Assembly (NCBI GenBank): GCA_007922305.1
Contig: ML677386.1
Location: 8,020,679 to 8,084,678 of the forward strand
Direction of reading: 5' to 3'
Length of the DNA: 64,000 bases
DNA from: Dermatemys mawii
Lineage: Eukaryota; Chordata; Testudines; Dermatemydidae
The position numbers and the translations under genes are program-made. Every line of letters begins with the position of its first letter. Within the stretch, counting starts at the first letter, position 1. This document shows, one piece after another, positions 1 through 64,000 of this stretch. Below the pieces are notes generated by a model that had not been told where the DNA came from, searched no databases, and saw only the letters and a list, made by a program, of their open reading frames with translations.

Positions 1-579
1 TCACGTGTATACACTTATGATAGCGCTTGTCAAGCGAGTACTCTAAAATTAGTAGTGTAGCCACAGTAGCACAGGCAGCGGTAGTGACAGCATGGGCCAG
101 CCGTGCCCAGTACAAACCCATCTGACCCCTGTGGGTGCAGACTTGGCATTGCTGCTGTTGCCTGTGCAGGTCCAGATAAAGTACTATTTTTAGTATGCTT
201 GGTTAGATGAGAGCCAGCACAAGTATGTCTGTGTGAGATGGGAATCACAGCCCTAGTCTGTGTTCTAGATGTAGTCTTAGAATTCTCAGACACCCCTCAC
301 CTTCCCTAAAACTTTTTTGATGTTCTGAATTCATTGGCTGATTGTTTTATTTTTCATTTCTAGCAGAGACCCGAACTGGAAGTGCCAGCACACTGAGTGA
401 AAGCCAGCTTCTGAGAGATTCCCAGGCTAATTTTGCCCATCCCAGAGGTATGAATAGTTGACCACAGCTGAGAGAGAGAAGTGCTGGCTGGGATCTGGGA
501 AGTTCTGTGTTCTAGTCTTGACTATGCCACGGCAGCCTGCTGTAGCTCTCTTAGGGGGCTGATCCAGCTCAGCACATTA
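1..579. other. Unique sequence, nothing recognised
   Basis: I see no repeat family, exon or regulatory feature I can support. Short open frames here (for example minus 30-293 and plus 481-669) lack recognisable domains and have the composition expected by chance. Confidence 0.5.
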
Positions 580-775
580 GTTTCACTGAAGTCAGCAGAA
601 CTACTCGTGGTGAAAGTTAAGCATCTGCTTAAGTGCTTTGATGGCCTGGGGGGGGGCCTTAGGCCCTGATTCACCAACGTACTTAAACATAAGCCTAATG
701 TTGACAACATGAGATCAATGGGACCACTCAGGTACTCAAAGTTAGGCATATGCTTAAGTATCTTGCTACATTGAT
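580..775. repeat. Degraded palindromic MITE-like repeat
   Basis: Mirror-related pieces occur: TTAAGCATCTGCTTAAGTGC on one side, and a CCCTGATTCACC start followed by ACTTAAACATAAGC, then AAAGTTAGGCATATGCTTAA. They resemble a palindromic repeat common in turtle DNA that reads 'CTGATTCTGC...AAGCACATGCTTAA' outward from both ends. Interpretation as a MITE relic is inference from the inverted layout. A run of eight or more G at about 647-656 interrupts it. Confidence 0.4.
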
Positions 776-959
776 GCCATTGTCTCTTTGTCTCAGAGCT
801 CCTTTGTAGCTACACATACATCATCTGTGGCTCTCACAGGTCTGTGTATGTGAAGCTGTGGTTGTCCATAATTTCCCCCCAGTGTGGAGTGGTATAGGCA
901 TGCTGGCCCAGTGGCTATGAAAGATGCTGAGGGGGAAAGGGGTATAGAGATGCAGTATG

Positions 960-2416
960 AGGCATTTGTCCACAGATCACAATGGGAATTGAGCCCAGGT
1001 TTGTTGAACCTGGATGTCCAGAAGTGTCTGCAGCATCTTCATTTGTTGAGGGAGAAGGTCCCTTACAACCCGCTGCATCTCTCTCTCCCTTTCCTGAGCC
1101 TTTCTCCTGTCTGCTCTTTCCTTCTCTGTCCAATCTGTAATATTCACCTTCCAGGCCCTTTGTTCATGGCATGATGCAGGATGAGCTTTCAGGATCTCAA
1201 AGAACATGTCCTTCCACATCCTCTTTTTTCTCCTCCTTATCTGGGTCAGTCGTTTCACTCATGTGTGTTGCAGGGTCCACCTCAAGGTGGCAGCAGCCAC
1301 AGCTACAGATAAAACACACAGAAGTACCATTGTAAATATAGTAAGTACAGAAAGCAAAACTTAGATTCAGCAAACCCACCCCCTTTCCCTTGCTTCCCTA
1401 AACTGGTAAATAAGACATGCTCATTGGCTAGCATGTTCTGCTTCGGCGTACTTGTTCCTGGCACTACTGACACCATCAGCTATGGTGAGTATGACCCTCC
1501 AGCGGTGAGGGAAATGAAGATGGAATTGCTTGGTTATATGAAACTATGAATATAGAGCAGTTGCCGGGAATGGTGGCATCATTTTTCACAGGAGGCAGTG
1601 ACTTTAGCTGATATCTCACTCCTGAGGGTAACAAAGGCAGAGAACGCACAGGCCTGAATTCACCCGGGCTTGTACGCAGGTAGCCCATTTAAGGCAATGG
1701 TGCCCGCTGAAGTTATCACTCAATGACCTGAGAAAGTGTCCTACCAAGGAAGAAGAAATAAGGCTGCTATCGCTAGAAACCTTCAGCAAGGGATTGCAGA
1801 GTATATCCATATAAGTTTCATTGAGATCTTTCCGGAGGATTCCAGGGACATCCCTTGTGCAGTTCCTCATAATCCTAACTTTACCTAGCTCTAGAGGGCA
1901 ATGAAAAGCAGATACCAACTCTTTGTTGTAGCACTGCCTCTTCTAATATGAGTAAATTAATGAAAATTCAACTGCTGTGTACTGATAAGTTGTAGGTGCC
2001 ATTACTGCAATGGAAAATTTATTTACAGGCTTACCCGAGGTTCCTTCCCTAGCTTTAGGCTCACTTGTGCTCAACTGCCAGGATTGGTCCAGATGATGGT
2101 AGAGTCAAAAACAGACCCTGGCTTGCAGCTCAACTGGAACCTCCATTTGCCTGTCCTCCATACTCCTCCTCCTCTTCCACTTACTTGCTGTTCATGACGG
2201 GGCCCCTGATTTGGGCTCATCAGAGCAAATGGTGGGGCTCCACCAAATATGGCATGCAACTCTTTGTAAAAGTGGCAAGTCTGCAGCTCTGCACCCAAAC
2301 AGTTGTTGGCTTCCTTGGCCCTCTAGTGTGCCTGCCACAGTTCCTTGGCTTTCACCTGGCACTGCTGCTGGCCCCTTCTCCTGCATGCCCCAAGCAATCT
2401 GCTCATAGATGTTCAC
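960..2416 (-). pseudogene. Broken PIF/Harbinger-type Myb/SANT-like transposon ORF, candidate two-exon
   Basis: On the minus strand, 2416-2065 encodes pieces of a Myb/SANT-like domain: IYEQIAWGMQEKG, then after a frameshift near 2380 and one stop, TCHFYKELHAIFGG. Such HFY-ELH-ILGG ends are typical of MSANTD-like proteins, many of them accessory proteins of PIF/Harbinger transposons. Further 3', 1258-977 encodes a basic, charged tail (RLTQIRRRKKR, MFFEILKAHPAS, EREREMQRVV, QMKMLQTLLDIQ), matching the coiled C-terminal region of the same family. Between them lie a donor-like GTGAGC (minus, ending at 2064) and an acceptor-like pyrimidine tract plus CTGTAG (1303-1308), so a 762-bp intron at 1303-2064 is plausible. 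A stop in exon 2 and the frameshift mean it is dead. The N-terminal part is missing where a CR1 has inserted at 2417. The family call is strong; the intron is inference. Confidence 0.7.
1303..2064 (-). other. Candidate intron of the Harbinger Myb/SANT-like pseudogene
   Basis: The two recognisable protein halves are separated by about 760 bp with no similarity to the family. It is bounded on the minus strand by GTGAGC and by a CTGTAG acceptor preceded by a T-rich tract. An insertion of unrelated DNA is the alternative explanation. Confidence 0.4.
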
Positions 2417-3165
2417 ATTGAATCATAGAAGATTAGGAAGAGACCTTAGGAGATCTAGTCCAACCCCCTGCTCAAAGCAGGACCAACCCCAACTAAATCA
2501 TCCCAGCCAGGGCTTTGTCCAAGCAGGCCTTAAAAACCATTAAGGATGGAGATTCCACCACCTCTCTAGCTAACCCGTTCCAGTGCTTCACCACCCTCCG
2601 AGTGAAATCGTTTTTCCTAATATCCAACCTAGACCTCCCTCACTGCAACTTGAGACCATTGCTCCTTGTTCTGTCATCTGCCACCACTGAGAACAGCCTA
2701 TTACCGCTTTGGAACCCCCCTTCAGGTAGTTGAAGGCTGCTATCAAATCCTCCTCCCCCCATACACTCTTCTGCAGACTAAACAATCCCAGTTCCCGAAG
2801 CCTCTCCTCATAAAGCATGTGCCCCAGGCCCCTGATCATTTTCGTTGCCTTCCACTGGACTCTCTCCAATTTGTCCACATTCTTTCTGTAGTGGGGACCC
2901 AAAACTGGATGCAATAGTCCAGCTGTGGCCTCATCAGTGCTGAACAGAGGGGAATAATCACTTCCCTCGATCTGCTGGCAATGCTCCTACTAATGTAGCC
3001 CAATATTCCGTTAGCTTTCTTGACAACAAGGGCACTTTGTTGTCTCATATCCAGCTTCTTGTCCACTGTAATCCCCAGGTCCTTTTCTGCAGAACTGCTG
3101 CTTAGCCAGTTGGTCCCCAGCCTGTAGCAGTGCATGGGATTCTTCTGTCCTAAATGCAGTATGCG
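2417..3165 (-). mobile_element. CR1 LINE, 5'-truncated 3' end
   Basis: The minus strand encodes the C-terminal part of the CR1 reverse-transcriptase ORF in two frames: SSAEKDLGITVDKKLDM and KKANGILGYISRSI (3135-2836), then VDKLERVQWKATKMIRG and [15 protein letters not shown] (2914-2588). Several frameshifts and stops break it. The 3' end, with AATCATAGAA, is at about 2417-2432, as expected for CR1 tails. It interrupts the Harbinger pseudogene, so it is the younger of the two. It is a dead fragment of a family usually over 4 kb long. Confidence 0.92.
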
Positions 3166-4186
3166 TTAGAAGATGGAAAGATTTTGAAATCAGAACTACA
3201 ACATATTGTTACCAAAGTAACCGCTCACAAGTGAGAACGTTGCCCACAGCTTAATTTTCTTTATGCCAACCTCCTTATCAGAAGGGGTGAACAATGGAGG
3301 ACAGTGACAGTGAGTGTTTCCTATGGAGACATCTGCTATGACAGATTTCCAGGGTTGGTATGTGGTGGTGTTCCAGGACTCTTGGAGGGCCAGCATTCTT
3401 CTCCTGGTCAGCTGGGGGAAGTCCCTCTGACCTCATCAATGCCTTTGTGGACAATGAGGTAGGTGGGGCTGAGGAGGAGACTGTGAGCCCCCTTAGGCTC
3501 AGTACTGGGGGCTCGTGACAGCCCCCAGTCCAGCTCTTCATAGAATGGACATATACAATGAGCCCTCCAGGACTGACTGTTGGAGTCTTCGGCTTTCTTG
3601 TGCAGGAGCCTTGAGTGCTTCATGTGTTGCTGGCACTGGTAAAGAGCCTGCTCAACGTTCGCCTACTCTAGCCTCCCTCTGTGAAATTTCTGGCTCCATC
3701 TGAATGTCTGAGGACAGTGTATTTCCCCCCACACATTGATCAGCATCCAGATATCCCCACTGATAAGCTGCTCTCAGCGGTGGATCCCTTTTCACCTGTA
3801 CGAGAAGCAGCAGAATGCTGCTGTGCTTTGGTCAGTCAGTGCAGCATTGTTTCTACCAGAATGTAGGGGGACAGGGACCTGGACCGTGTCATGAAAAAAA
3901 GAATTCAGTGTGCTGTGGGAATGGGGCGGGGGTGGGGGCGGGTGGAGGACTAATGAAACTTGAGACCTGGTACATACCCCAAACTCCCGTTCATTCTGTA
4001 AACTGGCACCGGAACAGGCTCATGCCACAACCTGGACTACCCCAAATTCACACCCCTGAAAGACAAAGCTACACTGACCTATTCCCCAGTGGCGACAGCG
4101 CTAGCTCGATGGAAAAATTCTTTCATCAGCCTGCGTACCATCGCCTGGGGAGGCGGAATAACTACAGCAATGGGAGAACCCTCCCA
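3166..4186. other. No gene or repeat recognised; one G-rich tract
   Basis: Nothing assignable apart from the G-rich run at 3923-3942. Open frames over 3515-4342 show no domain. Confidence 0.45.
3923..3942 (+). other. G-quadruplex-type G-rich motif
   Basis: Four G runs of at least three are separated by single bases (GGGGCGGGGGTGGGGGCGGG). This fits the textbook quadruplex pattern. No role can be assigned from sequence alone. Confidence 0.6.
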
Positions 4187-4193
4187 TTGCCAT

Positions 4194-4483
4194 CAGGGGC
4201 GGCTCTACGTTTTTTCCTGCCCCAAGTGCGGCAATCAGGCGGCTTTCAGCAGCACACCTGCAGGAAGCTCTGGTCCCGCCGATTCGGCAGCGTTTCTGTG
4301 GGAAGTTCACCAGTCCCTCAGCTTCTGCGTACCCGCCACTGAATCCACGGGACCAGCGGACCTCCCACAGACATGTCGCCAAAGACCGCTTGACTGCCAC
4401 CCTGACATCGACTGGCAGGCCACCCCCTGTGGCTTGCCACCCTAGGCACGTGCTTGCTGCGCTGGTGCCTGGAGCCGCCCCGG
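4194..4483. mobile_element. hAT-type MITE, 290 bp
   Basis: Ends are CAGGGGCGGCTC and GAGCCGCCCCGG, terminal inverted repeats differing by one base. TTGCCAT flanks both sides (4187-4193 and 4484-4490), a 7-bp match consistent with the 8-bp duplication of hAT elements. The GC-rich interior has further short inverted segments (GCGGACCTCCC-like blocks). It encodes no transposase. Open frames across it (plus 4089-4445, minus 4101-4490) are by-products of its GC richness. Confidence 0.85.
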
Positions 4484-4490
4484 TTGCCAT

Positions 4491-6242
4491 AGTGAGTATC
4501 TACAGCTGCACTGCCATAGCATTTTTATTGTAGCCATAGCCTCAGGCATGTACTTACTCACACACCCTGCAGATGTGTTAGCTTACTCGCCCTTTACTTA
4601 TCTTCAGGCACATGCTTCTGGGGTTTAAATGTGGCCAATAGGGGGATTATGGCACAAGCCCGTGCATGGACATGTGAACAGTCAGTAGCGTAGATGTACC
4701 CACAGGCAGCTCTGAAAGGACAATATTCAAATCACAATGCAAAGCATTTTTTTATATCCTCTTGATCTGTTGTTCTAAGAAGTCAGCCAGGTCCTGCTTC
4801 CTCTGAAGCCAATGATAAAATTTCCCACTGACTTCAATGCATTTATACTCTTGGGTGGCTTTCTTGGCTGACTGGCTCTATACCTGTCCTTGCTCATGTA
4901 CGCGCCCAAGCTGTTCATTCTTTGATCGGCAGCTGATGGTACTTTACTACATCTGCAGGGAGCCGATTCTAAATTACAAGTTTCAGAGCCTGATGGTTTC
5001 AAAGTTAAAGACAGATTATGGGTTGCAATCTGCAAAGCTTCCTATTTGGATTCATTCCAGATGGTTTCATCTGCAAGCAATCCCAGATTAAAGTGGCATT
5101 CAATTTGGTGAGTGCAGTAGCTGAAAGACATATGGGGTGGGAGGGTGGGAGATGGGGAGGGGAGTTTGTTTTATGTTGTTCTCAGAGCCTGGGGGATGCC
5201 CCCAGTTTACACTCCCTCTATTTTGCAATCGCATCCTCCAGGCCTGCACCTGCATTTCAACTACCGTTCTAATATTTAATGGGGAGCTGGAGTCAGTTGA
5301 TGCCTCTCCTTAAATGGGCTGGAACAAATCGTTGCTGAATGATAGAAGACCATGTGGGGTGGAGAATGTCTAAACTTGACCTGGACTGATCAACAATGTG
5401 GGTCCTCAAACCTACTTGTGAAGGTGTGAAATACTGGAGAGCAGTCCTTGAGGATGTCTTTCTGACACTGGGCCTGGATCGTTCAATTCATTCAATCCTG
5501 GCCTAATCCAGTTATGAAGAACTTCCCCCTCCAATACTAGGATCCCAATTTTCAAATTACAGAACCTGAATTATGGTGCACATCCTGTGTTTGGGCATTA
5601 ATATCAACACATGGGTTCCCAACATGCAGAATTAGTGTAAATTCAGATGTCTAAATCTGGAATGGGGTGCTGTCATTTATTATTATTCTTTAACATTTGT
5701 CAAGTGATACTGTAAGTTAGGTGCCTTTTGTGCCTGATCCAGAATTCCCACTGGACTCAATTGCTCAGCAACACAGCTCAGGAGTAGGCCCATTGTGGGT
5801 TTTGTTAAAAAATGGGGATACATCTCGTGCAAGTTTCTGATGCTGGTGCCAAGGAGCCTTTTGGATGAAATAATTTATCTTCTCCGATACCCTTGTGGTT
5901 TGCAACTTTTTCTTTTTCTTTTGCCCCGTTTTTATTGACTTGATTTCTTTATGCTTCTTGTGCGACTCTTTGTTCTGGGCTGCAATGAATGAGCAACATG
6001 TGTGAATTAAGGATAGAAAGAAAAGGCTGAGCTAGTTTGGAATCACTTCTCAGTGCCATCTCAAAGGGCACTGGAATCCCCAAACGGTTTGGGTTTAAAG
6101 TATGTATATGGGTTGGAATATTTTTATTTAAAAAATAAAAAGTAATTCTAGTACAACTCAGTTCACTGATGTTTTTTCCTTGCCTACTTCCTCAGAGCTG
6201 GTTCTGGAACCCTCATGCACGTTGACTAATACTTACGCAAGT
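4491..6242. other. Mostly unique sequence, nothing recognised
   Basis: No repeat or coding feature I can name. It includes an A/T-rich stretch around 6115-6145 (runs of AAAAAATAAAAAG). Confidence 0.4.
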
Positions 6243-6788
6243 AGTGCTATTGAATTCAATGTGGCAACTGTACTGTATGCAGTTTTGGACCCCACACTAC
6301 AAGAAGGATGTGGATAAATTAGAAAGAGCCCAGCAGAGGGCAACAAAAATTATTAGGGGGCTGGGGCACATGACTTATGAGGAGAGGCTGAGGGAACTGG
6401 GATTGTTTAGTCTGCAGAAGAGAAGAATGAGGGGGGATTTGATAGCAGCTTTCAACTACATGAAAGGGGGATCCAAAGAGGATGGATCTAGACTGTTCTC
6501 AGTGGTGGCAGATGACAGAACAAGGAGTAATAGTCTCAAGTTGCAGTGGAGGAGGTTTAGGTTCGATATTAGGAAAAATGATTTCACTCGGAGGGTGGTG
6601 AAGCACTGGAATGGGTTACCTAAGGAGATGGTAGAATCTCCTTCCTTAGAGGTTTTTAAGGTAAGGCTTGGCAAAGCCCTGGCTGGGATGACTTAGTTGG
6701 AGATTGGCCCTGCTTTGAGCAGGGGGTTGACTGGACTAGATGAGCTCCTGAGGTCCCTTCAAACCCTCATATTCTATGATTCTATGAA
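6243..6788 (+). mobile_element. CR1 LINE, 5'-truncated 3' end
   Basis: An open frame at 6244-6696 encodes the CR1 ORF2 C-terminus: [56 protein letters not shown] and [15 protein letters not shown]. It ends in the GGCAKGCGCTTGCTGGGATG-like C-terminal segment. The 3' UTR runs through 'GGGGGTTGACTGGACTAGATG' type sequence into an ATTCTATGATTCTATGA tail at 6769-6787, the diagnostic CR1 end. The frame is open over 150 codons, so this copy is comparatively young, but only the last ~15% of the element is present. Confidence 0.95.
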
Positions 6789-7167
6789 CTCACATGAGAG
6801 TTTCAAAATCACGGCTAAGCATATGCTGTGTTACTCAAACCAAATGCCTTTCTTAATACTCCTTCCTCTGGCTGGCAATCATCAGGTTAGTGAAAAATAA
6901 ATAGCAAAATTTTGGTGCCTAAATTCCAGCATTCCAAAACTATTAATAAAGGCAAGTGTGGGAGGCTAGAGGGAAGAATAAAGATGCATTCTAATTCCAC
7001 TGAAATCTATTGAGCAACAAACATTTTCTGAGGGACAGAGTGGGAGAATGCTAATGCATTTCTAAACCTTAAGAACCCTCTGAAACAGAGAGGACAAGTC
7101 CAATGACATCTGTCTTCAGTGACCACTCAAGAGACCAACAAAAATTGGTGGATTAATTAATAGGTGG

Positions 7168-7380
7168 GTGGGTTGGCCTGGTGGATAAAGCACTGGACTG
7201 GGTTCTATTCCCAGCTATGATACTAGATTGTTGGGTGAGCTTGAGCAGCTACCTTGTTGCTCGGTGCCTCAGTTTCCCTATTTGTGAAATGAAAATTATT
7301 CTTACCTCTTTTGTAAAATACTTTCAGCTTTTATAGTTGAAAAATGCTATACAAGAGCTAGGTATTTATTATTATTATAG
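7168..7380 (+). mobile_element. MIR / CORE-SINE copy
   Basis: Reads in MIR order: a tRNA-like head (GGTGGATAAAGCACTGGACT, then GGTTCTATTCCCAGCTATG as B-box region), the core (TTGGGTGAGCTTGAGCAGCT), then TGCCTCAGTTTCCCTATTTG and an A/T-rich tail with a TATTATTATTAT run. MIR is an ancient amniote SINE. Confidence 0.85.
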
Positions 7381-9180
7381 ATAACCTAATAAAGGTGGAG
7401 CAGAATTGTACTCTGTATGTTTGGGATAATTTGTGGACAGTGCCTTAAAACAGGAGACGAGCTAATACTGATTTGTTTTGATTTATAAAGCAACAATAAT
7501 AGTCTCCAATTCCATGCTCTGACCTCTCATGCAGGGATCACTGCATGTGTCGGTGACACTGGCAGCACAAGCATTCAATGCCAGGGAACCAAATTCTGTT
7601 CTAATCTACACTCCACCGTCTAGTCTAGCAACTAGACTGAACAGTTCCTTGTTGCATGAAATGATTAACACACCAACAGAGCTAAGAGGGCCACATGCTT
7701 TCTAGGTGCACACAATATAAAACCATTAGACCCACTTATAAAGCTTCCCAAGTCTTTGCTGTTAGCAGATAGATCACAACTGCAGCTGAACTGGAAAAGA
7801 CCCCAGATTCTCCCCACTGACCAAGAGTTTGCCAAACTAAGGGCTATCCTGTCTATGGCAAAAATATCACTTGCCAGAAAAAGCAATAAAAACACAAACA
7901 GCATCTGAAAACCATTCAGATTCAACAAACATGCAGATGCACTGCAAATCTTAGTGGCGTTTGAGCCAAACAAACAAGGGGTTGAACAAACCCTTAATGC
8001 CATTTGTGTTACAATTATTGCTAGGTAGCTCCAAAGGGTTGTTTTATACACTATGAACTTTATGTTACCAGCTCTGTTCTCTCCCTTCGGAGTCTTCAAA
8101 CCACAGAGCAGGACAAGAAAGTGAGTGTTGGCAGCCAGCTATATTTCTCCCACCCTTTCTCCTCTAGTTCTATTACTGCATAAAATGGCTCTGCTCACAC
8201 TGACAAGGTACCACTCAGTGTGAGTAAAGGGTGGCATCACCTGGACCAGAGTCAGCATTAACTTACCTCAGCTAAAGTGCCACAGGGCTTTGGGGAGGGG
8301 ATGGAGCTGCTGCAGAGCTCAGCCATTTCCTGTGCCACACTGGCTTGATTCCTTCCATGAACTGGCAGGGGAGCTTCCAGAGGTGAAAAGGAAACTATGG
8401 TGCAGAACCAGCACTTCCATCTTCCTCCAGAATTGCCAGATTTTCATCCCCTCCGCCAGCCAAGGAGGAGGAATGAGACAGAGCTAAATTGCTCCCATGC
8501 CCTTTTGTGCTTGGGTGATTCCAAAGTGGCTTCATTTTAAAAGATTTCACAGGTGATGGGGGCTCAGTCTTCAGTGAGGATGCATGCTTCCCAGAGGTTG
8601 AACACGGGGGGTGGGGCAGAGGAGTCGCAAGGGCTGTTGTGGGCAGTTCACCTCTGCATTTCCCAACCATCACACAATGAAAATTCAAACCTTAGCATTA
8701 ACATTGTTTTGTGCATTCAGAGTGGGGGGAAATTCTCTCTACTGCTGCTACTCTTTTCAGTTATAGCAGCTCCTCATTCTGCTGCAGCCATCTCTGCGTC
8801 TTTTCCTCCTGCTGCTGCATCATGGATTGCTACTGTTTCTGTATCTGCATCTGCCCCTGCTCCTATTACTGCCGTTTCTATTGTTCCTCCCTCCATGAAG
8901 GGCTGCTAATGGAATTTCGGTGACCACAGGCACACTGATAAATTCCTCAGAGTGATTAAAAGACAGGGCATGTAGGTATCAGTTTAAAACACTAGTCAGT
9001 CCTCAAAACTCATCCCTATAGCATATGCTTTTACAAACAATGTGATCGCTGACACAAGAGATGCACTGAGACACAGAGAACTTCCTTTCCAGGCACTCTA
9101 ACCATTCCTTCCCCTCCTGAATTCCTGGACCTTCCATACTTACTTCCTCTCTTGTTTTACATGGAGTTCAAACCTCCTCT
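7381..9180. other. Unique sequence, nothing recognised
   Basis: The longest frame (minus 7665-8099, 144 codons) has no domain I recognise. Frames at 8553-8923 come from a CTGCTGCT/TCTTCC-biased stretch. No feature is supported. Confidence 0.4.
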
Positions 9181-9189
9181 TAATGTCCC

Positions 9190-9600
9190 AGGTCTCCTTA
9201 ACGCTGCTCCTGCCTGCTTCATCTCCACCAAACGTCTTTCCATACTCCTCTACTGGCAGCATCCCTTGAGTCCTCTACCCACTCCAAACATGGTGCCATC
9301 TGTTATGCCACCCCATACATTGGAATAGCTGCCCACCCTACTATTATTCACCAAGCGAATGCCTTAGTCTACTCCAGAATCTTCTCAAACCCCATCTCTT
9401 CTGTGAAGCACTCCTGTAAGGTGCCAAGCAGCTGGAGTTAATGGGAGTGGAGGGCACTCAACTCCTCACAGAGCTGGGCTCATACTGATCAGCCACTATT
9501 CTCAGTCTGTTGTATTATGCTGTATTGTACCCACTTGTGCCTTTCAGTACCCGGCCTTGACAGGATCTCTGAGGATCACATGGGTCAAATCCTTAGGTTC
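9190..9600 (+). mobile_element. L2-like LINE 3' region (degraded)
   Basis: The run of pyrimidine-rich sequence followed by CTCAAACCCCATCTCTTCTG and GAAGCACTCCTGTAA resembles the conserved 3' part of L2/L2-like LINEs, where 'AAACYCATCTCTTC.RTGAAGC' recurs. The frame is degraded. The call rests on remembered consensus and is tentative. Confidence 0.4.
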
Positions 9601-9944
9601 AGCTTTTTAAGAAGGAGTTTGTTATCCATTTTGCCTGTTGTAAGGAGCTGTGTATACTGTTATGCTGGAGGGTGTGCTAGCTGCCTTTAGTTAAACTTAA
9701 ATCAGGGAGTAATTAAAGGCCCTTTTTTAAGTGAGAGCAGAACTAGCGGGGTTGATTGGATTGCAGTTGTGTGTGTGTGGCCCAGATGCACAAAGCCAGC
9801 AGAAAAGGAAGCAGAATGAGGCAGCAAGAGAAGCACAGCCTTGAGAGAAAACTAAGCAAGAGGGATTTGGGGGCAGTGCTGGCTGGAAGAGAAGACTTGG
9901 AATTGTGAGCCAGGAAACTTCCACCTCTTATTTGATTCCTACTG

Positions 9945-10668
9945 TGTGATGGGGCACGACTCACCACTGCAACACCTCCTGGGCAGGTGCTGTCCAGGGA
10001 ATAAGCACTGCACCCTCTGTTGGTGGCGTCTCACCTACGGTCACCTCTGTTCCAGGAAGCATGTCATCCCAAAGGATGCAGTGTCCTTTTTGAGGAGGGC
10101 TCTGTCACACTCTGTTTTCCCCCTTTCTGGGGGAACAGCAGTCCACTGTTCAGCCACTTCCTCAATGGCAAATGTGTTGCGGGGTGGGGGGGAACTCAGG
10201 CCTGCCCACTATTCCAGGTCCCAGCCCAGAGACCCTGAAGATGGCAGCCCCAGGCTGCATCCCCTCCAACCCCACAGTCTACTTCCCTGGGCCACTTCCT
10301 GGCAACCCCAGCACTTTCTCCACCCTTATCTCAGGGCCGTAGCATGTCAGCAGTCAGCCAGGAGCTTAGCCTCGCTCCCCTGATCCTGCCTAGCACTGCT
10401 CTATCCAAGGTACTAGCTACCCTCTGCTTGCAAGGCAGCCAGTCCTCCTACCTCCCCAAACTCCAGGGGATGACTGACTCACTCTGCCCTGCAGCTCTTC
10501 TTAGATGGGCCTGCCTGGCCCTGATTAGCTGCTCCTCCTGGCAATCTCCAGCTGGCTGTTTCCTGCACAGCCTCCCTAGGGTCCTCTCCCATTGGCTGTC
10601 TGTTGCGCAGCCTCCCTAGGGTTCTATTAACCCTTTTTGGGCTAGTGTGGGGCAAATACCTCATCAAA
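9945..10668 (+). mobile_element. Solo LTR, TGTGATGGGG family
   Basis: Starts TGTGATGGGGCACGACTCAC and ends near ATACCTCATCA. The interior is C-rich, followed by a repeat pair CAGCCTCCCTAGGG at about 10568 and 10608. No internal coding region accompanies it. The exact right end is uncertain because the expected CA terminus is mutated. I cannot confirm a target duplication. Confidence 0.6.
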
Positions 10669-12930
10669 ACCTGACTGTTGTAATCCATTTCTACTACCCA
10701 TGGAACACCCTGTAAGGCCCCAAATATTGGCTAACCATTTGGACCAAAAGAGACAACAGGGTTAAGGGGCTAAATAAATAACTGGATCTGGTTGAAAAAT
10801 TTCAATTTAATTTTGCCTCAGTTGAGGACAAACACATGTAACTTTTTCCACTAGAAGAAAAGTAAATAAATGAAAGTGAGGTTTGCCCCTGCCAAAATAA
10901 AATGAAACGGTTTATGAAAAAACAACATTCCACAAAATTTTTTTGAATGGAAACGCTTATTTCCTTAGAATTGTTATGAAAGAAACCTTTTTATTAAAAA
11001 AAAAATCCAGCTCTGTAAATAACAGTAGAGCCAGGGGATTGCTTTTGAATAGCCACATTCTGAATAGTCAGTTGGAGCCTTTTGGGTGAAGTCACAGCCA
11101 TATGCTAGTTCCCAATTGTGGATAGGTGGTACCTACTCACCAAATTGCACTATATGACAATATGCAAGTGACAAAAGCATTGGTAGGATGATGAAGTTGT
11201 GGTACGTATGGGGATGAACAGAGTCAGTGGGAAGATGATGCGGAGAGGGCAGAAAGTGAAGGGCTGAAGGAGACAGTGATAGTTTTAAACTGCCAAGCTG
11301 CCATTTCAGCCACTTCTAATTCATTTGCTATTGCAAAAGCTAAGCTGGGAACTATTCAATACTCCAGATTTCATTTTGATAAAGGAAAGCAAGGTCCTAG
11401 AGCCAGGGTACAGCCTGAGCCTGAAAGTCTACACACCAATGAAACATCCCCGTGAACCTGCCTCAGCTGGCATGGGCCAGCCACAGGTTTTACTTTGCTG
11501 AGTAAACAAACCCCAAGTCACAAGTTTCTTCCCTGTCTGTCCCAGGGATAAGGTACCAATGTATTGCAACTTGCTCAGGACTGGTGGTGAAACCATGATT
11601 CTGCCATTTTCTTGGAGCTACTTTTCACAGTGGCAGGATACTTTGCTTAAAGTCCCACAAAATAATGTAGTTTTTTAAACTGAATTATAAAAGTGATGAG
11701 CCAAAGCAGCAGGACAGTATCTCTTTTTTTAATAGTTTGTGATCCCTCTAGTGGTGCTCACCAGGTTGTCTGTTTTAGAAGTCACAAGAAACTATTCCCA
11801 GCCACAACTCATAGGTAGCTAGGAGTTGAATATTTGTGTACACAGTATACTCTTGATTATCTGAAGAGCATGGAGGACACGGATTTAATTTGGCTACTTG
11901 AGAGAGCAGAAGAGACAGTGGAAGGAGGGAGCCCTCTGCAGCCAGCTCTGGTATCTTGGCCCTGAACACTCAGTCCCAAGACAGCAGGGCTGCATAGGGC
12001 TCCCTGTGCTGCTGCTCCTGTCATCTCCATTATGGCAGATGCAAGGGGTCAGGGGTTTAGGGGGGAAGTGGCATTCCTGGGGATACAGTTCAGAGACCCA
12101 CAGTCAGGCTTCTGCTTTGCCCTTCCAGTACCACAGGCTTCCCTGCACGTTGTGCCTGAAGGGATTGGGTGTCACCGACCCTGAAGCAGTGCAGGGAGCC
12201 CTCTGCAGGCCATAGAAGCCACTGAGCAGCAAGGTGGTGTCCTCTGTGCTCTATTATCTGACCCTCCATGTTATCCAAATCCCTTCCTTGTCTCCTAGCA
12301 CCAAGAAGGATTCAGATAATGTGGAGGTTCACTATACTGCATTTGGTAAACACGTTTTTGGGGGGACCCAACTGTGCCCTTGTGGGTTTTTCACACTGTT
12401 TTGTTGTGTAAAGAGCAAACAACAACACATTGGAATAATAATAAGTCACTCCATGGTGAGCATCCGTAGGCTCTTAGTCATTCAACCATACGAGAATCGC
12501 ACCTTTAATATACTAATGCACACTCTGTTGTAGCTGATTGCTATAACAATATGTACGCTACTCTGCATACACTTACACCCATGGATCTTTACACACGCCA
12601 CGGGTCCTGTTGCATAACTCTATACATGTGTAAAATTCTGTGCATGACTAAGTGTGCACAGGATTGTCAGCTCAAGTCAAGGGAGCTTTTCATTTCTCTG
12701 TAAAATGCCTACTACCTTTAGGAGGCCATATCAATAATAATTTCAAAAGATGAACAAGAAATCCCACTCTCTAATCGCTACAAGAAATGTTGCCCTCAGG
12801 ATATTAAAAAATATATGGCAGGGCATACAGAGCCCATGCCTCCCTACCTTCATAATGAAATACAGAGGCCAGACAGAACTATGAAGCTGGAGGGATCCTC
12901 TGAGTATTTTCATCCTGAGCTTTTGAGTTC
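10669..12930. other. Unique sequence, nothing recognised
   Basis: AT-rich and non-coding by eye. Frames at plus 11898-12215 and 12234-12533 have no recognisable domain. Confidence 0.4.
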
Positions 12931-12939
12931 ATGAGGGGA

Positions 12940-13150
12940 AAAAATGGGAGCCTGGGAAAGACAAGAGATTTAAAGGCCTTTTCTTCTGTAAGGCGAGAGT
13001 GATGATTTCATCAATCGCGCTGTCAAAGCACTTTACTAATTTATGCAAAGCCATGAATTCCACTCTCCGTGTGATATTGCAGTATACCAGCACTGGTGCT
13101 GTTTGTCTGTAAATTGGGCTTACTGAGCCCCCATACCAAATCATTTTCTT
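12940..13150. promoter_or_regulatory. Candidate conserved noncoding element
   Basis: Unique sequence with a dense cluster of plausible developmental transcription-factor sites: TGATTTCATCAATC (Pbx/Meis-like), TTTATGCAAAG (octamer-like), and TAATTT. It contains no repeat. This is inference from composition only; conservation has not been tested. Confidence 0.2.
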
Positions 13151-14225
13151 TTTATAAATACCATATTAAATAGTCTCTCTCCCTTGCACCCACTGAACAG
13201 CAATAATGTCAATCTAAATGTTGTAGACATACGGGAAAGGATAAAAACTGGGACAAATACCACCAGGACTATGTCGATAGCAAGTGGCAGAAAAAGAAAT
13301 AGAGAGAACGAGTGCAATGGATAGCAAAAGGAATTGGATTGTGGATTGTAGGTCTAGATCTTCACCTAGGAGGAAATTGTAGGCAGCATTGCACACAGGA
13401 ACCCCTCGGAAAAAAAACAACAGGCCATTGGCTGCAGGCTGGTCACCCAACTCCTATCTCTCATTAAAATCTTTATGGTGAAGCCATGCTGCAGGCCCTC
13501 CTTGAAAGGACCCATGGAGAGGGTGAGCCTAAGAGCATTCCAGTGCCAGAAGGGAAAGGACTCCCCCATATGTAGTAATGAGCCTCTGCTGACTTAACCA
13601 ACTCAGTGTTGTCATAATCTGTATTGAAAAGGTGTCATGTAAGGGATCAAATGCACAGTCAGAACACACTCATCATTAACATTATTGCAAGAATAAAATT
13701 GGTTTGGTGGTGCATTTTCCAGAAATTTTTCTCAAGGTGGCCCAAGAAGTGCTTGACATTGTGGGGAGCCACCCCAGTACGCAGGGCTCACTTCATTTTG
13801 AATGGGTCCTTTCAACATGTGTTACCTCTGATGCTTAACAATCCGTTCCACTTTGTATTTAGCTGCGACACTCCACCTTTCCCAGAAAAAATGAAACACA
13901 AGTAACAAGGGATATTGATGTAAAATAAAAAGGACAAAATAAAAGAAAGATTGGATGGGTTGATAAATGGGACACCAAAATAAGAAACACTTGGTTCTTG
14001 AAAAGAAAGTGGCAAAAGAACTAGTGCTGTTATTTGTTAAGGAAAAGGATTAGAAACACATCTTTTGAAAGTGTGTTTGTGGATACTAATGAGGACAGGT
14101 TGAGAGTACTGAGATTACTGAATCTGTGATTAACACTCACTCAAACAAGATAAAGGTGAACAAATGCCAGATAGTTACAACCACAGCTGAGATGAGAGAT
14201 TAGGGATCAAAGAATTGAACAAAAA
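13151..14225. other. No feature recognised except a possible CR1 scrap
   Basis: Around 14085-14125 the sequence resembles the CR1 'GAGGAGAGGCTGAGG.ACTG' segment (TGAGGACAGGTTGAGAG), weakly. The remainder is unassigned. Confidence 0.3.
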
Positions 14226-14244
14226 ATTGTACTTTTAGAAATAG

Positions 14245-14375
14245 TTGTCTAATAGGCGTGAATCAGCACAGTTCTTTGAAAGATAAATCATGTCAGACAA
14301 ACATGATTATCTTTTTAATGAAATAACTGTTGATTTAGTAGAGACAAGACAATTATTGGACTTCATTCTCCTCTC
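14245..14375 (+). mobile_element. CR1 reverse-transcriptase scrap
   Basis: GAATCAGCACAGTTCTTTGA, AAATCATGTCAGACAAACAT and GATTATCTTTTTAATGAAAT match in order the CR1 RT region encoding the NQH..KGKSCQTNLI..FF.EI segment. Stops and frameshifts interrupt it. It is a small internal CR1 piece. Confidence 0.6.
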
Positions 14376-14640
14376 ATACAAAAGTAAAGAAATTCAAATA
14401 CCACAGTGATGGGTGACCTTATAAAAATCTAGACTGACAGATTTTTCACCAGTGTAAATCCTCTGAATTCAGTGGAGTTATTCTTTGGTGTCTCTGGGGT
14501 AAATGAATGGAGAATGAGGCACAAATGTTTTAATATAGCTTCATTTTAGAAAACTTTGACAAAATTTCATTTGGTGAGTTATTGAATTAAATCTCTAAAA
14601 AAGACTTAGCTAAATTATGAAGATTGCTGAAAGTGCAATC

Positions 14641-15370
14641 TGTGACGGTGCTGCTCCTGGCAGGACCCAACTGAGAGTGCCAAGTCAGGGCAAATTGCTT
14701 CAAATAGGGCAGCTACAGCCCAAAGCTGGGGTTTCTCCATTTCTAAGGCAAACCAAACCAGCCAAACAGAGAAGACTTTGGTTTTGCCCCACTGGCTAAC
14801 ACCACAAGTCACACAAGCAATTCCCTTAGACACACCAGTTTTCCAGAGTCACCACCACCAGCCACTCATTCTGGGGACAAATGGTTATGAAAAATCAATG
14901 CCCCAATAAAAGAAAACGGTTCTCCCAATTCCAAAGAATCAGGGCCCAGACCCAGGTCAATATACAAACCAGATCACGCTGTTGCCAATCCTTTAGAATC
15001 TAAAATCTAAGGGTTTATTCATAAAAGGAAAAAGATAAAGGTGAGAGTTAGAAATGGTTAAAAGAAATCAATTACATGCAGTAATGGCGAAGTTCTTGGT
15101 TCAGGCTTGCATCAGTGGTAGAAAAAGCTACAGGTTCAGATCACGTCTCTGGACTACAAACATCCACAGCAGGGATTGGTCCTTCAGTCCCTTGTTGAAA
15201 GCTTCTGTGTGTAGCAAAAGTTCCTCCAGAGTAAGAAGGACGACTGAAGACAAGATGGAGGAGCTGCAGCAGCTTTTCAGAGTCTTTCCTGGGTTCAAGA
15301 ACCTCTTTGTTCTTGCTGTGAAAAGTACAACCCAATGGAGTTCTGGAGTCACATGGGCAAATTATATGAC
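14641..15370 (+). mobile_element. ERV-type LTR, 3'-truncated
   Basis: Begins TGTGACGGTGCTGCTCCTGG and runs through AAATCTAAGGGTTTATTCAT and CAAGATGGAGGAGCTGCAGC to GAGTCACATGGG. I recognise this as the 5' two-thirds of an LTR family abundant in turtles. The expected 3' part is missing; a hAT end follows at 15387. Short frames at 15054-15407 are incidental. The family name is not given because it is recalled from memory. Confidence 0.65.
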
Positions 15371-15386
15371 CATGCATGACTTAGTG

Positions 15387-15428
15387 CAACCCCATTTGGG
15401 GTCATGACCCAAAGTTTGGGAACCACTG
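15387..15428. mobile_element. hAT element 3' end fragment
   Basis: AACCCCATTTGGGGTCATGA followed by AAAGTTTGGGAACCACTG matches the terminal part of the widespread amniote hAT ending in TTTGGGAACCACTG. Only the end is present. Confidence 0.6.
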
Positions 15429-15654
15429 ATACATATTCTTTGTAGAAGTTGGTAGGGAATAAAGTCTCATTGGGATTTAAAATGGAACAGTTATTTTTAA
15501 CTGATATGACCTTGACATATTAATAATGTGCAAGATCAGTAAATTTATAGATGAAACTAAAACAGAACGATTAAGAATGAGGCACCTGGCTCTTTAAAGG
15601 ATAATCTCACCAAAGACAATGAATGGGTTCAGATTAGGAACATGGGACTGAATG

Positions 15655-15765
15655 AACCTGATTCTGATCTCTTCTGCTGCTGTAAATCAAGACTAGTGCC
15701 AATGAAGTCAATGGAATTACTCTGGTGTAAAGCCTGTGCATGTATAAAGGGCCTGATTCTGTATG
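15655..15765. repeat. Palindromic 'CCTGATTCTGATCT' MITE
   Basis: CCTGATTCTGATCTCTTCTG starts it, an AATGAAGTCAATGGAATTAC centre follows, then CTCTGGTGTAAAGCC and GGGCCTGATTCTG. It is one of several copies in the window (21456, 22766, 23120, 46562, 62148) sharing inverted ends and a GTCAATGGAGTTAC-like core. Confidence 0.6.
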
Positions 15766-16810
15766 ATCATGTAATTAAAAACTGTATCATAAAGCATATG
15801 CCCGAAGGAAACTTTTAATTCCGGCAAATCCTAACTTTTGAGCTCCTGACCTTGCAAATTTTATAGCAATCTTTTAAAGTAGTTATTGTTCGGAATGGAA
15901 TGACTACAGCAGGTAGTTTACCTATAAGGAAAGGTTTATTAGACTAGGCTTGAGAGAAGATAAGAGGTGCCATGAAGAATTTAAAGGAGCGAAATGATAC
16001 ATTTACGCTTGAGTTCCTAATGGAGGTCATTTGACATACCTGAACTAGGGAGCCCAGGTTTAGGTTAAGGTGGAATATATGTAAAAAGAACTTGATTATT
16101 TTACAGAGAGTGGCAAGTGGTATGGACTTTCAACTAAATTGGTACAGTTAAGCAATGCTAACATAAGCAAAATTTGGATGATGATACAGAATTTTAATCC
16201 ATTTGTGTCTGGGATTCGCCAACAACCCTTTGGGAGGGGAAATGGAAATTTTTTCAATAATCATGTTTTTCTTGCAGTTTGGCTACGTGGGGGTTTTGTT
16301 CCTGTTGTGCTGTGGGTTTTTGGGTTTTTTTTTTTTGCATGTCCATGGGAGTGTTTTTGCCTTTTTTAGCAGAGAAGTTGGTTAGGTTTAGAAAAGTGGA
16401 GGGTTTTTTAAAGTTTATATTTTAAAGAAAGTTTTGAAACATGTGAGAGTGATGCAGCAAAGATGACACAAAACTCTCTCAGGCACAAAGGAGCTGCTTC
16501 TGCTCCAAAACAACTGTGTAACAATGTGGGGGTCCGTCTTCCATAATTAGTCCAAGCCCCCTGCTGATCCAGGCTTCTGACATTTCCTTTCTTCCTACAT
16601 AACTGAAATCGCTTTAATGCAGTTACTCTGCAATGCTTTTATTGGGGTTGCAAAAATAAAATTAAAATCAGATTAAGTTCTGGAGGTAAATTGTATTATG
16701 AATGGAAAGAACAAGTAAGTCTCTGCTCTTGATTCACCATGGTCTTGGACACAATTGTTATGGGGAAACTGATATATCAAACAACACTTAAAAAGGGAGT
16801 ATAGGAGTTT
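15766..16810. other. No feature recognised
   Basis: A T-rich run (16317-16340) and A/T-rich unique sequence. Frames at 16139-16385 are low-complexity by-products. Confidence 0.4.
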
Positions 16811-16814
16811 TAAT

Positions 16815-17035
16815 AATTATAATTATACCTATCACCTTTCATTTAAGACACTCAAAGTATTTAAAGCATAATGTACCATATTATCCCAGTTTTACTGACA
16901 GGGAAACAGGCAGAGAGAGAAGTGATATAAATTGCCTAAAGCCACAGTGAAACCAATATGAAAGCTAGGAATAGAATCCAATACTTCTTCCTTTTGATTC
17001 CCCTGCTCAGACCTGTAGACAATGCTGCCTCCTGT
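16815..17035 (-). mobile_element. MIR / CORE-SINE copy
   Basis: Antisense MIR signature: ATTATCCCAGTTTTACTGAC, GGGAAACAGGCAGAGAGAG, ATTGCCTAAAGCCACAGTG and a tRNA-like end near CTGTAGACAATGCTGCCT. Diverged but in the correct order. Confidence 0.75.
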
Positions 17036-17574
17036 TAACGGAGTATGCAGACAAATATGACACATGCATGCAAAAACTGAAGAGTAGATTTCTCATTCTC
17101 CTAATGGACTGTTGAGGTCAACTGCTTTTGAATTTAGAACTTTAACTTTTAAATGGGCATTTACTCCGTTCTTGTCTCCAAATAGTTTGGAACCCAAATC
17201 ATTGTGGTCCATAAATTTGCAAATACATATACAATAAACACTTTTTGCTTTTCAAAAGGAAGCAATCCCGTAACAATCCTGAAGATGATTTTTGGTCTTT
17301 CTTCTTTTTACTTTACTGAATCCTGACTTTGTCCATTATTTCTGTGTACCCCAAAATGAGAGAGGTAGGATCTAGCAGCCCAAGTACAACGCAGTAAATT
17401 AATTCCTGAGCTATAATAATCCTGGTTCTAATACCACACACACACACAAATGGATGAAACATACCCTGAAACAATCTAATCAAAAGACTTTTTGGATGCA
17501 ACACTTTTTAAGTTAGGAAATTGTCATCTATAATATTTAGAAAGTGTGAGGAATTCCACTCTTAAAAAAATATG

Positions 17575-18045
17575 TTGAAAAATTGGAAAGAGAAAGAATG
17601 ATTTGCAGCCTGGAAAACTGTGTGTTATATTGAGAGACTTAAGAAGTTCAATGTATTTAAATTATCCAAAAGAAGGTTAAAGATGATTGAATCATAGTAT
17701 GCAAGTACCTACATGAGGAAGAGATTTCAGAAAAAGATATTAAATCCAATGACTGGAAACTGGAACTAAACAAATTCAGATTAGAAATGAGGGGGAAAAA
17801 ATCGGCAGTGAAGGTAACTAACCAGTGGGATAATTTTCCTAGGAATGTGATGGATTCTCTATCACTTGTAGTCTTCAAATCAAGAATGCAACTCTTCCAG
17901 AAAGATATGCTTTAGCTTAAACAAAAATTATGGGCTTGCTGAAGAAATTAGTGGATGAGTTTCTTTGACCTGTGTTATGGAGGAGGTCAGACTAAATTAT
18001 TATAATGGTCCCTGCTGGCCTTTAAAAAAAATCCATGAAAATGGG
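17575..18045 (+). mobile_element. CR1-type LINE 3' fragment, divergent
   Basis: The order AAATTGGAAAGAG, TCAATGTATTTAAATTATCC, AGATTAGAAATGAGG, TGGATTCTCTATCACTTG and GGAGGTCAGACTAAATTATTA TAATGGTCCC.. follows the 3' end of a CR1 subfamily whose tail reads GGTCAGACTAGATGATC then CTTCTGGCC. Its minus-strand counterparts are at 29198 and 36881. No intact frame remains. Confidence 0.75.
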
Positions 18046-18479
18046 GGTAATAGCATTTACTTAATGACTTCACAGGAGAGTTATGGGTAAAACAGAATAA
18101 TTCACAATGAATAATTGATTACATTAATTCATCCTGATTTTCTGCTTATAAAATATTTAGGAGCAGACAATTCCTCAAATTTATTGGCTTGAAATTAACT
18201 GACAAATATCTTAGCAAAATCTTTACTCTTTGGATTGCTCATAAATATTCCAGATGCAACACAGGACACTTAGCTGTGATAGTACAGGGAAAGTGCATCA
18301 TATTGTTTCTGTTCCAGGACTGGATGAGCATTTAAAGACTTCAAACATGAATGCTTGAAAGTTTTAAGTTCAGTTTAAGCGCACGTGTACAAATGCAACT
18401 TTGAAATTCATGCTCCCTTAATATTTGCACTAAAAAAGGTTCACAACTTAAATGCTGATGGAAAGCAAACACAAAAATG
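18046..18479. other. Unique sequence, nothing recognised
   Basis: A/T-rich, no repeats or domains that I can name. Confidence 0.4.
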
Positions 18480-19885
18480 GTATGACTCAATCAATGGCAC
18501 CATCGCTCTTTAGAAAGCATGGTGTATTCACCAATGAGTTTTTCTATGGCTGTTGAGTCCAATGCATGAATGACAGTCCCATCCAAAGGTAGAGCACACC
18601 CATACGCTAGCAATGCTCTGAATCCGAGCAGCAGATTCTTTCCTCCTCTGATGCCAGTAATCACAAAGTTGGATCCAGTCCGCCTCGCAATGCTTCGCTC
18701 CCATCTACAAGCTGACTCCACCAACCAGACCAGCATTTTGCATTCCTTTCCCAATCCTCCACAGAGATTCCAAAGGATGCTAAATCATCTTTGCAAGAAT
18801 CCTGAAATCTGCACAGTGGTCTGTCTCTCTTTCTAGACCCTTTGCGACCTTCAGAGTACAGCACACTCATTGGGATCTTGTAATCCAGCATTCGCTTGCT
18901 ATGCCCAAGTCACCTGAGTCTTTTTTTACTAATCAACATTTCCATGAATGACATACCAGCATGATTTAACACTTCCACATTTGTCACCCTGTCTTGCTAT
19001 CTTATTTGAATAATTTTATGCAAGCATCTAATATAAAAACTGTTTAGTCTTTGGGTATGTTTGGTGTAAGTTATCCATTTTTCTGAGCCATAGAGAAGAT
19101 TTTCACTTTAGTTGACACTTTAGTTATTGTTCCAGGCTCTGTCTTGCAAAAGACCAATGCTTCTGGCTGCTTTGCCAATTCTACTAGTAAGCTCAGCATC
19201 AAGATGTACATTGCTGGTAATGGTAGAGCCCAGGCAGCAAAATTGGTCAACATCATCTAGATGAATACCATCTAAGAATATAACTGGAACTGGTTCTGAA
19301 GAGCTTTGGTGCATGATAACAGTCTTCTGTAAGCTTATTGCTAGCCCAAAGATTTTGCATGAATCAAAAAACTTGGTAATAAGGGCATCAACACTATGAG
19401 CCACAAGGGCTGCATCATCCGCAAACAACAGGTCCCTTATAATGATCTCCTTCACCTTTGTCTTGTCTCTGAATCTTGCAATATTGCAAGTCTTTGTTTG
19501 CACATTTGTAGATTCCAGCAGGTAAACAGTCAGATCCTGAAGCTTTGTTGTTGGGAATCTTTTTGATGCTTTGTTCAAATTCCTCTAGTATAGGTTTGGC
19601 AACGAGCAAAGGCATAATTTCAAATCCAGGCAATTTTCTAACATGCATTGGCCTATTGCAGAATCCCTTGAGTATATCATTCCATAGTGTTCAATCCACC
19701 TCTCCAGTTGCTTTCCTTTGTCAGTTATAATATTGCCATCCGGATCTTTCAGTGGAGCTCTCTTATTCTTTATCGGACCAAGGGCCTTTCTAATGCCCTC
19801 ATACAAATGTCTACTGTCAGCTGTGTCAGCTTCCTGTTGGATGCTGTCACAGAAACCCAGCTAAAATTCTTGAGCACACCCCCTG
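18480..19885 (-). pseudogene. Non-LTR retrotransposon RT relic with internal deletion
   Basis: In minus-strand order: SIQQEADTADSRHLYEGI and RKALGPIKNKRAPL (19870-19740), LEEFEQSIKKIPNNKASGSD (about 19600-19530), then RDLLFADDAALVAHS with the RT active-site FADD (19425-19412), LDGIHLDDVDQFCCLGSTI and RIGKAARSIG. These are followed by LLYGSEKW, a RCLHKIIQIR segment, an RLR-LGH segment and a C-terminal SVLYSEGRKGSRKRDRPL with FQDSCKDDLASFGI (18891-18661). This is the endonuclease/RT LINE type often found in fish and reptiles with a C-terminal RIGL-SH zinc-like end. At about 19495 the sequence jumps from the region just after the APG-type motif straight to the segment before FADD. The catalytic AFD-containing core (roughly 250-300 residues) is therefore deleted. 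Frameshifts occur at about 19495, 19120 and 18890. I do not resolve whether the clade is RTE, L2 or another. Confidence 0.85.
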
Positions 19886-19940
19886 GAAGCCATTTGAACA
19901 AACTTATGAGCGTCTCTTAGGTTACTGAGTGAACGAGTAA

Positions 19941-20002
19941 TAGGAATAGACTTGTAGGTGTAGACTTGTAGGAATAGATTTGTAGGTGTAGACTTGTAGG
20001 TG
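19941..20002 (+). repeat. 28-bp tandem repeat, two copies plus partial
   Basis: TAGGAATAGACTTGTAGGTG followed by TAGACTTG occurs at 19941-19968 and again at 19969-19996 with one difference, then starts a third time (TAGGTG). Confidence 0.9.
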
Positions 20003-20164
20003 ATCAGAGCAGATGGTATGACTATAGCAAAAGTATTTTCACTTACAAATTCAAGCAAATATTCACAAACGAGATTGTTTCCCTTCCCCACCCAACATTA
20101 TTTTACTCAGTTCTAAGAATATGGATTAATTTAAGTTTGAAGATTAAGAGTGTCATATAAGTGT

Positions 20165-20285
20165 GCTTGTTGGGGCAAAGACCATGTTTCTGTTCTGTGT
20201 TTATACAGCGCCCAGCACAATGGGGTCCCAGTCCATGACTAGGGCTCCTACGTATGATTTCAATACAAAATGATAAGACATTTTA
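20165..20285 (+). repeat. Interspersed repeat tail, L2/SINE-like 3' end
   Basis: GGGGCAAAGACCATGTTTCT, TTTATACAGCGCCCAGCACA and ATGGGGTCCCAGTCCATGAC are the motif series of a repeat tail common in reptile and bird genomes, similar in layout to L2 3' ends. An inverted copy is at 48645-48790. Confidence 0.6.
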
Positions 20286-20289
20286 AAAA

Positions 20290-21455
20290 GTCAAAACCTA
20301 CCCACATATAATATAACTGATGTGACAGAAACAAGTCCTGCATGTTGAGAGACAAGTGAAACCAAGGTCAAATCATCCCGTTTACGACTGAATGTTATTA
20401 CGACAGGACCACAATGATAAAATAACATACCTACAAAAGAATAAACATGTTAAAATAATCCCTTCAACCACAATCATACCATACCTTTCATGGCTAATGA
20501 AATCCATTTGAACAGATACTTGACAAAGGAATAAAAACTGTTGTCTGGTGACTATCAGACCTGCTGAAAGAATTAAACCATTAAAGAGAAGGAGTCTGCC
20601 AGCAGCTGCTTTAAGTCAAAGGTTACAAGAGTTTACAATTGAAGCAGGACATGAAAGACACCAGGTGGTTACAACAGCACAGGGTTACAGTTAAACCTTT
20701 AGGTAGGAACTTGCATCAATTTGGTCTTCATGTGTGTGTAAAATGAGCATAACTGGTATAAAAAAGAGGTGGGGGTGGAATTAGCAGAAAAAGCAATTAA
20801 GAGTAGGGGTAAAGAAGTGAGCATGTTGGGAGGGGGTAGGGGTTTTCACCCACCTGTTAGATCCTTTTCCTACTGCACCCTTACATCCACACCATGGCAT
20901 GGAAATCTCATTGATTTTGTACATTAACTCAATGCCAAATTGGGGGCACTACTGTATTATTTAGACCTGTTTTACAAACCACTTACATCCAACAGGTGAT
21001 TTTTACCATGTACCTCACTGCTCAGTTTGACTTGGAGACTACCAAGGGAGTTGCACAGGCTTATATCAGGTATGAATTAAGGGAAGTTACTGCACAGTTT
21101 GGCCCACAGAATGGAATAACTGTACAGAGTATTGTGGCATCAGTGCTAATGGGCACGTGTAATGAATGGTATTTGGATCAAAAAAGAGCTAGAAGAATTC
21201 CACCCTCAGAAAATGTGGTACACGGGTTTAGAACCACTGCAATAACTGAGGTAAAACAGTGTCAGTGTTCAGCTGAGAAAACCTTAGCAGAGCCCCAGCT
21301 GGTTTGGTGAGGGAGAGGCTTCCTTTTTGGTTCACCGAGTAGCAGCCTGTGAACCACATGAAACATGGCTCAAATCTTGGCTTTACAACAATATGGAGAA
21401 GACACACACACTGAAAAAACAGTCATCCAACACGAGGGACCATTATCACTAAGGG
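20290..21455. other. Unassigned; includes a 104-codon frame at 20996-21310
   Basis: The frame at 20996-21310 (plus) starts MIFTMYLTAQFDLETTKGVA and has no domain that I recognise. It is not bounded by obvious splice sites and could be chance. Nothing else is assignable. Confidence 0.3.
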
Positions 21456-21556
21456 CTTGATTCTGATCTTACACCAATGTAATCCCATTGACTTCAACGG
21501 AGTTATTTCTCTGCTGTGCAGTGAGGTAACTAAGATCAGAATCAGGCCTTGATTAA
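21456..21556. repeat. Palindromic 'CTGATTCTGATCT' MITE, near complete
   Basis: Left end GGGCTTGATTCTGATCTTAC and right end GATCAGAATCAGGCC are inverted repeats. The centre is CATTGACTTCAACGGAGTTA. About 100 bp and likely to fold into a hairpin. Confidence 0.75.
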
Positions 21557-22198
21557 AGGCCTAGGTGTCACTCATTTAATAGCGAGTGTATTTCTCAGTG
21601 CCCTATTTACAACAATGAGCACAGCGCTCAATAGTAAGCGTTTGCAAGATTGGGCCCTACGTCTGCTCTGTTGTCGGCTAAGCAGTGGCAGATAGAACGG
21701 TGAGTACACTGAGGGGCAGTCGGCATTCCCACCTGATCGCCCTCCTACCTCCCCAGCTGTTTTGTCAGCCAGCAGAGCTGCTGTTTGGTTTGCTTCCGAG
21801 TTCAGTGTTAATATGTTAAATGCAAGCTGGCTGCTGGGTCAAACCCAAATGTGGATGCCTAGCCACTGACATTTTATGTTATTGCCAAGAATAACAGTCA
21901 TGGTTTTTAAAGCTCTCAATAAAACTGTCTGCTCTGCCTCTGCTGCTGACTGAATTGAGCTAGATTTCAAAAGGTGTTTAAAGTTTTATGGTGACTAGGA
22001 GCATATGTAATTATGCCTGTAGAGACAAGATCTGTCTTTTTCCCACAGAGTGAGCTATGCTCCTGCAGGGATTGGGGAGGAGAATTTTCTCTCCCACATA
22101 CCGTAATTCAAAATTGGCAAGGTGCATAACCTAGGAGGATGAGCTTGTTGGAGGAGAGTGGAAGAGTTCACCTTCATCCAAAGAGCCAGGTATGGGTC
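21557..22198. other. Unique sequence; possible conserved noncoding DNA
   Basis: No repeats seen. The segment 21770-22015 looks unique and non-coding, with TTAATATGTTAAATGCAAG and ACATTTTATGTTATTGCC. Assignment as conserved is speculative. Confidence 0.25.
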
Positions 22199-22206
22199 AC
22201 AGCTGG

Positions 22207-22618
22207 CATAGGCACTAACTTCCCCCGCAGCCGGTGGGTGTTTGCGCCCCTCCCGCCCTCTTCCCCACCCCTATTTCGATCCCTTCCCCAAAGTCCTCAC
22301 CCCAACTCTGCCCCCACCCGGCCCGTATTAGATCCCTTCCCCAAATCCCCACCCTGGCTCCACCTCCTCCCCTAAGCGCACTGTGTTCCCCCTCTCCCTC
22401 CCTCCTTCCCAGCTGTGCGAAACAGCTGTTTTGCCCCACAAGAGCTGGGAGGGACAGGGAGAAGCAGGACCCAGCAGTGTGCTCAAGGGAGGAGGCAGGG
22501 CCGAGGCAGAGGTGAGCTGGGGCTGGGGGACGGGGAGCTGCCGATGGGTGCTCTGCACACACCAATTTTTCCCCATGGGTGCTCCAGCCCCAGAGCACCC
22601 ATGGAGTCAGCGCCTATG
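22207..22618. mobile_element. hAT-type MITE, 412 bp, with perfect 8-bp target duplication
   Basis: Ends CATAGGCACTAAC and GTCAGCGCCTATG are inverted. ACAGCTGG flanks it exactly on both sides (22199-22206, 22619-22626). GGTGGGTG near the left end mirrors CACCCATGG near the right. The interior is C-rich then G-rich, which gives overlapping long open frames on both strands (22139-22654); these are composition artefacts, not genes. No transposase. Confidence 0.9.
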
Positions 22619-22765
22619 ACAGCTGGAGAAAAGAATTTGGATTTCACAGGTTAATGGTCTGCTCTGTTATGGCAAATCCCATTTTCTATCTGTCCACCCC
22701 ACCCTCTTGCATGGAATTGACACAGAGTGGTTGACAGGATTGTTTGAAGAAGGGATGGTTTAGGG

Positions 22766-22860
22766 CCTGATTTGGATCTCACTTATACCAATGTAACTCT
22801 ATTGACTGGAATGGAGTTACTCCTGATTTACAGTGATCTGAGATCAGGATCAGGCCCTTA
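22766..22860. repeat. Palindromic 'CCTGATTYGGATCTCA' MITE
   Basis: GGGCCTGATTTGGATCTCAC and TGAGATCAGGATCAGGCCC are near-perfect inverted ends around a TATTGACTGGAATGGAGTTA centre. Same family as 21456. Confidence 0.8.
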
Positions 22861-23119
22861 AAATGGCAGGAGAGAAGCAGATCAATGAAGATCAGCAGCA
22901 GGTGTCATCTGGCCTAACAGAGACTTTTAAAAACTATAGGCACTAGGTAATGAAGTAAAAGGATGGGGGCAACATAATGGAGGGCAATTAGTGCCATTTA
23001 CAATAACTTTTCTAGCCAGGTGCTCCCTAAAAATCCAAAGGGGGCCAAATCCTGAGTGCGGGCTGCATGACAGCGAGAGAGATTCTGGTTGACAGAAAAT
23101 ACAGATAATAAGAAGCAAA

Positions 23120-23220
23120 CTCTGCTCTCAGTTACACCAGTGTAAATTTGGAGTAACTCCATTTATATCCATGGTGCTGCTCCATATTTATGCTAATGCG
23201 ACAGAGCAGAATCTGGTGCA
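23120..23220. repeat. Diverged palindromic MITE of the 21456 family
   Basis: CTGCTCTCAGTTACACCAGT and GTAACTCCATTTATATCCAT resemble the family's arms and core. The right end GAGCAGAATCTGG mirrors the left. Confidence 0.55.
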
Positions 23221-24639
23221 CATATTGTAGAGTTCACCCTGAGTTTTACAAGGCAAAGAGAGACAGGGTTTACTTGCCCTTTACAGAAAGCACATTGCCG
23301 ATGAAGACATGCACTGCATTTCCCGTCTGTGCTGACTCATATCTACAAAAAGCAACATTTTGTGCTCTTATCTTCCTGGATAAAAAGCATCATCCAGTCT
23401 TTGCTGTGGAAATCTGACATTTTTAAGACTGCTGTAAATACCAATGGAAATTTGTTTCTTCAGCTTCATCTAGGGATTGCAGAGGCTTGCTTGACTCCAC
23501 CTGGGTCTTCTGGTGTTCAACTTATTATCTTCTACTGCTGCTAGCAGGTCTAAGAGCCAAGATCATCCACGTGGGACCAGTTCATTGACTACTCTATTTT
23601 GTCCATCAAGACTTTATTAAATTTGACTGCCCCACTGAGTGCTTCTTCCAGTTGCTTCTTCTTACTAGCTTGTTTTATAATAACTTCCTGTTTTCCATTC
23701 TTGGGAATCCATGGGCCTATCTTTATTGTTAACTCTGATGAGCGGATTAAATTCACACCCATTGGTGCATTTCAGATTTTTTATATCTTTCAAAGAATCC
23801 TTAACTCTCAAATATCTGCAGGACCAAATACTCAAAATTAGGCACATGTGGTTGCATGCATTTTTGCACACACCTAGTTTATACATGCAGATACCTGCTA
23901 CATGCCCACACATTGGGTATTTGAGTGTGCCCATGGCCTATTAGATGCTCTATTGGTTGAATGCAAATACACAATCCAGAGTTGCAGATACATCTCAGCT
24001 ATTTGAAAGCATAATTTAAGAGCCTATGCCTCCATTTGAATAACTTCCCCATGCTCTTATTTTCCATTGTCCCAAGGGCTAGGTTTAAAAGATACAACCA
24101 GGTTTTCTCTCACACTTCTTTTCTCTCTCTTTCCCAGCCCCAAGTGTGTTTCTGGCTGTTGTTCACAGACTCTGTGGATTTCATTAGACTTATCTTTTCT
24201 TACCTTTATCTCTCTCCCCACTTATCACTAAGGTTGACTATATTGCCCTCCTTTGGGTTGTTGATGGTCTACCACTCTCATCCTTCCCAGTGGCATAGCT
24301 CACATAAGATACAGGTCAAGTAATGGCAGCCCCATACTAGCTAAAGGGTGTGAAGGAACTGGAGCAATAGGGCTGTCTCCATCTCAGCCAGGTACCTATA
24401 GACTTAAAGAAATATTCTAGTGCACAGCCTGTAATTTCAAACCAAGCAAAAGATTTGGGCCTGTGTTAATGATATGGCCATGGCATGTTTCAGACTTAAG
24501 CCATGTTTGCTGTAGTTCCATACAAAAGAGTGCTTAAGTTTTGTTTTTATAGGAGAGAAGAGCATTCTCCCCTCTCCTCACACCACAATAATGCAAAAAT
24601 AGCACACGATATTTTGTTCCAGCTTTTCTAGAACAATTC
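23221..24639. other. No feature recognised
   Basis: Frames at 23190-24323 show no domains. I see no repeat families. Confidence 0.35.
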
Positions 24640-24990
24640 ACTCCTAGCAGTGATGATGCATGGAACATTTCAGGCCAAGAGGCATGAGTGATTTAGAAAG
24701 CGATGAGCATGTGGCAATAAAAGGTTATCATGAAACCTGCTTTAAACCTTTAACATAGAATTCAGTACTGGCAACTGGTATAATAATCCTGGGAAATAAG
24801 CTGTTATGCTTAATGATAGCAGCAATAATTAAAAACAGAGCTGGTCAAAAGAGTTAATTGCTGATTAATTAATCTGTTTATATTAAAAAAAACCAGTGTT
24901 GGCTTCACTAACTAATAAATTGTCCATGCACAGCTGTTACCAAGAATCACTTGTTGGATAAGTGCTTAAGTTATTTTAATTAAGTTTCCA
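24640..24990. promoter_or_regulatory. Candidate conserved noncoding element, TAATTA-rich
   Basis: Unique and AT-rich with several homeodomain-type cores (GTTAATTGCTGATTAATTAA and TTTTAATTAAG). Inference from motif density only. Confidence 0.15.
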
Positions 24991-25035
24991 GTAATTGGAC
25001 TCACCCCAATTTATTCTTCACTCTCATGGAGTGGG

Positions 25036-25060
25036 AGAGAGAGAGAGAAAGACACAGAAT

Positions 25061-25097
<37 letters not shown>
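25036..25097 (+). repeat. GA/GT microsatellite
   Basis: GAGAGAGAGAGA, then ATGTGTGTGTGTGTG, then GAGAGAGAGAGAGAGAGAG. Confidence 0.95.
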
Positions 25098-25098
<1 letters not shown>

Positions 25099-25184
25099 AG
25101 AGGCAACTAAATTACAACTGGAAATCCATGGGAAAGAAAGTATCTGTGATATTCCATTCCATATTCCTTATGAAAATATGTTTA

Positions 25185-26463
25185 TGATATAAATATGACA
25201 TAACAGCTGTACTTTATGCAAAATGGCTCATGTAAGATATCATTGGAAAGGTTATGAGTTACTGAATGTGATTATCCAATTTATATGCCTGTATCATTTC
25301 TATATCTGAGAATATTAAATATGTATCACTATTTCAACTGTGTTACTTTGTGTAACCCCAACCAGCCCTTCAGGTACAACAATGGAAAAGCCAGACAGGG
25401 CTAATAGGCCATTAGCAGAGACACTGAATTGTGAAAGAAGTTAGTCTTCCTGTGGATGCTGGACACAGCCCAAGAGCAATGGCTGCCACAGCCATGCAGA
25501 GACAGGACTCTGAGTCACCTGGCACTGGATACTCTTCCTCCCCTTTTGGAATGCTAGTGGTTTTCCACTAGAAGACAAAGGGTTCCCACCTTACACAAGA
25601 ACTATGTAAGGCAGGGGAGTGACATCATCGTGGCTCTCCTCTGCCTCCCCACCCTGAGACACTGAAAAAGACCCAGAAGCAAGAGCTAAACAGTGGAAGG
25701 AGGGAGAAGGATTGAGCCCAAGCTGGAAGGGCATGTAGCTCATGAGTAATAATACCTGAGGTCTCAAGAGGGAGACCAGTGTATCTGCCTTTCAAAACTT
25801 CATGTAATCTGCCCGCAACAATATCTAGAGTGAGACATACTATCTGTAACTAATTTATTTAGTGAAACTAGCTTAGTTTGCGTGTTTGGTTTCATTTGCT
25901 TAGTAATCTGCTTTGTTCTGTTTGCTACCCTTTTTACCACTTAACATCTTCCTTTTGTAGTTAATAAAATTTGTTTTGTTTACAATATAACCCACTTTCT
26001 GTAATTTCTAACTGAGGGGGTAGGGGAAGAGTTGTGCATACCTTCCTCCACATTTAGGGAGGAGGTGGATTTCACAATATACCTTTGGGTCTGCACTCCA
26101 AGGGAGGTGGCCACCTGAGTGCTGAAGCAAGTCCCTTAAGCTGAGTCTTCTTCTCAGAGCTGAGCTGCAGCTGGGTGTGGCCCTACCTGTTTGTGTGTTA
26201 GAGGAGGCTTTAATAGCCTGGCTCAGCAAGAGGTTAAAGGGGGCCCATGCTGGCAGAACATGTAGACTCAGTGGTATCTCCGCACATCAAGTGGCTTCCC
26301 AAGGGATCCAACCCATCACAATCCATTATGACCCAACCCATCCATATCCATTATGACCTTCTTGCCATGTCAAGGGCTCTTAGAAGTCAAGAAGTCTTAG
26401 AGGCAATTAGAGTTGGGGGTTTTTTGGGGTGAGGATTGCCTTGCAAACACTGGGCCCCTACAA
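25185..26463 (+). mobile_element. LTR-like retroelement block (probable ERV-type LTR)
   Basis: Sequence order CAAAATGGCTCATGTAAGAT, ATCATTGGAAAGGTTATGAG, AGAAGACAAAGGGTTCCCAC, ACAAGAACTATGTAAGG (possible promoter) and then a polyA signal in TTAATAAAATTTG (AATAAA at 25963-25968). It is followed by a G-rich segment and GAGGTGGCCACCTGAGTGCT. I recognise this as the layout of a long LTR family common in turtle DNA. Ends are approximate: the right end may be CCCTACA at 26463. No internal gag/pol is seen nearby, so it is probably solo. Confidence 0.5.
26309..26357 (+). repeat. Imperfect 24-bp tandem duplication
   Basis: AACCCATCACAATCCATTAT is followed by a near copy, AACCCATCCATATCCATTAT, each followed by GACC. 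Confidence 0.8.
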
Positions 26464-28200
26464 TACTCAACACGGTGAATTCATAATAGCAGCAGAGTCT
26501 CTATGCCAATAAATATTTCTGTGCTCACTCACTTCATGATGTGCAATATCAGCCAGTCACATAATACAGGGGTGTGACGGCGGGGAGGTGGATAATTTAT
26601 GACTTTCCAATAAAGTCTCACGTGCAGTGTGATTGTGCTGTTCCTTCTCTGGAGCCTTGCAGCTGTCATTGTACAAGAAGTGTTCTCCAGCACACCTGCG
26701 GTGTATGATGGGAGAAGAAGTGGGGAGAGGCAGTCTCTCTGGTATCTGGAAGAGGCTTTATGTCGAAACGATCAAGTAAGTGAGGGCAAGTGTATCAGGC
26801 CTGATGATGTCACTAATAGCATTGCCTCCAAGGGAGCAATTAATTGACATTGTCAGTGGATCAGAGAAAACGAGTGTTGGCATTAGAGAGAGAGAGAGAG
26901 GAGTTCTTTTGTTCCTGGAAATTCAATTACAGGGGTTGCTGTAAAGACCTTTTTAATACATCACTGTTCTGCGCATTACAGATTTTGTGCCATATAGCTT
27001 GTTCTTTAAGAAAAAACAACAAAAAAGACTCTTGGGCATCATCACATAGGTCTCAGTGTCGTCTCTGCTCCCCAGAAAGTTGCTTTGTTAATGGCTTCAT
27101 TGGTCTAGGCCTTTGTTCAGTTCAATATGCCATTTTGTACCAGTCCACACTATTTCAATGGTTTGGTGCTTCAGCTATGGGGCATAGTTATCCAGCCATC
27201 ACACTGAGTTATGCCTTATTTTAGTCATTTGGAACCAAGTAGTTTATTTTCTAAGTTTCAAACTTTCTAACCTAAGAACTGCCAGCAACACACAAGAAGG
27301 CCAAAGCTCTGATATAGTGACAAATTCAAGCAAGGGCAGGCCCCAAGAAATTCAGTGGTCCCACTGACAACTGGGAAAATCCTGCTCACAAATTGCTCAG
27401 TTTGGAGAAGTCAGGTGAAGGCTGGTGGAGAGCCATCAGAGAGTTCAGGCTGAGGCCCAGAGGTGAGCCAGGAAGCAGAATGTTCTCCAACTTCCATCTG
27501 GTGAGTGGACCTGTAGCCACTGTGGGCAGGTTTGCCGCTCACGCTTCAGGCTCTTTTCCTGTACCATTGGTAAGCACCACTGACAGACCAGCTTTGTCAC
27601 GTTTCTTTTCATCTGTCAAGATGTTGGACAGTCATATATTTAATGTATAAATTGGTGTCATGAAGCCATGGGATCATGTCTCCAGAACAGTAAAGAGAAG
27701 AAATTAGAATGTCAATAAGCCAGAAAATAATCTCATCCTGTTATCGCTCAGATAGTCACTAACTGCACCACATGCCAAAGTTAATACAGAAACAAAAATA
27801 CCCGATCTGTAACAGAGCAAAAGTTTCCCATGATACAAAAGGAACAATGAATGTTTATATTCCAGACAGACAGACCTCTAATTATTTATTAAAGCTGTAT
27901 GTTAGGCAAAGTTTCAAAAAGGAAACTTATTTCGGAGGGAAGGGAAGCAGGAACTGTTGCCTTTTTCAATGTTTTTCACATTCCCTCCCTCACACTTCAA
28001 GATTGTTACTGAAAACAATAAAACAATGTCTGAACTGCTATTGAAACAGTTCCATTTAGTTTTCATAAACGTTTTTGATTTTTTTAAATGTAGTGAATAA
28101 TTTTTTTAAAAGTAGATTAGTTCTGACCCTTGAATAAAATGGAAACCACTTTGAAATGTTCAATGTTGCAATTAAAAACAAAAAGTCCTATAAAGATGTA
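26464..28200. other. Unassigned
   Basis: No repeat family or gene recognised. There is a short AG run at 26887-26902. Frames at 26629-27224 and 27393-27650 have no domain. Confidence 0.35.
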
Positions 28201-28785
28201 TGCCTTCCCTGTAGAGCTCCCTTCTAGTCAAGCATTGCTCAGCAACATCCTACCTCAGTTTCTCTTCTTGGACTCCTTAAAAACTTAACAAAGGCTTTTC
28301 CTCTTCCAGGAATACCCAGGTTTCTAAACTTCTCAGATTCCAAATTTCATCAGTCCCAGCTCTGTCTGTTTGGAGTCGTCTTCTCCCCCGGAATTTGCTC
28401 TCAGTTCCAGTATCCAACTCTTCTCTCCTCCTTGGAGATAGAGTTATTTAGGCCAACTGTAGAGCCTCAGACAGCTTCTTCTCCAGCTGGCTCTATACAG
28501 ACTTCTTCCCAAAGCTTATCTCAATTGGATGAGAGAGAAGGGAGCCTTGCCCCAGCTACTCTGTAAGATTCCTGGTCCCTGGCCTGTAAAGAAACAGCAG
28601 CCTGGGTTTTCCCCAAGTCTTAATTATTCCCCTGGGACATCTTCCTGGCTCCCAGCACCTAGCTCTGCCTACTCTAGGTGTTCACCTGCTCTAGAAGTCC
28701 CAAGACTTAAAGCGACACAGCACAGAACAGATGTTCACTGACCTCTCTTCCTTACTACCCTTAATGGGACAGTCACCCTGCTACA
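28201..28785 (-). mobile_element. Gypsy-type LTR (minus orientation)
   Basis: On the minus strand it begins TGTAGCAGGGTGACTGTCCC, preceded directly by a purine-rich tract (GAGAGGGGAGG at about 28788-28798). That is the arrangement of polypurine tract then 3' LTR. The low-coordinate end is approximate. The plus-strand frame 28529-28741 is incidental. Confidence 0.6.
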
Positions 28786-29190
28786 TACCTCCCCTCTCAG
28801 AGCCTTCCTGTGCCAAAAAGTAGTCTCTTCTGGGCAGCTTTTAGTCAAATTCTCCAACTAAGTGGATGCTTCTTCCACTGACACCAAATGGTCTAGTAAA
28901 TCTTTGTCAATAGCCTTGATTTTGCTTCTTATAAACTGTGTGACCAAAGTTTGGAAAGCCCTATGTCAGATGCACTTTATACGACTCATGTTGTCCTGAA
29001 GAGCTCAGCATTTGTAACATGTTAGACATTGTGAATGTCTAGCTCAGGGGCTATTGTGAAGTAATGAAAATCCGGCTGTTACCCTGCTTAAGTTTCTGGA
29101 ATGCTGTTTCACAATCATTTGCAGAAGAGCACCCATGAATATACACACATGCACCCCCTTTAGTGTGAAGGTCGTCTAACATACGGTCAC
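28786..29190 (-). pseudogene. Ty3/gypsy pol remnant upstream of the LTR
   Basis: Minus-strand frames near 29160-29030 contain CETAFQKLKQ and then (shifted) FTIAPELDI. They resemble the RT-to-RNase H connection of gypsy elements, where an aromatic plus 'AFQELK' is followed by 'AP.L'. Stops and shifts break it everywhere. It lies directly next to the polypurine tract and LTR at 28785, which supports the identification. Confidence 0.5.
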
Positions 29191-29197
29191 TTTCATA

Positions 29198-29330
29198 GAT
29201 TCATGAATTTTAAGGCCAGAAGAGACCATTATGATCATCTAGTCTGACCTCCTGTATAAACACTGGCCATAGAATTTTACCCAGAAATTCCTGCATCAGG
29301 CTCATGTATGAGGGGGGGTGAATGGGTTGG
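29198..29330 (-). mobile_element. CR1 3' end fragment
   Basis: CATAGATTCATGAATTTTAA, GGCCAGAAGAGACCATTATG and ATCATCTAGTCTGACCTCCT form the reverse complement of a CR1 subfamily tail. Same subfamily as 17575-18045 and 36881-37135. Confidence 0.9.
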
Positions 29331-29575
29331 AAACATGCTCCTTTCCAGGTAAAGAGATTTTTGACTGCAAACCAAACATGGAAACTCAGGTTTCAAGCTA
29401 GCATTGGTTGAGTGACCAGCCAATGTTTGACATCCCGTGTGAAATCAGAGGGTGATTTTAACAAACTTGAGTCCTTACCACAACCTCCATAGCCATCTAC
29501 ACTCCTGTTGGTAGTCTCAGCAGAGCAGTCAAGCAATGAATAGGCCTGGAGAACCAACTTCCTTCTCACACTTTA

Positions 29576-29855
29576 GGCTATGTCTACATCATGTTGGATT
29601 AATTTATGTAGATCAGGGTGTGGAAAAAACCACACCCCTGAGAGACATAAATTACACCAACAGAAGCGCTGGTGTGGACAGTGCTATGTTGGTGGCAGAA
29701 CCTCTCCGGCCGACATGGATTCTGCCGCTTGTTGGAGGTGGTTTAATTATGTGGACGCTGGAGAAGAAAGCCCTCTCCAATCAGCACTGAGTGGCTACTC
29801 AAGATACCTTACAGCAACACAGTTGCCTAAGAAGTGGTCAGTCCTTCCAGCTCGG
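29576..29855. repeat. 'GGCTATGTCTACA' MITE, right end missing
   Basis: Starts after TTA with GGCTATGTCTACATCATG. It continues with GGTGTGGAAAAAACCACACC (internal palindrome), GAGAGACATAAATTACACCA and GCTGGTGTGGACAGTGCTAT. The expected mirrored TGTAGACATAGCC end is absent. A related copy is at 53998-54310. Confidence 0.7.
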
Positions 29856-30960
29856 GTTTGCAGCATTGTAGTGGTGTGATTTGGGAAAGTTTATGTTGCT
29901 ACTGTCCATGCCGTACCTGTTCTGTGACTAAAGAGGACATCTGGATCCAAGACTGTTAGTCTGACATTTCTCATGAGCACCATCACAAAAATAGACCAGG
30001 AGTTGTTTATTTACAGATGAGATGATTTAAACAACGCAGAGGAGAGAGGAGGTGCAGAAGGCTGGGGCACTAACAACCTCACGCTGGATAAGTCAAACAA
30101 AGCAGTCCAACTAAAGAGAGCAAAGCAGAAAGGTAGTGAGCACTTTGAGTAACAGAGTGTCCAGAGCAGTATTAGCAGTTGTGGCCATTTCTTCCCCTTT
30201 GTAAATGAGACCATTTTCATGAGATCTACCATGCAATTTTTTCTGCAGAGGGTAAAATATCTTACAGTCATGCCAGGCATTCAATAATGAGATGAACAGG
30301 GCCAGATGGAAAGATGAATTTTCTCCCTAGCATCCAAGAGAGTGGGTTGATGTGGTTACAAGTGGAGATGGGGCTGAGTTGCAAAGTAAGGATCTGGATT
30401 CAAATTATTTGTTGCTGGGGGGGTTGGACCCTCCTGTTTACATAGACACTTTAGCATAAAGAAAATCAAAAGTGTGCCTGCCTTGAGGAAGGACACCTGT
30501 CCTCAGGGTGAATATATATCTTCTGTGAAGATGTTTAATACTTTGACACCAGGGATGAGACCCTACATGCTCAAGGCACGTTAAAATACAGAAGTCTATA
30601 CTTGTCATGACAACAGCCCCCTCCTACAAGCACCCAACACCATCATGTCAGACCAAACCTCCCACTTTGCAACCCTGCCCACTACCACCACCTATGAAAA
30701 GAGCCCTGTTCCATTTCTGCTGCTAGGCCTTCCTTCCATTCACCTATGATGTGCCCAAACTGATCTGGCTTCCCACCAGCAAAAAAATCCTGTCTTTTCC
30801 ACTTAATTTCCCTGATTCCTAGCAAATGTATAGCCCTGCCTCTATTGCACATATTCTTTCTGTTATGTTCATGGCACAGACAGAGAGAAAATAGACACAC
30901 AGAGATACATGTACATTGCAGCCTTCCAGCAAGAGTATCACTATGCGTCAGTTCTTTAAC
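29856..30960. other. Unassigned
   Basis: No repeat or domain recognised; frames such as minus 30682-30972 are not similar to anything I know. Confidence 0.35.
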
Positions 30961-31502
30961 TGCTGAGGGCACCTCCTACTGTCTGAAAATTCCTTCGGGT
31001 GCCCCCATCTGCCTAAGCAGGTGTCTCTGTGATACAAAAATCAGGTCAACTATTCTGACAGTGTTTTGAAAGGGGTGGGGCTCCTGACTCTCACTCCTCT
31101 AGTTCCTTTAGTATAGTCCCAGTTTGCCTAACCCTGAAAGGGGTCGAAGATAGCAGTGCCAGCCACCTAACAGCTCATCTTGGGGCTTGTCAAACCTCTC
31201 CTACCCAGCTGATATACCAAAAATCTACTGCTCCACTGTGGGCACGGGTGAGTCGGGGGAACAGGGAAATCAGTGAATGGCCTTCCTGGGGCCAGTTCCC
31301 CTGGGAGTCTCTTCTGGAATCTGGAAAGCTGCTGTCTGCTCTCCTCCAGAGCTGCTCAGCAACTGTCTGAAACTGCCTGCTTTTAAGCCCTTATTCCACC
31401 TCTGACAGGAGGACTGACAGGCACAGAGGGGTTAGGCCAGCCTTGACCCCAGCATCTCTTTAACCCTTCACCACCACTGTAGGATTTATATACTCTGTCA
31501 CA
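30961..31502 (-). repeat. 3' LTR of the Gmr1-like element, 542 bp
   Basis: Minus-strand start TGTGACAGAGTATATAAATC and plus-strand low end TGCTGAGGGC. It shares CAGCCACCTAACAGCTC, ACCCAGCTG, GAAATCAGTGAA, TGGCCTTCC and CTGCTTTTAAGCCCTTATTC with the copy at 34712-35870. TATATAAAT near its 5' end may be an old promoter element. Confidence 0.85.
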
Positions 31503-31516
31503 CACCCTTCCTGTCA
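31503..31516 (-). other. Polypurine tract
   Basis: Minus-strand GACAGGAAGGGTG abuts the LTR start TGTGACAG, as expected for plus-strand priming of reverse transcription. Confidence 0.7.
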
Positions 31517-31544
31517 GGATTGGGGTAAGGGTGTTACAGTTGGC

Positions 31545-32510
31545 TGCATTTTGGTGAGCTTTTCCAGCTGGATGAAAGCTTGGAGACTATATGAGTATAA
31601 TAACAAATACCAACACATTATCTGGGGATTGGTCTCCTACACTTTGTTCAACCATCGGAGTGGTGCATGGTCTGTAATTAACAAAAAGGGGTTGCGATAT
31701 GCGGTGAACCCGGGGACAAAACATCAGTAGTATGTGACCAATCCTAGGAATCATCACGCTTGCTTTTTCATCACAGGGACAGGGCAGCTCATCAAAATGG
31801 GGACTTTTCCCACCCAGTGTTGCGTCTGGCCACGTACTATTGCATACCCCAGGTACATGGCTTCATTGTTCCTGATCTTGCATTTCACCAAATGGCAGTC
31901 AACTCTGTCTCCATGAGGGACTGAAGTACCACTGCTACCTGTTTCAGGCTGTCCCCCCAATTCTGGCTATAGATGAGAATGTCCTGATAGGCCGTGGCAT
32001 CCTGTCAATGGGGTTGCAAGATTTTTATCTATCAACCTCTGGAAGGTAACAGATGCACCATAGAGCCCGAATGGTATGGTATAGAACCAGTACAAACCAA
32101 ATGGTACGGAGAAACCCATCTTTTCCCTGCAGTCTGGTGTAAGAGGGATCTGACAGTACCCTTTGATAAGGACACTGGTAGATATCATCTCTGATCCCCG
32201 TAACCACTCCAGTAATATGGGATAGGCATAAAATTTAGATATTGCCTTGACTTTGTGGAAACCTATTCACCATTCTGCCCAGCTCAGAGACCAGGGCAAT
32301 GGGGCTCCTCCATTTACGTTAGCACACCTTCCAGGTCAAACATTGCTTGAAGCTCTGAACTAGGTCCTACATTTTTGGGGGCAGAGGATAAGGGTTTTCC
32401 CTCACTTTTTGTCCTGAAGCTGTTTTAATATGAGGAGAGATCAAATGTAGCTTTCCTGGAGTAGATGAGAACACTATGAGGAACAGGTTGCTGGACTTGT
32501 CCGTTGTTCA
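31545..32510 (-). pseudogene. Gypsy RT and RNase H remnant
   Basis: RT motifs on the minus strand: LIKGYCQIPLTPDCREKMGF, VPFGLYWFYTIPFGLYGA and TFQRLIDK (32188-31990). Then AYQDILIYSQNW replaces the YLDD-type active site, so it is degraded. Upstream near 32290 is the RSPIAL segment. At 31690-31640 ITDHAPLRWLN marks the C-terminal part of RNase H. The part of RNase H between the RT thumb (31740) and this motif is deleted. Frameshifts and stops are frequent. Confidence 0.85.
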
Positions 32511-32599
32511 GGTTGTAAGGTTTTCTCCATCTTTACAGACTTGCAGGTTTATCAGACAGGGCCTGAGTTTGGATATGGGGGTAGGGTTCAATAAAAAGC

Positions 32600-33115
32600 C
32601 CCTCCCAGGACTTTAGAGGGTTTATATGATACCTCTGGATTTGTCCTTTTCCCTAAGAGCAGGATTTCATAATCAACAGGGCCCACCTTTTTAACCACCT
32701 TGAAGGGCCCTTGCCAGAGGGCCAACAGTTTAGACTCTGTAGCAGTAACAATACCCAACCACATGGCTTAAACACTCTCAATCAAGCTCTTTAGTTATAG
32801 GGCATCTCTTGTTTGCGTTGAGCCTGCAGAGGTTTCTCTCTGGCAAACGCTTCCAGTGCTTTAAGTCGTGTCCATAACCAGAGGGCATGTTGGAACATGT
32901 TGAACCCTTGAGGACCCTGTTCTTCTCAGGACTCTCAGAACAGTTCTAGAACACTGTAGGATTGTCTTCCATGTAAGAGCTCAAAAGGTGAAAAGCTCAT
33001 GGAGAACTGAGGGACTTCCCAGATGGTGAATAGCAGGGAAGAGAGTAGTTGGTCCCAATATTTGGGGTCTGTGATCACAAATTTTCCTAAACATTTCTTT
33101 TAAAGCTTTATTAAA
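32600..33115 (-). pseudogene. Gypsy integrase remnant (second half)
   Basis: Minus-strand pieces: ALKEMFRKF (33105), YWDQLLSSLLFTIWEVPQ, FSPFELLHGRQ, and then WQGPFKVVKKVGPVDYEI (32717-32660), the GPF-type C-terminal module of gypsy integrases. The zinc-binding N-terminus and the first catalytic residues are missing. It lies 5' of RT in the element, which is the unusual feature. Confidence 0.85.
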
Positions 33116-33179
33116 AGATATACTAGACTCTCTGTTTGCAGATGATAGACTGATGTTCACAGTGTCTTAACTTTCATAA

Positions 33180-34640
33180 GCTGCGTAGTTCCTTCACCAA
33201 CCAAGATACCACCGTCTCTGAATAACATTTTAACACCCTGGCCCGTCTGCCAGCAGATAGGAGGTGCATGAACTGTTCCACAACACAATTTTAGCTACTT
33301 GAACCCTTGTCCTGGCTCCCGGCTTTAGCCAGTGGCAGCAATGGTCCCTTAACCACTGAACTACCACTTGGGATCATGTTCCTAGGGAATATTTCCCTTC
33401 TCTAAAGTGCAGATGGTGGGTTTCCTCTGTAATAGCTACATATTCAAAGGGCAGCCATTTTGACTTTCAAGTAGTCCTGTGTGGCCATCGCATCCATTTC
33501 TCCATACACTGCCGGGGCTAGTCCAAGGAGGAAAGGGGCCAGCAGCGTGGCCTAGCATTCCTGTACCACGAGGCTGCCTCAGCCATCCATTCGCATGTGA
33601 ATAAGGAAGGACTCAAGATCATCATTTGGGCCTGTAGTGGGGCAACTGCCCCACTCCATGGAAAAGGGGCTTAAAACAGCCAAGGAAAGGCTTGTGGCTG
33701 GGGGCAAGCAGCTCCCAGGCTGATTGCAATAGCAGCCACAGCTGTGGCTGGGTCAATCAGGGCCCAGCTGGCCCTGATAAAAAGGGCCCAGAGTCTGGTG
33801 CAGAGAGTCTCCTTCTCTAGCTGAGGAGGCAGACTGGCCTGGCTGCTGGGAGCTTGATAAGGTACCTAGAGTGGTGCAGGGCTGGGCAAGGCAACGGGAG
33901 CTCTGGCCTGGAAACCCTCAGACTGCAGGGCCTAGGAGATGGTCCAACAAGGGGTACTGGGGTTGCAAGCGGCAGCCCATGGGTAGTAGCGGAAGCAGCA
34001 GGCCAACCCTCCTTGCCAGTGATGAATGGCAATGATACTGCAGTCTGCCTCAGAGAATGGGGGCAAGTGGTGACTGGCAGTTGCCTAGACTGAGGCAAGG
34101 TGGGGATAGGAGGTGGGGGTTCCCCAGGGAGGGGAGACCCAGAGTGAGACTGTGGGGGTACTACAGGGGTGCAGCACCCCAGGGAAGAGGGTACCAGGGT
34201 CCGGGAGGGACACGGGGCCAGTAGCAAACGGGACTACGGCCTGCAGAGGGCGCTGCGGACTCTGGAAGAGCTAATTCCCTGACAGACCAGCGGGAGGTGC
34301 TGCAGGGTGAGTCGCCGCTCTGCTACAGGGCCCATTTTTGCCAACTTCACCGACGACAAAAGCTTTCATCCTCGGACTTGTTGGCACCCCCACTGCCACA
34401 CTGCTTGGCTTGAAAAAACAACATTTGTTGGACCTGCTGTTGTGGGTCTTGCTGTCGTGCCGTTATTTCCCTTAGCAGCTCTTGCTACTATGGCACCTGC
34501 TGCTGCGGCTGCATAGCTAATTGTTGTAGCAGCTGCTGTGTGGCTTGTTGCTGCTGGCTTTCTGTCAGCCATTTCAAGCAGCCTATCCAAGTCCATCTTG
34601 CTTAGACAGCCCACACGTGTAAGTAACTTTCTCTCACACA
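33180..34640 (-). pseudogene. Gypsy gag remnant, interrupted by a solo LTR
   Basis: N-terminus at 34611-34560 (SKMDLDRLLEMADRKPAA) is followed by an alanine-rich stretch coming from a Q/A-rich region. After the solo LTR (33633-34327) the frame continues on the other side with DDLE and MDAMATQDYLKVKMAAL. QVVVQWLRDHCCHWLKPG and VQVAKIVL (33400-33270) are capsid-like alpha-helical gag motifs. Protease and zinc knuckle are not seen. The plus-strand GCTGCTGC-rich frames are artefacts of the alanine-rich part. Confidence 0.75.
33633..34327 (+). mobile_element. Solo LTR inside gag, 695 bp, 5-bp target duplication
   Basis: Starts TGTAGTGGGGCAACTGCCCC and ends GTCGCCGCTCTGCTACA. GGGCC flanks it on both sides (33628-33632, 34328-34332). 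ATAAAAAG at 33777-33784 is a likely promoter box. G-rich sequence gives artefactual frames (33817-34227). The gag reading resumes across the insertion, so the pre-insertion site is clear. Confidence 0.9.
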
Positions 34641-34927
34641 CACACAGCTCATCTTACCTCAGGGGTGATCTCAGGCCTGCATTCTCCACAAATTTGTCAC
34701 AGATCTCGGGCTGCTGAGGGGAACCTCTTGCTGTCTGGACACTGAAAAATCCTTAGGGTGCACACATCTGCCTTAGCTATGAAACAAAATGGCCAAATAG
34801 TCCAACAGTGTTTGAAGAGAGTGGGGCTCCTGGCTCCCACTTCCTCAGTCCCTTTCATGGACTCCCTACCCCTACTCAAAGGGGTAGAGGGTCACAGTAC
34901 CAGCCACCTAACAGCTCCTCTTAGGAC

Positions 34928-35559
34928 TGTTGGGGTTCCCCCAGGATCCCTTCCACTTGGTTTCCCAAAAACTCAGTTCAGCTCCAATCTCATCACTCAG
35001 GTGCCTTTATTTGGCATACGGCAAAGCTAGGCTGAGTTGATCAGACTCAAACACAACGGATGGATGCAGGGTACATCACAGATCCAAAGACATACAACAA
35101 ATCTTTTTCTTATCTACCTTTCTACCCACGCTAGTTCCTAACGATACATTACATCATGCACTTCATGACAGGCTTGATTACTCTTCAGGAACCAATCCCT
35201 GTGCAGCCTACTTGGTCCATGTATAAGCTGATTTCTGCCTTATCTACCCTTAGGCTTGTTTACTAATATCAGGATGTTCCTGCTTATCTTAACTAGCCAC
35301 TCCAGCATACTGCTTGCTATGACTATTTAACCTTCCACTCACCTTCCCAGTCATGCAGAAGCAACAAAGAGTCCTGTGGCACCTTAAAGACTAACAATAG
35401 TCTTTAAGTCTTTATTAGTCTTTAAGGTGCCACAGGACTCTTTGTTGCTTTTGCAAATCCAGACTAACACGGCTGCCCCTCTGATTCTTCCCAGTCATGT
35501 TCACTAAGCAATTAAGCGAGTTACTTATGTCAAGTTATTTAAATTAAGCCAAGGCTACA
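34928..35559 (-). mobile_element. Solo LTR inside the 5' LTR
   Basis: Plus-strand ends are TGTTGGGGTTCCCCCAGG and AGCCAAGGCTACA. Flanks AGGAC and AGGGC form a 5-bp duplication with one mismatch, and the 3' LTR shows the uninterrupted sequence. A polyA signal on the minus strand (TTTATT at about 35005) suggests minus orientation. It contains the Penelope-derived hairpin. Confidence 0.8.
35356..35487. mobile_element. Penelope-like inverted-repeat insertion with 12-bp target duplication
   Basis: Two inverted copies of AACAAAGAGTCCTGTGGCAC (plus CTTAAAGACTAA) face each other around a short spacer, followed by CCAGACTAACACGGCTGCCC. TTCCCAGTCATG flanks it at 35344-35355 and 35488-35499. The arms are a fragment I associate with turtle Penelope-like elements. 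Inverted-arm insertions are typical of that class. Confidence 0.75.
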
Positions 35560-35870
35560 AGGGCTTGAGGAACCTATTCTACCCAGCTGGTATAAAGGAG
35601 GGGTCTGTTGTCTCCCTGAGGGTACTGGAGTAGGGATTGGGGAGGAGGAGGGGAGAAATCAGTGAACGGCCTTCCTGAAGGCTTCCAGGAGTCTCTCTTG
35701 GGCCACTGTCTGCTCTCTTCCAGAGCTGTTCAGCAAGTATATGGAATGTCCTGCTTTTAAGCCCTTATTCCACCACTGACATAAATGACTGGCTGAGTGG
35801 GAAGTGGCCAGCCTTGCCCACAGTAGCTCTTTCAGCCCCTCATCACCATTGCCAGGTTTATACAGCCAAT

Positions 35871-36880
35871 TACCCACCACTTCATTTCTTAGAATCCAGA
35901 ACGATAACAAAGAAGAATGCAAAAACACAGAAATGCTCCCTAAGGCAACAAGGCACAACTTACCCCACCTTACTTTAAACTGGCTCTTTCCAGAATGACT
36001 CTGCTCTCATGTTTTATTACAGCTCCAGCCTGCAAGGAGGACCAGGAAAAAACCCTGCTTTTAAAGTTATAGCTTGCAATTCCAACACAGTCCTTAGTAC
36101 AGTACACTTAACCATGACGCTACTTCTCCATCCCTGCCCACAGTCTGGTTATGGCACCCACTCCCTTCCCACACACAATTGCAGTCTTGACTTCTTTCCA
36201 TCCCAGCTACTGAGACCTCCTGCAGACAAAATACTCCCATACAGGCGGGCATTCACTCTATACTGGCACACACTTTATCCAACCCTAATAAAATAAATAA
36301 TAATAATCCTGATCTACCACTGTGGCATATTGTGGTGTTCACAGTTTGGTTCTTACCCCAGCAGTGACTGCATTGTGCTGTAACTATACAGTTGTATGGC
36401 TTTTTATAAATATAACAATGTCATTTGATGGACCTTGGCACTATTTGTGTGCTGAGTGAGCCCAAGATTAGCATTCCTAGCATGACTCTGCTTTGCCATG
36501 GCCTTGTGAAGAGGGAACCTGATCAGTGTTTATGCATGAAAAGCCCCACTGATTACATCTCACTTCAAGTTATTTTGCAACAATGGACTCCCGGCATTCC
36601 TACTTGCATGATGTAGAAGGCTCTGTGTCTATCATGCTGCCACAGAATCTGTGATTTCTCCTGTTTAAAACAGCTGCTGATCAAACACCCTTAGCTGAGC
36701 TCCTCTAGTGCCAAAGAGAGAAAAACATAACAGCTTGCGGAAGCACACGAGCAAGCTTTTCTCAATCATACGTCACAACGGATATGGCACATAGTAAGTG
36801 CAAGTGCAATTGATTGCTGGGAGTGGCCTATTAAAGTCCAACCCCTGAGCAGAGTTGAGGCATGGCGGAGGAACAAGACT
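35871..36880. other. Unassigned
   Basis: No repeat or domain recognised. An AATAAAATAAATAATAATAA run is at about 36286-36306. Confidence 0.35.
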
Positions 36881-37135
36881 CATAGACTTTAAGGTCAGAA
36901 GGGACCATTATGATCACCTAGTCTGACCTCCTGCACAATGCAGACCACTGAATCCCACCCATCAACTGCTATAATAAACCTCTCACCTATGTCTGCGCTA
37001 ATGACGTCCTCAAATCATGGTTTAAAGATTTCAATGTGCAGAGAATCCTCCAGCAAGTGAATCATGCCCCATGCTGCAGAGGAAGGAGAGATGAATATGG
37101 CAAATTATGTCCATGCCAACCTGTTGGGAGCCAAG
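36881..37135 (-). mobile_element. CR1 3' end fragment
   Basis: TCATAGACTTTAAGGTCAGA, AGGGACCATTATGATCACCT and AGTCTGACCTCCTGCACAAT mark the reverse complement of the CR1 tail. The match continues with TCCTCCAGCAAGTGA, then CCCATGCTGCAGAGGAAGG. Confidence 0.9.
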
Positions 37136-37502
37136 CCGGGGCTCTCTCCCCATTGATCCTTTTAGGAACCTTCTCTTTGCCATTTTCATTTCCTGTTTGC
37201 TCCCTCCCTTAACAGCCTTTTCTGATTTAACTCCTGGCAGTCAGGGAGCTTAATATCAAACAGCTGACCTGAGAGGCATATGATACTCATAAAATAAATA
37301 CTCCATGTAACACCTTCATCCTCCACAGCATCCCTTCTGGATCCAGTAGTGGGCTGATACATAGCAAAGCACTGTCTCTCTCAGGAGGAGAGTTCTGAAT
37401 TGTATTTTATTACACTAGCTATAAAACTTTGGTTCTGGTTTTAGAGGTTTTTTGAGGGGGAGGTGGTTAGGGATTGTAATTTTGTGGACTAGAAGATGTC
37501 AA

Positions 37503-37640
37503 GTACAACAAGAGAATATAGGAATTGCCATACTTAATCAGACCAGTGATTCATTAGTTTAGTACCTGTCACCGACAGTATCTGTCCAATACGAGCTGTT
37601 TTAGAGATTGGTGCAAGATATCTTATGGAATAACATGTCC
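37503..37640 (+). repeat. Interspersed repeat, 'CCATACTGGGTCAGACCA' family, diverged
   Basis: GAATATAGGAATTGCCATAC followed by TTAATCAGACCAGTG and GTATCTGTCCAATACGAG follows the motif order of the clearer copy at 56435-56640. Confidence 0.55.
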
Positions 37641-37979
37641 ATTGGGGAGGTTTCTGCCTAAACTCCTCAGTTGCTGGGGACTTCAAGCGTTCAGGCAGAG
37701 ACATCAACTACAAGCAATGAGCAACAAGAGGTACTAAATTATAAATATCTCATGCAAAGGAATATCTAATGAATAATTATAACATAACTTATTTATATCA
37801 CACCACCTTTCATCCTGAATAATCCCAGAGTGCTGTACAACTCTGAAAAAAACTATAGCATCACTCAAATGCAGCCAAGTGCAGGCTAGAAGGCAGCAGC
37901 AGTTGTCATACAGTACATCATGAAACACTTTGAAAGGCGGATGGGGGGAATTTTGGTCAAAAACAGGGGTGGCTAGCAT

Positions 37980-38530
37980 CCACTGTTATCGTCCTACGCT
38001 ACTCCACATGGTGAGACCACAGATGGAGTATTGCATCCAGTTCTGGGCACCACACTTTAGGAAAGATATGGACAAATGTGTCCAGAGGAGAGCAACAAAA
38101 AAGATAAAAGGTTTAGAAAACCTAACCTATCACGAAAGGCTGAAAAACCTGGGCATATTTCATCTTGAAAAAAGAAGATTGAAGGGGGACCTGATAAGCG
38201 TCTTCAAATATGATTAGGACTGTTATAAGGGGGCAGTGATCATTTGTTCTCCATGTCCGCTCATGGTAGGCCAAGTAGTAATGGGCTTAATCTGCCACCA
38301 GGGAGATTTTGGTTAGATATTAGGAAAGACTTTCTAACTATAATGGTAGTTAAGCCCTGGAACAGGCTTCCAAAGGAGATTTTGGAATCCCCATCTCTCA
38401 AGGTGTTTAAGAAGAGGTTGGACAAACACCCTCAGGAATGGCCTAGGTTTATTTGGCCCTGCCTCAGTGCAGGGAGCTGGACTTGATGACCTCTTGAGGT
38501 CTCTTACAGGCATACACAATATGATTCTAT
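37980..38530 (+). mobile_element. CR1 LINE, 5'-truncated 3' end
   Basis: Two frames encode the CR1 C-terminus: MVRPQMEYCIQFWAPHF, LTYHERLKNLGIFHLEKRRL and KGDLISVFKY (up to 38217), then after a stop and shift FWLDIRKDFLT, NRLPKEILESPSLKVFKKRL (38290-38430). The 3' end reads GATGACCTCTTGAGGTCTC and finishes at CAATATGATTCTATAATA. A different CR1 subfamily from 6243. Confidence 0.95.
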
Positions 38531-38639
38531 AATAACGGTCCCGAGATCTTTACTATGCATGTCATTCGTAAAGCCTCATCAGAAAGACACGCTGAAGTTC
38601 ACAGAATTGAATCATACTACATCAGTGAGACAAAGAGCT

Positions 38640-38775
38640 GAGTCAATTCTCCAGAATGTGAGTGTAATGAATGCTCACACACAGACACTATGGTCATCTT
38701 GGGGGACTGAACCTGGGATCTTCAGCACCAAGAGCACAGACCCCTATCACTTAAGCTAAAGAAGAGCTCCTTTAG
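38640..38775 (-). mobile_element. tRNA-derived SINE
   Basis: On the minus strand, CTTTAGCTTAAGTGATAG resembles a pol III A box (TAGCTTAAGTG) and GGTTCAGTCCC, 35-40 bases later, is a B box. The distance fits a tRNA. It has no aminoacyl stem, so it is not a functional tRNA gene. Confidence 0.6.
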
Positions 38776-38840
38776 GAGTCAGAAAGTTGTAGTTTATCAG
38801 CCTCCTAGGCCAGATGCAAGACATGATCATATACATGAAG

Positions 38841-38961
38841 GCCCAAATCCTTCAACCAGGTCCACATAGGTAGGACCTTGATCCATGCCAAGCGCTATCA
38901 GTGCAATTCCATTTGGGACAAAGTGTCTGTCCAGGAAGATCCAGCTACAGGATCTGGGCCT
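38841..38961. repeat. Short palindromic MITE
   Basis: Inverted ends GGCCCAAATCCT and AGGATCTGGGCC, with ACATAGGTAGGACCTTGATC inside. Confidence 0.55.
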
Positions 38962-40695
38962 AAGTCAGTGTAAAAGTGTAGATATTTCAAAACTTACTTA
39001 TAGTAAGCTATTGTTCCAAATCTCATTATTAAAATAAAAACCACAATGAGGACAGATATCACGTTAAGCTATTTCAGTGAACTCTTACATTTTCAAAGTA
39101 CTTTACAACCCCATAAATGAGGAAAGAAGTCTTCACTGTGATGCCCTTATCATTCCTTTGGTACCAGCATAGTAAGATTTCAGGCTAGTACTAATCCAAG
39201 GGATAGTAAATTTGATCCTATTTGCTGGAGAGGCAGAAGCATACACATGATGAGAAACCCAAGTGTGGCTACAGTATTCAGATTCCTTGATGGAACAAAA
39301 TAGAACCATCTTATTTAAAAGAGAGCCATCCCATTTATCATTTAAAACTCAACTGAAAAACTATTAATTTATTGGAGTAAAGAAATCTATTTTGTCTTTT
39401 TTTTTAAAAAAAACAACTATGCAGTGCTTAATAGTCAGCATTTTACTCATCAAGGGAGACGTTCATCTCTGTGCAGAGAGCCACCTCAGGGCCTTGGCAC
39501 TGGGAAGAATTTCACCTGAAGATAATAGCAAGTTGAGGGAAATCGATGAGGCTATACCACATGTAACTGAAATATCTTTGGAACAGTACAATGTTGTGTT
39601 ATTGTTTTACATTTACCAGCCAGGGTAGGTTGTGACTGTTCAGTAGATTCTATGAAATGTGTCTGGTGGATTCAGTCAAGGTCCTAGTGGAATGTCTACA
39701 TCCAAATCCCTAGCCGCACCACCAGTCCTCCTTCATTAATTTGTTCCATCAACTATCATTTCAGCAAAGGATTAAATGGGCATTGACCTTCTCTCCCCTC
39801 CTAAACTTTGCCCCACCAGGTTTGAGCTACATGGGCAGGAGAGTGTGCTTGTTCTGAAGAGACAGGCCTTCAGTCTCCAAGACTGTGAATCCAGCAGCCT
39901 TCATAAGCACTAAAAAGAAAAAGACTATCAACCAAAAAACGGAGGGGGAGGAAAGATATGAGGTCTCTGGGGACATAATAGACAGTTATGATTTAATATA
40001 TTCTGTTAAAGATGGGCATGAGTAGGAGCAAGGTAGGATGGATTAATGACTAATTTGGCCAGATGCCAGAATAGGACAAAATAACCAGATACCTCCAGAT
40101 CAATTATCAAAGGACAGGCAGCTGGAATGAACTTACTGAGATCAGAAATCAATCATAAATTTCAATGTCAAATTGAAAAAGTCTAAGCTGACAAACATTA
40201 AGTCATAACTGAAACCCACAAAAGCAAATTAGGAAATTCAGTGGCAAAACTCCGCCAGAAAACCTTAACTCTTCATGTGAGCATACAGCATGCATTGCAA
40301 TAGGGCCTTTCATGATATGATCACGTAACACTGGGCAATGTGACAGTGAAGGAAAATATTTATTTTACAAATATGGGTTAACTACTGTAACTGGAGGCTC
40401 AGAAATATTTCAAACACTAATTGCAGTAAATTATCAGATTGCCCAGGAAAGCGGACATATGTGACTTTCTCAGAGCACTGGGAAGTGAGCCATATCACTA
40501 AAATATTTTTTTTTCAAACACATACATCAAAGAGGGAGACTGAATGCATTTATCACACAGGCATCAACTCCTCATAGACATCATACATACTAGCACTGGG
40601 CTGATTCGGAGAGATACTGCATACCCACACCCTCTTTAGCATCAACAGGAGTTGCAGGTGTCCAGCACCAAGCAAGCCTGATTCTGGTGGGTTAA
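38962..40695. other. Unassigned
   Basis: No repeat or domain recognised. A short frame at 39392-39628 shows nothing I know. A segment near 39085-39120 (TTCAAAGTACTTTACAAC) resembles SINE tails. Confidence 0.35.
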
Positions 40696-41028
40696 GGGCC
40701 AGATTATAAAGGTATTCAGGGTCCTAAAAATGCAGGCATACACCAAAGTAGGTTTCCCAAAAGCACCTAGATACCTAACTCCCGTTGATTTCAATGGGAG
40801 TTGGCTCCTACATCCTTTTGGAAATCCCAGTAGATGCCTATCTGCATCTCTAGGCCAGCGGTGATTAAACAATTTTTATAGTGGGGGTGCTGAGAGCCAT
40901 TAAGCCAAACTGTAAACCCTGTATATACAGGAAAACGGTTCAAGCCTATGGGTGCAGCAGAACCCCTGGAACCCCTACTTTCAGTGCCTATGCTTTAGGC
41001 ACCTAAATACCTTTACAAATCTGGTCCT
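40696..41028. repeat. Palindromic MITE with a second MITE inside
   Basis: Outer ends: GGGCCAGATTATAAAGGTAT and ATACCTTTACAAATCTGGTC are inverted repeats, and the centre is CTCCCGTTGATTTCAATGGG. The right half is interrupted at 40848 by the element 40856-40992. Confidence 0.8.
40856..40992. mobile_element. hAT-type MITE, 137 bp, nested
   Basis: Flanked by CTCTAGGC (40848-40855) and CTTTAGGC (40993-41000), an 8-bp duplication with one change. The right end GTGCCTATG shares the CATAGG-type terminus seen at 22207 (read inverted). Contains GGGGGTGCTGAGAGCCATTA and GGGTGCAGCAGAACCCC. A diverged relative is at 44493-44627. Confidence 0.8.
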
Positions 41029-41046
41029 ATGTCCCACCTTGGGTAA

Positions 41047-41703
41047 TGTGACGGAGTCAGACCAGAAGGATATAGGAGAGTGCTGGAAGGCAGGTATATT
41101 AGTCTCAGGATGTGCAGGTCCCTGTTCCCTGGATAGCCAGACAAAGGCTACTCCAGACCAATCAAGACACCTGGGGCCAATTAAGAACCTTCTAGAAAGG
41201 AGTAGAAACAGCTAGCCTAACTGGGACACCTGAAGCCAATCAGGGACTGGCTGAAACCAGATACAAACCTCCCAGTCAGGTGGGCTGTGGGTGTCAGGAG
41301 CTGAGAGAGGAAGTTGTGCTGTTGGTGAGACTGAGTGGTGGACAACATATCATCCAGAAGGAAGGAGGCCCTGAGGTAAGGGTGAAGTGGAGTTTGAAGA
41401 AGCAGGGACTGCTGTGGGGAAGTAGCCCAGGGAATTGAATTGTGTTTTGTGGATAAAAGGTCAGCCATCTTAGCTGATACTATTAGGGTCCCTGGGCTGG
41501 AGTCCAGAGTAGAGGGCAGGCCTGGACTCCCCCCTTTTTCCACCTTCTATACTGGCCTGTGATGAAGGTAACTCACTAGGTGGTGACTCTTGCCAATTAT
41601 ACTGAGAAAGGGAGGTCACTCTGGGGCCTAGATGAGTTTCTGAGGCCCCTAAATCTGCCAGGAAGCGCAGGACCCACAAGTACAAACTTGGAGCTTTGTC
41701 ACA
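41047..41703 (+). mobile_element. Solo LTR, copy 1, 657 bp
   Basis: Starts TGTGACGGAGTCAGACC and ends GAGCTTTGTCACA. GTAA flanks it on both sides (41043-41046, 41704-41707), a 4-bp duplication. Large parts match 60302-61018, including GGTAAGGGTGAAGTGGAGTT and TCAGCCATCTTAGCTGATAC. Open frames inside it (41217-41543 minus and others) are incidental. Confidence 0.8.
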
Positions 41704-42339
41704 GTAATGATGTGGTTCCAGCAAGACCAGCTTCTGAAGTGGTGACTGACTAACAGAGCTGGGTGGCAAAAGGCCTCCTGTTCTGTGGAGGGTGTTGATG
41801 TTTTATGTTTAAATTCTGGAACAAAAAACAAATATTTCTAAATTCTCCACAAAGGGGATGGTGCCCTGGCTGTGGAGCAGTCCATCTGGTGGACTGTCCT
41901 GGAGTCACAGATCTTGGAAGCCCAGGTTCCCAAAGCAGCCCACCTGGTCAGGCTCAGAGTCAGGCTGGGGTCAGGGAGCAGGAGTAATTACCAGGCTGAA
42001 GTCAGGAGGCAAGAGTAAGGTTAGAGTCAGGCTAGGGTCAAAGACTGGAGAGTAAGGCAAGCTCTGGAACAACAGCAAACCAGAAAGCTGCATGGTTGCC
42101 CGGGCAGTTTCCTTGTGCTCCCTTCAGCATTAACTAGTAATCATAGGCCAGTCAAGGGCCTCAGTGCTGTCACTCTGGACTGCTTGGGCGGTACTTCCTG
42201 CAGCACTTAATCTTCATAGTGCTGTTTGGTAACAGTGCTACATGGACTCCTGCTGATATAAGCTACCCCAGGTGCTGCAGACCTGGGTTCTAGGCATAGG
42301 GATCCTTGCATAGCCCCCTCTCAGCAATGTGCTTACGCC

Positions 42340-42445
42340 AGGCCTGGTTTGTCTTGATGAAACCTTTTCACCAAACCAGGTGCACAGACATGGGCAGCAT
42401 GTTCCCACAAGCACTCTTCAGGAGCATATGAGGTAGTATAGCCTC
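42340..42445 (-). pseudogene. Chromodomain-like segment at the integrase C-terminus
   Basis: The minus strand reads SYAPEECLWEHAAHVCAPGL then VKRFHQDKP, in which the 'E..WE...' and 'P.L...F' pattern matches chromodomains at the end of chromovirus integrases. It lies just before the polypurine tract, the expected location. Confidence 0.6.
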
Positions 42446-42554
42446 CTCATCTAGAGGCAAGGGTAGCACAGATGATGTATTCTTCATGACCTTATGGCAG
42501 TTGCTGTTGGGACTGGTCAGGAAAGAGGTCCTCCCTGTAAGGCTCCAAATGTGA

Positions 42555-42925
42555 TATATGGAAAACAGAGTATCTTAAGGGACCAGGAAGGCTGTAATTT
42601 GTAAATGATGAGGTTGATTTGCTGACAAGTCCAGAAAGGTTCAAGGAAGTTGGGGTCTAGCTTGCAGGATGTTTATAGAGAGGCACTTTTCTGCAAGCCA
42701 GACCTTTTGGCTCACTATGAAAACTGAGTCTTCCTGGCATCAACAGTCCACATCCTGATTGTTGTCCTTTTTTGCATTTGAGGTGGTTCTTAAGCTCCTC
42801 CTGCATGTGGTGAATCTGTTGGACTGCTGGGTTTGAGAAGGCCACCAGTAAGGCCAAATGGAAGCAAGGGTGGACCTCATAATAATAACTGCAGAAAACG
42901 CTTTCAGGGAGGTGTTCCACCGGTT
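42555..42925 (-). pseudogene. Gypsy integrase C-terminal remnant
   Basis: Minus-strand ORF 42920-42657 includes FSNPAVQQIHHMQEELKNHL, and further on KLDPNFLEPF and INLIIYKLQPSWSLKI. These are the basic linker and GPF-type module of gypsy integrase, with stops between. Confidence 0.8.
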
Positions 42926-43775
42926 AACACTGCACTGTCCTGCTTCCCTATGGGGGAGGCCGAATCCAGTGCTTCTCCGGCTAGTAAGCTGGCCATCAGT
43001 CCCACCCTGGGACTGGCTGGTGGGTTATATTTGAGGGCGGAGTGGGAAAAGGAGATGGGCATCGGTTCAGAAAACCCCTGGACTTCAGGCAGCTCCCATC
43101 AAAACATTCGAGTGATGGTACCAGGGGATCCTGTTTGGAGGGCAGTGGCCCAGCCTGAACCTGGAGCAGGGCCCTTTCTTCCTGGGAGCATGCCAGCTGC
43201 TTGTGGGGTGTCTGATTTTCTGCTAGGAACTTTGTCACTGGGGCCCACAGCACATGGTTGTTAGTTCAGAGTTGGGCAATCTGCTCCTGCTCATCTGGTA
43301 CATCCTGGTGTCCCTTGGGTGGTGATAAACCTGACCCTTATATATTCCTGCTAAGGGGCTTCTGGGGAGGGGATCAAAAGGGGTCTTGGCAAACCTTAAG
43401 AAATCAAGGGGTAGGCAGTCTGATCCAGGGGTCACTGCTGGGCTGGTGTTACAGTATCAAGGACAACCATTGTTCACCAAGCAGGGATCAGAGTAACTGC
43501 TAGGGCTGGGATCAATGTGCAAGAGTCAAGGTCGCAGTCAAGCCAAGGTCAGCGACAGAAGAGCAGGAGTGGTTACTGGTCTGAATCAGGAGGCAAGAGT
43601 CAGGGTCAGAGTCAGGCCAGGGGTGGAGACTGAAAAGTGAGGCAAGGTCCGGAGCTGCAAGAAGCCAGAAGTCTGTGTGCTTGACCAGACAGCTTTCTGG
43701 GGCATCCTCAAGGGTTAAATAGTAAGTGTGAGCCAGTCAGAGGGCTGCAGATGCTGTCGTGCTGGCCCTTTTGGG

Positions 43776-44037
43776 CAGGGCCGGCCCACAACATTTTGGC
43801 ACCTAAGGCGGGGAGCTCAAATGATGCCCCCTCGCTTGGACCAAAACTTTGAAAGGTCTCTTGTGCCCTCCTTCCTCAGCCCAGCACTCCACCATCTCTG
43901 TGCAGCTAGAGCAGAACGAACACATATGCACCAGCAGCAGACACAATTTTCTACACTCTGGGTCCTAGTGCCCTCCCACCCACAGTCTGGCACCTGAAGC
44001 AGCTGTCTCAGTTCGCCTCATTGTAAGGCCAGCCCTG
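43776..44037. mobile_element. hAT-type MITE, 262 bp, in the chromovirus 5' LTR
   Basis: Ends CAGGGCCGGCC and GGCCAGCCCTG are inverted with one mismatch. CTTTTGGG flanks both sides exactly (43768-43775, 44038-44045). The homologous LTR at 42183-42200 lacks it (GCTTGGGCGGTACTTCC), so the empty site can be read. Confidence 0.92.
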
Positions 44038-44170
44038 CTTTTGGGTGGTACTTCCTGTGACATCTAATCTGCCTAGGGCTCTTTGGCAGAGGCTCTGCAT
44101 GGCCTCCCAGTGGCAATGGGCCAATGCCAGCTTCCCCCAGACATGGGTTTTAGTCCCAGCAACCCTTACA

Positions 44171-44492
44171 ATTTCTCTCTCTCTTTTTTTTCCAGCCAGG
44201 TTGCTCCTTCCACTAAACCTTTGTTCCATCCCAGACTGGAAGCATAAGGGCCAAGGCAAGGAGAAAAATTCTCAGAATAGATAAATGCAACAATGTTACA
44301 TATCATAAGGCTAGAAGCATGCTTACTAGTTTAAAAGAGAAGTAAAGCCCTAGGTATTTACTTGTGCCACAGGAAGACTCCATTTCAGTCAAATATCCTG
44401 CTTCCAGGGAGTGTCTGTACACAAACGAAGGTATAACCCAAGGCAGGGCTTTGCAAAACAGCACCAACTCCACTACATCAGGTATATGGTTC
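44171..44492. other. Unassigned
   Basis: T/C-rich start (CTCTCTCTTTTTTTTCC), then unique sequence. Nothing recognised. Confidence 0.4.
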
Positions 44493-44627
44493 AGGAGCGC
44501 TAAAACAATTTATAGTGAGGATGCTGATGGCAGAAACCATGGAAACCATGTATTAGGTGTTTGTTATGACTACTTCATACCAGCAGGTGCAGGTACATCC
44601 CCAGCAGCCCTGATTCCAGCACTACTG
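44493..44627. repeat. Diverged relative of the 40856 MITE
   Basis: AACAATTTATAGTGAGGATG, CTGATGGCAGAAACC, GCAGGTGCAGGTAC and CCAGCAGCCCTGATTCCAGC follow the same order as 40860-40985. Confidence 0.5.
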
Positions 44628-45535
44628 TGTATAGTTTATTTTTTCTCTAACTGAAGCAATGTCTGATGGGAAAAGGGGTGTAGTTAAGGGCTATAAAAGG
44701 TTGAACCAAAACTAAGACACTCCATCCAGTTATAGCTAATTAATGGAAAGACCTTCCTAGTGCCTAGCTCTATCTGGTTTTCTCTCGAGTCTGTCATGTC
44801 TGCAAGCGTAGACAAGGCCTAACTGTCTTCAGCACTGCGTGGTTTGTCCTTGTCTGTGTTTGCAGTTTACCTGTCCCAGTTCAGTTACACTAATTGACAG
44901 CCATGCTCAGTAACAGTTTAATTCTGCAAGGCAGACAAAGCCACAGAGCTGAACTGAAAACAAGGCACTTCAGTACCACATTTTGAAGACTAAGAGTTGA
45001 GTATTTTCTGAGTCCTTGGATCTGATGCTCCATCATTGCCACTTTGGGTAGCAACATGTACTGATGCAAAATAGGTGTATTATGTTACAAGATCAGAATC
45101 CTAGCCTTTGACACCCACTGTGCACAAGCGCAAGTGACTATAAAAGGTGTAAGGCTGTGAAGAATTAGATCCCTTGTCTCCTGAAAGGACATCAGCAAAC
45201 CAGAAGGAATGCTGGGCTCGCATCAAAGAACAGTTCCTCTTTTTATTCTAAAATATCAAGATCCTTACATTAAAACATAATTGCTGTGGCATCTGTAGAA
45301 GTGAAAAGCTCTAGCTAAGGTTGTATCATTAAATATTCAAAATCACCTTCTATAGAAAATCATATCACATCATAAAATCACCCTGGCAGAAGTTAATGTA
45401 TTCATTATAGTGATAAAAAAAGTTCCATTTCAATTTATTGAGGCTGAGCTGCTGTAAATAGGACTCCTGGGAGGAAAAAGGCAGCCGTTAGCATTTAGAA
45501 GGTAGCACTTTTTGAAAGTTCTTTACACACGTACA
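44628..45535. other. Unassigned; two TATA-like motifs
   Basis: GGCTATAAAAGG (44688-44699) and GACTATAAAAGG (45136-45147) are textbook TATA-box sequences in unique DNA. With no adjacent exon, I regard them as possible relics of LTR promoters or as chance. Confidence 0.25.
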
Positions 45536-45539
45536 ACAC

Positions 45540-45775
45540 TGTGGTATAGGTAGGTAAATATTGTGATTCCCTTTTTACAGATGGGGAAAACCAAAGCACT
45601 TGTGTTAAGTAACTTGCCCAAAGTCACAGAAGATATCAATGTTACACGCCACCCCCCGACCGCCGCCTGTGTCTCATCCACAGAGGACCCCGAGACTGTT
45701 ACAGCCTTCAGTTACAGATCCTGGTTCTTTAACTCAAGCTCTAGATACTTATGTTGATAGGTTAATCCCTAGTGT
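45540..45775 (-). mobile_element. MIR / CORE-SINE copy
   Basis: CCCTTTTTACAGATGGGGAA, TTAAGTAACTTGCCCAAAGT and CACAGAAG form the classic antisense MIR core. The far end includes CTGGTTCTTTAACTCAAGC. Confidence 0.85.
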
Positions 45776-46561
45776 GTGTTGCACAAGGTAGCAGGTAGCA
45801 CATATATGTGGAGGCTCATCCAGGTTTCAAACTCACGTGAACTTCAGTTGCTCAGGAAGTTCCTGTCCAGAAGAAGTATGTAGAGTGTGTTAAGATGGCA
45901 TCTATCACACCTAAGAGGCCATCAGGTTTGGGCTATTTCTGACCAAGGTGCGGAGAAGCACTGTCCAGAGAACTTCCAGCCAGCAGCTGCGGTCTTCAAA
46001 TGAGGGAGATCAGCTCCAGTGCTGTTGTGGACTGTAACTGTGACTGTACGTCACACAGAGAGGGACTGTCTTTCAGGTAGGCAGGATTTTAATTCTCATT
46101 CTCGATGGCTCTGAAACACTCCAAGGTGAAGAAATGAGAGGCTGGTGGTGGCTACTGCACCAATAAGTAGGGGAGCAGGGGTAAATCTGTAATCTTGAGG
46201 CCATATGGTCCGAGCCATTGGGCTTGTCCATACACACCTATAAATACGGAGTGAAATTAATGGAGCTGGCTGGCCAGATAGAGATATCAGCTACCTTTCT
46301 CTCTGCTGCCCTGAGGAAGGGAGGGGGAAAATTAGGCTGGAGGATTAGTTAAGGCCAAGATCAAAGGATATTCCGGGTTTCTCTCAAACTGAGTGAGCAG
46401 GACTGTCAGCTTCTGAGACGGGAGTCTAGTAAGAGTGGATGTCCACGTCCAGCAGTGGAGCACATTGAATTTTATCTGTATGACATTATTTAGCCACATA
46501 CAATCTGAATGAAAAACAAGTGGTGGTGACTTTTTATGTTACAAAAGCTATTGGGCCAAAC

Positions 46562-46642
46562 GCAGCTGTGATATAAGCAGGTGCAATTCCACTGACTTCA
46601 GGAGACTGATGTCTGCTTACTGCAGGGCTGCATTTGGCCAAA
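46562..46642. repeat. Degraded palindromic MITE of the 21456 family
   Basis: TTCCACTGACTTCAGGAGAC core with GCTGTGATATAAGC and GCTGCATTTGGCC ends. Confidence 0.4.
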
Positions 46643-46689
46643 TATGCATAACATGGATGAGTGCCCTCAGGAGTCGCTTGGGTGCATTA

Positions 46690-46990
46690 AATCTTTCTGG
46701 CAAATTTATGATGAAAGCAAGATTTTAAAAAAGTGCTCATGTTTTAAAAAAAACTCATCAAAATAATGTTCCGTAACAGGTAGGCAATAAATTAATGAAA
46801 TTATTGTCTTCAAATTGTGCCAGAGAGAAAAATTAATTGCTGGGAGAATGAGGTAAAACACACAAAAAGGATCTCCACCCTCTGTAATCTCATGGCATTG
46901 TGCTATTTTTGCCTCTTGAAATCTAATTTCCATGAGACATTTCTGCAGAGTGCACATTTCCTGAATATGAATTTCTTAGCAGACTAATAC
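46690..46990. promoter_or_regulatory. Candidate conserved noncoding element
   Basis: Unique A/T-rich DNA with TAAATTAATGAAATTATTG and AAAAATTAATTGCTGGGAG (homeodomain-like cores), and no repeat. Inference only. Confidence 0.2.
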
Positions 46991-48437
46991 AAATGCCATA
47001 ATTCCAGAATAAAGAGATGGTGCCCTGGTGGCCTTTGACTGAGATAGATTATATTTCTAAGGGATCTCTAGTTCATTCCAAGGCATTGTGAATAACCCCT
47101 GCAAGACATGGAGGCAGACTAACAGAGGCAGTCTTAGACCCCCTAAAAGTGTGTATATAATTTTCAATAATATAGGTTTCATTCACGCCCAGAAATATAA
47201 ACACGTCTTTATTTTGATTTCAGTGTCCTCTGCAGCCTAATGAAGGGGCAGAATTCCAGTGCAGGGCCATTCACAGCAGTTGTTCATAGCCAGTTCCAAC
47301 TTGGTTAAGTTTACGGTACTAATGTGGTTCCTTGCACAGTGTTACTGAAGAATGCATTTGCTTTGGGTTGTGCATCCTAAATAATTTCACAGTCCTTGTC
47401 ATGTTTGCATTCCTGTCTCCATCTCACTCTGCCTCCCGCCCTTCCTGCTTGCTATTAAAACAACAGTCACACTGTTTCCCACCAGCCTCAGTTTTACAGA
47501 AGTATAAATAACTGTCCTTGGTTGTATATTTCAGATTGACAGGCTGGGCCAAATGTATCCCTGGCTGAATCGTCCACCTGGCTAGAATGGAAACATTTCA
47601 GTTTATGTTACACCCTGCCACGGAGTCAGGGGGAAATTCTAACACCTGTATAGGAGACTCAGGTTTCTAACAGCACCAGTTTGCAATACACAATGCAGCC
47701 ATGGCTGTTTAGTGGCAACTGCAGGATACGGACACGAGAAGTCATTGTGTCTCCTATTCGCTCATGTGCAGCTGTTGGCCAGTGAATCAGCACAACTCAT
47801 ACACACCAGCCATGGCCCAAAATCATCCCTATCAGACTCCTGGTTTCACAAACGAAATAAGCCTACACTGTTACTAAAGTTACATTTTCCAACAGAATAA
47901 AGAAAATTGCAGTGCCATCTAGTGATGTTGAAAGACACACATTAGAACCATGCTCCTAGCCCTTGCACGGTTAACTCATATTTATGTAGGGCCCTTTCAT
48001 GCCTTCTGCTTACATGGACAGAAGGGACAAGAATCTAGCAAATCCAGGGGGGACACACACAATGGGGAGAACTAGCCTCTCTTGGGGTTGGTGATTATAC
48101 TTGGGAGGGGAAGAAATGTCTGCTCACTCTGGCATCATCCCTCACCCTTCAAAACGGTGTGTAAATGAGTCCTGCCCCTGCTAGCTGTAGCTTCTTCACT
48201 TGCCTCTCTCCCTGTAGAGGGAACAACCCTTCCTGGAAAGCATGTTCCAGAGGACATGGCTGGTGGAGATTCCCTAGCAGCACAGCTCCCTCCTGGCAGG
48301 AGTTACACTCTCTGAGAGTTGGAGGAGGCAGGACACTCACACATAGACGCAGGGTTTCTCCGAGGATGTCCCTGACCTCTGTAGATCCATTAGGCATAAG
48401 GAGAACAGCCTCTTTGCTGTTTCCATGGCTGTGAACA
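46991..48437. other. Unassigned
   Basis: No repeat or gene recognised. The frames at 48149-48472 are chance. Confidence 0.35.
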
Positions 48438-48445
48438 CTGTAGGA

Positions 48446-48624
48446 CAGGCCTGCACAACATGCGGCCCGCACAGGCTCACTGTGCGGCCCGTGGGGGATG
48501 AGTAGGGGTGGGGCAAGCTAAGTGTTGGAGCGGGGGAAAGCGGATGGGGGCAAGACCTTTCAGCCTGTAGCTGGTTTTTTTGCAGTAATATGGCCCTTGG
48601 TGCTCTCCGAGTTGTGCAGGCCTA
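48446..48624. mobile_element. hAT-type MITE, 179 bp, perfect 8-bp target duplication
   Basis: Ends CAGGCCTGCACAACAT and TTGTGCAGGCCTA are inverted. CTGTAGGA flanks both sides (48438-48445, 48625-48632). Confidence 0.92.
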
Positions 48625-48644
48625 CTGTAGGAACCTCCTGTCCC

Positions 48645-48790
48645 CTGTTACTATTACCTACTATTTGTATTGTGATAGTCACTAGCAGCCCTCCTAGTCA
48701 TAGACCAGGACCACACTGTGCTAGACATTGCATGCCCATAGAACAGGCAGCCCCTGACCTTAAGAGCTTACAGTCTAGTCATGTGGGTAA
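48645..48790 (-). repeat. Interspersed repeat tail, inverted copy of the 20165 family
   Basis: TACTATTTGTATTGTGATAG, CCACACTGTGCTAGACATTG and CTTAAGAGCTTACAGTCTAG are the reverse-complement motif series of this tail. Confidence 0.6.
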
Positions 48791-49329
48791 CCACATAAGG
48801 GACAACAGGACTCCTAATGCCTGTCATCACAGATCCTAAGCATTAGACTTTGCAGATCCAGGGATCACTCTGTCTTTTCTGGAGTAGAACACTTCAGCCT
48901 TCCTAAACATCACAGATTTTAGGAGGGGAAGGGGAGAATTCACCCATAACGTTTTTGGCACAGAACTGCCACGTAACAGGGCAGTTACTTGTCATGAAGG
49001 GAGTTACGTGTTCAGATTAGTTTCAACAGATGTGTCACATTAGAACAAACAACATGTCAAGCTGTGCCAGTTGTGTCCCACCCCATTGAACATCAAACAC
49101 TTCCAGAATAAGTCATCGGAAAGTGTGAATTGTCAGCTCTTTTTGCCTTTAGAGAGAAAAGGTGGGGGAGGCCATATCAACTTCTGTGCGGGAGAGACAG
49201 GAGCACTTGAGGCACCCAAAGCTTTTCTTCATGTCAGGGAAAGGAACTCCCAGCCTCACAGCAAAATGCACAGATTATTTAGCATAAGTAGTAAGTGTAT
49301 ATTGTAAGGGACCATTCAAGGCAGAGTGA

Positions 49330-49865
49330 CCTGTTAACACTTCTACAGTCACAAGGAAAAAAGAGGGGGTTAGTGGGTTATAGATTATTATAATAAATCT
49401 CTTTCTCTGGTCAGTCCATGATTTTGTAGGTCTAGCAGAGTGATGAATTTAAGCTCTTATCTGTTGAGAGTGTTATGCAGGTTTTCTTTGAGGATGAGGA
49501 CTGAGAGGTCAGATATGGAGTGATCACTTTGTGATAAGTGTTCACCTACAGGTGACAGGATGGGTTTGTTTTTTATCGTTTTTTCTGTGGGAGTTCATTC
49601 AAGAGCGTAGTGATGGTCTGGTTTCACTCACTTAGTTGGGGACATTTAGTGCACTGGATGAGGAACACATGTGATAGGTACGTGTAGCAGCCATGGATCT
49701 TGAAATGGTGTGTTGTATGGGATGTTGACCATTGCAGCAGTGGAGACATGTCTGCAGGTTTTGCATCTGTTGTTCTGGCAGGGTCTGGTGCCACTTTGTT
49801 ACTACATGAAAATTTCATTTCCTCTGTGTGTGTGTAAATAATTTGGGTGCGTGGGTTCAAAGACT
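49330..49865 (-). pseudogene. Penelope-like element fragment (pre-GIY-YIG and endonuclease region)
   Basis: Minus 49860-49624 encodes TRTTDAKPADMSPLLQ, then HHFKIHGCYTYLSHVFLIQC and TKCP. The C-x-C/IQC-KCP layout is that of the segment just before the GIY-YIG nuclease of Penelope-like elements. Further on, in another frame, are GEHLSQSDHS, SDLSVLILKENL and REREIYY (49560-49380). The GIY core itself is broken by stops. No intact RT portion is present. The nucleotide sequence is close to a family common in turtles. Confidence 0.8.
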
Positions 49866-51402
49866 CGCCCTGGAAAATGTTGGTAAACCTTCATCTTCTG
49901 TTGCCTTCACTGAGAACTGATGGGGTTCAGCATCTTGCAGACTGAGCAATTAGGGAGGACAAAAGAAGCCAAACCGACAGCTAGAGCCGTGTGATGTATT
50001 CAAGACAACATTTTTTATATCTCCAAATCTGATGTTTTCACATTTAATTTCAGTTTCCTTCAATTTTGAGACAAAGGTTGCGAAATGTCAGGTTCTTGTT
50101 GGAAAATAGGATCATCTGAATTTCAGTGGATTTGTTTTAACTTTAAGCAGGTTTATTTTTGAAGCGAAAACTTGACATTTTTAAAATTGGAAATTTTGTT
50201 GGGATCACATTGCCCCGTGTAAAAAAGAAGCAAGTTTTGGTGCAAGAAACCCAACAACCAACCAAATAAACCCACATGATGTTAAAAGTGTTGTAGGTAT
50301 CAAATCACCTGAAAGGAAATAACTCTCAAACGTTCTAATGTTGTGCAGCCTTATTGACAGTACTGGACACCATACACCTTTTCAGGGATGAGAGAGCAGG
50401 TCAATATCCATATCCCTCCAATCCTGCTCCTGCTTTAGCAGTTAGAACCAGCTGTGCAGGTGGGATATGAGATAGAGAGATCTGTCCACTGGAGAGGGCA
50501 TAGAACCCACCAGCCTCATTTCACATAGGCCACTCACAAGCTCTCCACTGAATAAGACATTCACTGCCAGCCCAGACTGGACTAAAGGCCCTGTAGTCAG
50601 TCTCCTGAGCCACCCAGACTGCCCATTAAAGCATTTTGTATTTTCGTTTTTCCCTTCACTCTTCTTTACTGTGGCTCTTTAATATTCTGATTGCACCTTC
50701 ATTAGCATGTGAACTGGCCATGCCCCTTCTTTTAAATCTAACTGCAGAAACAAAACAAATACACCCACTGCAGGTAAAAACAGAAGTGCAGGTGCTTTTT
50801 GCAAATAAGGTAACAAGGAATCTTCAGATATTAATATCAAGTTCTGAAGGTCACAGCTGAGTTTTTGCTAGTTAAGCATCTCATAAGCCACCAGTTACCG
50901 GGTTATGATAACAGCAGGAAGTTCAAATCTGTCTTATTACCAGTACAAAGGTCCAGATTCCAAGAGTTCTCTCAGCGTTGCAGTTATGCTGCTAAGGCCT
51001 GTCAGATCTGAGCACCTGGTACCTATCCCATGGCAGCAGGTGAAATTAAATTACAGTTGGTACCCAATTTCATTCTAGTAGCCGAATTCCAACACAGGCA
51101 AATGGGCACTAGAGAAAACAGTATAATTTCGGGTTAGGAGGGAGGAGGAGGGAATCTAAAAATTATTGCTCTAAAGCACTCAATACCTAAAATGAGTTAG
51201 TGATCCATGGCAACTAAACAGTCATCAGCTAAATCATGTCTATCCATCATGAGGAATAGCATTTAGTAATTTTTTTAAAGATGTGACAGAAGATCTATAA
51301 AACCACAATGTAGGGATCCATAAAACCACATTACTTAGTAATGTATACCATGCTTTAATAAAATAAGACCTATGTATACATGCATCATAACATAAGACAT
51401 AC

Positions 51403-51403
<1 letters not shown>
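49866..51403. other. Unassigned
   Basis: No repeats or genes recognised in the A/T-rich sequence; frames such as 50636-50860 are chance. Confidence 0.35.
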
Positions 51404-51434
<31 letters not shown>

Positions 51435-51452
51435 GAGAGAAAGAGAGAGAGT
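51404..51452 (+). repeat. GA microsatellite
   Basis: About 49 bp of AGAGAGAG with interruptions (GGGAG, AAAG). It produces a poly(L,S) minus-strand frame that is not a gene. Confidence 0.95.
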
Positions 51453-52159
51453 GTGCTGGGAAAACAAACAAGTAAAATATTGTAACATGAGTTTCCTCTT
51501 CTATTTTTAAACAAAAATTAGATGTCCCCATTTTTATTATGACAAAACAAAACCAAACCAGCCTTAATCATTAATAAACCTGAAATGTTGTATTTGAATT
51601 TGTTATAGCAAAAATAAGATAATTAATTCTTCCATATATTTTCCATTATAGAACTTGACTCCCCTTCAATTTAGTATATTTAGCAACCCATCTCACAGTT
51701 ATAAATAACTTTTAGTAACTTAATCTGACTCTGTCCAGAAAAGGGAAAGCTACAAAGTAACCTTGATCCTGTCTATACAAGGAGGTCCCTATGTATAAAG
51801 GACAGTGCCATTTGCTAGATAAAGAACTCAAGACAGGCAGTTTTACAGTGATCTCGTGTTAAGAATCAACCAGCCACATGAATGTGTTGTTTGCTAGCTG
51901 GCCACAAGAGACCAGATAGCCCACCAGAAAGCTTTCCCTTTGTAACACTGAGTGGCAAGTTGCTTAATCAATGTGGCAGGCGGGAGTCAGTGTGTCCCAG
52001 TGATGGGAAAGTCAGTGTCTCCTAGAAGAAATAATAATAAAAGCAAAAGCAGGTACATCCTAAGGACTCAGGAGGATCTTTAGATTGACCAGCAAGCTTT
52101 TCAAGAGACCTCTTCAATGCAGCTCCATGTGAAAAAATAATATATAAATATTAATAAAA

Positions 52160-52400
52160 TAACATTCATTTTATATTTATATTGCACCTTTCATTGGTTA
52201 GAATCTCAAAGCATTTTAGAACTATACACAAACACAAAGAAACCACTCCACCCACCACTGAACTGTAGTCACCTCTCTGTTGGAGTATGGTAGCTATTAA
52301 ATGGTTCACAACTCTACACAGTAAGTTAGAACAGGATATTAAAAATGCTGCATCCAAAGGCCCTACAAAGGTTATATCACTGTGGCAATTATGCTAGCAG
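52160..52400 (-). repeat. MIR-like SINE tail, degraded
   Basis: TATATTGCACCTTTCATTGG, AATCTCAAAGCATTTTAGAA and CACCTCTCTGTTGG recall the 3' flank of antisense MIR-related SINEs (as at 54940). Tentative. Confidence 0.35.
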
Positions 52401-52632
52401 AATGGTATTTTTCTGTCAGTGCATGAACACTACCTCCCTGAACAGAGTTAGCTACATTGACAGAAGCCCTCTTCTGTTGACATAGTATGTCTAGACTAGG
52501 TGTTTTTCACCTGGTGGCTGGGTAGACGTACCCACGCTAACTCTGACTGAGGCAGTGTCATAAAAATAGAAGGGTAGCTGTGGTGGTGCGAAGGGTGGGA
52601 GGAGATAGTTGCCCCAAATATGTACCTTGTAC

Positions 52633-52755
52633 TAGGGATGCCAATTTGGGTTGGACATATTCCTGGAGTTTCATCACATGACATAGTCTTCAGTTAAAGA
52701 TTCAGCTTTAATTCCTGGAGACTCCAGGACAATCCTGGAAGGTTTGGCAACCCTA
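52633..52755. mobile_element. Short MITE, TAGGGATGCCAA ends
   Basis: TAGGGATGCCAA and TTGGCAACCCTA are inverted with one mismatch. The interior includes TTCCTGGAGACTCCAGGA, itself a palindrome. No clear target duplication. Confidence 0.7.
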
Positions 52756-52896
52756 TTTCATATGTCTATTTTTAGCACACTAGCTTAATCAGAGCTAGCA
52801 CAAGTATGTCTCACAAAATCAGACATAAAAATACAAAAGGGTCAGAGCACACTAATACTGAAATAATTACTTTCTTTCTCATTTTTACCATATCAT

Positions 52897-53019
52897 TAGG
52901 GTGACCAGATAGCAAGTGTGAAAAATTGGGATGAGGATGGGTGATAATAGGTACTTATATAAGAAAAAGTCCTAAATGTTGGGATTGTCCCTATAAAATC
53001 AGGACATCTGGTCAACCTA
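52897..53019. mobile_element. Short MITE, TAGGGTGACCAGAT ends
   Basis: TAGGGTGACCAGAT and ATCTGGTCAACCTA are inverted with one mismatch. The middle has AAAAAGTCC and TTGGGATTGTCCCTATAAAA. It is a widespread turtle MITE. Confidence 0.8.
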
Positions 53020-53204
53020 CCTATAATTATAAAAAAAATCAATTGGAATATAAATAGTGTATTTACGTTTCCGTGTATAGTATACAGAGTAGTATAAACA
53101 AGTCATGTTCTATATGAAATTTTAGTTTATACTGACCTGGCTAGTACTTTTTATATAGCCTGTTGTAAAACTAGGCAAATATCTAGATGCATTCAGGTAT
53201 CCCC

Positions 53205-53265
53205 CCTGGAAGACCTCTGCATACTCCGAGGGGTCTGTGTACCCCTGTTTGAGAAGCACTGCTCT
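53205..53265. mobile_element. hAT end fragment
   Basis: GTGTACCCCTGTTTGAGAAG followed by CACTG fits the hAT terminus ending in GAGAA.CACTG. Confidence 0.4.
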
Positions 53266-53997
53266 GAATGTCCTGCTTTGGCTGCTTCTGCCCCCACCAG
53301 CTGGAATTTCTCGCTGGCTCCTTTCTGTAGTTTTCCCCTTGTTTTATTCAGGCAACATCTCTTTGAAATGCAGCTTGCCTTACTCACACAAGTAAACTAA
53401 CAGGTCTACTTCTTATCAAATGAGCTTTGTTTTTGTTGTCTACAAATCACACCTTTGAGGGAGCTGTGCAGATGGGGGATGGTGGTGACTCACCAGAAAC
53501 AAGACACATCAGAAACCAGTCAGGTCTGTCGTGAGCAGCGAGTCTTTATAACCACGAAACAATCCAAATGATTTACCATAAGCCGCAACAAACAGCCACA
53601 AAATCCTCCCCCGCCTGGGGCTCATCCGTTCCTCAAAACTGTGGTGTAAGGCCTGCATCTCAAAGGCATTTTTCCCCTCCCTTAGTCCCCAGCTGCCCCA
53701 TTCCTGAGAAGGGGAGGAGGGAGAGGAAATCAGAGTTAACCTTTTGTTTACCATGCTCTTGCACCTTGGCACAGGACTATACGTGTTTTCAATGTTTAAT
53801 ATTATACTTATGACATGACTCAAATAGTCAATTTAAAAATGAAAAAAAAGCATAAAGCAAAATCCTTGCCACCAAATTAAGTAATCGCAAATGAAAGAAT
53901 ACTGTTGAAATATAGATTCTACATCAGATGTAGCACAGACTGTGATCAGCAGCATACTCTGTCCAAAACTGACCACTAAGACTTACTCAGATTAAAA

Positions 53998-54310
53998 AAT
54001 GTCTACACTAGCACTTATGTCAGCAAAATTTTGTCGCTCAAGGTATGAAAAAAACCACACTCCTGAATGACACAAATTGTGCTGGCATAAGTGGTCGGGT
54101 GCACAGTGCTGTCTGTGGGAGATGCTTTCCCACCAACACAGCTACTACCGCTCAGTGAGCTGGTTTTATTATACCAACAAAAGAGCTCTCTCCCGTCAGC
54201 ATAGCACGGCTACGCAAGTGATCTTACAGCAGCAGTTACTCACATGCAGGGTCAGCACTTTCAGACTGTATTATCTGTATCAGTACATCTGTGCCACATG
54301 CTGTAAGCTT
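53998..54310. repeat. 'ATGTCTACACT' MITE
   Basis: AATGTCTACACTAGCACTTA, TTTTGTCGCTCAAGG, AAAAAACCACACTCCTGAA, TGGGAGATGCTTTCCCACCA and AGCACGGCTACGCAAG. The arrangement matches 29576-29855. The terminal right repeat is replaced by unrelated sequence. Confidence 0.7.
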
Positions 54311-54939
54311 GCTAATGCAGACATGGCTTTAATAATGCATTCTTGGAGCCAGACACAACCCCAAATTCGATTTCTCTGTCACAATCCAAATTCAATAATT
54401 AAAAAGAATCTGTCCAAACCACCTATATAAATCCGCAGCAACTCCCTATGTTTTCATTATAAACTAAAATCAGATATCAACGCTTTTTACCCAGCTAGTA
54501 GATTATAAAGGCAAAGGGTGTGTTTTGAACTGTTTTGGAGAAGCAAGTATTTCCAAATTATAGGTATGACATAATTAGAAGTAAAGGGAAACTGGAAGGG
54601 GAGAAACATTCCCATTTTAAGTTACATAACTATTTGCTTTCTCAGTCAGTATGATTTTTAAGATTTGACTTACTAATAATGCCCAACTTTGGTACAAAAG
54701 ATGTCTGAAAGTTTACATAGTGCAAACGCAGACATAAACTGTGTGTACGTTAATGAGCATGAGGGCTGTTGACCAGCGGGTAGTTATGAGTACAGAAATT
54801 TCTTGGGTTTTTTGAAACATTAATGATAAGCTATATATGCAACTGGAGGGTCCCTATTTAGGTGTGCAGGATTTCACACAAATAAAGAACAACTCTTTCC
54901 AGCTGAACTATGTACTCCAGGTAACACAGTATCCTTCTA

Positions 54940-55145
54940 CAGCACTTTTCATCAGAGGATTTCAAAGTCCTATAAAAAGGAGGGGAAGGTATTATCACCA
55001 CTATTTTACAAGTCAGGAAATGGAAACAGTGAGGCTAAGTGGCTTGACCAAGAACACACAGAAAGTCTGTGGCAGAGCTGGGTAGAATACCCTAGTTCTC
55101 CCAACTTCCAGTCCCCTATTCAAACAACTAGAATATGCTGTCTCT
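54940..55145 (-). mobile_element. MIR / CORE-SINE copy
   Basis: CACTATTTTACAAGTCAGGA, AACAGTGAGGCTAAGTGGCT, TTGACCAAGAACACACAGAA and GCAGAGCTGGGTAGAATACC form the antisense MIR core in order. Confidence 0.85.
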
Positions 55146-55854
55146 CATACTACTAGACATATTTCCATTCTTACGCATGTGCCTAGTTAGCTGCATATTT
55201 AACAATGGAAATCTATCCCTCAGTGTCTTTATGTATACTGTTGTATCTGTGTGAATGCTTGGAGATGATGGTGCTGTGTCTAATATAAACAATTTTTAAA
55301 AGTCCAGAGGTTAGTTAGAAATATATCAAATAAGCTTTCAAGGGTAAGAGGCTAACGCAGTGCTTACTTGGAACTATCCAATCAGTAGACAGAGGATTCC
55401 AGCTCCAAAGAAATCAAAGCTCCCGGCAAGATTAGGCAGTACATCATGAAAACAAACTCTCACTGGTTGATAGTACCCTGAAGTCCTCAGACTGTTGCTA
55501 GCTGTTTCTAACAACAGAAGCCTTTATACAGATTCCCATAAACGTGCACTCTATGTCTTTTTCAAATAAGTTGGAAATTTTCAAGCTGCGTATTGTGTAT
55601 TTTGGTCCTGGTCCTGTAAGCCCTTGTGAGTAATGTTACTCACATGCAGGATCAGCACTTTCAGACTGTATGATCTAGGAGGTGTTTACCACTGTCTCCA
55701 TCTTCCTGGTATCTGACTTAATGCTTTCAATTAGGACACTTTAAATATTTTAAAAGCAGTCTAGTGTGATAATTATCTCCGAACATGTTTGCAGGGTATA
55801 TGGTGCCTCCTATCATGCTCACCATTATGATGGCAGACTCGAGATTTATGAGCA

Positions 55855-56050
55855 AAGGAACTCCTGGGATTTAAATTCTGCTCTGACACTGAACAGCTCT
55901 GTGACCTTGGGCAAACGAATTAACCTCTGCCTCTTTGTATCTAAACACCGACAATCTCCATGGCTTCGATTTCCTCATCTGTAAAATGAGGTTAGTAATA
56001 TTTACTCTAACTTGCATATAGGAGGTTTAATTAATATTCATACAGAACTT
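55855..56050 (+). mobile_element. MIR / CORE-SINE copy
   Basis: TGGGATTTAAATTCTGCTCT, TGTGACCTTGGGCAAACGAA, TTAACCTCTGCCTCTTTG and TTTCCTCATCTGTAAAATGA show the sense MIR core. Confidence 0.9.
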
Positions 56051-56434
56051 TCCAGATGTTAAGGGTTAATGAAGGAGACATTTCTATATGCTGCAGTTCC
56101 ATGGTCTGTGTGAAGAAAATGTAAAGCCCAAGATGAATTGTTTATAGAGTAGGACTTCTGAAATTTGATAGGCTGATCTAGCCATTCTCCTAAAGTCTCC
56201 ACTAAGTACAGGTCGTCTCCTAAAAGAGCTTCAGGCCAACACAGCATCAGACTGAGATTTTGTGTTGTAACATAATGAAACACTAAGTCATCTTGATGCA
56301 AACATCATAACATGGTGCTGTGGCTAAAAGGTCTCCAAAGAAGTGCCACAGTTACATATCACCATCACCTCCTCCCATTAAACTTGGCATGTTGCTGGAT
56401 CTGTCTGCTTAGTGCTCAAAGAGGGTGCAGGAGG
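56051..56434. other. Unassigned
   Basis: No feature recognised. Confidence 0.4.
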
Positions 56435-56640
56435 CCCAGGTCATAAAAATGGCCATACTGGGTCAGACCAGAGGTCCATATACCCAGTATCCTGCCTTCA
56501 GACTGTGGCCAGTGCCAGATGCTTCCGATGGAATGAACAGAACAGGGCAATTTATTGAGTGATCCATCCCATCATCCATCCCAGCTTCGGGCAGTCAGAG
56601 GTCAGAATGGAGAAAGGGAAAGCTGACCAGAGGTTTGTGT
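56435..56640 (+). repeat. Interspersed repeat, 'CCATACTGGGTCAGACCA' family
   Basis: ATAAAAATGGCCATACTGGG, TCAGACCAGAGGTCCATATA, TGTGGCCAGTGCCAGATGCT and GGAATGAACAGAACAGGGC. Abundant in turtles and birds; I think a LINE 3' end, not resolved. Confidence 0.7.
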
Positions 56641-57537
56641 TTGAGGACAGATCTCCCGCTCTGGCTCAGTGCAAGTCGGCTAAACCCAAATTGACACTAC
56701 CTTGGAAAAAGTCACTGGGCTAGATTCTCTAGCTGAGTCACATGTCCTTTAATGGACTGAGGAGGTGGTGCAAAAGGGCTGTAATCCAGCCACAGATCAT
56801 TCCTCTCTCAGAGGGGAGCTGACTGCTAGCACTTTTGCCCTGCTGCGGAGACCCCCATCTCTCAGAGTAGGGGGGAAGGAGAGGGCAGGAAAGGGGCAGG
56901 GTGATGTTCTGTTCCACTCCACCAACCCTCTCCTGGCATATGAGTCATTAAGGATCCTATATCAGTGGAACCACTAGAGCTGCCTGACAGCAACATCTGG
57001 CCATGCACATCATGGAGCCATAACTGGCTCTAACCAACTTCTTGCTGCATTTCTTGCCTTGCTGTTTAACCAGAATTAAATTCAAGAATAAAAAACATCA
57101 AGGGCAACTCTGATGTCTCCCCAGAGCTACTTGCTCTGGCTTCTAGTCAGCACAACAGCCCCCTGATCCTCTCTTACTTCTGAGAGCACCACCCTTTCTT
57201 TAGGGCTTTGAGCCTAAATATGCTCAATGTTTACCCAACATCTCCCAGCTGGTAATAACTCCTGGAGTTGCCTCTGAACCCTGCTGGAAAGTAGCCAATG
57301 CAACTCCAACTCATTATCTGGCTCATTGGGGTTTCCTCCAAAAGACACCACTGGAGCAGGGAGTGGCTCGGCTTCTGGATATCCTTGTGGGGGCATGAAA
57401 ATACTTGTACACCCCACCACAAGGAGAAATTCACATCATGAGAAGCAGCATAATTCAAACATATGAAGCAGTCCAGGAGAAAATACTGAAAACAGTAGCC
57501 AGCAATGAGAATTAGTCCAGTGGAGCCTTTAAGTGCA
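56641..57537. other. Unassigned
   Basis: No feature recognised; frames at 56765-56977 and 57214-57551 lack domains. Confidence 0.4.
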
Positions 57538-57745
57538 TGTCTACACTGCAATTAAAAACCCATGGAAGGCTCATGCCAGCTGGCTTAGGTTCACAGGTAT
57601 TGAGCTAAGGGACTGTTTAATTGTGGTGTAGACACTGGGGCTTCTGATGGGTCCCAGACCCTGGACTCCAGCCTGAGTCTGAATGTCTATGCTGCAATTA
57701 ACCCCTTAGATTCTGGTACGGGCCAGCTGCAGGTGTCTAATTGCA
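57538..57745. repeat. 'TGTCTACACTGCAATTA' palindromic MITE, two units
   Basis: 57538-57634: TGTCTACACTGCAATTAAA and TTTAATTGTGGTGTAGACA. 57684-57755: TCTATGCTGCAATTA and TAATTGCAGTGTAGA. They are nearly symmetrical units in tandem. Confidence 0.75.
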
Positions 57746-57763
57746 GTGTAGATATACACTAGA

Positions 57764-58078
57764 GGTACGTCCACATTGCACACTAAGCCCGGGCTCTGAC
57801 TCAGGTTTGAGCCCAAGCATCCCTTCCATTCACACACAAATCAGTCTGACTCAGGTCAGCTGGCACTCAGGACCCAAGTCCTAAGACACTGCTAGGATAG
57901 AGCTTGAGTCCCATTGCGATTCAGGTCCAAGTCCTCTCATTTTGCAGTGTGGAGGTAGCTCAAGCCACAGGCCCAAGTCAGAAGGTCTGCGCAGTGCAAT
58001 ATGGATACATTAGCAAAGCCGTGAGACCTGAGTCCAGCCATTGTAAGCCCAGGTTTACAATGCAGTTTGGACATACCC
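57764..58078. repeat. Related MITE, 'GTACGTCCACATTGCA' ends
   Basis: Left arm GGTACGTCCACATTGCACAC, right arm TTTACAATGCAGTTTGGACA, and CCCGGGCTCTGACTCAGG in the interior. Confidence 0.6.
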
Positions 58079-58784
58079 AAAGTTAACTCTCTTTCTTCTG
58101 CCTCCTTTCTGTGTAGTGTTCCTCTTGTTTTGTTTCCCTTTCAAAATAATTACATCATTTTTCTGGTGCCAAATATTTGTTTTCAATTCCATTTTGGTAC
58201 AGGTACTGCCAGGGGAAGAAAGTGCTAGAGCTCGCATCCTGCACACTTCAAGACAGTTGTCTGTGGACATCTGTTCCAGATGACCCGGGAGCTCATATAA
58301 AGCAGCAGAACCCTTGAGCTCGCTGCTTGTGTTAAGATGTGTGGCCATCAAGACTCAAATTTCATTATGAATAATCTGGATTTTATTTATAGTGACAAGA
58401 AGAGAGGGTCCTTTATGCAATATTCACTAAGGTTACCCAGGTCAATGGCAACCTCCTTGTACCATCTTACTCTGTGGGATTAAATATTTTATACACAGCA
58501 CTGTTGTATTCTGTGTCAGCCTCACCTGCCAGTAACTGCTGCCATTTCATTTTTTCTCTCCCCTCCCCAGACTAGAAAAGAATTCAACATATGCCATTCG
58601 ATGCAGTGTGCAGTTCCATTTGTTCTATAGAAGACAAGAGTCAGCATGAGGCATGTCAAAGACATGACAGTGGAAGCACTTGTTAAAGCTCTCTTTTGAA
58701 ATGGTTATTCCTACTTCATTTATACAAATACTTATATATGTGGTAGGGCAGCACCAAGGATCTCCAAGTGGTATACCAATATTC
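58079..58784. other. Unassigned
   Basis: No repeats recognised. Confidence 0.4.
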
Positions 58785-58950
58785 AGCTCCTGCAAGGTAG
58801 GTGTTATTATTCCCCATTTTGCAAAAGGGTAAATCAAGGATCAGAGCGGTCCGGTGACATGTTGAAAGTCATAAAGCAAGTGAATGGAAGAATTGGGAAC
58901 AGAATTTAGGAATCTTGACACTAAGCCCCTGCCATAATAACTAGATTACA
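58785..58950 (-). mobile_element. MIR / CORE-SINE copy, diverged
   Basis: TATTATTCCCCATTTTGCAA, AAAGGGTAAATCAAGGATCA and GTGACATGTTGAAAGTCATA are in the antisense MIR order. Confidence 0.7.
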
Positions 58951-59924
58951 TTCTCTCCTGGTTTGTAACATTAATGCAGTTCAAATAGTTGGTGAGCAAG
59001 CGGACTCTTGTTAAACTCTTCCCTCTTCTTCTGCAATCAGAGAAGGCCAGAACCAGTGGGGTGGCTCTGCTCTTCAGAGAGAGGGACAGCTCGCTGGTCA
59101 CTGGTGCAGAGCAAGGATTTGGAAGTGGGATCAGTGAATCCACCACTGTGCAGATTAACCAGTCATTTGCCCCACCCCTGCCGAGGAAAGGAGATGTAAA
59201 TGGTACAGAGGCTACTTCAAATCTCAGTCTGGAATAGCAGACATGGTACATCTCCAATTGTGTTGGAAGATTTTCCCTGCCTTAGACCTTGAAGAACTTC
59301 CCAGAACAGCTGGCAACAGCACAGCTGTTTTGTGCATTTAAGGAAGGATTTTGTCCTGTATGACCCAAAAACCCCCCACATATGATTAAAGTATCTACAG
59401 TGAAAGCAATGCAATGCATGTGTACATACCACAACCACAGTGGAAGCTACATCTTCCCAGACACACACTCGGAAAGGATAGAGGCACCGATGTGATCCCA
59501 GAAGATGAAGAAGGAGAAGAAAACAGAATAGAGACATACGAATCTTTGTCAAGATAAATTGCCTTGTACCAGAAGGCTCTGGGAGTATGCAAGCAGTGAT
59601 TAACTTCCTAATTATATATTTAATCAAGTACATTTTGATTCTTATATAATACATATACACAAGTATATCATAGGTATTGTGGGCCTAATTATCCTCTAAT
59701 TATCCTATAAACTGGGAGTAATCCTGTGGAAGGCAATGGGAGTACACTGGCATAGGTGAGTGGAGAGGCTATATCAGACTTTGTTCAAATATTGATCAAA
59801 CCATATGTTGCGTGCATACAGAGGACATCTTAGCAATTCAGGCACTGGGTCAAACACTTTGATGGTTTATGTGAGTTGGGGAGAGATGTGTGCTCTCCGT
59901 TAGTTTTCTTCACATTTCATTCTG
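58951..59924. other. Unassigned
   Basis: No repeats recognised apart from a degraded palindrome near 59680-59760 (GGGCCTAATTATCC and AATGGGAGTAC). The 147-codon minus frame at 59217-59660 has no domain. Confidence 0.35.
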
Positions 59925-60115
59925 AGTGCTTTCTCACCCCAAATGACATGCAAAGCTGCAATCATTTTCTGAGAGAGGCGTCAATGCAATTTTTAGCAGA
60001 TTTTTGTCACCCTTTTTAAACTGACTGCAAAGAAAATGCATTGAGTAGCGTGTTAATTCTAATTATTAAGGTTTTTCCAGAGTTATCTTTAAAACAATGG
60101 ACATAATAAAATGAT
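59925..60115. promoter_or_regulatory. Candidate conserved noncoding element
   Basis: Unique DNA with ATGACATGCAAAGCTGCAAT and GTTAATTCTAATTATTAAGG. Octamer- and homeodomain-like motifs; inference only. Confidence 0.15.
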
Positions 60116-60301
60116 ATTGTTGTACCCATCTTTTTAAGTAACAGCTGAGCATTTGTGGGAGTTGCTGACTTTTGGGGACATACACTTTTTGCTTTTTAAT
60201 GAAACACCAGTGTTTATCAGGTTGGTTTTCTGTAGCATCTTTCTTACTCAAGCACTTTACATAGTGCCAAGCAAGGGCCTGATCCTACAACTGCTTACTA
60301 C

Positions 60302-61018
60302 TGTGATGGGGCAACGCCAGATGGCTATAGGACAATGATAGGGAACAGATATGTTAGCCCCAGGCTAAACAAATCCCTAGTACCATTGGAACCAAATGGC
60401 AGTTGTTCCAGGTTAATCAAGACACCTGTGGCCAATTAAGAAGCTTCTAGAAAGCAGTAGAAATAGCTAGTCTGATTGGAACACCTGAAGCCAGTCAGGG
60501 GCTGGCTGAAACCAGTTAAAAACCTCCCAGTTAGTCAGGTGGGGGTGTGGATGTCAGGAGCTGTGAGAGGAAGTTGTGCTGTTGGTGAGACTGAGTGGTA
60601 GACACCATATCTTATGCAAGGAAGGAGGCCCTGAGGTAAGGGTGAAGTGGAGTTTGAAGAAGTGTGGACTGCTGTGGGGAAGTAGCTCAGGGAATTGTAT
60701 TGTGTTTTGTGGCTAAAAGATCAGCCATTATAGCTGATACTATTAGGGTCCCTAGGCTAGAGCCCAGAGTAGAGGGTGGGCCCGGGCTCCTCCCCTTCCT
60801 ACCTCCCCTAATTAATCACTGAGATTGGGAGACAACAGACACTGTTCTAGGAAGGATAGCTTCTCCTTGCTGGTTTATGATGAAAATGGCTCAATAGGCT
60901 GTGACCCTTGTCTCTAGAGAGAGAAGGGCTACATGGAGGGTCACAGTGAGCCTTTGAGGCTAGTGAAATCCACCAGGAAATGCAGGATTGATGGAGATAA
61001 GGACAGAGCTTTGTCACA
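60302..61018 (+). mobile_element. Solo LTR, copy 2, 717 bp
   Basis: Starts TGTGATGGGGCAACGCC and ends ACAGAGCTTTGTCACA. Flanks CTAC and TTAC are a 4-bp duplication with one change. It aligns with copy 1 at 41047-41703 for most of its length, in the same orientation. Confidence 0.8.
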
Positions 61019-61104
61019 TTACCTACCACAATGCTTACCACCACAAGTGGTCTCCATGGAAAAAATTCTGCTTATCATCCCCAGGTCTAAATCCAGAGAA
61101 GAGT

Positions 61105-61165
61105 TGTGATCTTCAAGAGATCTGCTCCAGATATACACTGGTATAAACCAGAGCAGAATTTGGCC
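61105..61165. repeat. Scrap of a palindromic MITE
   Basis: GATCTGCTCCAGATATACAC and CAGAGCAGAATTTGG show mirrored ends. Confidence 0.35.
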
Positions 61166-61683
61166 CATTGAGACAACACATGGAAGTGAGTACTGGATCC
61201 AGTTCTAAGAGTTTACAGGATCAGGACCTTAGCAGCATACTGACTGTGTAGGTGAAGGAGTGGCCATTATACATTGAGCAATAGCTCCCACAAAAGCTTG
61301 GTCAATGAGGCTATTCATTTGGAAGTTTGGGTAACCACCCTGCTCTTTTCAAGAAGGGCCAGAGGCTACCTTGGTAGCCAACAGGGATGGGCAAGAGGGA
61401 CTTCCATTTAATCAGGCATCCAAAAGCTGGCACCTCTGAAAGAGCAGCCACTTGTCCAGTTGCCCTGGAGTGGCAGGCTTGGGTAGAGATCTAAATAAAG
61501 GTCTTGGTTTCTAATCTCAACCTTCTGTCTTAAAGGCAAGTGAGCTACTAAATGGGCCATCATGACAGCATGTATTCTTATGCAGAGCTCAATCCTGATT
61601 GCTGCTGAGATGTAGAAAGCTGCTAGAAATCTTATAGGTGATAGCATAAACTTCTATCTTCTATATAGTGCCTGGTAGTCATC

Positions 61684-61860
61684 CTACTGGGCCTGATTCT
61701 CATTTATCCTAAGGCACCTTTACCCTGCTCTGACAGTGAAAAGAAGCCCTAAAGTGGGAGTAAATTACAGTCATGCCCACTTTAAGACCTCTTCACTCTG
61801 CCAGAGCAGTCAAAAGGAGTCATATTGCAAGGGGGAATTCAGGCCAGAAACTAGAATGCT
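61684..61860. repeat. Palindromic 'GGGCCTGATTCTC' MITE, diverged
   Basis: GGGCCTGATTCTCATTTATC, with CACTTTAAGACC and AGTGAAAAGAAGC inside, and GGGGAATTCAGGCC at the right. Ends are inverted. Confidence 0.55.
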
Positions 61861-61902
61861 CTTGATAATGAATTAAACATCTGTAGGTGCTGATGGTTCT
61901 CA

Positions 61903-61950
61903 GTGCTAAGGTGCAAAGTGCTAAGGTGCTTTGCTGAGGTGCAAAGTTCA
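61903..61950 (+). repeat. Short imperfect tandem repeat
   Basis: GTGCTAAGGTGCAAA recurs as GTGCTAAGGTGCTTT and CTGAGGTGCAAAG. Confidence 0.7.
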
Positions 61951-62147
61951 TTAAAAGTCTGTGATAGATCCTTCATGCAACCGGTTTTTGTATAATTAAG
62001 TCCCCAGAGGGAAAAAAAGCTTAATCACAGAAAAATATCAACAGCAGTTGAAGGGGTACTACAATATTAAATGGATTCAGCACATCTAACCTGGCCCCGA
62101 GTTTTGATACTAGAAAGCCTAAATTTTAAACACGGAAAACACCTGGA

Positions 62148-62236
62148 GTAAGATTCATATCTTGTCTAACTCATTGACTTCAAGTGGAGTTATACAAGGG
62201 AAGAATCTGTCCACTGGAGTTTACCCCTTGTCTATA
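62148..62236. repeat. Diverged palindromic MITE of the 21456 family
   Basis: GTAAGATTCATATCTTGTCT, CATTGACTTCAAGTGGAGTT and GGGAAGAATCTG. Confidence 0.5.
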
Positions 62237-62500
62237 TCTTAAGCCCTACTGGGGAAATATTGACCTGACATAGCACAGCCCAGGGCTTGTCCTGCTCTAC
62301 GCAGGCTAGAGAATGTGTTTGAGTTTAGTGCTAATACATTTTTCTGTTCCCACTATTCAAAACATCTCTGGCCTCTTCCGGTTCTCCCATCACTGCAGAT
62401 AGTCTCTAATAAGAACCAGTCTACACCATGCCACTGTCTCATTTTAAACAACACTGGAACCCTGCTCCTCCAGTTCCAGAAACACAGGCTGCTACCACTT

Positions 62501-63179
62501 AGGGTATGGTTACACTTACAAGATTATAGCGCTATTGGTTATAGCGGTCCCCTTATACAGTAATATGTATAGCGCTATTGTATGTCCACACTCAGATGCT
62601 CCTGCGGTATAGCATGGCCACATTTGGGGCACTTAATGCGGCATTAAGAGCAGCGCATTCGGGCAGGTATCCCAGCATTCAGCTGGGTGCAACGTGCTTT
62701 TTAAACGAGGGGGGTGAGGGGGGACGCGTTGTGTGTATGCGGAGGGAGAGAGACAGTGGTTTTTCCGTTTTTTCTGAAAGCCTGTCAGTGAGCCTCCCTT
62801 CACAGAAGGCTTTGTTTTCACACAGGCTCCCTCCTTAAACATTTGCATTGCTTATCTGCTGAGTTAAGAAAGAAACTCTAAAGAGGTACTTCCGCATTCC
62901 TCCAGCCGAGTTCAAAACAAAGGGAAGAGACGTCAATTGCCTTAAATGGCTCTAGGCATCTCCAGAGATTACTTGTAGCGCAGTGGGTGTCCATATTCTT
63001 GCTGTAGCGCTACAGCAGCTGCGCTACAGCCCTTATTCCCCATGCGGAGGTGGATTAATAATAGCGCTATAACTCAGCAGTTATAGCGCTATTAGTGCCT
63101 TGCCAGTGTGGACGGGGAGTAGGTTATAGCGCTCGTGGGGGCTTTATAGCGCTATAAAGTGCCAGTGTAACCATGGCCT
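62501..63179. mobile_element. Harbinger-like MITE, 679 bp, TATAGCGCTATA palindromes
   Basis: Inverted ends: AGGGTATGGTTACACTTACA and GTGCCAGTGTAACCATGGCC. Both lead into copies of TTATAGCGCTATA. At least five further copies or partial copies of the TATAGCGCTA motif lie inside (about 62523, 62570, 63061, 63082, 63124, 63144), and GTAGCGCTACAGC is at about 63005. Possible TTA/TTT target pair. No transposase. Frames at 62578-62848 and 63124-63360 are incidental. Confidence 0.8.
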
Positions 63180-63219
63180 TTGACAGTCCTGTAGCTGCTA
63201 GGAGCTGCAGATCCCTTAC

Positions 63220-63602
63220 TGCAGTGGTCCCCATTCTTTTTACCTCATGCCCCTCCTTACCCCTGTCCATGCACACACACACACGCCAAACTGGGAGCAG
63301 AGCCGCGGATCCAGGAGGGGGGACACACAGACAGGGGTTAGGGGGTGAGGCTGGGGCCACAGCTGAGGACTGGGGTAGGGCCGGCGCAGGGCCAGCAGCT
63401 GGGATGGAGGCTCAGCGTTGGCAAATAGGCCAGCAGCTGGGACCTTGAGCATGGGGCTTGGGCTGGGAGTGGAGCTGGGTGGTGCTCCTTCCCCACTCCC
63501 TGTGGGGGTTGGCCCAGGCCATACCCGCCCCCATGAAATGTTCCTCCATGCCCCCCTAGGTGGGTGCACCCCACAGTTTAGGGACTTCTTCCTTACGGTC
63601 TG
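63220..63602. mobile_element. Old hAT element, GC-rich
   Basis: Left CAGTGGTCCCCATTCTTTTT and right CCCACAGTTTAGGGACTTCT look like the degraded inverted ends CAGTGGTTCCCAA-type hATs have. The GC-rich centre produces long spurious frames on both strands (63173-63636). Confidence 0.6.
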
Positions 63603-63612
63603 TGAGAGCCAC

Positions 63613-64000
63613 TGTGACAGGGCAACACACTATTAGTAGCACCCTGGTCACTGCAGTTGCTGCAGTGCCGGGAAGAGCGCAGGCTTAATTGAAGCCAATC
63701 AAGCAGTTTGTGCTGGGAATTACTGACATTTGTTGGCAATTGCTGGGCTAACAAGGCAATTGGCTGAGTAACTGGGAGGAAGAGGAAGCAGGGGAGAGCT
63801 CAGAGGATGAGCCTGGGCTGCGAAAGAGAAGGCTGTGTGGACATTTCCTGCTGTAAGCCGGCATACATTCTGTTATACTACATAAGTGAAGAAAAAATAC
63901 ACACGTGGTGAAAGGGTGATTTGTGCTGGTGGTTAAGAAGCAGGCCAGGCAATGTGCACACTGGATGCCAACAGAACCACCCTGCGACAACCGCCTTCAA
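63613..64000 (+). mobile_element. LTR start, runs off the window
   Basis: Begins TGTGACAGGGCAACACACTA and continues with AATTGAAGCCAATCAAGCAG and GGCAATTGGCTGAGTAACTG. The TGTGACRGGGCAAC start is shared with the other LTRs of this type in the window. The right end is beyond 64000. Confidence 0.5.

What the first reader, a model, noticed from the sequence alone, without database searches (positions are those of the whole stretch)
30961..35870. Ty3/gypsy relic with integrase upstream of RT (Gmr1-like pol order)
Reading the minus strand: gag, integrase GPF module (32717-32660), RT (32188-31990), RNase H tail (31690-31640), polypurine tract, LTR. Standard gypsy has integrase after RNase H. The reversed order is the hallmark of Gmr1-like elements. 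Deletions cannot change the order of colinear domains on one strand, and the RNase H remnant abuts the LTR. If correct, this is a turtle-type Gmr1 relic retaining both LTRs.
Basis: partly seen in the sequence, partly recalled or inferred. Interest (0 to 1): 0.8.

Follow-up and report, generated by a model that had tools for sequence, protein, structure and literature searches.

The report
Decayed Gmr1-like LTR retrotransposon
This is the worn-out remains of an ancient jumping gene of a known but unusual kind (Gmr1-like, with the integrase placed before the reverse transcriptase), an ordinary genomic fossil that still carries a trace of a capsid region related to vertebrate SCAN domains.

Summary
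On the minus strand, between two LTRs 80% identical, lie a gag piece, integrase C-terminus, reverse transcriptase, RNase H tail, purine tract and LTR. Pfam places the integrase tail (32767-32591, E 1.6e-5) upstream of RT (32266-31970, E 1.9e-3; Ty3 RT in PDB, E 1.5e-6). The RNase H tail (31723-31640) ends about 135 nt before the 3' LTR. Of 1,733 window pieces, the best match to each of six control domain segments lies here in this order, though integrase margins are thin; the three control elements have RT-RNase H-integrase. No LTR-like sequence was found at the integrase-RT junction. Reviews derive SCAN from Gmr1-like gag, so this is a second mark of the clade. The copy is dead: stops, frameshifts, deletions and three later insertions. 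An RT tree with Gmr1 references and the turtle host could not be tested. It is a new copy of a known kind, of low interest.

The parts
35560..35872 (-). 5' LTR, first part (start uncertain by about 4 nt)
   Evidence: aligned to 3' LTR; blastn 70% over 323 columns, E 4e-32; ends read by hand
34928..35559 (-). 632-nt solo-LTR-like insertion (TG...CA) in the 5' LTR, flanked by GCCCT / GTCCT (4 of 5 match)
   Evidence: interrupts the LTR alignment; flanks; boundaries read by hand
35356..35486 (.). SINE-like insertion with a snapback of 44-nt arms, inside the solo-LTR-like insertion, flanked by a 13-nt direct repeat CATGACTGGGAAG
   Evidence: inverted repeat I1; flanks
34695..34927 (-). 5' LTR, second part, ending in CA
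   Evidence: blastn 71% over 237 columns, E 5e-25
34328..34694 (-). leader and start of gag (by position only)
   Evidence: the piece 34653-34369 gave no retroelement match, only an unrelated family at E 0.052
33633..34327 (.). 695-nt solo-LTR-like insertion (TG...CA) in gag with 5-nt target duplication GGCCC
   Evidence: flanks; boundaries read by hand; no other copy in the window
33233..33373 (-). gag capsid C-terminal piece, SCAN-like
   Evidence: PF02023 E 2.8e-3 (17.8 bits, below cut-off 27); PDB: 5 of 6 hits at E up to 10 are SCAN chains, best E 0.043
32938..33099 (-). integrase, C-terminal side of the catalytic core
   Evidence: best window piece against integrase end of L001; 1 of 200 and 3 of 200 shuffles reach it for L001 and L003; no Pfam or PDB match
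32591..32767 (-). integrase C-terminal SH3/GPF module
   Evidence: PF24626 and PF22938, E 1.6e-5 each; best window piece against integrase end of L003; no PDB match
31970..32266 (-). reverse transcriptase, fingers/palm
   Evidence: PF00078 E 1.9e-3; Ty3 RT E 1.5e-6; 0 of 200 shuffles for each of L001, L002, L003
31888..32004 (-). reverse transcriptase, following palm piece in another frame
   Evidence: L002 RT 390-417, 0 of 200 shuffles; 24 of 200 for L003; no Pfam match
31640..31723 (-). RNase H C-terminal piece
   Evidence: PF17917 E 0.067; 0 of 200 shuffles for L001 and L003; best of 1,733 window pieces for both; no PDB match
31505..31512 (-). short polypurine tract AGGAAGGG abutting the 3' LTR
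   Evidence: sequence
30944..31504 (-). 3' LTR (TG...CA)
   Evidence: ends read by hand

Best explanation
A long-dead insertion of a Gmr1-like Ty3/gypsy LTR retrotransposon with the order LTR-gag (SCAN-like capsid piece)-[nucleocapsid, protease and most of integrase not recognisable]-integrase tail-RT-RNase H-LTR. From general knowledge, intact elements of this kind copy themselves by reverse transcription of their RNA in Gag particles, and the integrase, here encoded in the middle of Pol instead of at its end, inserts the DNA copy. This copy has no intact gene. After insertion the LTRs diverged, internal stretches were lost, and two other elements (now solo-LTR-like) and a SINE-like element landed in it. 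Shown here: the order, the LTR pair, the SCAN-like piece, the insertions. Inferred: past mobility and clade membership.
For: Order of Pfam and PDB matches on one strand. The best of 1,733 window pieces for the integrase-end, RT and RNase H segments of two controls all lie here, in the changed order. Three control elements show RT-RNase H-integrase in Pfam. No LTR-like sequence at the integrase-RT junction (191 of 300 shuffles score as well; blastn). Paired LTRs. Gmr1 order and SCAN origin as reported in passages of PMC2774666, PMC8220671, PMC3424704, PMC4592553.
Against: The integrase core and RNase H pieces are weak singly (no Pfam match for the former, E 0.067 for the latter; neither found in PDB). 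The margins of the integrase pieces over unrelated window pieces are thin (47 against 44; 44 against 42). In one search the integrase tail's match to L001 fell outside integrase (15 of 200 shuffles) and the integrase core piece's match to L002 fell in RT (35 of 200). Two of the eight piece-control pairs that no shuffle reached there are apparently chance. The SCAN match is below Pfam's cut-off, and the next gag piece gave no SCAN match. No relative with integrase-RT order was found, but the collections searched are not vertebrate ones. No RT tree with Gmr1 was possible.
Confidence: 0.9

Rival explanations
1. A canonical-order gypsy element whose integrase tail lies upstream of RT only because two elements were fused (tandem or nested copies, or recombination) and the stretch between them was deleted.
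For: The copy is heavily deleted and has three later insertions, so rearrangement is plausible in principle.
Against: No LTR-like sequence between integrase and RT; RNase H, not integrase, is the last piece recognised before the 3' LTR; the two LTRs pair with each other; the SCAN-like gag mark points to Gmr1.
Confidence: 0.05
2. A non-Gmr1 Ty3/gypsy lineage that gained the integrase-first order independently.
For: RT grouping with Gmr1 was not tested; the copia-like order by itself is one character.
Against: The SCAN-like capsid piece is reported for Gmr1-like gag, so two characters agree.
Confidence: 0.04
3. A Ty1/copia element, which also has integrase before RT.
For: Same domain order (PMC2774666).
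Against: RT matches Ty3 and gypsy-type controls; of all Pfam models only RVT_1 matched the RT piece at E up to 1; the integrase tail matches the Tf2-1-type SH3 and p58 C-terminal models; gag is SCAN-like. No copia RT was compared directly.
Confidence: 0.01

Closest known systems
Gmr1-like Ty3/gypsy retrotransposons (Gmr1 of cod; Gmr1-4 of Tetraodontiformes; Gmr1-like of frogs)
   Same: Integrase upstream of RT; SCAN-related capsid piece; two LTRs of several hundred bases (3' LTR 561 nt here against 337-518 in the four Gmr consensuses of PMC11117352, Table 2).
   Different: Dead and about half deleted: about 2.5 kb internal sequence without the gag insertion, against whole consensuses of 6.1-6.5 kb in that table. 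RT phylogeny not tested.
Canonical Ty3/gypsy elements (Ty3; controls L001-L003)
   Same: RT, RNase H and integrase end related in sequence.
   Different: Integrase is C-terminal to RNase H in all three controls.
Vertebrate SCAN domain of zinc-finger proteins
   Same: Sequence match of one gag piece.
   Different: Here it sits between LTRs, upstream of pol, not joined to zinc fingers.

Membership tests
Gmr1-like Ty3/gypsy | Integrase encoded upstream of RT | tested here: met
Gmr1-like Ty3/gypsy | RNase H is the last Pol domain before the 3' LTR | tested here: met
   RNase H tail 31723-31640, LTR from 31504; a deleted downstream domain cannot be excluded by this alone
Gmr1-like Ty3/gypsy | Capsid C-terminal domain related to SCAN | tested here: met
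   PF02023 E 2.8e-3, below cut-off; 5 of 6 PDB hits SCAN, best E 0.043. The following gag piece gave no match
Gmr1-like Ty3/gypsy | RT, RNase H and integrase group with Gmr1 in trees | not testable with these tools
   no Gmr1 reference sequence reached; solved RTs found were Ty3 and 8r0s
Gmr1-like Ty3/gypsy | Protease with a TIHG motif (PMC2577118, passage) | not testable with these tools
   no protease match in the 24 pieces scanned; the region seems lost
LTR retrotransposon | Paired LTRs with TG...CA ends, purine tract, target duplication | tested here: inconclusive
   LTR pair and purine tract found; the 5' LTR start has no clear TG and the outer target duplication is not clear
Ty1/copia | Copia-type RT | tested here: not met
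   only RVT_1 matched in Pfam; RT matches Ty3; no copia RT compared directly

The most novel reading that the evidence does not exclude
The copy belongs to an amniote Gmr1-like lineage close to the one whose capsid gave rise to the tetrapod SCAN domain, so that its relatives in the same host would show the retrotransposon side of that domestication.
Probability: 0.2. Interest if true: 0.35.

Novelty: new member of a known kind. Interest (0 to 1): 0.2.

Why it matters
It is a further datum that Gmr1-like elements once lived in the host lineage, and the SCAN-like gag piece links it to the reported origin of SCAN domains. The order itself and the clade are known. In the held library I searched Gmr1 with turtle (13 papers), Gmr1-like with retrotransposon and reptile (two of three terms; 20 listed of 659), turtle with gypsy, LTR retrotransposon and integrase (16 papers), SCAN domain with gypsy and turtle (1 paper) and Gmr1 with lizard and retrotransposon (4 papers). 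By titles and abstract starts none is about Gmr1 elements of turtles; I opened only some of them, as passages. Most papers are not held, and two founding papers could not be read (Emerson and Thomas 2011; Goodwin and Poulter 2002). PMC11011659 searched painted turtle for metaviral capsids but built no model for SCAN (passages).

Tried and rejected
Protein search with the RT piece: one candidate, none scored. Viral-contig scans with the RT piece and with alignment A1 found no relative (8 and 63 pattern matches, none confirmed). Rfam and tRNA scans of the window: none. PDB searches with the integrase tail, integrase core, RNase H, second gag and later RT pieces: no match. Tandem repeats at 28000-39000: none. 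The host was not identified: a 15-base motif of the SINE-like insertion was found in no held paper. An RT tree was not built because no Gmr1 reference was at hand, so it could not have decided the question.

Full report
What is there. On the minus strand from about 35872 to 30944 lies a decayed LTR retrotransposon. The two LTRs align over 515 bases at 80.2% identity (56 transitions, 46 transversions, K2P 0.232). A blastn of the LTRs against the window finds, besides themselves, only each other. The 5' LTR is split by an insertion of 632 nt. The 3' LTR (31504-30944) follows a short purine tract. The ends were read by hand. The 5' end has no clear TG, and the outer target duplication is doubtful.

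Coding pieces. I scanned 24 distinct stop-to-stop pieces with Pfam (8, 8, 9, one of them a repeat). Four matched retroelement or SCAN families: integrase C-terminus 32767-32591 (two models, E 1.6e-5 each), RT 32266-31970 (E 1.9e-3), gag 33373-33233 against SCAN (E 2.8e-3), and RNase H 31723-31640 (E 0.067). None reached the curated cut-off. Four unrelated families gave E 0.052 to 0.22 in the same scans, so the RNase H value alone is at noise level. In PDB the RT piece found Ty3 (E 1.5e-6 and 6.1e-6) and 8r0s, named 'Enzymatic polyprotein' (E 5.9e-4; recalled to be a caulimovirus RT); the other 9 of 12 hits are unrelated. The gag piece found six chains at E up to 10, five of them SCAN domains (best E 0.043). 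The integrase tail, integrase core, RNase H, later RT and second gag pieces found nothing in PDB.

Order control. A scan of prokaryote genome contigs with a three-row RT alignment returned three contigs that look like eukaryotic gypsy elements in MAGs (49 stretches matched a pattern, 3 confirmed). In all three, Pfam puts RT before RNase H before the integrase core. I compared 95 pieces of 31508-34692, from both strands, with these three (285 pairs; only pairs scoring 32 or more were shuffled). The RT piece matched the RT of all three (0 of 200 shuffles each), the next palm piece that of L002 (0 of 200; 24 of 200 for L003), and the RNase H piece the RNase H of L001 and L003 (0 of 200 each). The integrase core piece matched just behind the integrase core of L001 (1 of 200) and L003 (3 of 200), and the integrase tail matched the integrase end of L003 (2 of 200). 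Against this reading, the integrase tail's best place in L001 was outside integrase (15 of 200) and the integrase core piece's best place in L002, whose contig ends soon after the integrase core, was in RT (35 of 200). Two further pairs with 0 of 200 look like chance: a plus-strand piece, and a piece that maps outside any matched domain of L003. Against 1,733 pieces of at least 25 residues from both strands of the whole window, the best match to each of six segments (integrase end, RT and RNase H of L001 and L003; segment limits set by me) lies in this element, on the minus strand, in the order integrase, RT, RNase H. For the integrase ends the margins over unrelated pieces are thin (47 against 44, and 44 against 42).

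Fusion rival. The order could in principle come from two fused elements. The integrase-RT linker shows no LTR likeness (191 of 300 shuffles score as high), nor do the gag-integrase, RT-RNase H and RNase H-LTR junctions (67, 94 and 107 of 300). RNase H, not integrase, is the last piece recognised before the 3' LTR.

What it is. Integrase upstream of RT is given in the literature as the mark of the Gmr1 lineage among Ty3/gypsy elements (passages of PMC2774666, and PMC8220671). The SCAN domain is reported to come from the C-terminal capsid of Gmr1-like gag (passages of PMC3424704; PMC4592553; PMC3406341). RT grouping could not be tested. Gmr1-like elements are reported from fish (PMC11117352), frogs (PMC4131045) and an annelid (PMC8220671). 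Their presence in reptiles is suggested by the statement that lizard SCAN zinc-finger proteins are predicted to bind Gmr1-like elements (PMC4592553).

State and history. No gene is intact. Nucleocapsid, protease, most of integrase and the stretch between RT and the RNase H tail gave no match in the pieces scanned and seem lost. Three later insertions are seen: a 695-nt solo-LTR-like element in gag with a 5-nt duplication GGCCC, a 632-nt solo-LTR-like element in the 5' LTR with a 4-of-5 duplication, and inside the latter a SINE-like snapback with a 13-nt duplication. The layering shows that the Gmr1-like copy is older than these.

Verdict. Observation confirmed; interpretation supported as to kind; host and RT phylogeny untested. 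It is a new copy of a known kind, of low general interest.

Noticed in passing
   Followed up: yes
34327-33633: 695-nt TG...CA insertion with 5-nt duplication GGCCC, looks like a solo LTR of another element; no other copy in the window.
   Followed up: partly
35559-34928 with 35486-35356 inside: Solo-LTR-like insertion that itself carries a SINE-like snapback insertion with a 13-nt direct repeat.
   Followed up: partly
29197-29259 and 36876-36938: Two copies of a 63-nt dispersed repeat, 86% identical, on either side of the element.
   Followed up: no
L001, L002, L003: Contigs filed under bacterial MAGs (Parachlamydia, Bacteroidetes, Rhodospirillales) that carry gypsy-type pol frames, L001 with a chromodomain; probably eukaryotic contamination.
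   Followed up: partly
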